Below, one piece after another: positions 1-36,491 of a stretch of 36,491 nucleotides of DNA; the stretch's first letter is position 1; each line of letters opens with the position of its first letter. Source of the DNA: Desulfobacteraceae bacterium. Its GTDB lineage: Bacteria > Desulfobacterota > Desulfobacteria > Desulfobacterales > Desulfosalsimonadaceae. Under the pieces are notes generated by a model, which saw only the letters and a program-made list of their open reading frames with translations, searched no databases and had not been told where the DNA came from. A program made the position numbers and the translations under genes. The stretch covers positions 1 to 36,491 of the forward strand of contig QZKW01000002.1 in NCBI GenBank assembly GCA_003599885.1. Reading direction: 5' to 3'.

Positions 1-31
1 AAAAATCAAATCCAATTTCTTCTTGAGTCAT
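1..31 (-). CDS. Start of a gene running off the left edge (partial)
   Basis: On the minus strand an ATG at 31..29 opens a frame reading MTQEEIGFDF before the window ends. A clear ribosome binding site, AAGGAG, lies seven to eight bases upstream, which is why I call it a real start rather than chance. Ten codons are too few to recognise a family. It lies downstream of the broken genes at 67-559 on the same strand. Confidence 0.4.
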   Translation of the reverse strand, partial: MTQEEIGFDF

Positions 32-66
32 GTCAGTTCTCCTTTTTTGGCTGAATATATCAGCTT

Positions 67-414
67 TCAGTTAACTGACACAGAATTTTGAACGTCCTCA
101 TATTTTTTTCTGGCTTCAGCATCAGCACCTTCTACATTCGAATAATCCTCTATCACTATAATGTTCTTTTTAACGGGAAAAGACTTGGAAATATATTCAT
201 CAGTAAACTTGATAGATTCCTTCATCTCAGATACACGCGCATAGCCGGAAACTTTTATCAGTAGAATGAATTCCCCAAGTTTGCCGATTTCAAGTAAATA
301 TTTGCTGCCTTCAGCATTGCTGACAAAAATTCCCGGAGACGATATCAACAGATGCGAATATTTACACCTTGAATGCTTCCTAAACCAAGCAGGATTTATA
401 TTTATTGCAGTCAT
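67..414 (-). CDS. 115-aa orphan protein fragment
   Basis: The frame can open at TTG 426, but ATG 414 is the first ordinary start, giving 115 residues. Neither has a convincing ribosome binding site. The sequence contains LEIGKLGEFILLIKVSGYA and IIVIEDYSNVEGADAEARK, a mixed strand/helix pattern that reads like an internal piece of a larger sensory or regulatory domain, but I cannot name a family. The frame with the SDR-like remnant (423-559) stops just before it. I infer a remnant left by a rearrangement; a genuine small protein is possible. Lower GC than the CBS/P-II genes upstream supports a separate origin. Confidence 0.4.
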   Translation of the reverse strand: MTAININPAWFRKHSRCKYSHLLISSPGIFVSNAEGSKYLLEIGKLGEFILLIKVSGYARVSEMKESIKFTDEYISKSFPVKKNIIVIEDYSNVEGADAEARKKYEDVQNSVSVN

Positions 415-422
415 CAAGCTAT

Positions 423-559
423 TCAATATATCAAATGATTTAAAAAATTTTGCATCACGTTTACCTTGACTTGGTATCCTTTTTTCAGGAGTTCACGAAC
501 GACGTCAGACCCGATGGATCCACTCCCACGATGACACAGACCGGTTTATCGGCGGCCAT
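423..559 (-). pseudogene. Frameshifted N-terminus of an NAD(P)-binding short-chain dehydrogenase
   Basis: ATG at 559..557 follows a good AAGGAG site and opens a 24-codon frame beginning MAADKPVCVIVGV. This is the usual opening of a Rossmann-fold SDR. The frame then drifts and stops at 485. Shifting by one base right after IVGV restores a sensible continuation, GSIGSDVVRELLKKGYQVKV, which is the rest of the glycine-rich turn, helix and second strand. The shifted frame ends at 423. Seen: the start, the site and the two frames. Inferred: a one-base deletion in a gene that was also cut off, since nothing SDR-like follows. Confidence 0.6.
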
Positions 560-634
560 TTTTTTATCTCCTTGTTGTAAAGGGGTATTTTAATCTTTTA
601 CAATACCCTAAACGATAGCGGGTCCGCGGTAAGG

Positions 635-1039
635 TCAAAACAAAGCGTTATCCAAAACTATAGATGTCAGTGAAACCATACCGATCAGTTCCCCGTTCTC
701 TTCGACCGGCGCTCTCCGAATACCTGCCCGGTAAAGAAGGCGAGCCACATATCGGATATCCATGTCAGCCGGTACGGTAATGACCGGCTTTGCCATAATT
801 TCATAAACATTCACGTCACCGGAAATCCGTCCAGGGATAATCACTCCCCGGATCAAATCCTGGACGGCTATTATACCCCAGGCATCATCAGGATGTCTTT
901 TTTTTACCAGCAGAGAAGTAACCTGCGCTTCCCGCATTTTTGCTGCAGCTTCTCTGGCTGTGGCCATCCCATCGATGGATACTATCACTTTATGCATAAC
1001 GTCTCTTGCCCGAACAATCGGGGCTTTTATTTGAGTCAT
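635..1039 (-). CDS. CBS-domain pair protein
   Basis: A 134-residue cytoplasmic protein made of two CBS motifs and little else. The first (about residues 10-65) carries ARDVMHK and ends TSLLVKKR...GIIAVQDLIR. The second (about 75-130) carries YEIMAKPVITVP, APVEENGELIGMVSLTSIV. CBS pairs commonly bind adenine nucleotides and regulate an attached or neighbouring transporter or enzyme. It is the last gene of the DUF1538 operon, 55 bp after the P-II-like gene, with its own GGAG ribosome binding site. I infer that it senses energy state for the membrane proteins upstream. The fold is certain; the ligand is not known. Confidence 0.9.
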   Translation of the reverse strand: MTQIKAPIVRARDVMHKVIVSIDGMATAREAAAKMREAQVTSLLVKKRHPDDAWGIIAVQDLIRGVIIPGRISGDVNVYEIMAKPVITVPADMDIRYVARLLYRAGIRRAPVEENGELIGMVSLTSIVLDNALF

Positions 1040-1094
1040 AAACTTTCTCCATTCTTAAAATATTATATAAATTAAGAAATTTATCTTTAATGCG

Positions 1095-1442
1095 TTAAAA
1101 ATACTGTTCTCGCACTTCCTCACTGAATCGTTTCATCTGACTCTCTAAACCGATGACCCGTTCCACAGGCAAGACAAACGCAATGCCGGTCCCTGGTTTG
1201 CTTAATTCTCCGGCATCGTTTATTGCATCCAAAATATCCGGAACAATATGTTCTTCAACCAAAAACATGATGATGTCGGTCTGGGCCTCCAAGGTAAGGC
1301 CAAAAAATGTTTTCGCCTCCCGGATGCCGGTGCCTCGTGCTGGAATCACCGTCGCCCCTGTGGCGCCGGCCCGTTTGGCTGCGTCAACAACCGGATCAGT
1401 TTTTTCCGTTTTAACTGATGCTAAAATGACTTTAAATCGCAT
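1095..1442 (-). CDS. P-II-like nitrogen-regulator superfamily protein
   Basis: A 115-residue P-II superfamily protein. The N-terminal strand MRFKVILASV, the ATVIPARGTG segment, a TFFG segment and the C-terminal KPGTGIAFVLPVERVIGL follow the P-II fold. It lacks the classical T-loop with the uridylylated tyrosine of GlnB/GlnK, so it is a divergent P-II-like protein. P-II proteins usually bind a membrane transporter and gate it in response to nucleotides or small metabolites. The gene starts two bases after the second DUF1538 gene, with an AAGGAGG site inside that gene's end, so translation is coupled. I infer that it gates the DUF1538 pair. Confidence 0.9.
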   Translation of the reverse strand: MRFKVILASVKTEKTDPVVDAAKRAGATGATVIPARGTGIREAKTFFGLTLEAQTDIIMFLVEEHIVPDILDAINDAGELSKPGTGIAFVLPVERVIGLESQMKRFSEEVREQYF

Positions 1443-1444
1443 TG

Positions 1445-2230
1445 TTACCCCTCCTTGGGAGATTTTTTGGCGCGGTTAACATACCAATGCGCCCATTGGG
1501 CATAACCCAGTACGGTAATAATCGGAAACAGACTAGCAAAAGCGATAAGCCCAAAGCCGTCCAAGGCGGGGTTCCGGCCGGGAACGGACGCGGACAAACC
1601 CAGTCCGAGGGCGGCCACCAGTGGCACGGTAACCGTTGAAGTGGTGACTCCTCCTGAATCATATGCCAGAGAAATGATATTTTTGGGCGCAAACATTGTC
1701 TGTACGACCACGATTACGTATCCTGCAAGAATATATATATAAAGCGGGGTGCCGCTTACAATTCGAAAAGTACCCAGGCTGATTCCTACAGCCACACCGA
1801 TTGCCACTGTAATGCGTAGCCCCCACTGCCCGATGGTGCCGGCGGACACCTCATTGGCTTTATATGCGACCGCAATGAGAGCGGGTTCGGCGATGGTGGT
1901 GGCAAACCCGATCATGGCGCCAAAAAAATAAACCCAGCCATAGGCTTTCCAGTCCGCCCGGGTAGCGCCGCCATCCGGGCCGTAAATGAAAGCCGGATCC
2001 GACAACTGCTCGGCCATTAGTTTGCCCAGGGGGAACAAAGCTTTTTCCAGCCCGGCAAGGAACAAAGCAAGCCCTAAAACAACAAATACCCCACCGACAA
2101 TGACACGGCGCAGGTGTGGGATTTGCTGACGCAATACCAGCAATTGAAAGCCGGTTATCAGGACAATAATCGGTAGTACATCCCGGGAGGTGGCAATTAA
2201 TATTTTACCAAAATCGATCAGAAAAGTCAT
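1445..2230 (-). CDS. DUF1538 membrane protein (second of pair)
   Basis: A 261-residue multi-pass inner-membrane protein of the DUF1538 family. Conserved signatures are LAGLEKALFPLGKLMAEQ (about 60-77), [19 protein letters not shown] (about 110-128), and SGGVTTSTVTVPLVAALGLG (about 190-210), followed by [14 protein letters not shown]. The same three motifs occur in the same order in the neighbouring 2257-3024 product, so the two are paralogues. Acidic and threonine-rich motifs inside hydrophobic segments look like a substrate path. No biochemical role is established for the family as far as I know. The P-II-like and CBS genes downstream suggest a regulated transporter. It has no strong ribosome binding site. 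Confidence 0.88.
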   Translation of the reverse strand: MTFLIDFGKILIATSRDVLPIIVLITGFQLLVLRQQIPHLRRVIVGGVFVVLGLALFLAGLEKALFPLGKLMAEQLSDPAFIYGPDGGATRADWKAYGWVYFFGAMIGFATTIAEPALIAVAYKANEVSAGTIGQWGLRITVAIGVAVGISLGTFRIVSGTPLYIYILAGYVIVVVQTMFAPKNIISLAYDSGGVTTSTVTVPLVAALGLGLSASVPGRNPALDGFGLIAFASLFPIITVLGYAQWAHWYVNRAKKSPKEG

Positions 2231-2256
2231 ATCGTTAATTCTTTTTTAACACGGTT

Positions 2257-3024
2257 TTAACCGAAAACAATCAGCCCATAGCCCATGACAAATATCATGG
2301 GCAGCAGGGAGGCAAAGGCGATAAGCCCGAAACCGTCCACTAACGGACTGCGGCCTTTAATGATAGAGGCCAGGCCAACGCCTAAGGCCGTGACTAGTGG
2401 AACGGTAATGGTGGATGTGGTGACCCCGCCTGCGTCATAGGCGATACCGATGATCTCCGCCGGCGCAATGGTGGTCAATAACATTACAATCACATACCCG
2501 CCGATGATCAGGTAATGAAGGGGCCAGCCCCGGAGAATCCGCAATACGCCGATTAAAATGGCTATCCCCACGGAAAAGGCCACGGATAATCTCAGTCCCA
2601 AGGCATAGCTTTTTTGAGATGCTTCGTCCGAATCAATGAGTTTGCCCTGCATGGCAATATCTGCTGCTTCCTGTGAAACGGCAATGAGCGCGGGTTCCGC
2701 TACCGTGGTTGAAAAACCAAGAGCGAATGAAAAAAGCAACAGCCAGAAGACGCTTCCCTTCCGGGCCAGAGCATGCGCCATTGCTTCGCCAATGGGAAAC
2801 AGGCCCATTTCAAGACCTTGAATAAAAAGGCTTAATCCGATTATTACGAGAATCGTCCCAAAAACGATTTCGCCCAACTGCGGCAACGGCTGCCTGAGTA
2901 CTGCAAGTTGAAAAAAGGCAATCACCAAAATGATAGGCAAGAGATCGGTAAAAGCGTCCTTTAATTTTTTCAGCGCAGCAAAAAGAACCTGGGTGTTTAT
3001 AGAAGCTATTTTTTTCCGAATCAT
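2257..3024 (-). CDS. DUF1538 membrane protein (first of pair)
   Basis: A 255-residue multi-pass membrane protein, first gene of the four-gene minus-strand operon. It repeats the family motifs of its neighbour: [56 protein letters not shown] and [15 protein letters not shown] charged N-terminal stretch of about 25 residues precedes the first membrane segment. The 26-bp gap to the next gene indicates one transcript. Two half-size proteins probably form a heterodimeric pore or carrier; this is inference. The substrate is unknown. Confidence 0.88.
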
Positions 3025-3122
3025 CGTGCTATATGCCTTAACCGTTTATGTGCACCGGATCGTCATTTATTTTATCTCTTGATCCTGAGCTAAATAATAT
3101 ATGGAAACGAACTTTCAAGCGC

Positions 3123-3154
3123 AATGATATTTCGATCCAATGATATTTCGATCC
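3123..3154. repeat. Perfect 16-bp tandem direct repeat
   Basis: The unit AATGATATTTCGATCC occurs at 3123-3138 and again immediately at 3139-3154. It lies about 100 bp upstream of the DUF1538 start and 50 bp upstream of the predicted rightward promoter. Two copies spaced 16 bp could be an operator for a dimeric regulator or a replication-slippage duplication; the sequence alone does not decide. Confidence 0.7.
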
Positions 3155-3204
3155 AAAATGACATTATCAAGAGATCAGCGAATCCCGGAACAGGCAATTA
3201 TATC

Positions 3205-3233
3205 TTGACTTTTTCCGGCGGAGCGGATATTTT
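3205..3233 (+). promoter_or_regulatory. Predicted sigma-70 promoter for the acyl-CoA dehydrogenase operon
   Basis: TTGACT at 3205-3210 and TATTTT at 3228-3233 are separated by exactly 17 bp. The gene start is about 150 bp further on, leaving a long leader. Assigned by consensus match only. Confidence 0.45.
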
Positions 3234-3386
3234 CCATCAAACGTTGGAAACATTTTTTGGTATTAAATGATGGGGTTCCCGTTTCGCACACTGAAAAGCT
3301 TCCCCTGAAAAACATTTCCTATCTTTTATTCAATACATTATACCGATATCAACCGAGCCCTCAATCATTCAGGAGGCCACAGTCCC

Positions 3387-4538
3387 ATGGATTTTTCGCT
3401 CAGTAAACCACAAAAAGAAATTCAGAAAGCCGCTTGGGAATTTGCCAAAGGGGAATTTGACAAAGAACTGATCATTGAATGGTCTAAAGAACAAAGGTTC
3501 CCTGAAACCCTCATAAAAAAATCGGGTGAGCTCGGGTTTATCGGCATCCATTACCCTGAGGATATTGACGGCGGAGGCATGGGGTTAGTGGAAAATGTTT
3601 TGGTAGGGGAGGCATTCTGCCGAAAGGATTCCACGTTGGGCGCTGCCCTGATGTTTACCGGTTATGCATCGGAATGCATTCTTCGTTTTGCCGATAAAAA
3701 TCTGAAAACAAAATTCCTTCCGGATCTGATGAACGGGCAATTGATTTCCACCGGCGCTTTTTCAGAGCCGGGCCAGGGTGGAGATATATCGCAGATCCGC
3801 ACCAATGCGGTTAAAAAAGGAGACGCCTGGCAGATCAACGGCAAAAAAGCCCTGGTGCCGTTTGGCGGTATGGCCGGATTGTATGTCGTGTTGTGCAGCA
3901 CGGATCCGAACACGGCCCCGACCCACGGAATGAGCCTCATTCTGGTGGAAGCCGGCCGGGAAGGAGCATCCGTTCATCACCTGCCAGAAAAACTGGGCGG
4001 CCGCCTCATGCCGTTTGCCGATATAACCTTTGACCAGGTAACAGTTCCAGAGTCCCATCTCATCGGCACGCAAGGCAACGGCTACCAACACGCCCAGTCA
4101 TTTTTTACTGAAAACAGAATTCAGATCGCCGGTCTGGCCCTTGGCACAGCCCAGGGCGCGTTTGACCGGGCCCTGGATTATGTCCGGCAGCGTGAACAAT
4201 TCGGGAAAAAACTGGCCCAATTTCAGGTCACCCGGCATAAACTCGCAAGCATGGCTGCAAAAATCGAAGCGGCACGCTATCTGACTTATTTTGCCGCATG
4301 GAGCTTTGATAACAAAAAACTGGAACCCCGGTTTGCCTCAATGGCGAAAATGACTGCTGCGCGCACTGCTGTTGAAGTCGCGGATGAAGCGATCCAATTG
4401 CTCGGCGGATATGGATATATGACCGAATATGAAGTGGAACACTTCTATCGGGATGCCAAGCAGGCGGAAATTTTCCAAGGCCCGCCTTCAGTGCAAAAAG
4501 ACATTATCGCGGATGCCCTTATCGGCAAACTCAAATAA
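3387..4538 (+). CDS. Acyl-CoA dehydrogenase family protein, atypical active site
   Basis: A 383-residue flavoenzyme of the acyl-CoA dehydrogenase superfamily, which removes two hydrogens from a CoA thioester and passes electrons to electron-transferring flavoprotein. The N-terminal helical domain, the central beta domain (GAFSEPGQGGDIS near 133-145) and the C-terminal helical domain (REQFGKKLAQFQ, then QLLGGYGYMTEYEVE) are all present and full length. The usual catalytic glutamate in the IYEGT motif is replaced by glutamine 364 in EIFQGPPSVQ. The start is fixed by AGGAGG ten bases upstream. It pairs with a second dehydrogenase 13 bp downstream. A non-canonical substrate, such as an alicyclic or branched acyl-CoA, is an inference. 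Confidence 0.93.
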   Translation: MDFSLSKPQKEIQKAAWEFAKGEFDKELIIEWSKEQRFPETLIKKSGELGFIGIHYPEDIDGGGMGLVENVLVGEAFCRKDSTLGAALMFTGYASECILRFADKNLKTKFLPDLMNGQLISTGAFSEPGQGGDISQIRTNAVKKGDAWQINGKKALVPFGGMAGLYVVLCSTDPNTAPTHGMSLILVEAGREGASVHHLPEKLGGRLMPFADITFDQVTVPESHLIGTQGNGYQHAQSFFTENRIQIAGLALGTAQGAFDRALDYVRQREQFGKKLAQFQVTRHKLASMAAKIEAARYLTYFAAWSFDNKKLEPRFASMAKMTAARTAVEVADEAIQLLGGYGYMTEYEVEHFYRDAKQAEIFQGPPSVQKDIIADALIGKLK

Positions 4539-4551
4539 CGAGGCATATATA

Positions 4552-5697
4552 ATGGACATATTACATTACACCGAAGCGCATCAAACGTTCCGGCAGCGGG
4601 TCAGGGAATTTCTGGAAAAAGAAGTGACCCCTCATGTGAATCAGTGGGAAAAAGACCATATCACCCCCAAAGAGGCCTGGAGAAACATGGGCAGAAACGG
4701 GTTTCTCTGCACATGGGCCGGGCCGGAATACGGCGGCATGGGAGGCGATTTCCTGTATTCCGTGATTGTCACCGAAGAAATGGCCCGGACCAACCATACC
4801 GGGCTCGCGGCCATGCTCCACAGTGATATTATCGTCCCCTACATTCAGGCCTTCGGCTCTGACGCCCAAAAACAAAAATATCTGCCCGGCTGTGTTTCCG
4901 GCGACATCATCACCGCTGTTGCCATGACCGAGCCGGGCGCGGGCTCTGATCTGGCCGGCATGCAGACGACCGCGGGAATTGACGGCAATGACATCATCCT
5001 CAACGGCACGAAAACCTTTATCTCCAACGGCATCAACGCAGACCTGGTGATTGTGGCTGCCAAAAATCCGGCTGAACAGAACCCGTATCAGGCCTTGTCT
5101 CTGTATCTGGTGGAAGACGGCACCCCCGGCTTTGAGCGCGGCCGACACCTGGAAAAAATGGGGTTTCACAGCCAGGACACGGCGGAATTGTTCTTCAGCA
5201 ACTGCCGGATTCCAAAAGAGAACCTCCTTGGCCAGCCGGGCATGGGTTTTTTGATGCTCATGGAAAAGCTCCAGCAGGAACGCCTGATGTGCGCTATCGG
5301 CGCCCAGGCTGCTTCAGAATTGATGTTGGAATGGACGGTGGATTATTGTAAAAAAAATAAAGACGCCTCAGGCAAACCTCTTTCCAAAAGCCAGGCTACC
5401 CAGTTTGCGCTGGTGGAAATGACAACGGAAATAAAAATGAGCCGGGCGTTTCTGGACAAGCTGATCGCCAGCCACGCAGGGGGGGAAAACGTGGTGGTGG
5501 AAACCTCCATGGCGAAATACTGGATTACCGAGCTTGCAAACCGGACATCCGTCCGGTGCCTGGATTTTTTCGGCGACTTCGGACTTACGGAAGACTGCCC
5601 CATTGCACGGGCCATGCGGGATGTCCGGGTTATGTCGATTTTTGCCGGAACCAATGAAATCATGAAAGGCATTGCGGCAAAATTCATGGGACTTTAG
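4552..5697 (+). CDS. Acyl-CoA dehydrogenase family protein, long-chain/isovaleryl-type active site
   Basis: A 381-residue acyl-CoA dehydrogenase. The central motif AVAMTEPGAGSDLAG (about 122-137) binds flavin. The C-terminal motif reads IFAGTNEIMKG, with alanine 365 where short- and medium-chain enzymes carry the catalytic glutamate. Glutamate 243 in KLQQERLMCA sits where isovaleryl-CoA and long-chain dehydrogenases place theirs, so it probably is the base. A longer frame opens upstream at 4429 but lies inside the previous gene; ATG 4552, after a weak GAGG site, is the better start. The 13-bp gap to the first dehydrogenase implies co-expression, perhaps as subunits or successive steps. Confidence 0.93.
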   Translation: MDILHYTEAHQTFRQRVREFLEKEVTPHVNQWEKDHITPKEAWRNMGRNGFLCTWAGPEYGGMGGDFLYSVIVTEEMARTNHTGLAAMLHSDIIVPYIQAFGSDAQKQKYLPGCVSGDIITAVAMTEPGAGSDLAGMQTTAGIDGNDIILNGTKTFISNGINADLVIVAAKNPAEQNPYQALSLYLVEDGTPGFERGRHLEKMGFHSQDTAELFFSNCRIPKENLLGQPGMGFLMLMEKLQQERLMCAIGAQAASELMLEWTVDYCKKNKDASGKPLSKSQATQFALVEMTTEIKMSRAFLDKLIASHAGGENVVVETSMAKYWITELANRTSVRCLDFFGDFGLTEDCPIARAMRDVRVMSIFAGTNEIMKGIAAKFMGL

Positions 5698-5765
5698 AAA
5701 TGTCTGAAAACCAGCCCTGAGCCGGTATTTTTTTAATTCATCACAAAAGAAAAGGATTGTCCGAC

Positions 5766-6764
5766 ATGAAAAAAGCGCTTGTCACCGGTGCCGCCGGTTT
5801 TATCGGATCACATGTGGTTCATCAGCTTCTGGACCAGAATATCGAAGTCCGGGCCCTGGTGAAGCCCGGTGAGGACACCGTCAACATCAGCGGCCTTGAT
5901 ATCGAAATGATGGAAGGCGATATTCTGGATCAGGAAACAGTTCGTTCAGCCGTCAAAGGGGTGGATACGATTTTTCACCTGGCGGCCATCTATGCCATCT
6001 GGATGCCGGACTGGAAATGGATTTATGAAGTCAACCTGCAAGGCAGCCGGAATGTATTATGGGCCGCATTGAAATCCGGCCATATCGACCGCGTTGTCTA
6101 CACCAGTTCCATTGCCGCCATCGGCACAACGCCGGGCACAGAACTGAGCAACGAAGACACCCCATTCAATCAGTATGACCTGGGAAGCCATTATGTGCTG
6201 ACCAAATACCTCTCCCAGCAGGAAGCGCTGGAATTCTCCCGGAACGGTCTTGACCTGGTGGTGGTCAACCCGGCCTTCCCTTTCGGCGTCCATGATATCG
6301 GACCGACACCCACCGGCAAAATGATCATCGATATCCTGACCGGCCTGAACCGCACCGCTTTTGACGGGGGCATCAATGTCGTGGATGTCCGGGATGTGGC
6401 AAAAGGTCACATTATGGCGGCGGAAAAGGGAAGATCCGGCGAACGCTATATTCTTGGCAACCGGAATGTCACCATATCCGAATTCATGCAGATGGTATAC
6501 AAGGCAGAATTCGGCCGGGAAAAATCCTTTATTCCGAAAGTGCCTGTCAGCGTTCTGAAAGGCGGCACCTATGCCCTGTCCTTCTGGGCCGACCGGGTCA
6601 GCAGAAAGCCCCCCTTGTCAACTCCTGTGGAAGTCACGTATGCTTCCAACTATCTGTATGTCGACAATGCAAAGGCAAAAAAAGAACTGGGACTCGACTT
6701 CAGGCCGGTGGAAGATTCAATAAAAGAGGCGATTGAATGGTTTAAAAAACACAAGATGGTTTAA
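5766..6764 (+). CDS. NAD-dependent epimerase/reductase, extended SDR (HpnA / dihydroflavonol reductase-like)
   Basis: A 332-residue extended short-chain dehydrogenase. The nucleotide-binding motif TGAAGFIGS is at 7-15, the catalytic serine segment YTSSIAAIG near 112-120, and the Y-x3-K pair is Y143/K147. The IFHLAAIYAIW region and overall length resemble hopanoid-associated HpnA and dihydroflavonol-4-reductase relatives, which reduce ketones or epimerise sugars. ATG 5766 follows AAAGGA by nine bases; a TTG three codons earlier is less likely. It lies 68 bp after the dehydrogenases and could act on their hydroxyacyl or ketone products, but no hopanoid genes are nearby. Substrate unknown. Confidence 0.88.
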   Translation: MKKALVTGAAGFIGSHVVHQLLDQNIEVRALVKPGEDTVNISGLDIEMMEGDILDQETVRSAVKGVDTIFHLAAIYAIWMPDWKWIYEVNLQGSRNVLWAALKSGHIDRVVYTSSIAAIGTTPGTELSNEDTPFNQYDLGSHYVLTKYLSQQEALEFSRNGLDLVVVNPAFPFGVHDIGPTPTGKMIIDILTGLNRTAFDGGINVVDVRDVAKGHIMAAEKGRSGERYILGNRNVTISEFMQMVYKAEFGREKSFIPKVPVSVLKGGTYALSFWADRVSRKPPLSTPVEVTYASNYLYVDNAKAKKELGLDFRPVEDSIKEAIEWFKKHKMV

Positions 6765-6856
6765 TGCCCTTTTGAATGACGGCCAATAATCGCAGAATGC
6801 CAATAAATCCGGGAACCAACTCATGCCTTGATTTCCTCAGGCAAATCCATTAATAC

Positions 6857-8509
6857 ATGGGCATGCGAATTCATTTTTTAAAGAGATTCCCATCGATATT
6901 TTCCCGACAGGCGACGCCATTTCAGACAAACCGGAACGCGAAATGGCATGTCAAAGACTTTATCGATCTTGAATATTTTTTAAAACAGGACGCTGAGGAA
7001 AAACCCAAACCCGCATCACCCGCCTCCGTATCGCCGGACCGGGAGTGGTATCTCTCCTATGTAAAAAACCATACGCCCCCCTTTTCCCGTCGGGAGATCA
7101 TCCATTTCTGGCTGACCGGACGGCGCGAGGCAGCGCTCAAAGCATCAGGAGAAAATCTCCGGCTGCCGGGAAAAGAATTTGCCAAAGCCTTCCGGCTGGC
7201 ATTAGGTCTTGTTATTTTCACAGCCCTGATTTCAGGCGTCTCACTATCGTGGTCGATCCTGTCCTACCAGGGCCAGGATCCTATCAATATTTTCACCTGC
7301 CTCTGGATATTACTGGTTCCCCAAACCCTGCTGCTGATTTTCTTATGTGTCATGGTGCTTCTCCGCCGGCTCAGACTGGTCAACCCGGCCCAGGGCGCCT
7401 ACCCGATGCTGACGTCGCTGATTCGCCGGACGATGGTTCGCCTGAAAACAACCGGCGAAAGCGCCCTTCCGGCCGACCAGCAGGCCCGCGTTCATTCATT
7501 GTATGGCATATTGGGCCAGCAAAGCGCGCTTTACGGTTCCATCTTTCTGTGGCCCATCTTTATCCTGGCCCAGACCCTGATGGCATTTTTCAACATCGGA
7601 ATGATTCTGGCGGCGCTCCTTAAACTGACCATCACCGATCTGGCGTTTGGCTGGCAATCCACCCTCCATCCAGACCCGGCTGCCGTTCATCGCATAATGG
7701 AATTCATTTCAGCCCCCTGGTCATGGCTGCCGTCCGCCCTGCCGACCGTCGAACAGATAGAAGGCAGCAAAATCATTCTCAAAGAAGGCATGGCGCATCT
7801 GTCCACATCCAACCTGGTGTCATGGTGGCCGTTTTTAATCTTCTCCCTATTATTTTACGGGCTCATGCCCCGGCTGATACTGCTGGCCTATGGCCTTCGG
7901 CAGCAGGCCCGTGCCATCAACCGGATCGATTTTTCAAGCTCCGACTGCGACCGGCTCATCCAGCGTATGCAGACGCCGGTTATGGGCACGGAAGGACGAC
8001 GCTATATTACCCGGCAGGCCCCGGCAGCGCCTTTATTACCTGATGACACACTTGCCCCCAACGACCTGAATGCCAGAGAATCCATGGGCCAGGCCATTGT
8101 GCTGGTGCCGGAAGACATAGACGACCGGTGTTCTGATTATGATCTGGAGGACCGGATATCGGCGGTTCTGGGGTTGGACATCTTCGTCCGAATCCGGTCC
8201 GGCATGACCCCTGCAAGCGACATGGCTGAGGTTGAAAAGATCCTTGCGGACAGAGGAGAAGACAAGCCCTCAATCCGGATCATTTTTATTCAGGAAGCAT
8301 GGCAGCCGCCGATTCGGGAAACCATGATATGGCTTAGGGCGCTTCGGCAGAGTGTGGGGAAACATACAGGCATTATTGTCGGACTGATTGGGAAACCCAT
8401 TCATGGGATGATGTTTACATCACCGGACAATACTGACCATGTGATCTGGGAGCAGGCCGTGAACCGGCTGGCCGACCCGTTCACACACGTCGAGAATCTG
8501 GGAGGCTGA
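6857..8509 (+). CDS. DUF2868 membrane protein
   Basis: A 550-residue protein of the DUF2868 family. A soluble N-terminal region of about 110 residues contains DFIDLEYFLKQD and a REIIHFWL segment. Membrane segments follow near 117-138, 147-170, 215-245 and 320-345, and then a soluble C-terminal domain of about 200 residues (VLVPEDIDDRCSDYDLE, then RIIFIQEAWQPPIRE). The next gene, a GTPase of the DUF3482 type, starts two bases after the stop. The two families are regularly found as neighbours. A role in membrane stress or GTP-dependent remodelling is speculation. The start has no good ribosome binding site; ATG 6863 is an alternative. Confidence 0.87.
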   Translation: MGMRIHFLKRFPSIFSRQATPFQTNRNAKWHVKDFIDLEYFLKQDAEEKPKPASPASVSPDREWYLSYVKNHTPPFSRREIIHFWLTGRREAALKASGENLRLPGKEFAKAFRLALGLVIFTALISGVSLSWSILSYQGQDPINIFTCLWILLVPQTLLLIFLCVMVLLRRLRLVNPAQGAYPMLTSLIRRTMVRLKTTGESALPADQQARVHSLYGILGQQSALYGSIFLWPIFILAQTLMAFFNIGMILAALLKLTITDLAFGWQSTLHPDPAAVHRIMEFISAPWSWLPSALPTVEQIEGSKIILKEGMAHLSTSNLVSWWPFLIFSLLFYGLMPRLILLAYGLRQQARAINRIDFSSSDCDRLIQRMQTPVMGTEGRRYITRQAPAAPLLPDDTLAPNDLNARESMGQAIVLVPEDIDDRCSDYDLEDRISAVLGLDIFVRIRSGMTPASDMAEVEKILADRGEDKPSIRIIFIQEAWQPPIRETMIWLRALRQSVGKHTGIIVGLIGKPIHGMMFTSPDNTDHVIWEQAVNRLADPFTHVENLGG

Positions 8510-8511
8510 CC

Positions 8512-9939
8512 ATGAAAGAAAGAATCCCCGCGTTTGCCGTCATCGGGCATCCCAATGAAGGGAAATCGTCCATCGTGTCCACCCTGGCCGAAGATGACAG
8601 TGTCCGCATCAGCCCGATCCCCGGCGAAACCCGCAGGTGCCGCGAATATCCCGTCACCGTCGATGGCCGGGAGGTGATCCGGTTTATCGATACCCCCGGC
8701 TTTCAGCAACCCCGCGCCACCCTCCAGTGGATGATTGACAATCCCGGACCGGAGATGGAAATGCTGGCAGATTTTATCACCGATCACCGGCCGGACCACG
8801 ATTTCTTTGATGAATGCGAGCTGCTTTCCCCGCTGGCCGACGGTGCAGGCATTATTTTTGTGGTGGACGGATCACGTCCTGTCCGAAGCGTTGATAAAAT
8901 TGAAATGGAAATTCTCCGTCTGACCGGTCTTCCCCGGATGGCCGTGATCAACACCAAGGAAAAAAACCGGGCCGAATTTCTCGATGACTGGAAATCCGAG
9001 GCCCGAAAACATTTTAACACCATCCGCCTGTTCGACGCGAAACGGGCCACTTATGCGGAACGGATTGATCTGCTGGAAAGCCTCAAAGGCATTGATCCGG
9101 ACTGGCAGCCCGCCCTGGTGGAAGTGATTGACGCGTTCAAAAACGACTGGGACCAGCGCCTTATTGACACGTCAACCATCCTGATGGACCTGCTCGCCCA
9201 GGCCTCCCGGTATGCAGTCAAAAAAACCTGTCCGGACGAAGCCCTCATACCGGAGATCAAAAAAACGCTTCAGGAAACCTATCGAACAGATATCGACCGC
9301 CTGGAGAACGCGGCGCATAAAAATATCCGCAAACGATTTAAACATAATATTTTCAATTATGAATTTCCGCCCACGTCCATTCTCAACGAAGACTTGTTTT
9401 CGAAAAAATCCTGGCGGGTGCTGGGGCTCAGGCAATGGCAGCTGGTGGCGGCCGGCGGGGCCGGCGGTGGCGCAGTGGGGGCCAAAATCGATCTGGTGAC
9501 CGGGGGCCAGAGCTTGGGCCTTTTTGCCGCCATCGGAGGGCTCATCGGGGCCGGATCAGCCTTATTAGGCCTTCAGCAGGCCGCCCGGTCAAAAGTCAAA
9601 GGCCTGCCCCTGGGCCGAATGGAAATCCAGGTCGGTCCCGTCAAAAACGAGCAGCTCAATTATGTATTAACCAACCGGGTACTTATTTATTTTTCCCATG
9701 TCATCAATTGGGCGCACAGCCGCCGGGACACTCCCGAAGCGGCCCCCTCCAGCCGCAACAGCATAACAGCGAACTTTACCTCTCAGTGGAGCGCGACACA
9801 GAAAAAACTTTTCACGAAATTTTTCAAGGCCCTTCAAAAAGAAGACGGCATCAAAATCAGCATGCTCAAACCTCAGGTAACAGCGCTGCTCATAGACACG
9901 CTCAAAAGCATTTCCCTGTTGAAACAGCCCCTGGAATAA
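8512..9939 (+). CDS. GTPase with DUF3482 domain
   Basis: A 475-residue P-loop GTPase with a DUF3482 C-terminal half. The N-terminal G domain shows GHPNEGKSS (P-loop, about 12-20), a threonine switch region, FIDTPGF (G3, about 60-66) and IIFVVDGSRPV. The G4 motif is NTKEKN instead of NKxD, so base specificity may be relaxed. A glycine-rich hydrophobic hairpin around 308-350 (AAGGAGGGAVGAK) could insert into membrane. A GGGAGG site three bases from the previous stop couples translation to the DUF2868 gene. I infer that the two form one membrane-associated complex; function is unassigned. Confidence 0.9.
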   Translation: MKERIPAFAVIGHPNEGKSSIVSTLAEDDSVRISPIPGETRRCREYPVTVDGREVIRFIDTPGFQQPRATLQWMIDNPGPEMEMLADFITDHRPDHDFFDECELLSPLADGAGIIFVVDGSRPVRSVDKIEMEILRLTGLPRMAVINTKEKNRAEFLDDWKSEARKHFNTIRLFDAKRATYAERIDLLESLKGIDPDWQPALVEVIDAFKNDWDQRLIDTSTILMDLLAQASRYAVKKTCPDEALIPEIKKTLQETYRTDIDRLENAAHKNIRKRFKHNIFNYEFPPTSILNEDLFSKKSWRVLGLRQWQLVAAGGAGGGAVGAKIDLVTGGQSLGLFAAIGGLIGAGSALLGLQQAARSKVKGLPLGRMEIQVGPVKNEQLNYVLTNRVLIYFSHVINWAHSRRDTPEAAPSSRNSITANFTSQWSATQKKLFTKFFKALQKEDGIKISMLKPQVTALLIDTLKSISLLKQPLE

Positions 9940-9959
9940 AAGGAATCACCCGCCTGCCA

Positions 9960-10934
9960 TTACACGGTAATTTTCCAGCACCGGTGAATGGTCTTTCGTT
10001 TGCGGGCGAAATCCTCCGGAATCGTGAGAGGGGTGATTTCCTTGATTTCGGCCACATCCAGCCGGTCCATCCGGGGTTCAAAATCCTGGTGGTTGGTGGA
10101 AAAAAAGATCACGCCCTGTTTTCGCATCACCCCCAGCACCGCTTCAAGCAAGGCCGGATGGTCCCTCAGGATGTCAAAATCAACGCCCCGGACCCGGGTG
10201 GTGGAATAGGAAGGCGGGTCCACCACCGCCAGATCAAAGGTCTGACGGCTTCGTTTGGCTTTTTCCAGAAAATCAAAGGCATGGCCCTGAATCAGGGTGT
10301 TTCCAGTCTCACGGATCCCGTTTAAATCAAAATTTTCCCTTGCCCACGCGATGGCGGTTTCAGACCGGTCCACGGACGTGGTGGAACTGGCCCCGCCTTT
10401 TGCCGCATAGCAGGAAAAGGTACCGGTGTAGCAGTAAAGATTCAGAAAGTCCCGACCTGACGCCATATCCCGGACGATCTGGCGGGTATTACGATGGTCG
10501 GAAAACAGCCCGGTGTCGACATAGTCCCAGGGATTCACATAAAATTTCAGGTCCCGCTCACTGACAATGATTTTCCGGTTGGTGTGGGCAATGCGTTCAT
10601 AGCGTTTCCCGCCGTGTTTTCCGGCCTTGCGTTCTTTGAGATGCACCTTTTGCGGAGGCACTTCGAGCGCCTCCGCCACAGCCCGCCCCATTTCCGGCAG
10701 CCATTCCGGAATCGTCTGGGTCCGCGTGTATTCCCCAATCACCAAGTGTCCGTTGTACCAGTCCACCACAGCCCGGATTTCGGGGATGTCCCAGTCATAG
10801 AGCCGGAACACTTCGATGTTCTGCTTTGCAAACCGCTTGTCCAGATGCTTAAACCGCTTCTTGACCCGGTTGGCCAGCATGGCGGCCTGGGTTTCAAATT
10901 TCGCTGCGGATGCGGAATCATTCGCCGGAGTCAT
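9960..10934 (-). CDS. SAM-dependent 23S rRNA methyltransferase, stand-alone RlmK-like
   Basis: A 324-residue methyltransferase resembling the C-terminal (RlmK) half of E. coli RlmL/K, which makes m7G2069 in 23S rRNA. SAM-binding motif I is FLNLYCYTGTFSCYAAKGGA, followed by TTSVDRSETAIAWAREN and the catalytic-type AVVDPPSYS. Substrate-contacting IIFFSTNHQDF is near the end. The N-terminal part (RVKKRFKHLDKRFAKQ, then RLYDWDIPE) is typical of RlmK and RlmI-type proteins. The long frame opens at 11024 inside rmuC, but ATG 10934 after AGGTGAGG gives the expected length and a 17-bp overlap with rmuC. It is convergent with the GTPase gene. Confidence 0.88.
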   Translation of the reverse strand: MTPANDSASAAKFETQAAMLANRVKKRFKHLDKRFAKQNIEVFRLYDWDIPEIRAVVDWYNGHLVIGEYTRTQTIPEWLPEMGRAVAEALEVPPQKVHLKERKAGKHGGKRYERIAHTNRKIIVSERDLKFYVNPWDYVDTGLFSDHRNTRQIVRDMASGRDFLNLYCYTGTFSCYAAKGGASSTTSVDRSETAIAWARENFDLNGIRETGNTLIQGHAFDFLEKAKRSRQTFDLAVVDPPSYSTTRVRGVDFDILRDHPALLEAVLGVMRKQGVIFFSTNHQDFEPRMDRLDVAEIKEITPLTIPEDFARKRKTIHRCWKITV

Positions 10935-12471
10935 TTTCATCCTCACCTTCCCCATTCTCATAATCAGCCCCATCCATGATTGGCAGCAACACATCCGCTT
11001 CCCCCATGGGAAGCTCCTGCACATCTTTTAGTTTTCTGCCCACCGCCCGTGATCTGACCTTTGCTTTTTCAATGGTATCCGATGCCTGGTGCAGCTTCTT
11101 TTGCACTGCGTCCAGCACATCGCCGTATTTCGTCCACTCGGTTTTCACTGCGGCCAGCAGGTTCCAGACTTCACTGGAACGCTTCTGAATCGCGAGCGTC
11201 CGGAATCCCATCTGAAGGCTGCTCAAAATCGACCACAGCGTTGTGGGCCCTGCGATCACCACCCGGCAATCCCGCTGAATCGCTTCCGTCAAACCCGTCC
11301 GGCGGATCACTTCTGCAAAAAGCCCTTCGATGGGCAAAAACAGAATGCCGAAATCCGTTGTCTTTGGCGGATTCAGGTACTTGCGGCAAATATCCCCGGC
11401 GCAGGCCTTGACCCGGTTTTCAAGCATCCTTCCCGCGGCTTCCACGCCTTCGATGTCAGCCCTTTCCTGGGCGTCCATAAGGCGCTGATAATCTTCAACC
11501 GGGAATTTGGCATCAATGGGGAGCCAGACGGTTTCATCCTTGTCTGTGCCCTGCCCCGGCAGACGGATGGCAAACTCGACACGTTCCAGCCCATCCTTTG
11601 TCGCCACGTTGGCGGCAAACTGATCGGGATTGAGCACCTGTTCCAGCAACGCCCCAAGCTGGACCTCGCCCCAGGTTCCCCGCGTCTTGACATTGGTCAG
11701 CACCTTTTTCAGGTCGCCGACACCGGTAGCCAGGGTCTGCATCTCGCCAAGCCCCTTATGCACCAGCTCCAGGCGTTCGCTGACCTGTTTGAAGGATTCT
11801 CCCAGACGTTTTTCCAGCGTTCCCTGGAGTTTTTCATCAACGGTCTGCCGCATCTGCTCAAGCTGTTTGGCGTTATCCGCTTGCAGGCTTTGAAGCTTTT
11901 CTTCCACCGTTACCCGGACCGCTTCCAGTTTCTTTTCATTGGAATCGGAAAGCTTGCCGATGGCGATTGACATGGCTTCAAGCTGAACCTTCTGAAGGTG
12001 GGCCAATTCTGCCATGGTTTTGCCAGTGGTTTCAGAGATGCTTTTCAACGTTGATACAACTTCTTCCCGCAGCTGCTTTGCGCCGGTAGCGGATTCAAGA
12101 CGAATGCCGTCGAGTTTTTCCCCGCTGGATGCTGAAAAAGCGGCCAACTGAACGGAAAATGCTTCAAGCTGACCTTTTTGCATTTGTGCCACAACCGTCA
12201 TGCGCTGCAGCACCGAATCGCTGAATGTCTTGAACCCTTCAGCAAGTTCCTGCCGCTGCTCCCTGGCCATACGGCCCAGTTCGTCCCTGTTTTGCGACAC
12301 TTCTTCCCGGACCGTCTGACCGATGCGCTCCTGGGCTTTTTCAATGGCATCCAGACGGGGCGTAATCGCGGATTCCGCCTGGGATAATTTCCTTAAAATC
12401 AACAGCAGGACGATGAATATGATAACCAACAGGGAAGGAACCCCATACAACAATAAAATTTCAGTATTCAA
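10918..12471 (-). CDS. rmuC: DNA recombination protein RmuC
   Basis: A 517-residue RmuC-family protein. An N-terminal membrane anchor (LLYGVPSLLVIIFIVLLLIL) is followed by about 220 residues of coiled coil rich in Q, E and K. The RmuC nuclease-like domain begins near TRGTWGEVQLGALLEQVL and includes LPIDAKFPVEDYQRL and GILFLPIEGLFAEVIRR. RmuC limits inversions at short repeats, and its core is a PD-(D/E)XK-type fold. Translation starts at TTG 12471; upstream is only a weak AAGG. The C-terminal tail is acidic (ENGEGEDENDSGE) and overlaps the methyltransferase gene. Confidence 0.93.
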   Translation of the reverse strand: MNTEILLLYGVPSLLVIIFIVLLLILRKLSQAESAITPRLDAIEKAQERIGQTVREEVSQNRDELGRMAREQRQELAEGFKTFSDSVLQRMTVVAQMQKGQLEAFSVQLAAFSASSGEKLDGIRLESATGAKQLREEVVSTLKSISETTGKTMAELAHLQKVQLEAMSIAIGKLSDSNEKKLEAVRVTVEEKLQSLQADNAKQLEQMRQTVDEKLQGTLEKRLGESFKQVSERLELVHKGLGEMQTLATGVGDLKKVLTNVKTRGTWGEVQLGALLEQVLNPDQFAANVATKDGLERVEFAIRLPGQGTDKDETVWLPIDAKFPVEDYQRLMDAQERADIEGVEAAGRMLENRVKACAGDICRKYLNPPKTTDFGILFLPIEGLFAEVIRRTGLTEAIQRDCRVVIAGPTTLWSILSSLQMGFRTLAIQKRSSEVWNLLAAVKTEWTKYGDVLDAVQKKLHQASDTIEKAKVRSRAVGRKLKDVQELPMGEADVLLPIMDGADYENGEGEDENDSGE

Positions 12472-12613
12472 GGGAAGCCGCCTTTAGAGGAGATAGATAT
12501 TTCCGGGTTTGAAATATTGTTAAAAAAATAAATATTATTAGCATGTTAATAACTATTGAAATGAACGGGGTCGGAGACCGCATGCATAAATCAGGCTTTA
12601 TAAATTAACAGCA

Positions 12614-13609
12614 TCAATCAACAGCGCGACTTTTTGCTTCGTCTGAATTTGCATTTTTATGTTGTTGTTTCATGATGCGTTGAATGAAGGGCATAAAAAT
12701 ATTCTTTAATTTTAGCAAATTTTCAATATGCCATTTTCTAAGTTGCTCTAATTCACTGTCAGACGCTTCAATTGTACCATTGCAATAGAGGGCAATTCGG
12801 CAACTCCTCTTATCATCAAGTCTTCCCCACTCAAAAGATGATCCGTATTCATTCTCAATCTCGATTTGTTGCTTCTGAAGAGCATCAAAAAGATTTTTAT
12901 TTTGGTCATAATCCCCTTGGTCTATATAGATTTCTGTTCTGGCCTTTCCTCCCATCGCAAAATTTGCTCCATACAGAACTCCTTTGATCCCGGTCGAAAA
13001 GGAATACCAACTTTGTGGTTGGCCTGCTTTAGCTCCAGTAAATCTATAATTTTCTCGTAGTTCATCAATAAGAGATTGGAAATATGATCTATATTTTTCA
13101 CCTTTTGAAGAAATAGTAGAGGATGTTTTTGGTTTCTTCGATTTTTGCCATTCGTTTGGAAAAACAACAGGCTTGAAATTATATGCTGGTCTTGAATCGT
13201 CAATTTGAAGGACTTCAGTTATTACACCGAAAAATTGTGTTTCAGTATCCGTTCTTTGATTTAACCATTCTAAAGCCTGCCGATGTTCATCCCTAATCGA
13301 TTCTGACACCCAAATTACAATTGATGCGCTAAAACCAGCTGCATACGTTAATAGCTTACCCAAGTGATCATGATCAGTTTGGGTAAGTTGATTTTCAATT
13401 ATGGCGGTTCTGGAGCTACCGAGATCTTTTGCGAGTAAATCTAAAGAAAAATCGCCAACAGATGCCTCTCTTTCTATTAATTCCAATTCTAAGCCAAGGG
13501 CCTTCCCTAAAGCTTCAATATTTGAAGCAAGCCATGACGTAAAATCAGAAGCTTCGTTTGGCCATAATTCACGCAACGGTAAAATTTTTAATTCTCCGAA
13601 TTTACTCAT
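12614..13609 (-). CDS. DUF4268 protein with PD-(D/E)XK-like N-terminus
   Basis: A 331-residue protein. The first 160 residues contain EREASVGDFSLDLLAK and TAIIENQLTQTDHDHLGKL. These look like a PD-(D/E)XK nuclease core with an ENQ variant of the E-x-K element. The C-terminal DUF4268 region includes RSYFQSLIDELRE and a FEWGRLDDKRSCRIALY segment. Members turn up in defence and accessory islands and sometimes bind or cut nucleic acid; the activity here is unproven. The gene is visibly AT-richer than rmuC and kefB-type neighbours, suggesting recent transfer, and it adjoins a toxin-antitoxin pair. Confidence 0.83.
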   Translation of the reverse strand: MSKFGELKILPLRELWPNEASDFTSWLASNIEALGKALGLELELIEREASVGDFSLDLLAKDLGSSRTAIIENQLTQTDHDHLGKLLTYAAGFSASIVIWVSESIRDEHRQALEWLNQRTDTETQFFGVITEVLQIDDSRPAYNFKPVVFPNEWQKSKKPKTSSTISSKGEKYRSYFQSLIDELRENYRFTGAKAGQPQSWYSFSTGIKGVLYGANFAMGGKARTEIYIDQGDYDQNKNLFDALQKQQIEIENEYGSSFEWGRLDDKRSCRIALYCNGTIEASDSELEQLRKWHIENLLKLKNIFMPFIQRIMKQQHKNANSDEAKSRAVD

Positions 13610-13676
13610 TTCATGATTTCCTTATCTTAAGATAACTTAAGTTTATGTGGTTTCCTGATAAAAATGCCTTTCGATT

Positions 13677-14051
13677 TCAATGTTTCTCAAAAAACCTTAC
13701 CCCGGCGATATTTTTAAAATCCGAATCCTGTGTCCAGATCGTGGCCTTGTATGCCTGGGCGGTTGCGAGAATCATACTGTCAGCCATCGGCAGTTTATAC
13801 TGCAAACTGAGTTTTGAGGCAGCCATGGCAAGATTAACCGTCATTTCGACGACGGTGCCCTTCTGCATGGCGGCGGCGGCCTGAAGCGCCGCATTTTCGT
13901 CCGATTCCCTGAGAACCACCTTGAACACCTCATAGATCGTTACCACCGGGACAACAAGAGCCGCCACGTCTTCCAACGGGCTCTCAAAATTTCCGGCATT
14001 CGGTCCTCCCGCAAAATATTCGAGCCAGCCGGAGGAATCGACAATATTCAT
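13677..14051 (-). CDS. vapC: PIN-domain toxin, VapC family
   Basis: A 124-residue PIN-domain protein, expected to be a magnesium-dependent RNase. The first acidic residue is D5 in MNIVDSSGWLEY, the second is E41 in TIYEVFKVVLRE, and the third sits in LPMADSMILATAQ with a final TQDSDF. Order and length match VapC toxins. Its ATG overlaps the antitoxin stop in an ATGA junction, typical of such pairs. The RNA target cannot be read from the sequence. Confidence 0.9.
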   Translation of the reverse strand: MNIVDSSGWLEYFAGGPNAGNFESPLEDVAALVVPVVTIYEVFKVVLRESDENAALQAAAAMQKGTVVEMTVNLAMAASKLSLQYKLPMADSMILATAQAYKATIWTQDSDFKNIAGVRFFEKH

Positions 14052-14254
14052 ACCCGGTCTTCCCCTCTTTCAAATTCCGTATTGATTCCTTTAAGGAATC
14101 CGCGAAGCTCCGAGATCGGCCGTTCCGGGATCAACTCGATTCGTCCATCGTATTCAATAATCTGCATTTTCTGTCCGGGGCGGAGCTGCATGGAATTCCT
14201 GATTGTTGCGGGGATAACTACTTGAAATTTAGGAGAAACGGTAACACTATGCAT
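14048..14254 (-). CDS. vapB: AbrB/MazE-type antitoxin, VapB family
   Basis: A 68-residue swapped-hairpin AbrB DNA-binding protein: VTVSPKFQVVIPATIRNSMQLRPGQKMQII. A short C-terminal tail (FLKGINTEFERGEDRV) would cap the toxin. The ribosome binding site GGAGG lies seven bases before ATG 14254. As with other VapB proteins it probably represses its own operon together with VapC, but I see no clear operator in the short region upstream. Confidence 0.9.
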   Translation of the reverse strand: MHSVTVSPKFQVVIPATIRNSMQLRPGQKMQIIEYDGRIELIPERPISELRGFLKGINTEFERGEDRV

Positions 14255-14372
14255 AATAAAACCTCCATCGATAATGATTGGTATTACAATATCATGATCG
14301 ATATGATGTCGTCAATACTCTCCGGCAAATCGACTTTTGTTTCAGCTTATGGAATCAGAGTGAAATACCGAA

Positions 14373-16088
14373 TCAAATACGCTTCAGTTCCGGCGCATCC
14401 TCTATCTTTCCCCCCAGGGCGCAGGCGCATGAAATGTGGTCCCACCCCCGGCCGTTCATGCAGTCAATCACGCCATCAGCCAGGTGTTTGCCCAAAATCA
14501 CTTCTTCATCCACGGTCATGTGGGCCCCTGCGTTTTCGATTTCTGCCGTATGCAGGTTATACCGGCTGCGGGCGATCACTGTGGCGCCGGGAAACAGGCG
14601 CCGGATGGTGGAAACCGTGTCCCGGACGACACGAGGGTCCGGCAATGTCACGACCACCAGACAGGCGTGATTCAGCCCCGCATGCATCAGCACCTCCTCC
14701 TGGGTGGCATCCCCCATGTGAACGGGAATGCCTTTTGCCTTTGCAACCCGCGCCATGGGCGGACGCATTTCAATCACAGACGGAGTAATTCCGTTTTCGA
14801 TCAGACCATCCGCCACCTGCTGACCGGCAGGCCCGAAACCGATAATAAACACATGCCCCGGAGGGTCCGGCATTGCCTCGTTTTCATCTTCACCCATCGC
14901 CGCTTTTGAAAAGGACACCATGCGAATGATCCGCCGGGACAGGCGGGTTCCATTACTGACAAGAAATGGAGACAGAAAAATCGAGGCAATGGTGACGGAA
15001 ACAACCCAATTGAAAATATCTTCCTGAATAATGCCGAGGGTGCGTGCGGTTGTGGCCAGCACAAAGGAGAACTCTCCCATCTGGGCCAGGGTGATGCCGG
15101 TGGCCAGAGACTGGATGCGCGGGCTGCCGAAAGCGCGGATGATTATATAAATGATGAAAATTTTGCCTGTCATCATTACCAAGAGACCCGCCACAATCCA
15201 GTGGACGTGATGCAGCATCCAAGCGGGGTTGGCCAGCATGCCGATGGAAGTGAAAAAAAGGGTGACAAACAGGGTGCGCAAAGAACCGATATCTGCCCGG
15301 ATCTGAACGGCAAATGGCGATTCAGCCAGCATCATGCCGGCCAGAAATCCGCCCAAAGCCGGTGAAAGGCCTACCGCGTGCGCCAGCAAAATGGAGCCGA
15401 AGGCAATGACGATGGTCAGAAGAATAATCAGGTCGCGACTGGCATGGACTGCCCGGGATTTTAAAAATGCCGGTACGAGATAATTGAACATCCCATAAAA
15501 CACCGCCACCAGTCCGGCAGCTCCGAGAATGACCTTGAGCACCGGAACCCAAAGCGCAAACCCGGTTCCTCCGTGGCCGATCCCGCCCTGACCAATAATA
15601 GACACCATGATCACCAGCGGCACCACGGAAATATCCTGAATCAGCAGAATGCCCAGCGCATTCCGTCCCTGAGGCGAATCCACTTCCGCCCGGTCTGCCA
15701 GCACCCGCATGACCACAGCCGTGGAACTCAAGGCCACCATGGCCCCAAGGACCAGGGATTCCCCCATGGGCCGAAAAAACAAAAATCCCAGGGCGAACAC
15801 CGAAAGCGTTATGACTACCTGAAGCGTTCCCCCGGCCAGGGCCGCAGTACCGAGACTTTTCAAACGGCGGAAGGAAAACTCAAGCCCTATGGAAAACAGC
15901 AGGAGGGCCACCCCGAGTTCTGAGACCTGAAACACCGCAGCTGAATTAAACACCCAGGGACCGGCCAGAGTTCCCGCCAGCAGGTATCCGATAATCGGGC
16001 TTTGCTTCAGGCGTTCCGCCAGCACCCCCAGAAAAAAAGCGCCCGCAAGAAGCAGCAGAATCTGCATGAGCAGCAGCCAAAAATTCAT
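14373..16088 (-). CDS. CPA2-family cation:proton antiporter with RCK/TrkA-N domain (KefB/YbaL-like)
   Basis: A 571-residue protein. About 390 residues form the antiporter core of roughly twelve membrane segments (RLKQSPIIGYLLAGTLAGP, LGFLFFRPMG, GGFLAGMMLAESPF). A short linker leads to a TrkA-N/RCK nucleotide-binding domain that starts HVFIIGFGPAGQQVADGL and contains VIEMRPPMARVAKAKG and GDATQEEVLMHAGL. The TrkA-C domain is absent. It exchanges K+ or Na+ for protons in the inner membrane, gated by NAD(H). ATG 16088 after AGGGG is preferred to the GTG just before it. It lies nine bases after nadE, whose product makes the likely ligand. Confidence 0.92.
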   Translation of the reverse strand: MNFWLLLMQILLLLAGAFFLGVLAERLKQSPIIGYLLAGTLAGPWVFNSAAVFQVSELGVALLLFSIGLEFSFRRLKSLGTAALAGGTLQVVITLSVFALGFLFFRPMGESLVLGAMVALSSTAVVMRVLADRAEVDSPQGRNALGILLIQDISVVPLVIMVSIIGQGGIGHGGTGFALWVPVLKVILGAAGLVAVFYGMFNYLVPAFLKSRAVHASRDLIILLTIVIAFGSILLAHAVGLSPALGGFLAGMMLAESPFAVQIRADIGSLRTLFVTLFFTSIGMLANPAWMLHHVHWIVAGLLVMMTGKIFIIYIIIRAFGSPRIQSLATGITLAQMGEFSFVLATTARTLGIIQEDIFNWVVSVTIASIFLSPFLVSNGTRLSRRIIRMVSFSKAAMGEDENEAMPDPPGHVFIIGFGPAGQQVADGLIENGITPSVIEMRPPMARVAKAKGIPVHMGDATQEEVLMHAGLNHACLVVVTLPDPRVVRDTVSTIRRLFPGATVIARSRYNLHTAEIENAGAHMTVDEEVILGKHLADGVIDCMNGRGWDHISCACALGGKIEDAPELKRI

Positions 16089-16097
16089 CACATCCCC

Positions 16098-16880
16098 TTA
16101 TTTTAAACCTGCCGGTATCCGTGCCACGGGCAGGGGCTCCATTTTATGGCGGTTGGCCTGATGAAACCTTCGAAAAATACCCAAAACATCGCGCTGCCGG
16201 TCAGACAACCCGTTCTCCCCGCCGCCGCCTGCTTCCTCAAACCCCATGGCCCATTCCAGTTCATCATAGGATGCGCCGATCTGTTCTTCATCTGTCCGGC
16301 TGTCCCCCCAGAGCCCGTCCGTGGGCCGGGCCTTCAAAATGCCGTCAATCACGCCGAGGCTTCTGCCGATGGCATAGACTTCAGACTTCATCAGATCCGC
16401 GATGGGGGAAAGGTCCACCCCGCCGTCCCCGTATTTGGTGAAAAACCCGACCCCGAAATCCTCTACCTTGTTGCCGGTTCCCGCTACCAGCATATGATGG
16501 TGCCCGGAAAACCCATAAAGCGTGATCATCCGAAGCCGCGCACGGGTATTGGCCATGGTCAGTTCATCCTGAATCGCGGCCGGAAAGGTCGCTTCAATGG
16601 TTTGAAAGGCCTCCGTCAAATCGACAGTGGCGCTTTCGACGTTCTGAAACTGCCCCTTCAGCCAGTCGATGTGACCCTGGGCGAGGGACAACTGATTCGG
16701 GTCCTGGCGAATGGGCATATTGAGTGCAATCAGCGGTTTCCCGGTTTTTGCGCACAGGGTGGAAGTCACCGCCGAATCGATGCCCCCGGAAACTCCAACC
16801 ACAAATCCCTTTTGTCCCGACCGGTTGCAATAATCGTTCAGCCAATTAACAATAAATTCAATGACGTGTTGTGTCTGCAT
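16098..16880 (-). CDS. nadE: NH3-dependent NAD+ synthetase
   Basis: A 260-residue ammonia-dependent NAD synthetase with no glutaminase domain. The ATP pyrophosphatase P-loop SGGIDSAV is near 30-37, followed by LIALNMPIRQ, a GTGNKVEDFGVGFFTKYGDGG block near 140-160 that binds deamido-NAD, and DLSPIADLMKSEVYAIG. The C-terminal ADGLWGD-like segment reads TDGLWGDSRTDEEQIGASYDELE. It converts nicotinic acid adenine dinucleotide to NAD+. Start ATG 16880 has only a weak ribosome binding site. It probably forms an operon with the antiporter. Confidence 0.95.
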   Translation of the reverse strand: MQTQHVIEFIVNWLNDYCNRSGQKGFVVGVSGGIDSAVTSTLCAKTGKPLIALNMPIRQDPNQLSLAQGHIDWLKGQFQNVESATVDLTEAFQTIEATFPAAIQDELTMANTRARLRMITLYGFSGHHHMLVAGTGNKVEDFGVGFFTKYGDGGVDLSPIADLMKSEVYAIGRSLGVIDGILKARPTDGLWGDSRTDEEQIGASYDELEWAMGFEEAGGGGENGLSDRQRDVLGIFRRFHQANRHKMEPLPVARIPAGLK

Positions 16881-16919
16881 GGGTGTTATTCCGTTATTTT
16901 GTCCGCTTGATTAATTTTC

Positions 16920-17159
16920 CTATGGTTTATCCGCGTTTTTTCGAGCGTTTATTTCTGCCAGCCAGCGGGCCTGTTCGGCCTGATAGTCTTCTTCCGTCTG
17001 GTTCCGTGAAGGATTATCTGTTGGGTCCATGGTCTGGCCGGTTCCGGAGCATCCGGTTTTCAGTGACTTAAAAAACTCAATAAGCTTGTCGATTCGGACG
17101 TTTTCCGGTCGGGCGTTTTCTGGCCGGACATTTTTTTGCTGCGCCTTCGTATCTGCCAT
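16920..17159 (-). CDS. Small hydrophilic hypothetical protein
   Basis: A 79-residue charged protein with no membrane segment and no family I recognise. It contains a short internal repeat, RPENARPENVR, then a helix IDKLIEFFKSLKTG and a C-terminal AEQARWLAEINARK helix. The frame is open further upstream to TTG 17231, but ATG 17159 follows AAGGTC by seven bases and is preferred. It lies 39 bp upstream of nadE on the same strand and could be its leader gene. It has codon use like its neighbours. Confidence 0.55.
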   Translation of the reverse strand: MADTKAQQKNVRPENARPENVRIDKLIEFFKSLKTGCSGTGQTMDPTDNPSRNQTEEDYQAEQARWLAEINARKNADKP

Positions 17160-17326
17160 CTGTCTTTGACCTTGAGGAGTTTGGGAGTTATTCGCTTCAT
17201 ACCACTTACAACGAAACGCAAGCAAGGGCAAATCCCACCGCAGGCCACTGCCTTCTCCTTATTATTGTTATTTATAGTTATTTTTAGTTTATATTGTCTT
17301 AATTATTTAGAGAATCAAGAATTAAA

Positions 17327-17356
17327 TTGACAAAAAATCTGCAAAAAAGATAGATT
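17327..17356 (+). promoter_or_regulatory. Predicted sigma-70 promoter for the porin gene
   Basis: A perfect TTGACA at 17327-17332 and TAGATT at 17351-17356 are spaced by 18 bp in an AT-rich stretch, 40 bp before the porin ATG. The surrounding divergent region 17160-17395 shows no other feature. Confidence 0.55.
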
Positions 17357-17395
17357 CCGTCTTTACTAAAGTCCACTCTTTTGCAAGGAAAATTT

Positions 17396-18712
17396 ATGAA
17401 ACGTCTCATCCAGATGCTCTCTGCCTGTTGCCTCCGACTGATGGCGCTGATCATTGCAGCAATCACAATTTTTCCACTCCCGGCCCTGTCGATGGACAAC
17501 AGTCCCCCCTCTTCTTCCACAACGATTACCATTCAACCCCTCCCGCTCCAGGACCTGACGGTCGGATTGGGCGGCATATTTCAGACCGATTACCGGATGT
17601 ATACGGGAGATGAGCGGGCGGATGACCAGTTTCATATCCGCCGCGCCCAGCTGGAACTCACCACATGGGTGCGCAATTGGCTCAAACTCAATATGGAATA
17701 TGAATTTAAAAACAACACCAACGACCATCTCATGGACACCTATGCGGAAATCTTTTTCAACTCCAACTCCATCCGTATCGGTAATTTTAAAAAACCCTTC
17801 AGCCTTCAATTCATGACCGAAGATGACGCAGTCTATTTTGCCGAACGGTCCATGGGGACATATCTGTCCGCCGACCGGGACGTTGGGCTGATGCTGCGGA
17901 GCGACCTTTTAAATAATCGTCTTTTCTGCAGCGCCGGCGTGTTCAATGCGGATGGAGACGACACGAATTCAGGCAGCGATGAAGAAGACACGCCGGAAAC
18001 AGTTGCCCGGTTCGTGTTGGCGCCTTTTGCGGACGGTTCATCGGCATGGTTGAGACAATTCCAATTCGGCGGGTCTGCAACTTATGCGAAAATCAACATC
18101 TCCGACCTGAATGTAACGGTTAAAACCTCCGGCATGGTGGACACCAGCCGCAATATTTATGTGCTCACCCATAACACCAAATTCGGGGTGCTGCAGGATG
18201 TGGATGACCGCCGCCGCATGGGCCTGGAAACCGCATGGGCATTTCATTCACTGGCGATCCAGAGCGAATATATCGCCCTTACCTTAACCGGACTGAAACC
18301 CGCAGGCGTTCCGGCCAATGATGCGAATTTGTCTTCATGGTATGTCAGCGCCCTATATTTCCCCACCGGCGAAACTCCTAAATTTCAATCCGGAACACTG
18401 CAACCGGTAAAACCCATCCGGGAATTTAATCCGGAGACCGGGGCTTTCGGGGCGTTAGGGATCGCTGCCCGGTATGACCATTTCCATGGTGACCCGGACT
18501 GGATCACCCCGGACGCGTATGTATCGGTTCGGAAAGCGGACGGATATTCGCTGGCCCTGAACTGGATTCTTTTGCCCATGCACCGGATCATTCTGGATTA
18601 TACCTACACGGACTTTTCAGATCCCATTCGCGTCCGCGTCAATCCGGACGGCTCCGTGGACTATATTGACAATGAAAACGCGATTACCGCGAGATACAGC
18701 ATCAGCTTTTAG
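17396..18712 (+). CDS. Outer-membrane porin, OprO/OprP phosphate-selective family
   Basis: A 438-residue protein with a signal peptide (basic start MKRLIQ, then a hydrophobic core ending LPALS near 31). The mature part alternates strands as in a 16-stranded barrel. Family features are GGIFQTDYRMYTGDE near the mature N-terminus, FHIRRAQLELTTWVRNW, LKLNMEYEFKN, RIGNFKKPFSLQF and the closing strand ITARYSISF with C-terminal phenylalanine. OprP-type porins pass oxyanions. Its place before a TupA gene suggests tungstate or molybdate, an inference. ATG 17396 follows AAGGA; an upstream TTG is less likely. Confidence 0.9.
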   Translation: MKRLIQMLSACCLRLMALIIAAITIFPLPALSMDNSPPSSSTTITIQPLPLQDLTVGLGGIFQTDYRMYTGDERADDQFHIRRAQLELTTWVRNWLKLNMEYEFKNNTNDHLMDTYAEIFFNSNSIRIGNFKKPFSLQFMTEDDAVYFAERSMGTYLSADRDVGLMLRSDLLNNRLFCSAGVFNADGDDTNSGSDEEDTPETVARFVLAPFADGSSAWLRQFQFGGSATYAKINISDLNVTVKTSGMVDTSRNIYVLTHNTKFGVLQDVDDRRRMGLETAWAFHSLAIQSEYIALTLTGLKPAGVPANDANLSSWYVSALYFPTGETPKFQSGTLQPVKPIREFNPETGAFGALGIAARYDHFHGDPDWITPDAYVSVRKADGYSLALNWILLPMHRIILDYTYTDFSDPIRVRVNPDGSVDYIDNENAITARYSISF

Positions 18713-18754
18713 CTGATATCAATCAAAAGATTAACCACTTCAACAGGAGGACGT

Positions 18755-20479
18755 ATGAAACAAAAAGTTGCATTTATCATTGTACTGGCGGGAATGTTCG
18801 CCCTTGCCACTGCCGCTTTTGCGGCCTATCACCATGAAGGCGAAAAAGACGCGGACAAATTTTTATCCGCCTGTCCGGATGCTGCCGGAACCAAGCTGGA
18901 CCACTGCGCCCTGTGCCACAGCGGCGGGGAATATGAAAACAAGGGCAAGATGGTCACCCTGGGAAGCTGCCAGTGGTGCCATTATTCTTATGGTTATGAC
19001 GGCGCCGGGGATATCGAGACCACCATCAATGATTACGGCGCGGATTATAAATCCAACGGCCGCAACGCTGCTGCTGTAACCGCCATTGGGTCGATGGACT
19101 CCGACGGCGACGGATATACCAACCAGGAAGAAATCGAGGCCATCACTTTTCCCGGCAATGCCGATGACCACCCGGGACTCACTGAAGCGCCGCACCGGAT
19201 TTACACCCGGGCCCAGATCGAAGCGATGCCCCGGCACACCCAGTTTCTGCTGATGAACACCTCCCGGTCCGGTGATTTTTATGCCGAATATACCGGTGTA
19301 CCCATGAAAGACCTGCTCGACGATGCCGGCATTCTGGCCTCCGCGACAGGAGTTACTGTCTTTGCGCCGGACGGCTGGGCCCAGACCCATCCACTCGCGT
19401 ATGAAGACAGCCCGGAAACATATCACGTCTATGGCAATATGCCCGGAGCATCCTATCAGTATCCACCCGCCACCTATTTTTATAACACCCAGGCGGATAC
19501 CGCAAAGAATCCCACTGACGGATGGTGCGACTTCAGCGCGCCGTCCTGCGTTGGCAGGTCGCATGGAAATGTCATTCCTGTAGCAGGTGGGCTGAAAGCC
19601 ATTCTTGCCTATGAGCGGGAAGGCGTTGCCATGGACCCCGGCATTTTAACCGATGAAAACAAACTGGACGGAGAAGGCCCTTACCGGGTGGTGGTGCCGC
19701 AGAAAGTCGTCAACGCACCCGATCAGTCCAGCAAGGCCAATAATCAGAATGTGATCTGGCCCTATAATTACGACTGGGATCATAACGCCGGGGCATGCAC
19801 ACGGACAGTGACCATTATCAAAGTCGAACCCCTGCCTGTCGGCATGACGGATATTGACGTGCTCGAAACCGGATGGAGCTATGTGGATTCTGGAAAAATA
19901 ATCATTTATGGCGCCATTGACGGTACGGATTCAAACGGAAACGGCATCTTAGACAGTGAAGAAGGCACGGACGACACAAAAGATTTGGATAAAGACGGAA
20001 CACCTGATTATAAAGACAGCGATACCGCATCCTTCAGACCGGCCAACGGCATCCAAAACATCACGATCCATACCGGGAAAGGCGATCTTGCGAACATTCA
20101 GGCTTTCGCCGACACAGATCCGACTATTCCCCAGACCGGAAAACCGGCTGTTTCTTACCCCTACGGCGCGCTGAAGTTCAGCGTCACCGGTATTTCCGCC
20201 GGCAGTTCCGTGGAAGTGTCAATGGTTTTCCCGGATGATGTGCCCAACTATGCCCAATTCTATAAAATCACCTCTGCCGGTTGGCAGGCCATTGACTTTG
20301 GAAGCAACAACGGGGACAATACCATTACGATCAAACTGACGGATGGCGATCCCGCCACGGATGCGGATGGACTGAAAAATGGCGTTATTGTCGACCCATC
20401 CGCGCTGGGCATTCCAGCTGAACCGGAAAGTAATAATGATGACGACGATGACAGTTGCTTTATCAATACCCTGTTCTAA
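18755..20479 (+). CDS. Secreted dihaem c-type protein with oxidoreductase-like, calcium-repeat and anchor domains
   Basis: A 574-residue exported protein with a strong AGGAGG site. A signal peptide ends near 24 (ATAAFAA). Two c-type haem sites follow, CALCH (51-55) and CQWCH (72-76). A calcium loop DSDGDGYTNQEE is at 115-126. Residues 147-385 resemble, weakly, the sulfite-oxidase-type molybdopterin-binding fold (GVPMKDLLDDAGI, APDGWAQTHPL, GEGPYRVVVPQK). A second set of D-rich calcium repeats spans about 392-425. Residues 425-555 resemble a choice-of-anchor domain (ADGLKNGVIVDPSALGIP). The protein ends in an aspartate run and SCFINTLF. Periplasmic or cell-surface redox role is inferred. Confidence 0.8.
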   Translation: MKQKVAFIIVLAGMFALATAAFAAYHHEGEKDADKFLSACPDAAGTKLDHCALCHSGGEYENKGKMVTLGSCQWCHYSYGYDGAGDIETTINDYGADYKSNGRNAAAVTAIGSMDSDGDGYTNQEEIEAITFPGNADDHPGLTEAPHRIYTRAQIEAMPRHTQFLLMNTSRSGDFYAEYTGVPMKDLLDDAGILASATGVTVFAPDGWAQTHPLAYEDSPETYHVYGNMPGASYQYPPATYFYNTQADTAKNPTDGWCDFSAPSCVGRSHGNVIPVAGGLKAILAYEREGVAMDPGILTDENKLDGEGPYRVVVPQKVVNAPDQSSKANNQNVIWPYNYDWDHNAGACTRTVTIIKVEPLPVGMTDIDVLETGWSYVDSGKIIIYGAIDGTDSNGNGILDSEEGTDDTKDLDKDGTPDYKDSDTASFRPANGIQNITIHTGKGDLANIQAFADTDPTIPQTGKPAVSYPYGALKFSVTGISAGSSVEVSMVFPDDVPNYAQFYKITSAGWQAIDFGSNNGDNTITIKLTDGDPATDADGLKNGVIVDPSALGIPAEPESNNDDDDDSCFINTLF

Positions 20480-20511
20480 CTGATCCGCCATTATCGTATC
20501 ACCTCAAACCG

Positions 20512-20558
20512 CAGGGGCATCAATGATGTGTTCGTTGTTTTTTTCATTGATGCCCCTG
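20512..20558 (+). terminator. Rho-independent terminator between dihaem gene and tupA
   Basis: A 14-bp perfect stem, AGGGGCATCAATGA (20513-20526) and its complement (20544-20557), plus a closing C-G pair at 20512/20558. The loop is 17 bases and TTTT follows. Only 41 bp separates it from the tupA start, so either a tupA promoter overlaps the hairpin or tupA depends on readthrough. Confidence 0.8.
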
Positions 20559-20599
20559 TTTTGAAATGACCCCGCCATTTTTTAAAAAGGAGAGATTGT

Positions 20600-21532
20600 A
20601 TGAAAATCAACCGCCGCTTAATAATTATATTTCTTGTGTTGATGGTCACAACCGCCGTTGCTTCTGCTCAAAGTACGCCCGCCAAAGCGGATGGAAACAT
20701 CAAGATGGACAAAGTCATTAAAATGTCCACCACCACCAGTACCCAGGACTCCGGGCTTCTGGATGTCCTGCTGCCCGCGTTTGAAAAAGACACCGGCATC
20801 CAGGTCAAAGTCATTGCCAAAGGAACGGGAGCCGCCATCCGGGACGGAATTGACGGCAATGTGGACATTATTTTTGTTCATGCCAAAAAAAAGGAGGAAA
20901 AATTTGTTGCCGATGGATTCGGCACCAAACGATATGCGGTCATGCACAATGATTTTGTAATTGCAGGGCCGAAAAAAGACCCGGCCGGAATTATTGGCCT
21001 CAATAACGGCGTATCCGCATTCGAAAAAATCGCCCAGACAAAGTCGACCTTTATCTCCAGAGGCGACGACAGCGGCACCCACACCAAGGAACAGGATATA
21101 TGGGGAAAAACAAAGGTGAAGATGGTCACTCAGACCAAAGAGATCATCAAGGACGGCAAGCCCTTTCAAATGACATTTACTTACCCGGATGGGTTGGGTC
21201 AGTGGTATCTGTCCATCGGGCAGGGGATGGGTCCGACCTTGACCATGGCCGCTGAAAAGCAGGCCTATACGCTGACCGACCGCGGGACTTATATCAAATT
21301 CAAAGATGGGAGGAGAGAAGGCCTGGACCTGGAAATCCTTTGTGAAGGCGATGCCAGCCTTCTCAACCCCTACGGCCTGATTCCGGTGAATCCGGCCAAA
21401 CATCCCCATGTCCGTTTTGATCTGGCCCAGAAATTCGCAGACTGGATGATGTCGGCCAAAGGCCAGTCAATGATCAAAAACTATACGATATTCGGGAAGC
21501 CCCTTTTTTTCCCGGATGCCATCAACGAATAA
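20600..21532 (+). CDS. tupA: Tungstate ABC transporter substrate-binding protein
   Basis: A 310-residue periplasmic binding protein with a signal peptide (MKINRRLIIIFLVLM, cleavage near VASAQS). The oxyanion-binding motif MSTTTSTQDSGLLDVLLP is followed by TGAAIRDGIDGNVDIIFVHAK, SRGDDSGTHTKE, WYLSIGQGMGPTL and YTLTDRGTYI, all hallmarks of TupA. TupA picks up tungstate with high selectivity and delivers it to a TupB permease and TupC ATPase. Neither tupB nor tupC is next to it; the regulator at 21790 follows instead. AGGAG sits before ATG 20600. The transport partners are presumably elsewhere. Confidence 0.92.
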   Translation: MKINRRLIIIFLVLMVTTAVASAQSTPAKADGNIKMDKVIKMSTTTSTQDSGLLDVLLPAFEKDTGIQVKVIAKGTGAAIRDGIDGNVDIIFVHAKKKEEKFVADGFGTKRYAVMHNDFVIAGPKKDPAGIIGLNNGVSAFEKIAQTKSTFISRGDDSGTHTKEQDIWGKTKVKMVTQTKEIIKDGKPFQMTFTYPDGLGQWYLSIGQGMGPTLTMAAEKQAYTLTDRGTYIKFKDGRREGLDLEILCEGDASLLNPYGLIPVNPAKHPHVRFDLAQKFADWMMSAKGQSMIKNYTIFGKPLFFPDAINE

Positions 21533-21548
21533 AGACGCTGAAAGGTTA

Positions 21549-21621
21549 AAGTGCCTGAAGTTACGGATTTATGTTCAATTTTAACAAATAGAGCAAAGCG
21601 GCTCCAAAACTTCAGGCACTT
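21549..21621. repeat. 14-bp inverted repeat with 45-bp centre
   Basis: AAGTGCCTGAAGTT at 21549-21562 and its exact reverse complement at 21608-21621 enclose 45 AT-rich bases with no open frame. It lies 16 bp after tupA. It could act as a terminator or be a small non-autonomous mobile repeat (MITE or REP-like). No flanking target duplication is evident. Confidence 0.6.
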
Positions 21622-21789
21622 ATAATTTTCAGGAGAAGTTACTCTTCTCAGTGATCTTTGTGGTGAAATCCGATTCAAAGTTTTGCCCCGCCTCCCGTTT
21701 CATTTTTTTCTGTTGTCCTTCGCGCTTTGTCGATATATTCAATATCTATTTCATTAATTATCACTATTTTGAATCATCAGGAGGCGGGT

Positions 21790-22704
21790 TTGGACAAAAA
21801 GCTGCTGTCTACAAAAGAAATCGCTGAATTTCTGGGTGTTAATGAAAAAATGGTTTACACGCTTGTGGCAGAGAAAGGGCTTCCGGCATCCAAAGTCACC
21901 GGGAAATGGATATTCCCGCTCCATCTGGTGGAGCAATGGATTGAAACCCATACCTTAAACTATCCGGAGACGCTCCAGCAGCTGCCTCCCTATGAAGGGA
22001 TACTGATCATTACGGGCAGCAATGACCTTCTGCTGGATAAAACCATAGCCTTGTTTAATAAAACCGCAGCCGGACAAATCGCCGTATTCGCCAATCTTGG
22101 CAGCATGGGAGGCTTGCGGGCCCTTCGGCAGAATTTTTGCCACATGGCCACGTCCCACCTGCTTCAAGATAATGGAGATGAGTATAATTTTGATTTTGCC
22201 GGTCAGGAGTTTGCCAACATGCCGGTCATTGTCAACTTCTGCCGCCGGGAACAGGGATTTCTGATTCAAAAAGGGAACCCCAAACAGATTAAAAGCATCA
22301 AAGATATTGCCCATCCCGGCATTCGGGTGGTCAACCGGTCGCTTGCCACGGGCACCCGGCTCTTATTCGACAAGGAACTGCTGAATGCAGGCGTCAATCC
22401 CGAAAAAATCGACGGGTATACCCATGAGGTCAACAGCCATATGGAAGTAGGCCTTGAAGTGCTGGCCGGAAGGGCGCATTTCGGGCCAGGAATCCGGCCG
22501 GTCGCCACACTGCTGGATCTCGATTTTATTCCGCTTCGATGGGAGCGCTACGACCTGCTCATCACAAAAGAGCGGTTTTTCGACAAAGGCGTCCAGTCCT
22601 TTGTCGGATTACTGCAGGACAATGAATTTAAAAAAATAGCGGAACCCTTCACCGGGTATGATGTATCGGCCAGCGGCAAAATGGTATTTCCAAAAGAAAA
22701 ATGA
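21790..22704 (+). CDS. One-component regulator: excisionase-type HTH fused to periplasmic-binding-like domain
   Basis: A 304-residue cytoplasmic protein. Residues 1-55 are an excisionase/MerR-like helix-turn-helix (LLSTKEIAEFLGVNEKMVYTL, KWIFPLHLVEQWIE). Residues 70-300 form a substrate-binding domain of the molybdate/tungstate type (GILIITGSNDLLLD, GSMGGLRALRQ, IRVVNRSLATGTRLLFD, SHMEVGLEVLAGRAHFG). Such proteins commonly control molybdate or tungstate genes by sensing the oxyanion. A longer frame opens at 21727, but TTG 21790 follows GGAGG by five bases and matches the HTH start. Next to tupA, it is the likely tungstate sensor. Confidence 0.87.
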   Translation: MDKKLLSTKEIAEFLGVNEKMVYTLVAEKGLPASKVTGKWIFPLHLVEQWIETHTLNYPETLQQLPPYEGILIITGSNDLLLDKTIALFNKTAAGQIAVFANLGSMGGLRALRQNFCHMATSHLLQDNGDEYNFDFAGQEFANMPVIVNFCRREQGFLIQKGNPKQIKSIKDIAHPGIRVVNRSLATGTRLLFDKELLNAGVNPEKIDGYTHEVNSHMEVGLEVLAGRAHFGPGIRPVATLLDLDFIPLRWERYDLLITKERFFDKGVQSFVGLLQDNEFKKIAEPFTGYDVSASGKMVFPKEK

Positions 22705-23744
22705 AAACACTGACAAATGATACCGGCTGTAACAGCAGCCAACCTATGAACAATTTTCATCCCCCCCTGATGCTGCGCAACGCCCATGTGCAATCCATAT
22801 TGAACAGCATTCGGCTTCGACGCCCCCTGGTGATCCGGCGGTCAAAGGAAATGCTAAAAACCGCTGTGCCCCATATCCTGGACTGCGGGGACGGCATCCG
22901 GCTGATGGGATACCACTCCGGCCACAATCCCGCCCCTCCGGGCAAAAAGGATCTGTGCATTCTCATTCATGGCTGGGAAGGCAGCTCGGATTCCTCCTAT
23001 ATTGTATCGACCGCCGGTTTTTTGTGGAATCAGGGCATGGATATCTTCAGACTCAACATGAGAGATCACGGGCCGTCCCATCATCTGAACGAAGGATTGT
23101 TTCATTCCTGCCGGATTGACGAAGTGGTGGGCGCGGTAAAGCAGATAGCCACCCGTTTTCCCCACAAACGGCTGCTGCTGGCCGGGTTTTCTCTGGGGGG
23201 AAATTTTGCCCTGCGCGTGGCGGTCGGTGCGCCAAAAGCGGAAATTCCCTTGAATCAGGTGGTTGCCATATGTCCGGTCCTGTATCCACCCGGCACACTC
23301 ATCGCCATGGAAGCCGGCCTTCAGATTTATCACCTGTATTTTATGAAAAAATGGCGGCGGTCTCTTGCCATCAAGCGTCAGTTTTTCCCACACATCAAGG
23401 CGCTCCAGCGGATTGCCGAATTTAAAACCATCAGCCAGATGACCGACTACTTTGTTCGTCACTGTACGGAATACCCCGATCTGCAAACTTATTTAAAAGG
23501 ATACGCTATCACCGGTGACCGGCTGTCAGCCCTGACGATTCCGTCGACCATCATTGCAAGCAATGATGATCCGGTGATTCCTGCCGCAGACCTTAAACAC
23601 CTGGCTCGTCCCGCATGTCTCCACATTGAAACTACAAAATACGGCGGCCACTGCGGCTACCTGCAAGATTATCGTCTCACAAGCTGGGCAGACCAGCGGA
23701 TCATGCAACTTTTTTCAAGTGATGTCCAACGCCGGTCCGTTTGA
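22701..23744 (+). CDS. Alpha/beta-fold hydrolase, YheT-like
   Basis: A 347-residue alpha/beta hydrolase. The N-terminal HPPLMLRNAHVQSIL is the usual YheT-family opening. The nucleophile elbow is GFSLGGNFAL (serine near 154), the oxyanion region is LIHGWEGSSDS, DRLSALTIPSTIIASNDDPVIP supplies the acid and GGHCGYL the catalytic histidine. YheT-type proteins act on esters of unknown identity in the cytoplasm. The ATG overlaps the regulator stop in an ATGA junction, so the two are translationally coupled; M16 is an alternative start. A link to tungsten metabolism is not evident. Confidence 0.9.
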   Translation: MKTLTNDTGCNSSQPMNNFHPPLMLRNAHVQSILNSIRLRRPLVIRRSKEMLKTAVPHILDCGDGIRLMGYHSGHNPAPPGKKDLCILIHGWEGSSDSSYIVSTAGFLWNQGMDIFRLNMRDHGPSHHLNEGLFHSCRIDEVVGAVKQIATRFPHKRLLLAGFSLGGNFALRVAVGAPKAEIPLNQVVAICPVLYPPGTLIAMEAGLQIYHLYFMKKWRRSLAIKRQFFPHIKALQRIAEFKTISQMTDYFVRHCTEYPDLQTYLKGYAITGDRLSALTIPSTIIASNDDPVIPAADLKHLARPACLHIETTKYGGHCGYLQDYRLTSWADQRIMQLFSSDVQRRSV

Positions 23745-24072
23745 TTTTCTTTGGAGCGGCCTATTTCAAAACGTTTTATTCTTTAAATTAACTTCCTGTT
23801 TTTTTAAAATAACACGCCAAAACGCCCTCCCCTTCTCACCAAAACGCATCCGGATTCCATTCAAAATTAAATTTTATTTAAAAACCATTTCCCTCCGCCA
23901 CTAGTTCCATAAGAAACCTTCTGACCCACCAAACAGTTTTAAGACCATCGTATGAAACCGGGGGGTTCTACCTGTTCTTTTTTTAGGATAAATTCATGCT
24001 AAAGGCCAATTTTAATTTCAAATAATTCAATTTATAGTGCAATCATAAAAAACCTTAACCAGGGAGAACTCA
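23745..24072 (+). other. AT-rich intergenic region before the exopolysaccharide operon (328 bp)
   Basis: No open frame, RNA gene or strong hairpin is visible. It contains several T and A runs and, near 24030-24036, TATAGT preceded by a poor -35 (TTTAAT, 17-bp spacing). This may be the promoter of the exopolysaccharide operon. A GGGAG ribosome binding site precedes ATG 24073. No clear enhancer-type sigma-54 site was seen. Confidence 0.35.
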
Positions 24073-24798
24073 ATGCAAAACATCTTATACCCCAAAAAAA
24101 TTCTCCGGTTTTTACATTACATGACGATGCTGCTATCCATTTTTTTACTATTCGGTTGCCAATCCACATCTTCACAAAAAATTCTATCCCCCCCTGCTCT
24201 CAAGCCGGAATCCGAAATCCGTCTAACACCGGGCGATACGATTGCAATTAAATTCCCGTATACCACTCAGCTGAATGATATCAATGAAACCCATACCATC
24301 CTCCCTGACGGAACCATCACCATGGCCCTGGTGGGACAGGTGCTGGCTGCAGGAAAAACACCGGCGGAACTCCAGAACGAATTGGTCAAACGCCATGCCG
24401 GTCAACTGCAAAATCCGGTTATCACCGTTTCCGTCACTTCTTTGTTCGAGCGCAAAGTATACGTGGGGGGTGAGGTTATCAGACCGGGCCTGGTTACATT
24501 ACCGGGGCAAATGTCGGTAATGGAGGCCATTTTTCAGGCCGGAGGATTTAATCTGGACAAAGCGGAGACAGGAAATGTGGTGCTCATCCGCCAGCAGGGC
24601 AATCAGCGGGTGGCTTATGCGCTTGATTTCAAACAAGCCCTCCAGGGAGACACGCACGAACCCGTTTACCTGCAGCCGCAAGACATCATCTATGTCCCCA
24701 GGACGACTATCGTGAATGTTGATCTCTGGGTCAAGCAGCATATTTATGATTTACTTCCACCCGTTACTTTTGGCTATCGCCTTGACTCAAGCGATTAG
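24073..24798 (+). CDS. Polysaccharide export lipoprotein, Wza-like
   Basis: A 241-residue exported lipoprotein with lipobox LLFGC (cysteine near 29). The poly-export domain spans about 50-130 (LTPGDTIAIKFPYTTQLN, ILPDGTITMALVGQV, ITVSVTSLFERKVYV), followed by one SLBB domain (GEVIRPGLVTLPGQMSVMEAI). It would form or gate the outer-membrane channel for the polymer made by this cluster. It is shorter than E. coli Wza, which has more SLBB repeats and a C-terminal helix. It is the first gene of the operon, 14 bp before the Wzz-like gene. Confidence 0.92.
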   Translation: MQNILYPKKILRFLHYMTMLLSIFLLFGCQSTSSQKILSPPALKPESEIRLTPGDTIAIKFPYTTQLNDINETHTILPDGTITMALVGQVLAAGKTPAELQNELVKRHAGQLQNPVITVSVTSLFERKVYVGGEVIRPGLVTLPGQMSVMEAIFQAGGFNLDKAETGNVVLIRQQGNQRVAYALDFKQALQGDTHEPVYLQPQDIIYVPRTTIVNVDLWVKQHIYDLLPPVTFGYRLDSSD

Positions 24799-24812
24799 AT
24801 CGGAGACATATT

Positions 24813-26237
24813 ATGCAAACTCTAAACGATCCGTTTATCCATCAACCCACCATGAGGGATTTTTTTCTTGTGCTGTTCAAGCACAAATTCAAGATTATTT
24901 TTTTCTTTTTGGCGGTAATGGGATTCGCAATCACCGGTAGCCTTTTGTCCCAAAAAATTTATCAATCGGAAGCCAAACTCTTCATTAATCTTGGCCGGGA
25001 AACTGTGACTCAAGATTCCGACGCCACCCCAAAGCAGAGCATACAAGTAAGTCAGACACTGGAAAATCAGATCAATTCGGAAATCGAGATCCTGACCAGC
25101 CAGGAACTCGCGCAAAAGGTGGTGGCGGCTATCGGTGCGGATGCGTTTCGGGAAGGATCGCCAAAATATTCATCCTTTGAGAATCCTCTTATCGGCACAC
25201 TTCGACTAAAAATCAACAATCTGCTTGAATTTCCGAAAAATGCAGTGGCGCATCTTTTAAAACCAGCCGCCATTCCCCCGGCAGACACAAATCCAACCGA
25301 AAACGATGTAATCGCCGGACTGCTCACTCAAGAGTTGAAAGCCGAGGTTGTGAAAAACAGCAGCATCATCAAACTCCATTATGAATCACATGACCCCTAT
25401 CTTGCCCGGGACGTTCTGGACCAACTTATTAATTTATATATGGATAAACACATAAAACTTTTGGGATCCGAGGGGACTTACGATTTTTTCAAAAAAGAAA
25501 GCGAGAGACTCCTTCAACAACTAAAAGCAACTGAAATAAAACTGGCGGACTTAAAAAACGCAGCAGATTCCGAACTTTCATCTTCCACATCGATGGAACT
25601 GCAGAAAAGCCTCTATGATCTCAAACAAAAAGAGGTGGAACACCTTTCCACCTTCAATGAAAACAGCATCGTGGAATTGCAAAGAAGTCTTTATAACCTC
25701 AAACAAAAAGAACAGGAACTTCTCTCCACTTTCACCGAAAACAGCATCCCGGTAAAAGACATCCGACGACAGATAGCCATCGCTGAAATTAATCTTCAAA
25801 ATCACCAGACCCAACTGCAAAACAGCATCCCGGTACAAGACATCCGACGACAGATAGCCATAGTTGAGAGCAGCCTCCAGAACCGCCAAAACAGTACGTT
25901 AACGCTTCAAATTTCCCAACTGGAAAGAGAAAAAGAAATTATCGAGGAAAACTACCGAAAATATGCCGCATCTATGGAACAAACACGCATTAATCAAGCA
26001 CTTGAAGAAGAAAAAATATCCAACATCCGGGTCGCTCAGACACCCACGGTTCAGGTGGAACCGGTCCGGCCGAACATCGGATTGATACTCTTCATGGGAT
26101 TATTTTTAGCCGTTTTCGGATCTCTGGGTCTGGCCTTTTTTATGGAATATATGGATAACAGCCTGGAGCGACCAGAACAGATCGAAGGGATGCTTCATTT
26201 GCCGATTTTGGGCTCCATTCAAAAAATGGTAAAATAA
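24813..26237 (+). CDS. Chain-length determinant / polysaccharide co-polymerase, Wzz-GumC-like
   Basis: A 474-residue inner-membrane protein. A first membrane segment near 30-50 (IIFFFLAVMGFAITGSLL) and a second near 424-446 (IGLILFMGLFLAVFGSLGLAFF) flank a large periplasmic region. The Wzz signature PTVQVEPVRPN precedes the second segment. The middle is coiled coil with repeated units (about residues 262-350, see repeat entry). It controls polymer length and contacts the Wza-like channel. No C-terminal kinase domain; a separate CpsD-like gene lies two genes on. GGAG precedes ATG 24813. Confidence 0.92.
   Translation: MQTLNDPFIHQPTMRDFFLVLFKHKFKIIFFFLAVMGFAITGSLLSQKIYQSEAKLFINLGRETVTQDSDATPKQSIQVSQTLENQINSEIEILTSQELAQKVVAAIGADAFREGSPKYSSFENPLIGTLRLKINNLLEFPKNAVAHLLKPAAIPPADTNPTENDVIAGLLTQELKAEVVKNSSIIKLHYESHDPYLARDVLDQLINLYMDKHIKLLGSEGTYDFFKKESERLLQQLKATEIKLADLKNAADSELSSSTSMELQKSLYDLKQKEVEHLSTFNENSIVELQRSLYNLKQKEQELLSTFTENSIPVKDIRRQIAIAEINLQNHQTQLQNSIPVQDIRRQIAIVESSLQNRQNSTLTLQISQLEREKEIIEENYRKYAASMEQTRINQALEEEKISNIRVAQTPTVQVEPVRPNIGLILFMGLFLAVFGSLGLAFFMEYMDNSLERPEQIEGMLHLPILGSIQKMVK
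25596..25861 (+). repeat. Tandem internal duplications in the co-polymerase gene
   Basis: Two adjacent 78-bp copies (26 codons) run 25596-25673 and 25674-25751, encoding LQKSLYDLKQKE and LQRSLYNLKQKE types. Then a second unit appears: 41 bp at 25740-25780 recur at 25821-25861 with one mismatch, period 81 bp (27 codons), encoding NSIPVKDIRRQIAI and NSIPVQDIRRQIAI. All copies keep the frame. This lengthens the periplasmic coiled coil. Confidence 0.85.
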
Positions 26238-26241
26238 CGCC

Positions 26242-27828
26242 ATGTACCAGAACTTTTACAATTTTATACAAAAACCCTTTGACGTCACGCCGGACCCGAG
26301 ATTCCTTTACATGAGCCGCAACCATTCGGAAACACTGGCTGCCCTTATATACGGCATTCGGGAAAGAAGAGGGTTTATCACCATTATCGGTGAAGTGGGT
26401 ACCGGCAAAACAACGCTTCTCAATGCCACTCTCGAAAAACTCGATGATCAGACAGCCTCCGCATTCATTTTTAACACGGATGTCACCTTTGAAGAATTGC
26501 TGCAAATGGCCCTTATTGACTTTGGTCTGGCCACCGCCGAAGAGTCGCTTCCCAAATTTGTGGCCCTGGACCGGTTGAACCGTTTTGCAACCGCACAATT
26601 CGCTGCCGGTAAGAATATCGTCATTATTATTGATGAGGCTCAGAACCTTGATCTGCAAACCATGGAGAATTTAAGACTTCTCTCCAACCTGGAAACACCC
26701 AGATACAAGCTGGTCCAGATTATTCTCTCCGGCCAGCCGGAACTTGATGAAAAACTGCGGCGGCCGGAAATGCGCCAGCTCTCTCAACGGATCAATCTCA
26801 GGCGCTATATCACGCCGCTGGACAAGAAAGACACATTCAACTACATCCGGCATCATTTGAAAATCGCAGGATGTGCGGACATCAATTTCTTTGACAAATC
26901 ATCCCTGGAAATAATCTGGACGTATTCCGGCGGTGTGCCCCGGAAAATCAACATTCTTTGCGACAACACCCTGCTCATCGGATACGGGCTGGGAAGAAAA
27001 AAAATCACCCGTTCTGAAACTCAGGAAGCGATCCGGGACCTGAGCTGGAGTCCTTTCTTACACACTGCGGCAAAGCCCGATGAAGTCAAACAGATAAAAG
27101 AAAAACAAACAGCACGATTTTTGATACCGCGCGTTGCGGTTGCAACTGCTGGCCTATCACTGGCCCTGATTCTGGGCGCCATGGGGGCTGCTTTATGGGA
27201 TTCAGGATCAGAAAAACTGGAATCCATTCCCGCATTTTCTAAGCATCTCTGGGCAACCGATTCCGGTCCACCCTCACCAGGAACAACACCTCAGCCGGAG
27301 AACATGCAATCAGATATCCAAAACCTGAATTCCCAGGAGACTTCCTCAAAACCCAAACCACAGGCGCCCCGCTTAACCCCGGAAAATCTGCCCCCTGCGA
27401 TGACACCCGTGAATCAGAGTAGTGAAATACACCCTCCGGATTCAGCAGCGATTCCGCAAGATGCAAATCACGAAGTTGAAACTCAGAAGGCCGTGCAGAC
27501 GGCAACCCGTAAACGATCAGTTGAGAATCCTGCCCCCACATTAAAGGTGGAAGCAAGCGAACCGGATATCGCGGAATCATTTAATCAGGTTGTGGTTAAA
27601 AAAGGCGACACCCTTTCCTGGATCATTAAAGAGTCCTACAAGGATTCCGAAGAAATGCTGCCGCTGGTTCTTCAGGCAAATACTCAGATACAAAATCCGG
27701 ACCTGATTCTACCGGGATGGGTCATCCGCCTTCCGAAACATGTCCCCACGGGAAAACTTGCCGGGCGCATGACAGAGAATAACCAGTCCATAAAATGGAA
27801 AATTACCACTCCATCCACAGAACAATAA
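26242..27828 (+). CDS. ExeA-like AAA ATPase with membrane anchor and LysM
   Basis: A 528-residue protein. Residues 1-270 are an ExeA/general-secretion-type AAA+ ATPase: KPFDVTPDPRFLYMS, Walker A GEVGTGKTT (50-58), Walker B IVIIIDEAQNL with D131/E132, and ILSGQPELDEKLR. A membrane segment near 293-315 is followed by a proline-rich linker and a C-terminal LysM domain (about 448-495, VVVKKGDTLSWIIKE, then LILPGWVIRLP). The N-terminal part is cytoplasmic and the LysM periplasmic, binding peptidoglycan. ExeA-like ATPases occur in many exopolysaccharide loci. It may couple energy to the export machine. Confidence 0.9.
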   Translation: MYQNFYNFIQKPFDVTPDPRFLYMSRNHSETLAALIYGIRERRGFITIIGEVGTGKTTLLNATLEKLDDQTASAFIFNTDVTFEELLQMALIDFGLATAEESLPKFVALDRLNRFATAQFAAGKNIVIIIDEAQNLDLQTMENLRLLSNLETPRYKLVQIILSGQPELDEKLRRPEMRQLSQRINLRRYITPLDKKDTFNYIRHHLKIAGCADINFFDKSSLEIIWTYSGGVPRKINILCDNTLLIGYGLGRKKITRSETQEAIRDLSWSPFLHTAAKPDEVKQIKEKQTARFLIPRVAVATAGLSLALILGAMGAALWDSGSEKLESIPAFSKHLWATDSGPPSPGTTPQPENMQSDIQNLNSQETSSKPKPQAPRLTPENLPPAMTPVNQSSEIHPPDSAAIPQDANHEVETQKAVQTATRKRSVENPAPTLKVEASEPDIAESFNQVVVKKGDTLSWIIKESYKDSEEMLPLVLQANTQIQNPDLILPGWVIRLPKHVPTGKLAGRMTENNQSIKWKITTPSTEQ

Positions 27829-27841
27829 AAGGATTCACGCT

Positions 27842-28603
27842 ATGGGTAAAACACACCAGGCACTTCAAAGAGCGGAGCAAGAATATCAGGAACGGATTAT
27901 TACATCCCGTTCCGGACCTGACATCAACGTCAGGCACATGCTGCCCAAAAAACCGTCAATGCCGCGACAGACAACGAACGATCAATATCTGGCCCAGTAC
28001 GAATTTTTAAAAAGCAATCTGCTCAGCCGATATCCGAGCAACAAATTAACGTCACTGGCATTCACCAGCGCTTCCCTGGGCGACGGCACAACGACAACAG
28101 CTGTCAACTTCGCCACGGCAATGGCAAAGGATTCTCTGCGCTCTGTATTGCTTGTGGACGCGAACTTCAGACACCCATGCCTGCATGACATGTTTCATAT
28201 CGAGCTTACAAATGGTTTATCCGATTTTCTTGCGAGGGAGAATGGCATGGAGCCTCAATTTACCATGATTGAAAAAAATCTGCATATTCAAACAGCTGGG
28301 AGCCTTGGCTTAAGGGCTGCCGGGCTGTTCGAATCGCCTCAATTCGATCGTTTTATTGAAACAGCATGCAGCCGTTTCGATCATGTAATCCTGGACTGTC
28401 CGCCAGTAGCAGCGTTTTCCGAAACACGGGTAATTGCCGGAAAAGTCGGTGGCGTCATCATGGTGGTCAACGCCGGGAAAACCCGTCAGAAAGTCGCTCT
28501 TCGCACGAAAAACGACTTAATAGAGGCCGGGGCTGAAATACTGGGTACGGTTCTCAACCGGAGAAAATTTCACATACCTTATTGGGTGTATAAACGGCTC
28601 TAA
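27842..28603 (+). CDS. CpsD/CapB-family ATPase, P-loop lysine missing
   Basis: A 253-residue cytoplasmic protein homologous to bacterial tyrosine kinases of the CpsD/Wzc type. Walker A' SVLLVDANFRHP (101-112) and Walker B VILDCPPVAAF (about 182-192) are intact. The P-loop reads SLGDGTTTTAV (79-89), with threonine 83 in place of the invariant lysine, so ATP hydrolysis is doubtful. The C-terminus has only two tyrosines (IPYWVYKRL), not the usual tyrosine cluster. It may be a regulatory or scaffold partner of the Wzz-like protein. AAGGA precedes ATG 27842. Confidence 0.88.
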   Translation: MGKTHQALQRAEQEYQERIITSRSGPDINVRHMLPKKPSMPRQTTNDQYLAQYEFLKSNLLSRYPSNKLTSLAFTSASLGDGTTTTAVNFATAMAKDSLRSVLLVDANFRHPCLHDMFHIELTNGLSDFLARENGMEPQFTMIEKNLHIQTAGSLGLRAAGLFESPQFDRFIETACSRFDHVILDCPPVAAFSETRVIAGKVGGVIMVVNAGKTRQKVALRTKNDLIEAGAEILGTVLNRRKFHIPYWVYKRL

Positions 28604-28672
28604 AAGCCGAAATCTTAATTTGTGAGTTTTAAAAATCGATTAAAAGATCATATTTTTTAGAAGAGGGGGAGT

Positions 28673-29782
28673 ATGAAATTTTCAGCATTCACCACTCGGA
28701 TCCTCAGAAAAAAAATTCTTCAGTCCATTAATTCAGAACAGGTATTTCAACGCATCCTGGAAAGAGAGAGGGGACGATCAGAACGCAATGGCGGATCTTT
28801 TTCGCTGCTCGACATAACCTTCTCCACACCTATTTACGATCCTGTTCTTCTTACATTAATCCATGCCCTTAAAGATCGGATTCGGTCAACCGATGCTCTG
28901 GGGTGGTTAAGCGAGGATCATATCGGTGTAATCATGCCCGACACGGCATTGGAAGGGGCTGCCGAATTTGGCCGGGATATAAAAAACAACCTGCTGCCAA
29001 AAAACGCTTTTTTTGATTTCAACATCTACACATATCCTGAAAACAGCCCGTCCCTTGTTCACAATAAATTACATACGGCATCATCAGACAAACTCCCCGA
29101 ACCGAATGCTCTCTCACGATTTACCTGCAAACCGATTCCCCTTTGGAAAAGATCCCTGGATATTATCGGCGCAACGTTGGCGCTGATTCTGCTATGCCCT
29201 GTATTTTTAATTGTCGCTATCTTTATAAAATCCGTATCTCCAGGGCCGGTTTTTTTTAAACAGGAAAGGATCGGTTATACGTGCAAACCATTTATGTGCT
29301 GGAAATTCCGGACCATGACCTGCGATACCGACCCTGAAAAACACAAAGCCCATGTATGCCGTTTGATCCAGAATAAGGAGTCCTGGCAGAAACTGGATGA
29401 CCAGCCGGATTCCGGCGTCATTCCTTTTGGCAACATATTGCGCAAATCCGGTTTAGATGAATTGCCCCAGCTATTTAACGTGATTCGCGGAGAAATGAGC
29501 CTGATCGGCCCCCGTCCCTGCATTGCGTATGAAGCCAGGCAGTTCTGCTTATGGCAGCAAAGACGGTTTGATACGCATCCGGGTTTGACCGGGTTGTGGC
29601 AGGTGAGTGGAAAAAACAGGACCACATTTGAAGAAATGATGCGCCTGGATATTCATTATGGTCAGAAAAGATCGTTTATACGGGACACCATTATCTTTTT
29701 CAAAACGTTTCCCGCAATCATCAAACAGATCACTGAAAAAGTTGACGCAAAAAGGATAAGCGATGAAAAATCAATCAATTAA
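28673..29782 (+). CDS. Initiating sugar transferase with degenerate GGDEF-like N-terminal domain
   Basis: A 369-residue protein. Residues 20-145 resemble a degenerate GGDEF domain (FSLLDITFS, RIRSTDALGWLSEDHIGVIMPDT), lacking the GGDEF loop. A single membrane segment near 160-188 leads into the phosphoglycosyl transferase core: SPGPVFFKQERIGY, FMCWKFRTM, GLDELPQLFNVIRGEMSLIGPRP and HPGLTGLWQVSGKN. The DE pair in LDELPQ is catalytic. It transfers a sugar-1-phosphate to undecaprenyl phosphate to start the repeat unit. GGGGGAG precedes ATG 28673. Confidence 0.92.
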   Translation: MKFSAFTTRILRKKILQSINSEQVFQRILERERGRSERNGGSFSLLDITFSTPIYDPVLLTLIHALKDRIRSTDALGWLSEDHIGVIMPDTALEGAAEFGRDIKNNLLPKNAFFDFNIYTYPENSPSLVHNKLHTASSDKLPEPNALSRFTCKPIPLWKRSLDIIGATLALILLCPVFLIVAIFIKSVSPGPVFFKQERIGYTCKPFMCWKFRTMTCDTDPEKHKAHVCRLIQNKESWQKLDDQPDSGVIPFGNILRKSGLDELPQLFNVIRGEMSLIGPRPCIAYEARQFCLWQQRRFDTHPGLTGLWQVSGKNRTTFEEMMRLDIHYGQKRSFIRDTIIFFKTFPAIIKQITEKVDAKRISDEKSIN

Positions 29783-30854
29783 TGTAGGGGTTGTCGGGTG
29801 CGGATACTGGGGCCCCAACCTGATTCGGAATTTCTGGGCGCTTCCGGACTCATCGGTAAAAACAGCCTGCGATAGCGATCCGGTAAGACTGGATCATATG
29901 AAAAAGCTCTATCCATTGGAGACAACTTCTGATTTTGAGCAAATCATTGATGATCCGGATATCCATGCCGTCGCCATCGCCACACCGGTTTCCTCCCATT
30001 ATGACTTGGCCCAAAAAAGCCTGATGGCCGGTAAGCATACGTTTATTGAAAAGCCCATGACCCGGACCGTTGAACAGGGCCATGAATTGATTGAATTGGC
30101 AGCCCGCAAAAACCTGGTGCTGATGGTGGGGCATACGTTTATTTACTCCACTCCGGTCCGGAAAATCAAAGAGATCGTTGAATCCGGAGATATTGGCGAC
30201 ATTCTGTACATCAGCGCCCAGCGCTTGAACCTCGGCCTGTTCCAGAAAGATATCAATGTGGCCTGGGATCTGGCGCCGCACGATATCTCCATTATTCTCT
30301 ACATCATGGGCATGTCACCTGTCTCCGTCAATTGTCAGGGGAAAAATCACTTTAACGGGTCAAAAATTGAAGACGTGACGAATATGTCTCTGAATTTCCC
30401 CAACGGCGGATTCGCCACCATATTGAGCAGCTGGCTGGATCCCAATAAAATCCGGCGGATGACATTTGTGGGCAGTAAAAAAATGATTTTATATGATGAT
30501 AATAAGCCTCTTGAAAAAATCAAAATCTACGACAAGCATGTCGAAGTCCCCGAATATTATGACACATTTGGTGAATTCAGCTATTCCTATCATTATGGCG
30601 ACGTGCAGTCTCCGTATTTAAAACAGGAAGAGCCGCTTAAGGTTGAATGTCAGCATTTTATCGATTGCATTAAATTCAACAGGAAACCCGAATCTTCCGG
30701 AGAAGAAGGGCTCAAGGTGGTTCAGATTTTAGAAGCAGCCGCCCGCTCTATCTCAAAAAACGGCCTTAAAATGCCAATCGGCAACCTGATCACAGGAGGA
30801 GATAAGGTATTTCCCATGACTGAAGATTCTCAGGCTCGCAGATACATGTCATGA
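29763..30854 (+). CDS. Gfo/Idh/MocA oxidoreductase, WbpB/WlbA-like
   Basis: A 363-residue NAD-dependent sugar oxidoreductase. The Rossmann motif GVVGCGYWGPNL (8-19) is followed by AIATPVSSH, the family EKPMTRTVEQG motif (lysine near 98), and the active-site WDLAPHDIS. It probably oxidises the 3-hydroxyl of a UDP-sugar acid, as WbpB does for UDP-GlcNAcA. The gene overlaps the sugar transferase by 20 bp and ends in ATGA overlap with the next gene. Confidence 0.9.
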   Translation: MKNQSINVGVVGCGYWGPNLIRNFWALPDSSVKTACDSDPVRLDHMKKLYPLETTSDFEQIIDDPDIHAVAIATPVSSHYDLAQKSLMAGKHTFIEKPMTRTVEQGHELIELAARKNLVLMVGHTFIYSTPVRKIKEIVESGDIGDILYISAQRLNLGLFQKDINVAWDLAPHDISIILYIMGMSPVSVNCQGKNHFNGSKIEDVTNMSLNFPNGGFATILSSWLDPNKIRRMTFVGSKKMILYDDNKPLEKIKIYDKHVEVPEYYDTFGEFSYSYHYGDVQSPYLKQEEPLKVECQHFIDCIKFNRKPESSGEEGLKVVQILEAAARSISKNGLKMPIGNLITGGDKVFPMTEDSQARRYMS

Positions 30855-31333
30855 AAGCATCCCATCCAACCCAAAATATTGCTCCGGATGTCACTATGGG
30901 AAAAAACGTGCAAATATATGATTTTGTGAATCTTTATGGCTGCGAAATCGGTGATGGCTCCCGAATTGGGGCATTTGTTGAGATTCAGAAAAAAGCCAGG
31001 ATCGGTAAAAACTGTAAGATTTCCAGCCACACCTTTATATGCGAGGGTGTGACCATAGAAGACAACGTGTTTGTGGGTCATAACGTGACGTTCATTAATG
31101 ATCTCTATCCGAAAGCCGTTAACAGCGACGGCCAACTGCAATCTGATGGAGACTGGAACTGTGTGCCCACAACCGTCAAAAAAGGCGCGTCCATCGGTTC
31201 CGGCGCGACCCTGTTATGCGGAATAACAGTGGGGCAAAACGCCATCATCGGCGCAGGAAGCGTGGTCACAAAAGATGTACCGCCGGATACCACTGTCGCC
31301 GGCAACCCGGCAAAGATGCTCAGAAAGCGATAA
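30851..31333 (+). CDS. Hexapeptide-repeat N-acetyltransferase, WbpD/WlbB-like
   Basis: A 160-residue left-handed beta-helix acyltransferase with repeated isoleucine-rich hexapeptides (MGKNVQIYDFVNLYGCEIGDGSRIGAFVEI, shown in part; TIEDNVFVGHNVTF; GASIGSGATLLCGITV; AIIGAGSVVTKDVP). The C-terminal AGNPAKMLRKR is typical. The catalytic asparagine/histidine region is GHNVTFIND. It would acetylate the 3-amino group made by the aminotransferase downstream. Its start overlaps the oxidoreductase stop. Confidence 0.92.
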   Translation: MKASHPTQNIAPDVTMGKNVQIYDFVNLYGCEIGDGSRIGAFVEIQKKARIGKNCKISSHTFICEGVTIEDNVFVGHNVTFINDLYPKAVNSDGQLQSDGDWNCVPTTVKKGASIGSGATLLCGITVGQNAIIGAGSVVTKDVPPDTTVAGNPAKMLRKR

Positions 31334-31381
31334 CCAGCGTTTTCAGGATCGACCAACTCAAAAAAGGAGTTCTATGACGCC

Positions 31382-32512
31382 ATGGAAATCCCGTTTCTGG
31401 ATTTAAACGCGCAATACGTTTCTATCAAAAATGACATTCACAAGGCTATTGATGACGTTTTAAACAGTTGTGCATTTGCCGGCGGGCCGTTTGTGGAATC
31501 ATTTGAAACCGAATTTGCCTCGTTTTGCGGATGCAGCGAAGCCATCGGCGTCGGCAACGGCACAGATGCCCTGTGGCTGTCCTTGCTGGCATTAGGCGTC
31601 GGCCCGGGTCACGAAGTGATCACCGTGCCGAACACATTTATCGCTACTGCCGAAGCCATCAGCTTTTGCGGGGCGACGCCCGTGTTCGTGGATGTTGAAG
31701 CGTCAACCTATACCATCAATCCGGAATTGCTCGAAAATGCCATCACTTCAAAGACCAGGGCCATCATTCCCGTTCATCTGAACGGACAGATGGCGGACAT
31801 GGACCCCATTATGGAGATCGCTCATAAACATGGTCTTTTTGTGGTGGAAGACGCCTGCCAGGCCCATGGCGCGGAATACAAAGGCAAAAGAGCAGGGGCT
31901 ATCGGCAATACCGGATGTTTCAGTTTTTATCCGGGAAAAAATCTCGGCGCTTATGGGGAAGCCGGGGCCATTGTCACCAATGATGCTGATTTAGCAAAAA
32001 AAATCCGGGTTTTAAGGGACCACGGACAGGAGAAAAAATACCACCACTCGGTCATCGGCTGGAATGCCCGTATGGATGGTCTTCAGGGCGCCATCCTCAG
32101 CGTTAAATTAAAACATCTTCCCAAGTGGAACACCTTGCGCAGGCAACATGCCCGGACATATAGCGAACGGCTCGGCGACATCGACCAGGTCATTCTCCCG
32201 TTGGAAGCCGAAAACAGAAAACATGTTTTTCACATTTACGCAATCAGAACAAAGCATCGCGACACGCTGATGGAATATTTGAAAATAAATGGCATCCAAT
32301 GCGGCGTCCACTACCCGGTGCCCATTCACAAACAAGAGGCATACAGCTTTAATGGATATCAAAATAAACAGTACCCTGTGGCAGAAACCGTAGCGTCCGA
32401 ACTCGTCTCTCTGCCAATGTATCCTGAATTGACCGGTTCGATGATTGAAACCGTTTGTGCGGAAATTAAATCATGGTGCAACTGTGGAAAAATTAAAAAT
32501 CATGAAAAATAA
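31382..32512 (+). CDS. DegT/DnrJ/EryC1/StrS aminotransferase, WbpE/WlbC-like
   Basis: A 376-residue PLP enzyme. MEIPFLDLNAQYVSIK at the start, GNGTDALWLSLLALG, VVEDACQAHGAEYKGK and the PLP lysine segment SFYPGKNLGAYGEAG are characteristic. It transfers an amino group to the 3-keto sugar produced by the WbpB-like enzyme. With the acetyltransferase this makes a 3-acetamido sugar acid. AAAGGAG lies twelve bases upstream of ATG 31382; a 10-codon frame begins at the nearer ATG 31374. Confidence 0.93.
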   Translation: MEIPFLDLNAQYVSIKNDIHKAIDDVLNSCAFAGGPFVESFETEFASFCGCSEAIGVGNGTDALWLSLLALGVGPGHEVITVPNTFIATAEAISFCGATPVFVDVEASTYTINPELLENAITSKTRAIIPVHLNGQMADMDPIMEIAHKHGLFVVEDACQAHGAEYKGKRAGAIGNTGCFSFYPGKNLGAYGEAGAIVTNDADLAKKIRVLRDHGQEKKYHHSVIGWNARMDGLQGAILSVKLKHLPKWNTLRRQHARTYSERLGDIDQVILPLEAENRKHVFHIYAIRTKHRDTLMEYLKINGIQCGVHYPVPIHKQEAYSFNGYQNKQYPVAETVASELVSLPMYPELTGSMIETVCAEIKSWCNCGKIKNHEK

Positions 32513-33449
32513 ACGGATGGATTCCGGCCTGCCGCCGTCTCTTATAAAGGCATTTTATACCGTCAAGCCGATGGTTCCCCGGGATCTGCAATTATTCGCC
32601 AGAAGACAACTTGCAAGAGTTCAGAAGCACCAGCAAACTTCCACCTGGCCTATATTCCCGGGATCGGAAACTCTTCCACCGGGATGGAAGGGGTGGAAAG
32701 ACAACAAGCAATTTGCCTTGATCCTTACCCATGACGTGGACACCCTAAAGGGCTGGGAACACATAAAGGATCTGATGAACATAGATCGAGTTATGGGCTT
32801 CCGGTCTTCTTTTAATATCGTGCCGGAAAGATACCCGATCGAGATTGAAAGATTATGGGATATTAAAAATCAAGGATTTGAACTCGGCGTTCATGGGCTT
32901 AATCATGACGGGAAACTGATTCAATCGGAAATCGTTTTCTTAAAACGCGCCAAAAAAATTAATGAATACATCTGCGAGTGGGACGCTTGCGGTTTTCGAG
33001 CCCCCTCCATGCACTGCGACCTGGAACTTTTTAAGTGCCTGAAAATCGCCTACGATGCATCCACATTTGATACCGATCCTTTTGAGCCGAAATCCCACGG
33101 TGTGCATACGATTTTTCCATTTGCGGTTTTTAATGAGGCAAACCATATCTGTTACTGGGAACTTCCCTATACCCTGCCTCAGGACAGCACACTTTTTATT
33201 ATTCTTCAGGAAAGAACCATCGATATCTGGAAACAAAAACTGGACTGGATCGCCCAAAACGGCGGCATGGCTCTCCTGAACACCCATCCGGATTATATGG
33301 ATTTCGATGGCGACCACGGTGAGAATGAAGATTATCCGGCAAAACTCTATATCGATTTTTTAAATTATGTAACGGCCAAATACTGTGGCCAGTTTTGGAA
33401 CCCGCTACCCAAAGATCTGGTCCAATTTTTAAATGAAACATATGCCTGA
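32502..33449 (+). CDS. NodB-type polysaccharide deacetylase family protein
   Basis: A 315-residue protein of the CE4/NodB superfamily. The metal-binding start is ALILTHDVDTLKGW; the second site LGVHGLNHDGKL supplies histidines, and GFRAPSMHCD carries the arginine motif. LLNTHPDYMD near the end is the last histidine motif. It would remove N-acetyl groups from the polymer or a lipid-linked precursor. The long frame opens at 32445; ATG 32502 overlaps the aminotransferase by 11 bp and is preferred. No signal peptide is visible, so it may act in the cytoplasm. Confidence 0.87.
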   Translation: MKNKRMDSGLPPSLIKAFYTVKPMVPRDLQLFARRQLARVQKHQQTSTWPIFPGSETLPPGWKGWKDNKQFALILTHDVDTLKGWEHIKDLMNIDRVMGFRSSFNIVPERYPIEIERLWDIKNQGFELGVHGLNHDGKLIQSEIVFLKRAKKINEYICEWDACGFRAPSMHCDLELFKCLKIAYDASTFDTDPFEPKSHGVHTIFPFAVFNEANHICYWELPYTLPQDSTLFIILQERTIDIWKQKLDWIAQNGGMALLNTHPDYMDFDGDHGENEDYPAKLYIDFLNYVTAKYCGQFWNPLPKDLVQFLNETYA

Positions 33450-34512
33450 TATGATAAAAATTTTTTCCATTGAAAATGAAACACAAATGAAAGAATGGGA
33501 CCAGTTTGTGCTGTCATTTCCTCGCAGTACACCGTTTCATATGTCATATTGGCTGAAATGCATTCAAAAAACATATCATTACAATCCGTTACTGTATGTA
33601 TCCATAAATCAGACAAACGGTCACTCAAAACATATTGACGGGATATTCCCCTGTTTTCATATCAAAAGCATGATCACCGGCAACCGGCTGGTCTCCATAC
33701 CTTTTTCCGATTATGGAGGTCCCCTCTTTTTTGAAAAACACAAAGAAAATTTATTATTATCCGAACTGATAAAGAATTTTAACGGAAGTTGTAAGTATTG
33801 TGAAATCAGGTCGAATTTGGAAAACGGCACCAGTTTTTTGCCTCATCACAATTTCAAACTGCACTCTCTTGAACTCAATTCTCAACCGGAGCTGGTAAAG
33901 CGCAAATTCAATAAACGAACGACGCTATACTCCATTCGAAAAGCAGAAAACGAGGGCGTTGCCATAAAGGAAGAAAATTCAATACAAGGCATTGAAATTT
34001 TTTATAATTTAAATGCCATTACTCGAAAAAAACACGGATTGCCACCCCAGCCCTTTGCGTTTATGAAAAATATTTATAGTCATCTGATTGCAAAACAACA
34101 TGCTTCAATTCTTCTTGCGATCCATGATTCCAGAGTAATAAGCGCCGGAATATTTATTAAATTCAGGGATACGGTTTATTACAAATACAATGCTTCCGAC
34201 CCTGCTTTCCTGTCCCAGAAAAAGCCGAATCATCTGCTGGCATGGCATGCAATCCAGGAAGCCTGCCAGAAAGGATTTCAATATTTTGATTTTGGCCGGA
34301 CAGCCGTTAATAACCAGAGTCTGGCAAAATACAAAGAAATGTGGGGGGCTAAACCAATTGACCTGCCCTACCATTTCTATCCTGCTGTTCAAGGGTTAAC
34401 ATCGGCGGACGAAAACAAATTCTCTTATCGGATGTTCAACCATTTATGCAAGAACTTACCTGATTCCGTTTTAAAAAAAGTTGGCGCAGTGTTGTACAAG
34501 CACATCGGATAA
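33433..34512 (+). CDS. FemAB/GNAT-like acyltransferase
   Basis: A 359-residue protein with two GNAT-like halves, as in FemAB and BioF2-like (Acetyltransf_6) proteins. FHMSYWLKCIQKTYHY, IPFSDYGGPLFF, KFNKRTTLYSIRKAENEGV and PNHLLAWHAIQEACQKGFQYFDFGRTAVNN are typical. Family members transfer aminoacyl or acyl groups to cell-wall or polysaccharide amines, which fits a polymer deacetylated by the preceding gene. Alternative starts at 33442 and 33451 exist; 33433 overlaps the deacetylase by 17 bp. Lower GC than the biosynthetic genes upstream. Confidence 0.85.
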   Translation: MKHMPDMIKIFSIENETQMKEWDQFVLSFPRSTPFHMSYWLKCIQKTYHYNPLLYVSINQTNGHSKHIDGIFPCFHIKSMITGNRLVSIPFSDYGGPLFFEKHKENLLLSELIKNFNGSCKYCEIRSNLENGTSFLPHHNFKLHSLELNSQPELVKRKFNKRTTLYSIRKAENEGVAIKEENSIQGIEIFYNLNAITRKKHGLPPQPFAFMKNIYSHLIAKQHASILLAIHDSRVISAGIFIKFRDTVYYKYNASDPAFLSQKKPNHLLAWHAIQEACQKGFQYFDFGRTAVNNQSLAKYKEMWGAKPIDLPYHFYPAVQGLTSADENKFSYRMFNHLCKNLPDSVLKKVGAVLYKHIG

Positions 34513-34533
34513 ATCAACGAAAGGTCGGAATAT

Positions 34534-34908
34534 ATGCTTTGGTTCAATACTGAAAAAAAAGCAATGACAGCTCAATTTAAAATTGGCGATGTGGTGACGG
34601 TCCGATCACAATCAGAAATTACGCTTACCCTGAATGATAACAACAGGCATGAAGGCTGCCTGTTCATGAAGCAGATGTGGGGCTATTGCGGTAAATCATT
34701 TTCTATTCTGAAAGTGGTCCGCAATCTTTTTGATGAAAAACGCTGCCGGATGCACCTCGCAACCATCCCGGTATATATTCTTGATGGCGTCATCTGCAAT
34801 GGAGAGGTGCCTTCATTTGAGTATCCATGCGACCATAGCTGTTATTTTTTGTGGCATCAGGACTGGCTTCTGCAAACATCACTTTCCACGAACAAGGAGC
34901 AGAAATAA
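34534..34908 (+). CDS. Cysteine-rich small protein, paralogue A
   Basis: A 124-residue soluble protein of unknown family, homologous to the next gene. Core residues: GDVVTVRS (18-25), EGCLF with C42, M48, YCG with C52, ILK (58-60), D67, RM (72-73), ILDGVICNG with C88, CDHSC (C99, C103) and FLWHQDWL (105-112). Five cysteines and H108 are shared with its neighbour, so metal binding is likely. An AAAGG site lies upstream of ATG 34534. Its stop codon overlaps the next start (TAATG). Function unknown; it sits within the exopolysaccharide operon. Confidence 0.8.
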   Translation: MLWFNTEKKAMTAQFKIGDVVTVRSQSEITLTLNDNNRHEGCLFMKQMWGYCGKSFSILKVVRNLFDEKRCRMHLATIPVYILDGVICNGEVPSFEYPCDHSCYFLWHQDWLLQTSLSTNKEQK

Positions 34909-35405
34909 TGGAATGTCAGCTGATAACCATGTGCGACATTCAGCAGCGGAATTCCCGGTTAAACGATCTGATCCAATTGCGCATCAACCTGGTATGGAAC
35001 ACAAAAAAAAAACTGGGATTTCTGAAAAATAAACTGAGGCGGCCAGGAAGCAAAATTATAGAGCCGACTGAATCAGAAGTCCTTCAAACAACGCAACTAT
35101 TGCCGGGGGACATCGTTCGGGTCCGCGCCAAAGATGAAATTCAGAGCATTTTAGACGAGCGGGGAGCAACCAACGGGTGCACGTTTACCCCCGAGATGTA
35201 TGCCCGCTGCGGCGAAACCTATAAAATACTTAAAGAAATCCATTATTTTTATGATGAAGTCAAAAATCGGATGTGCAAGTGCAGGGATATGGTGATTCTG
35301 GAAGGGGCACTATGCAGTGGCAGGCGAAGGATGTTTTCAGACGATTGCGACCGTTGCTGTTTCCAGTTCTGGCATAAACGCTGGCTGGAAAAATTAGAAC
35401 CATAG
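34908..35405 (+). CDS. Cysteine-rich small protein, paralogue B
   Basis: A 165-residue protein whose last 100 residues align with paralogue A at a constant offset of 49, then 48: GDIVRVRA (67-74), NGCTF with C91, M97, RCG with C101, ILK (107-109), D116, RM (121-122), ILEGALCSG with C136, CDRCC (C147, C151) and FQFWHKRWL (152-160). An extra N-terminal basic helix of about 50 residues is unique. GGAG eight bases before ATG 34908 sets the start; a longer frame opens at 34851 inside paralogue A. Tandem duplication with divergence is evident; function unknown. Confidence 0.82.
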   Translation: MECQLITMCDIQQRNSRLNDLIQLRINLVWNTKKKLGFLKNKLRRPGSKIIEPTESEVLQTTQLLPGDIVRVRAKDEIQSILDERGATNGCTFTPEMYARCGETYKILKEIHYFYDEVKNRMCKCRDMVILEGALCSGRRRMFSDDCDRCCFQFWHKRWLEKLEP

Positions 35406-35473
35406 ACCGGAGTTGACGCACCATGTACAAGCGCGCAACCTTCTTCAATTTAAAAGCAGTGAGTGAGGAATAA

Positions 35474-36403
35474 ATGTCAAAAATCAGCATATTCGGACTT
35501 GGATATGTCGGCTGCGTCAGTATCGGATGTCTGGCCTCAAACGGGCATCAGGTGACTGGTGTTGATTTAAACCAGACCAAAGTCGATTTCATCAACATGG
35601 GGAAATCGACCATTGTGGAACAGGGAATCGACCGGCTGATATCCGAACAGCATGGTCGCAAAAATATTTCAGCGACTACCCAAGCCATTCAGGCCGTGAT
35701 CGATACGGATGTTTCATTTATTTGCGTAGGAACCCCCTCTTCTAATAATGGACATCTCAACTTGCAATCCATTTATAATGTGGCCGATGAAATCGGGAAA
35801 GGGATCAGAGAAAAAGACGGTTTTCATGTGGTTGTGATCAGGTCCACCGTGATACCGGGAACCAATGCCAAAGTTACCGGGATTGTCGAAGCATCATCCG
35901 GGAAAAAAAACCACGCCGGATTTGCTGTGGTTTCAAATCCCGAGTTTCTAAGAGAAGGCAGCGCAGTTAATGATTATTACCATCCGCCCTATACCCTCAT
36001 CGGTTCTGACGACAACCAAGCCATTGCAATAATGAAAGATGTTTATGAAGGAATCGATGCACCCATAATTATAACAGAAATTGAAATCGCCGAACTGCTC
36101 AAATACGTGAACAATGCCTTTCACGCGTTAAAAATAGCCTTTGCCAATGAAATCGGAAATATATGCTGCAAATTGGGTATTAACGGCCACAAGCTCATGG
36201 ATATTTTCTGCGCTGACAAAAAATTAAACATCTCTCCCTGTTACCTGAAACCGGGTTTTTCGTATGGCGGCTCGTGTCTGCCCAAAGATCTCAAAGCGAT
36301 TAAAACCATTGCCCATGATTTTTATCTGGAATGCCCGGTAATTGAGAATATTGAAAAAAGCAATGAACTGCAAAAGCGCATTGTTTACGAAAAAATTTTG
36401 TAA
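35474..36403 (+). CDS. GDP-mannose 6-dehydrogenase (AlgD-type), C-terminally truncated
   Basis: A 309-residue nucleotide-sugar dehydrogenase closest to AlgD, which oxidises GDP-mannose to GDP-mannuronate. The Rossmann start ISIFGLGYVGCVSIGCL, VSFICVGTPS, VVVIRSTVIPGT, NPEFLREGSAV, then FANEIGNICCK, and the catalytic GGSCLPKD with cysteine 268, as in AlgD. Full-length enzymes are about 430 residues; here the UDPG/MGDP-dehydrogenase C-terminal domain is missing and no frame after the stop restores it. GAGG precedes ATG 35474. UDP-sugar use, to feed the WbpB-like enzyme, is also possible. Confidence 0.85.
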   Translation: MSKISIFGLGYVGCVSIGCLASNGHQVTGVDLNQTKVDFINMGKSTIVEQGIDRLISEQHGRKNISATTQAIQAVIDTDVSFICVGTPSSNNGHLNLQSIYNVADEIGKGIREKDGFHVVVIRSTVIPGTNAKVTGIVEASSGKKNHAGFAVVSNPEFLREGSAVNDYYHPPYTLIGSDDNQAIAIMKDVYEGIDAPIIITEIEIAELLKYVNNAFHALKIAFANEIGNICCKLGINGHKLMDIFCADKKLNISPCYLKPGFSYGGSCLPKDLKAIKTIAHDFYLECPVIENIEKSNELQKRIVYEKIL

Positions 36404-36491
36404 CTGTTCAGTAAAAAAAATCAATTTTTTAAAAAAAGTTCTTGACATAGTTTTTTGTTAAATTTTGAAAAACAGGAAGACGTTCAGCATC
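36404..36491 (+). other. AT-rich tail after the truncated dehydrogenase
   Basis: The 88 bases after the stop are strikingly A/T-rich. A perfect TTGACA at 36442-36447 is followed by poor -10 candidates (TTGAAA at 17-bp spacing), so a weak promoter for a gene beyond the window is possible. No homology to the missing dehydrogenase domain is visible in any frame. Confidence 0.35.

Follow-up and report, generated by a model that had tools for sequence, protein, structure and literature searches.

Genes A and B, two short overlapping reading frames within a polysaccharide operon of a Desulfobacteraceae bacterium, encode cysteine-rich proteins of similar sequence, which raises the question of whether their products act separately or as one unit, and what such a unit contributes to the operon. 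The window, i.e. the whole stretch of DNA that was analysed, comprised 36,491 nucleotides, and the coordinates of its features are collected in Table 1. The sequence-only reading made before this work could not match A and B to a named family, and the database searches led to the same result: neither protein had a match in Pfam (E up to 1), NCBIfam (none convincing) or PADLOC, and PHROGs gave a single match at chance level. No significant sequence match was detected among solved structures. The literature was searched by the names of the partners and by the fold, and no paper on the family was found, the family being nameless and hence hard to search; it is not mentioned in the consulted part of PMC13390465 and not described in that of PMC4000134. 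The A-B family is nameless in the libraries searched and widely spread: it has no Pfam or NCBIfam model in the versions searched, yet 315 of 429 candidate stretches were confirmed in a species-level genome collection.

Table 1. Coordinates of genes A and B and of the surrounding operon in the window.
Feature	Position	Strand	Description
Export and chain-length genes, ATPases	24073-28603		
Sugar transferase	28673-29782		
Gfo/Idh dehydrogenase, hexapeptide transferase, DegT aminotransferase	29763-32512	+	Amino-sugar nucleotide set
Polysaccharide-deacetylase-like gene	32445-33449	+	TIGR03006 weak (E=1.9e-4, far under cut-off); no Pfam match
FemAB/GNAT acyltransferase	33433-34512	+	Acetyltransf_6 6.8e-16, FemAB 4.7e-9; under TIGR03019 cut-off; directly 5' of A
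Gene A	34534-34908	+	124 aa; one predicted SH3-like cysteine-rich domain (A half)
A/B stop-start overlap TAATG	34906-34910	+	TAA 34906-34908, ATG 34908-34910; sequence read directly
Gene B	34908-35405	+	165 aa from ATG 34908; C-Q-bearing basic helical linker, then second predicted SH3-like domain (B half)
Linker-like N-terminal extension of B	34908-35087	+	M-E-C-Q; predicted helices 4-12 and 17-44; basic
Nucleotide-sugar dehydrogenase	35474-36403		3' of gene B

The amino-sugar nucleotide set is presumably WbpB/D/E-like and looks like a 2,3-diamino-uronic acid pathway. Clusters to which its genes belong were found again in loci L014, L018 and L094. The nucleotide-sugar dehydrogenase stops at 309 residues and covers positions 2-304 of a 413-position model. 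The last 91 bases of the window (36401-36491) were identical to sequence close to one end of contig C43 and to a stretch of contig C29 in the same genome, suggesting a repeated element at the contig break.

The frames and the overlap were re-read and are placed as proposed earlier. The alignment of A and B spans 101 residues with a single gap, at 36% identity (BLASTP, E=1e-23), a similarity well beyond chance, and the two are paralogues; the single-gap alignment described before, of about 95 residues, was borne out. The five cysteines common to both proteins and the GC-x5-M-x3-CG block were also as described. Of the proposed common C-terminal ending, W-H-x-x-W-L is present in both proteins and the leading F-x is not, since A reads F-L-W-H and B reads F-Q-F-W-H. 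The motif AAGGAG lies at 34894-34899, 8 nt 5' of the ATG of B, as read by eye. An alternative, longer frame of B starts with GTG at 34851. In L014, L019, L032 and L034, reading the B frame from its first start gives M-C-Q, and the corresponding starts read M-Q-C-Q in L006 and M-N-C-Q in L007. Due to these starts in the relatives, ATG 34908 with M-E-C-Q is favoured as the start of B in the window.

The relation between the two genes became clear from the homologues. The main scan was performed with the joined A+B lead sequence as the query, and the best 80 of the confirmed stretches, ranked by match, were kept. When the domain layout of 92 fetched loci was determined with a profile built here, both domains were in one frame in 81 entries and in separate frames in 5, and a single domain was present in 6; due to the joined query and the ranking, this tally is biased to fusions. 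The five split entries represent four distinct loci (L004 and L008 are the same), L005, L009 and apparently L021 are one locus, and L012 and L013 are near-identical; L001 and L002, being copies of the window, were excluded. A separate plasmid search gave 12 places in six records, two in each, and the frames from Bosea, two Mesorhizobium and Nonomuraea each contained both domains and the linker. Judged by sequence, the A/B pair of the window, with both predicted barrels in adjacent genes, belongs to this family and represents, in split form, a two-domain protein which in most fetched homologues is one chain.

The N-terminal extension of B corresponds to the linker of the fused proteins. The C-Q of the linker is conserved in at least 90% of the fused proteins, and the same dipeptide stands at the head of B in the window. 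The median net charge of the linker was +7 (86 proteins). In L015 the linker is short and lacks C-Q. The basic extension had been taken as a hint that the copies have split roles; since it matches the linker and is a shared feature, it gives no sign of such a division.

Fourteen named phyla were represented among the 80 loci: Actinomycetota (41), Pseudomonadota (8), Planctomycetota (7), Acidobacteriota (4), Myxococcota (3), Ignavibacteriota (3), Bacteroidota (2), and seven further phyla with a single locus each. Five loci were without a phylum and three were archaeal; many loci are metagenome bins, so individual assignments may be wrong. The window's own genome contains these two copies alone. 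Among its kin, 6 of 297 genomes had the pair at the level of the phylum; the numbers were 4 of 340 for the class and 3 of 146 for the order, the own genome being included each time, and the nine other listed genomes of the genus were without it. This patchy occurrence suggests horizontal gain of the pair. Judged by the domain tree, the pairing of the domains may have arisen more than once.

The equivalents of C52, C88, C99 and C103 were conserved in 81, 83, 83 and 83 of 83 A domains, respectively. The corresponding counts for C101, C136, C147 and C151 in 87 B domains were 81, 84, 86 and 15; the fourth cysteine is thus missing in 72 of them, which counts against the reading preferred below. The fifth shared cysteine (C42/C91) is not a general feature, as equivalents were found in just 5 of the 83 A domains and 6 of the 87 B domains, all within a 12-domain clade that includes those of the window (support 96). 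Of the 83 A domains, 5 carried this extra cysteine, 69 the cysteine of the majority H-K-C motif and 9 neither; the two never occurred together, as if one had replaced the other. With the secondary structure of the models as a guide, it was worked out by hand that C45 of the fused homologue L018 is opposite C79 (strands 48-60 and 64-78) and that C101 of B is opposite C136 (strands 104-116 and 121-135). The other two cysteines of each set were read to lie just before the next strand. This predicted arrangement suggests that the cysteines may meet at one end of the barrel in a zinc-site-like manner.

Structure prediction, which had been advised as a check, was run on B and on L018 and resulted in barrels of good overall confidence in both. 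The model of L018 had a pLDDT of 89.7 and a pTM of 0.85, and consisted of small barrels. The corresponding values for B were 83.6 and 0.65; the confidence was lower in the linker, and the model was weak around C147 (mean pLDDT 65 for residues 141-150). Foldseek pointed to SH3-like folds, and the first solved-structure match of the L018 model was the Mind bomb repeat domain 4tse_A (Foldseek probability 0.99, E 0.032, TM by target 0.38). With B alone, no Mind bomb chain was among the 50 matches listed, and no E-value of 0.001 or lower was obtained in any of the three Foldseek searches. Ribosomal, KOW and nitrile-hydratase barrels scored about as well as Mind bomb. The Mind bomb family PF18346 gave a weak match in two of six family sequences, the best E-value of 0.02 being unconvincing. 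Each domain is thus predicted to be an SH3-like barrel with a weak likeness to Mind bomb repeats; folds of this kind are already known, and the function of A-B is unproven.

The A domains keep polar residues in 69 to 79 of 83 sequences at domain positions 16, 20, 22, 52, 75, 77, 84, 88 and 96. These residues could equally represent an active site, and A-B might itself be an enzyme, in which the A barrel catalyses a modification step on a glycan or metabolite and B is the regulatory half. The near-invariant cysteines of A, the majority motifs H-K-C-D and R-C-D-G-x-A-H-G-G-C-Q and the position of A-B beside non-glycan genes in some loci are in accordance with catalysis. However, the A protein of the window retains only positions 16 and 20 of the nine and lacks both the majority histidine and the H-K-C cysteine. 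Furthermore, small SH3-like barrels are seldom enzymes, and the sole recurrent enzyme-related fold among the 50 matches listed was the nitrile hydratase beta subunit, with a weak score. We therefore consider an enzymatic A-B unlikely.

The gene neighbourhood of A-B, called the target below, was also determined. The Pfam tally covered 136 of 142 listed proteins within two genes of the target in 43 loci; it omitted neighbours shorter than 120 or longer than 600 aa as well as the Actinomycetota loci, L040 and the window, and L010 had no called target. In L070, too, no gene was called for the target. The gene calls of GC-rich loci came from a rough in-house script, and each cluster name was derived from one representative or a few. 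The commonest neighbour family was Acetyltransf_6 (11 of 136), followed by Radical_SAM (8 of 136). B12-binding radical SAM genes adjoin the single B-type gene in L094, L097 and L098 and are two genes off in L032; a radical SAM/SPASM gene adjoins the target in L032 and L018 and lies directly 3' of it in L034.

The earlier suggestion of a metal-binding or redox fold can be weighed with these data. The metal part remains plausible given the conserved cysteines and the predicted register of the hairpins, and no direct support was obtained for the redox part. If the cysteines formed a redox or thiol switch instead of a metal site, their conservation and the second rank of radical SAM proteins among the neighbour families would fit; however, there is no CXXC among the conserved cysteines, and none of the 25 commonest neighbour families listed is of the thiol-redox type, which makes such a switch very improbable.

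A FemAB/GNAT profile built from these loci matched in 14 of 88 loci and gave no match in 74. Near the target, 12 of 166 genes were FemAB/GNAT, compared with 10 of 406 farther away (p=0.014; 44 loci including the window, which are not independent), i.e. the enrichment was modest. Such a gene was found within three genes of the target in eight of the ten split or single loci, six times on the same strand. Seven of these were detected by the profile (the window, L014, L019, L032, L034, L094 and L098); in L097 an Acetyltransf_6 gene two genes away was missed by it. The gene is on the opposite strand in L097 and L098, and L026 and L095 had no FemAB/GNAT within three genes. In addition, a 756-residue planctomycete frame (L017:2077-4344) combines both barrels and an Acetyltransf_6 domain. 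The proposal that the pair is an accessory to the acyltransferase just upstream is supported by the recurrent neighbourhood and by this gene fusion, and the FemAB/GNAT enzyme of the window is a likely partner of A-B.

FemAB proteins classically use aminoacyl-tRNA, and A-B might be an RNA-binding helper that presents this substrate to a FemAB-type transferase. The basic charge of the linker and the ribosomal and KOW barrels among the fold matches point in this direction. In contrast, 11 of the 136 neighbours matched Acetyltransf_6 and 5 FemAB, some of them both, the ribosomal fold matches are generic to small barrels, and 29 loci with the order DUF4910, target, flippase had no FemAB match. An RNA-binding role is accordingly improbable.

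These 29 of 88 loci (28 labelled as Actinomycetota and one Nonomuraea record) also carry sugar methyltransferase, nucleotidyltransferase, PIG-L and Wzy-type clusters in varying sets. In 32 of 88 loci, DUF4910 lies directly 5' of the fused form, and in 36 of 88 a gene of the flippase cluster, identified from one representative, lies directly 3' on the same strand. A-B holds a fixed position in some polysaccharide loci. The flippase neighbour and the basic linker could also be explained by a scaffold that places Wzx and glycosyltransferases of the assembly machinery at the membrane; we regard this as quite unlikely. The domain pair also occurs outside exopolysaccharide operons: unrelated neighbours were found in several loci, e.g. 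heme oxygenase (L049), a sigma factor (L054) and APS kinase (L036). One gene cluster near the target is common to L020, L033, L051 and L062; it was ATP-grasp in L051 and L062, the L020 member was under the cut-off, and the partial L033 frame had no match. The ATP-grasp proteins are possibly another amide-forming partner.

With somewhat less than even confidence, we propose A-B to be a cytoplasmic adaptor for the amide decoration of amino-sugar glycans. A and B would be the halves of one functional unit with two SH3-like barrels, joined in most fetched homologues by the basic helical linker with its conserved C-Q; a metal held by the cysteines, most likely zinc, probably stabilises each barrel. 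Since the unit is encoded by two overlapping genes in the window, the products of A and B probably assemble together. The assembled unit would work in the cytoplasm, where it may bind a protein or peptide client through two sites and bring an amide-forming acyltransferase, in the window the upstream FemAB/GNAT enzyme, to an amino-sugar substrate during surface-glycan assembly. Amine-exposing and acylating enzymes recur next to A-B, i.e. deacetylase-like and FemAB/GNAT genes in the window, PIG-L and DUF4910 in Actinomycetota, and ATP-grasp in L051 and L062. The adaptor is favoured due to this recurrence, the role proposed for DUF4910 and the analogy with the two modules of MIB1, both of which are described below. 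The low number of loci with FemAB/GNAT, the several non-glycan loci and the Foldseek E-values above 0.001 count against it.

More doubtful is the wider claim that A-B represents a new nameless family of metal-bearing twin SH3-like barrels serving as a dedicated targeting factor for amide-forming acyltransferases that decorate amino-sugar glycans, and that the twin originated, or was retained, as a pair of coupled genes in the lineage of the window. If true, a twin-barrel targeting factor would be a step of surface-polysaccharide assembly for which no description was found. The anatomy of the pair is well supported and its function is inferred; once the family is named together with its link to GNAT/FemAB and DUF4910 proteins, an otherwise anonymous gene becomes a part of bacterial coat decoration that can be tested.

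Among known systems, the nitrile hydratase beta subunit and the KOW and L21e ribosomal proteins resemble A-B as small barrels with weak fold matches, and differ from it in context and in the lack of significant sequence similarity. The FemAB/Acetyltransf_6 proteins, including the XrtA-associated FemAB (TIGR03019), are the neighbours of A-B and its fusion partner in L017, and no similarity to A or B was seen in them. With the Mind bomb SH3 repeats (PF18346; the MZM and REP modules of MIB1), A-B may share the SH3-like barrel, which is predicted for each of its domains, and it resembles them in having two modules per protein; the sequence match is weak, and A-B is without an E3 ligase context. 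The cysteine set, the W-x3-W-L ending and the C-Q linker are not known to occur in Mind bomb. DUF4910 (CA_C2195-like, metallopeptidase-like), the neighbour of the fused form, has an unrelated fold; in the consulted part of PMC4000134, it is proposed to act in the synthesis of modified cell-surface carbohydrates and to transfer a peptide or glutamine by transacylation to an amino sugar. In MIB1, according to the consulted part of PMC11887331, the two modules bind two peptide motifs of one client, which is the kind of two-site grip that the adaptor reading assigns to the barrels of A-B.
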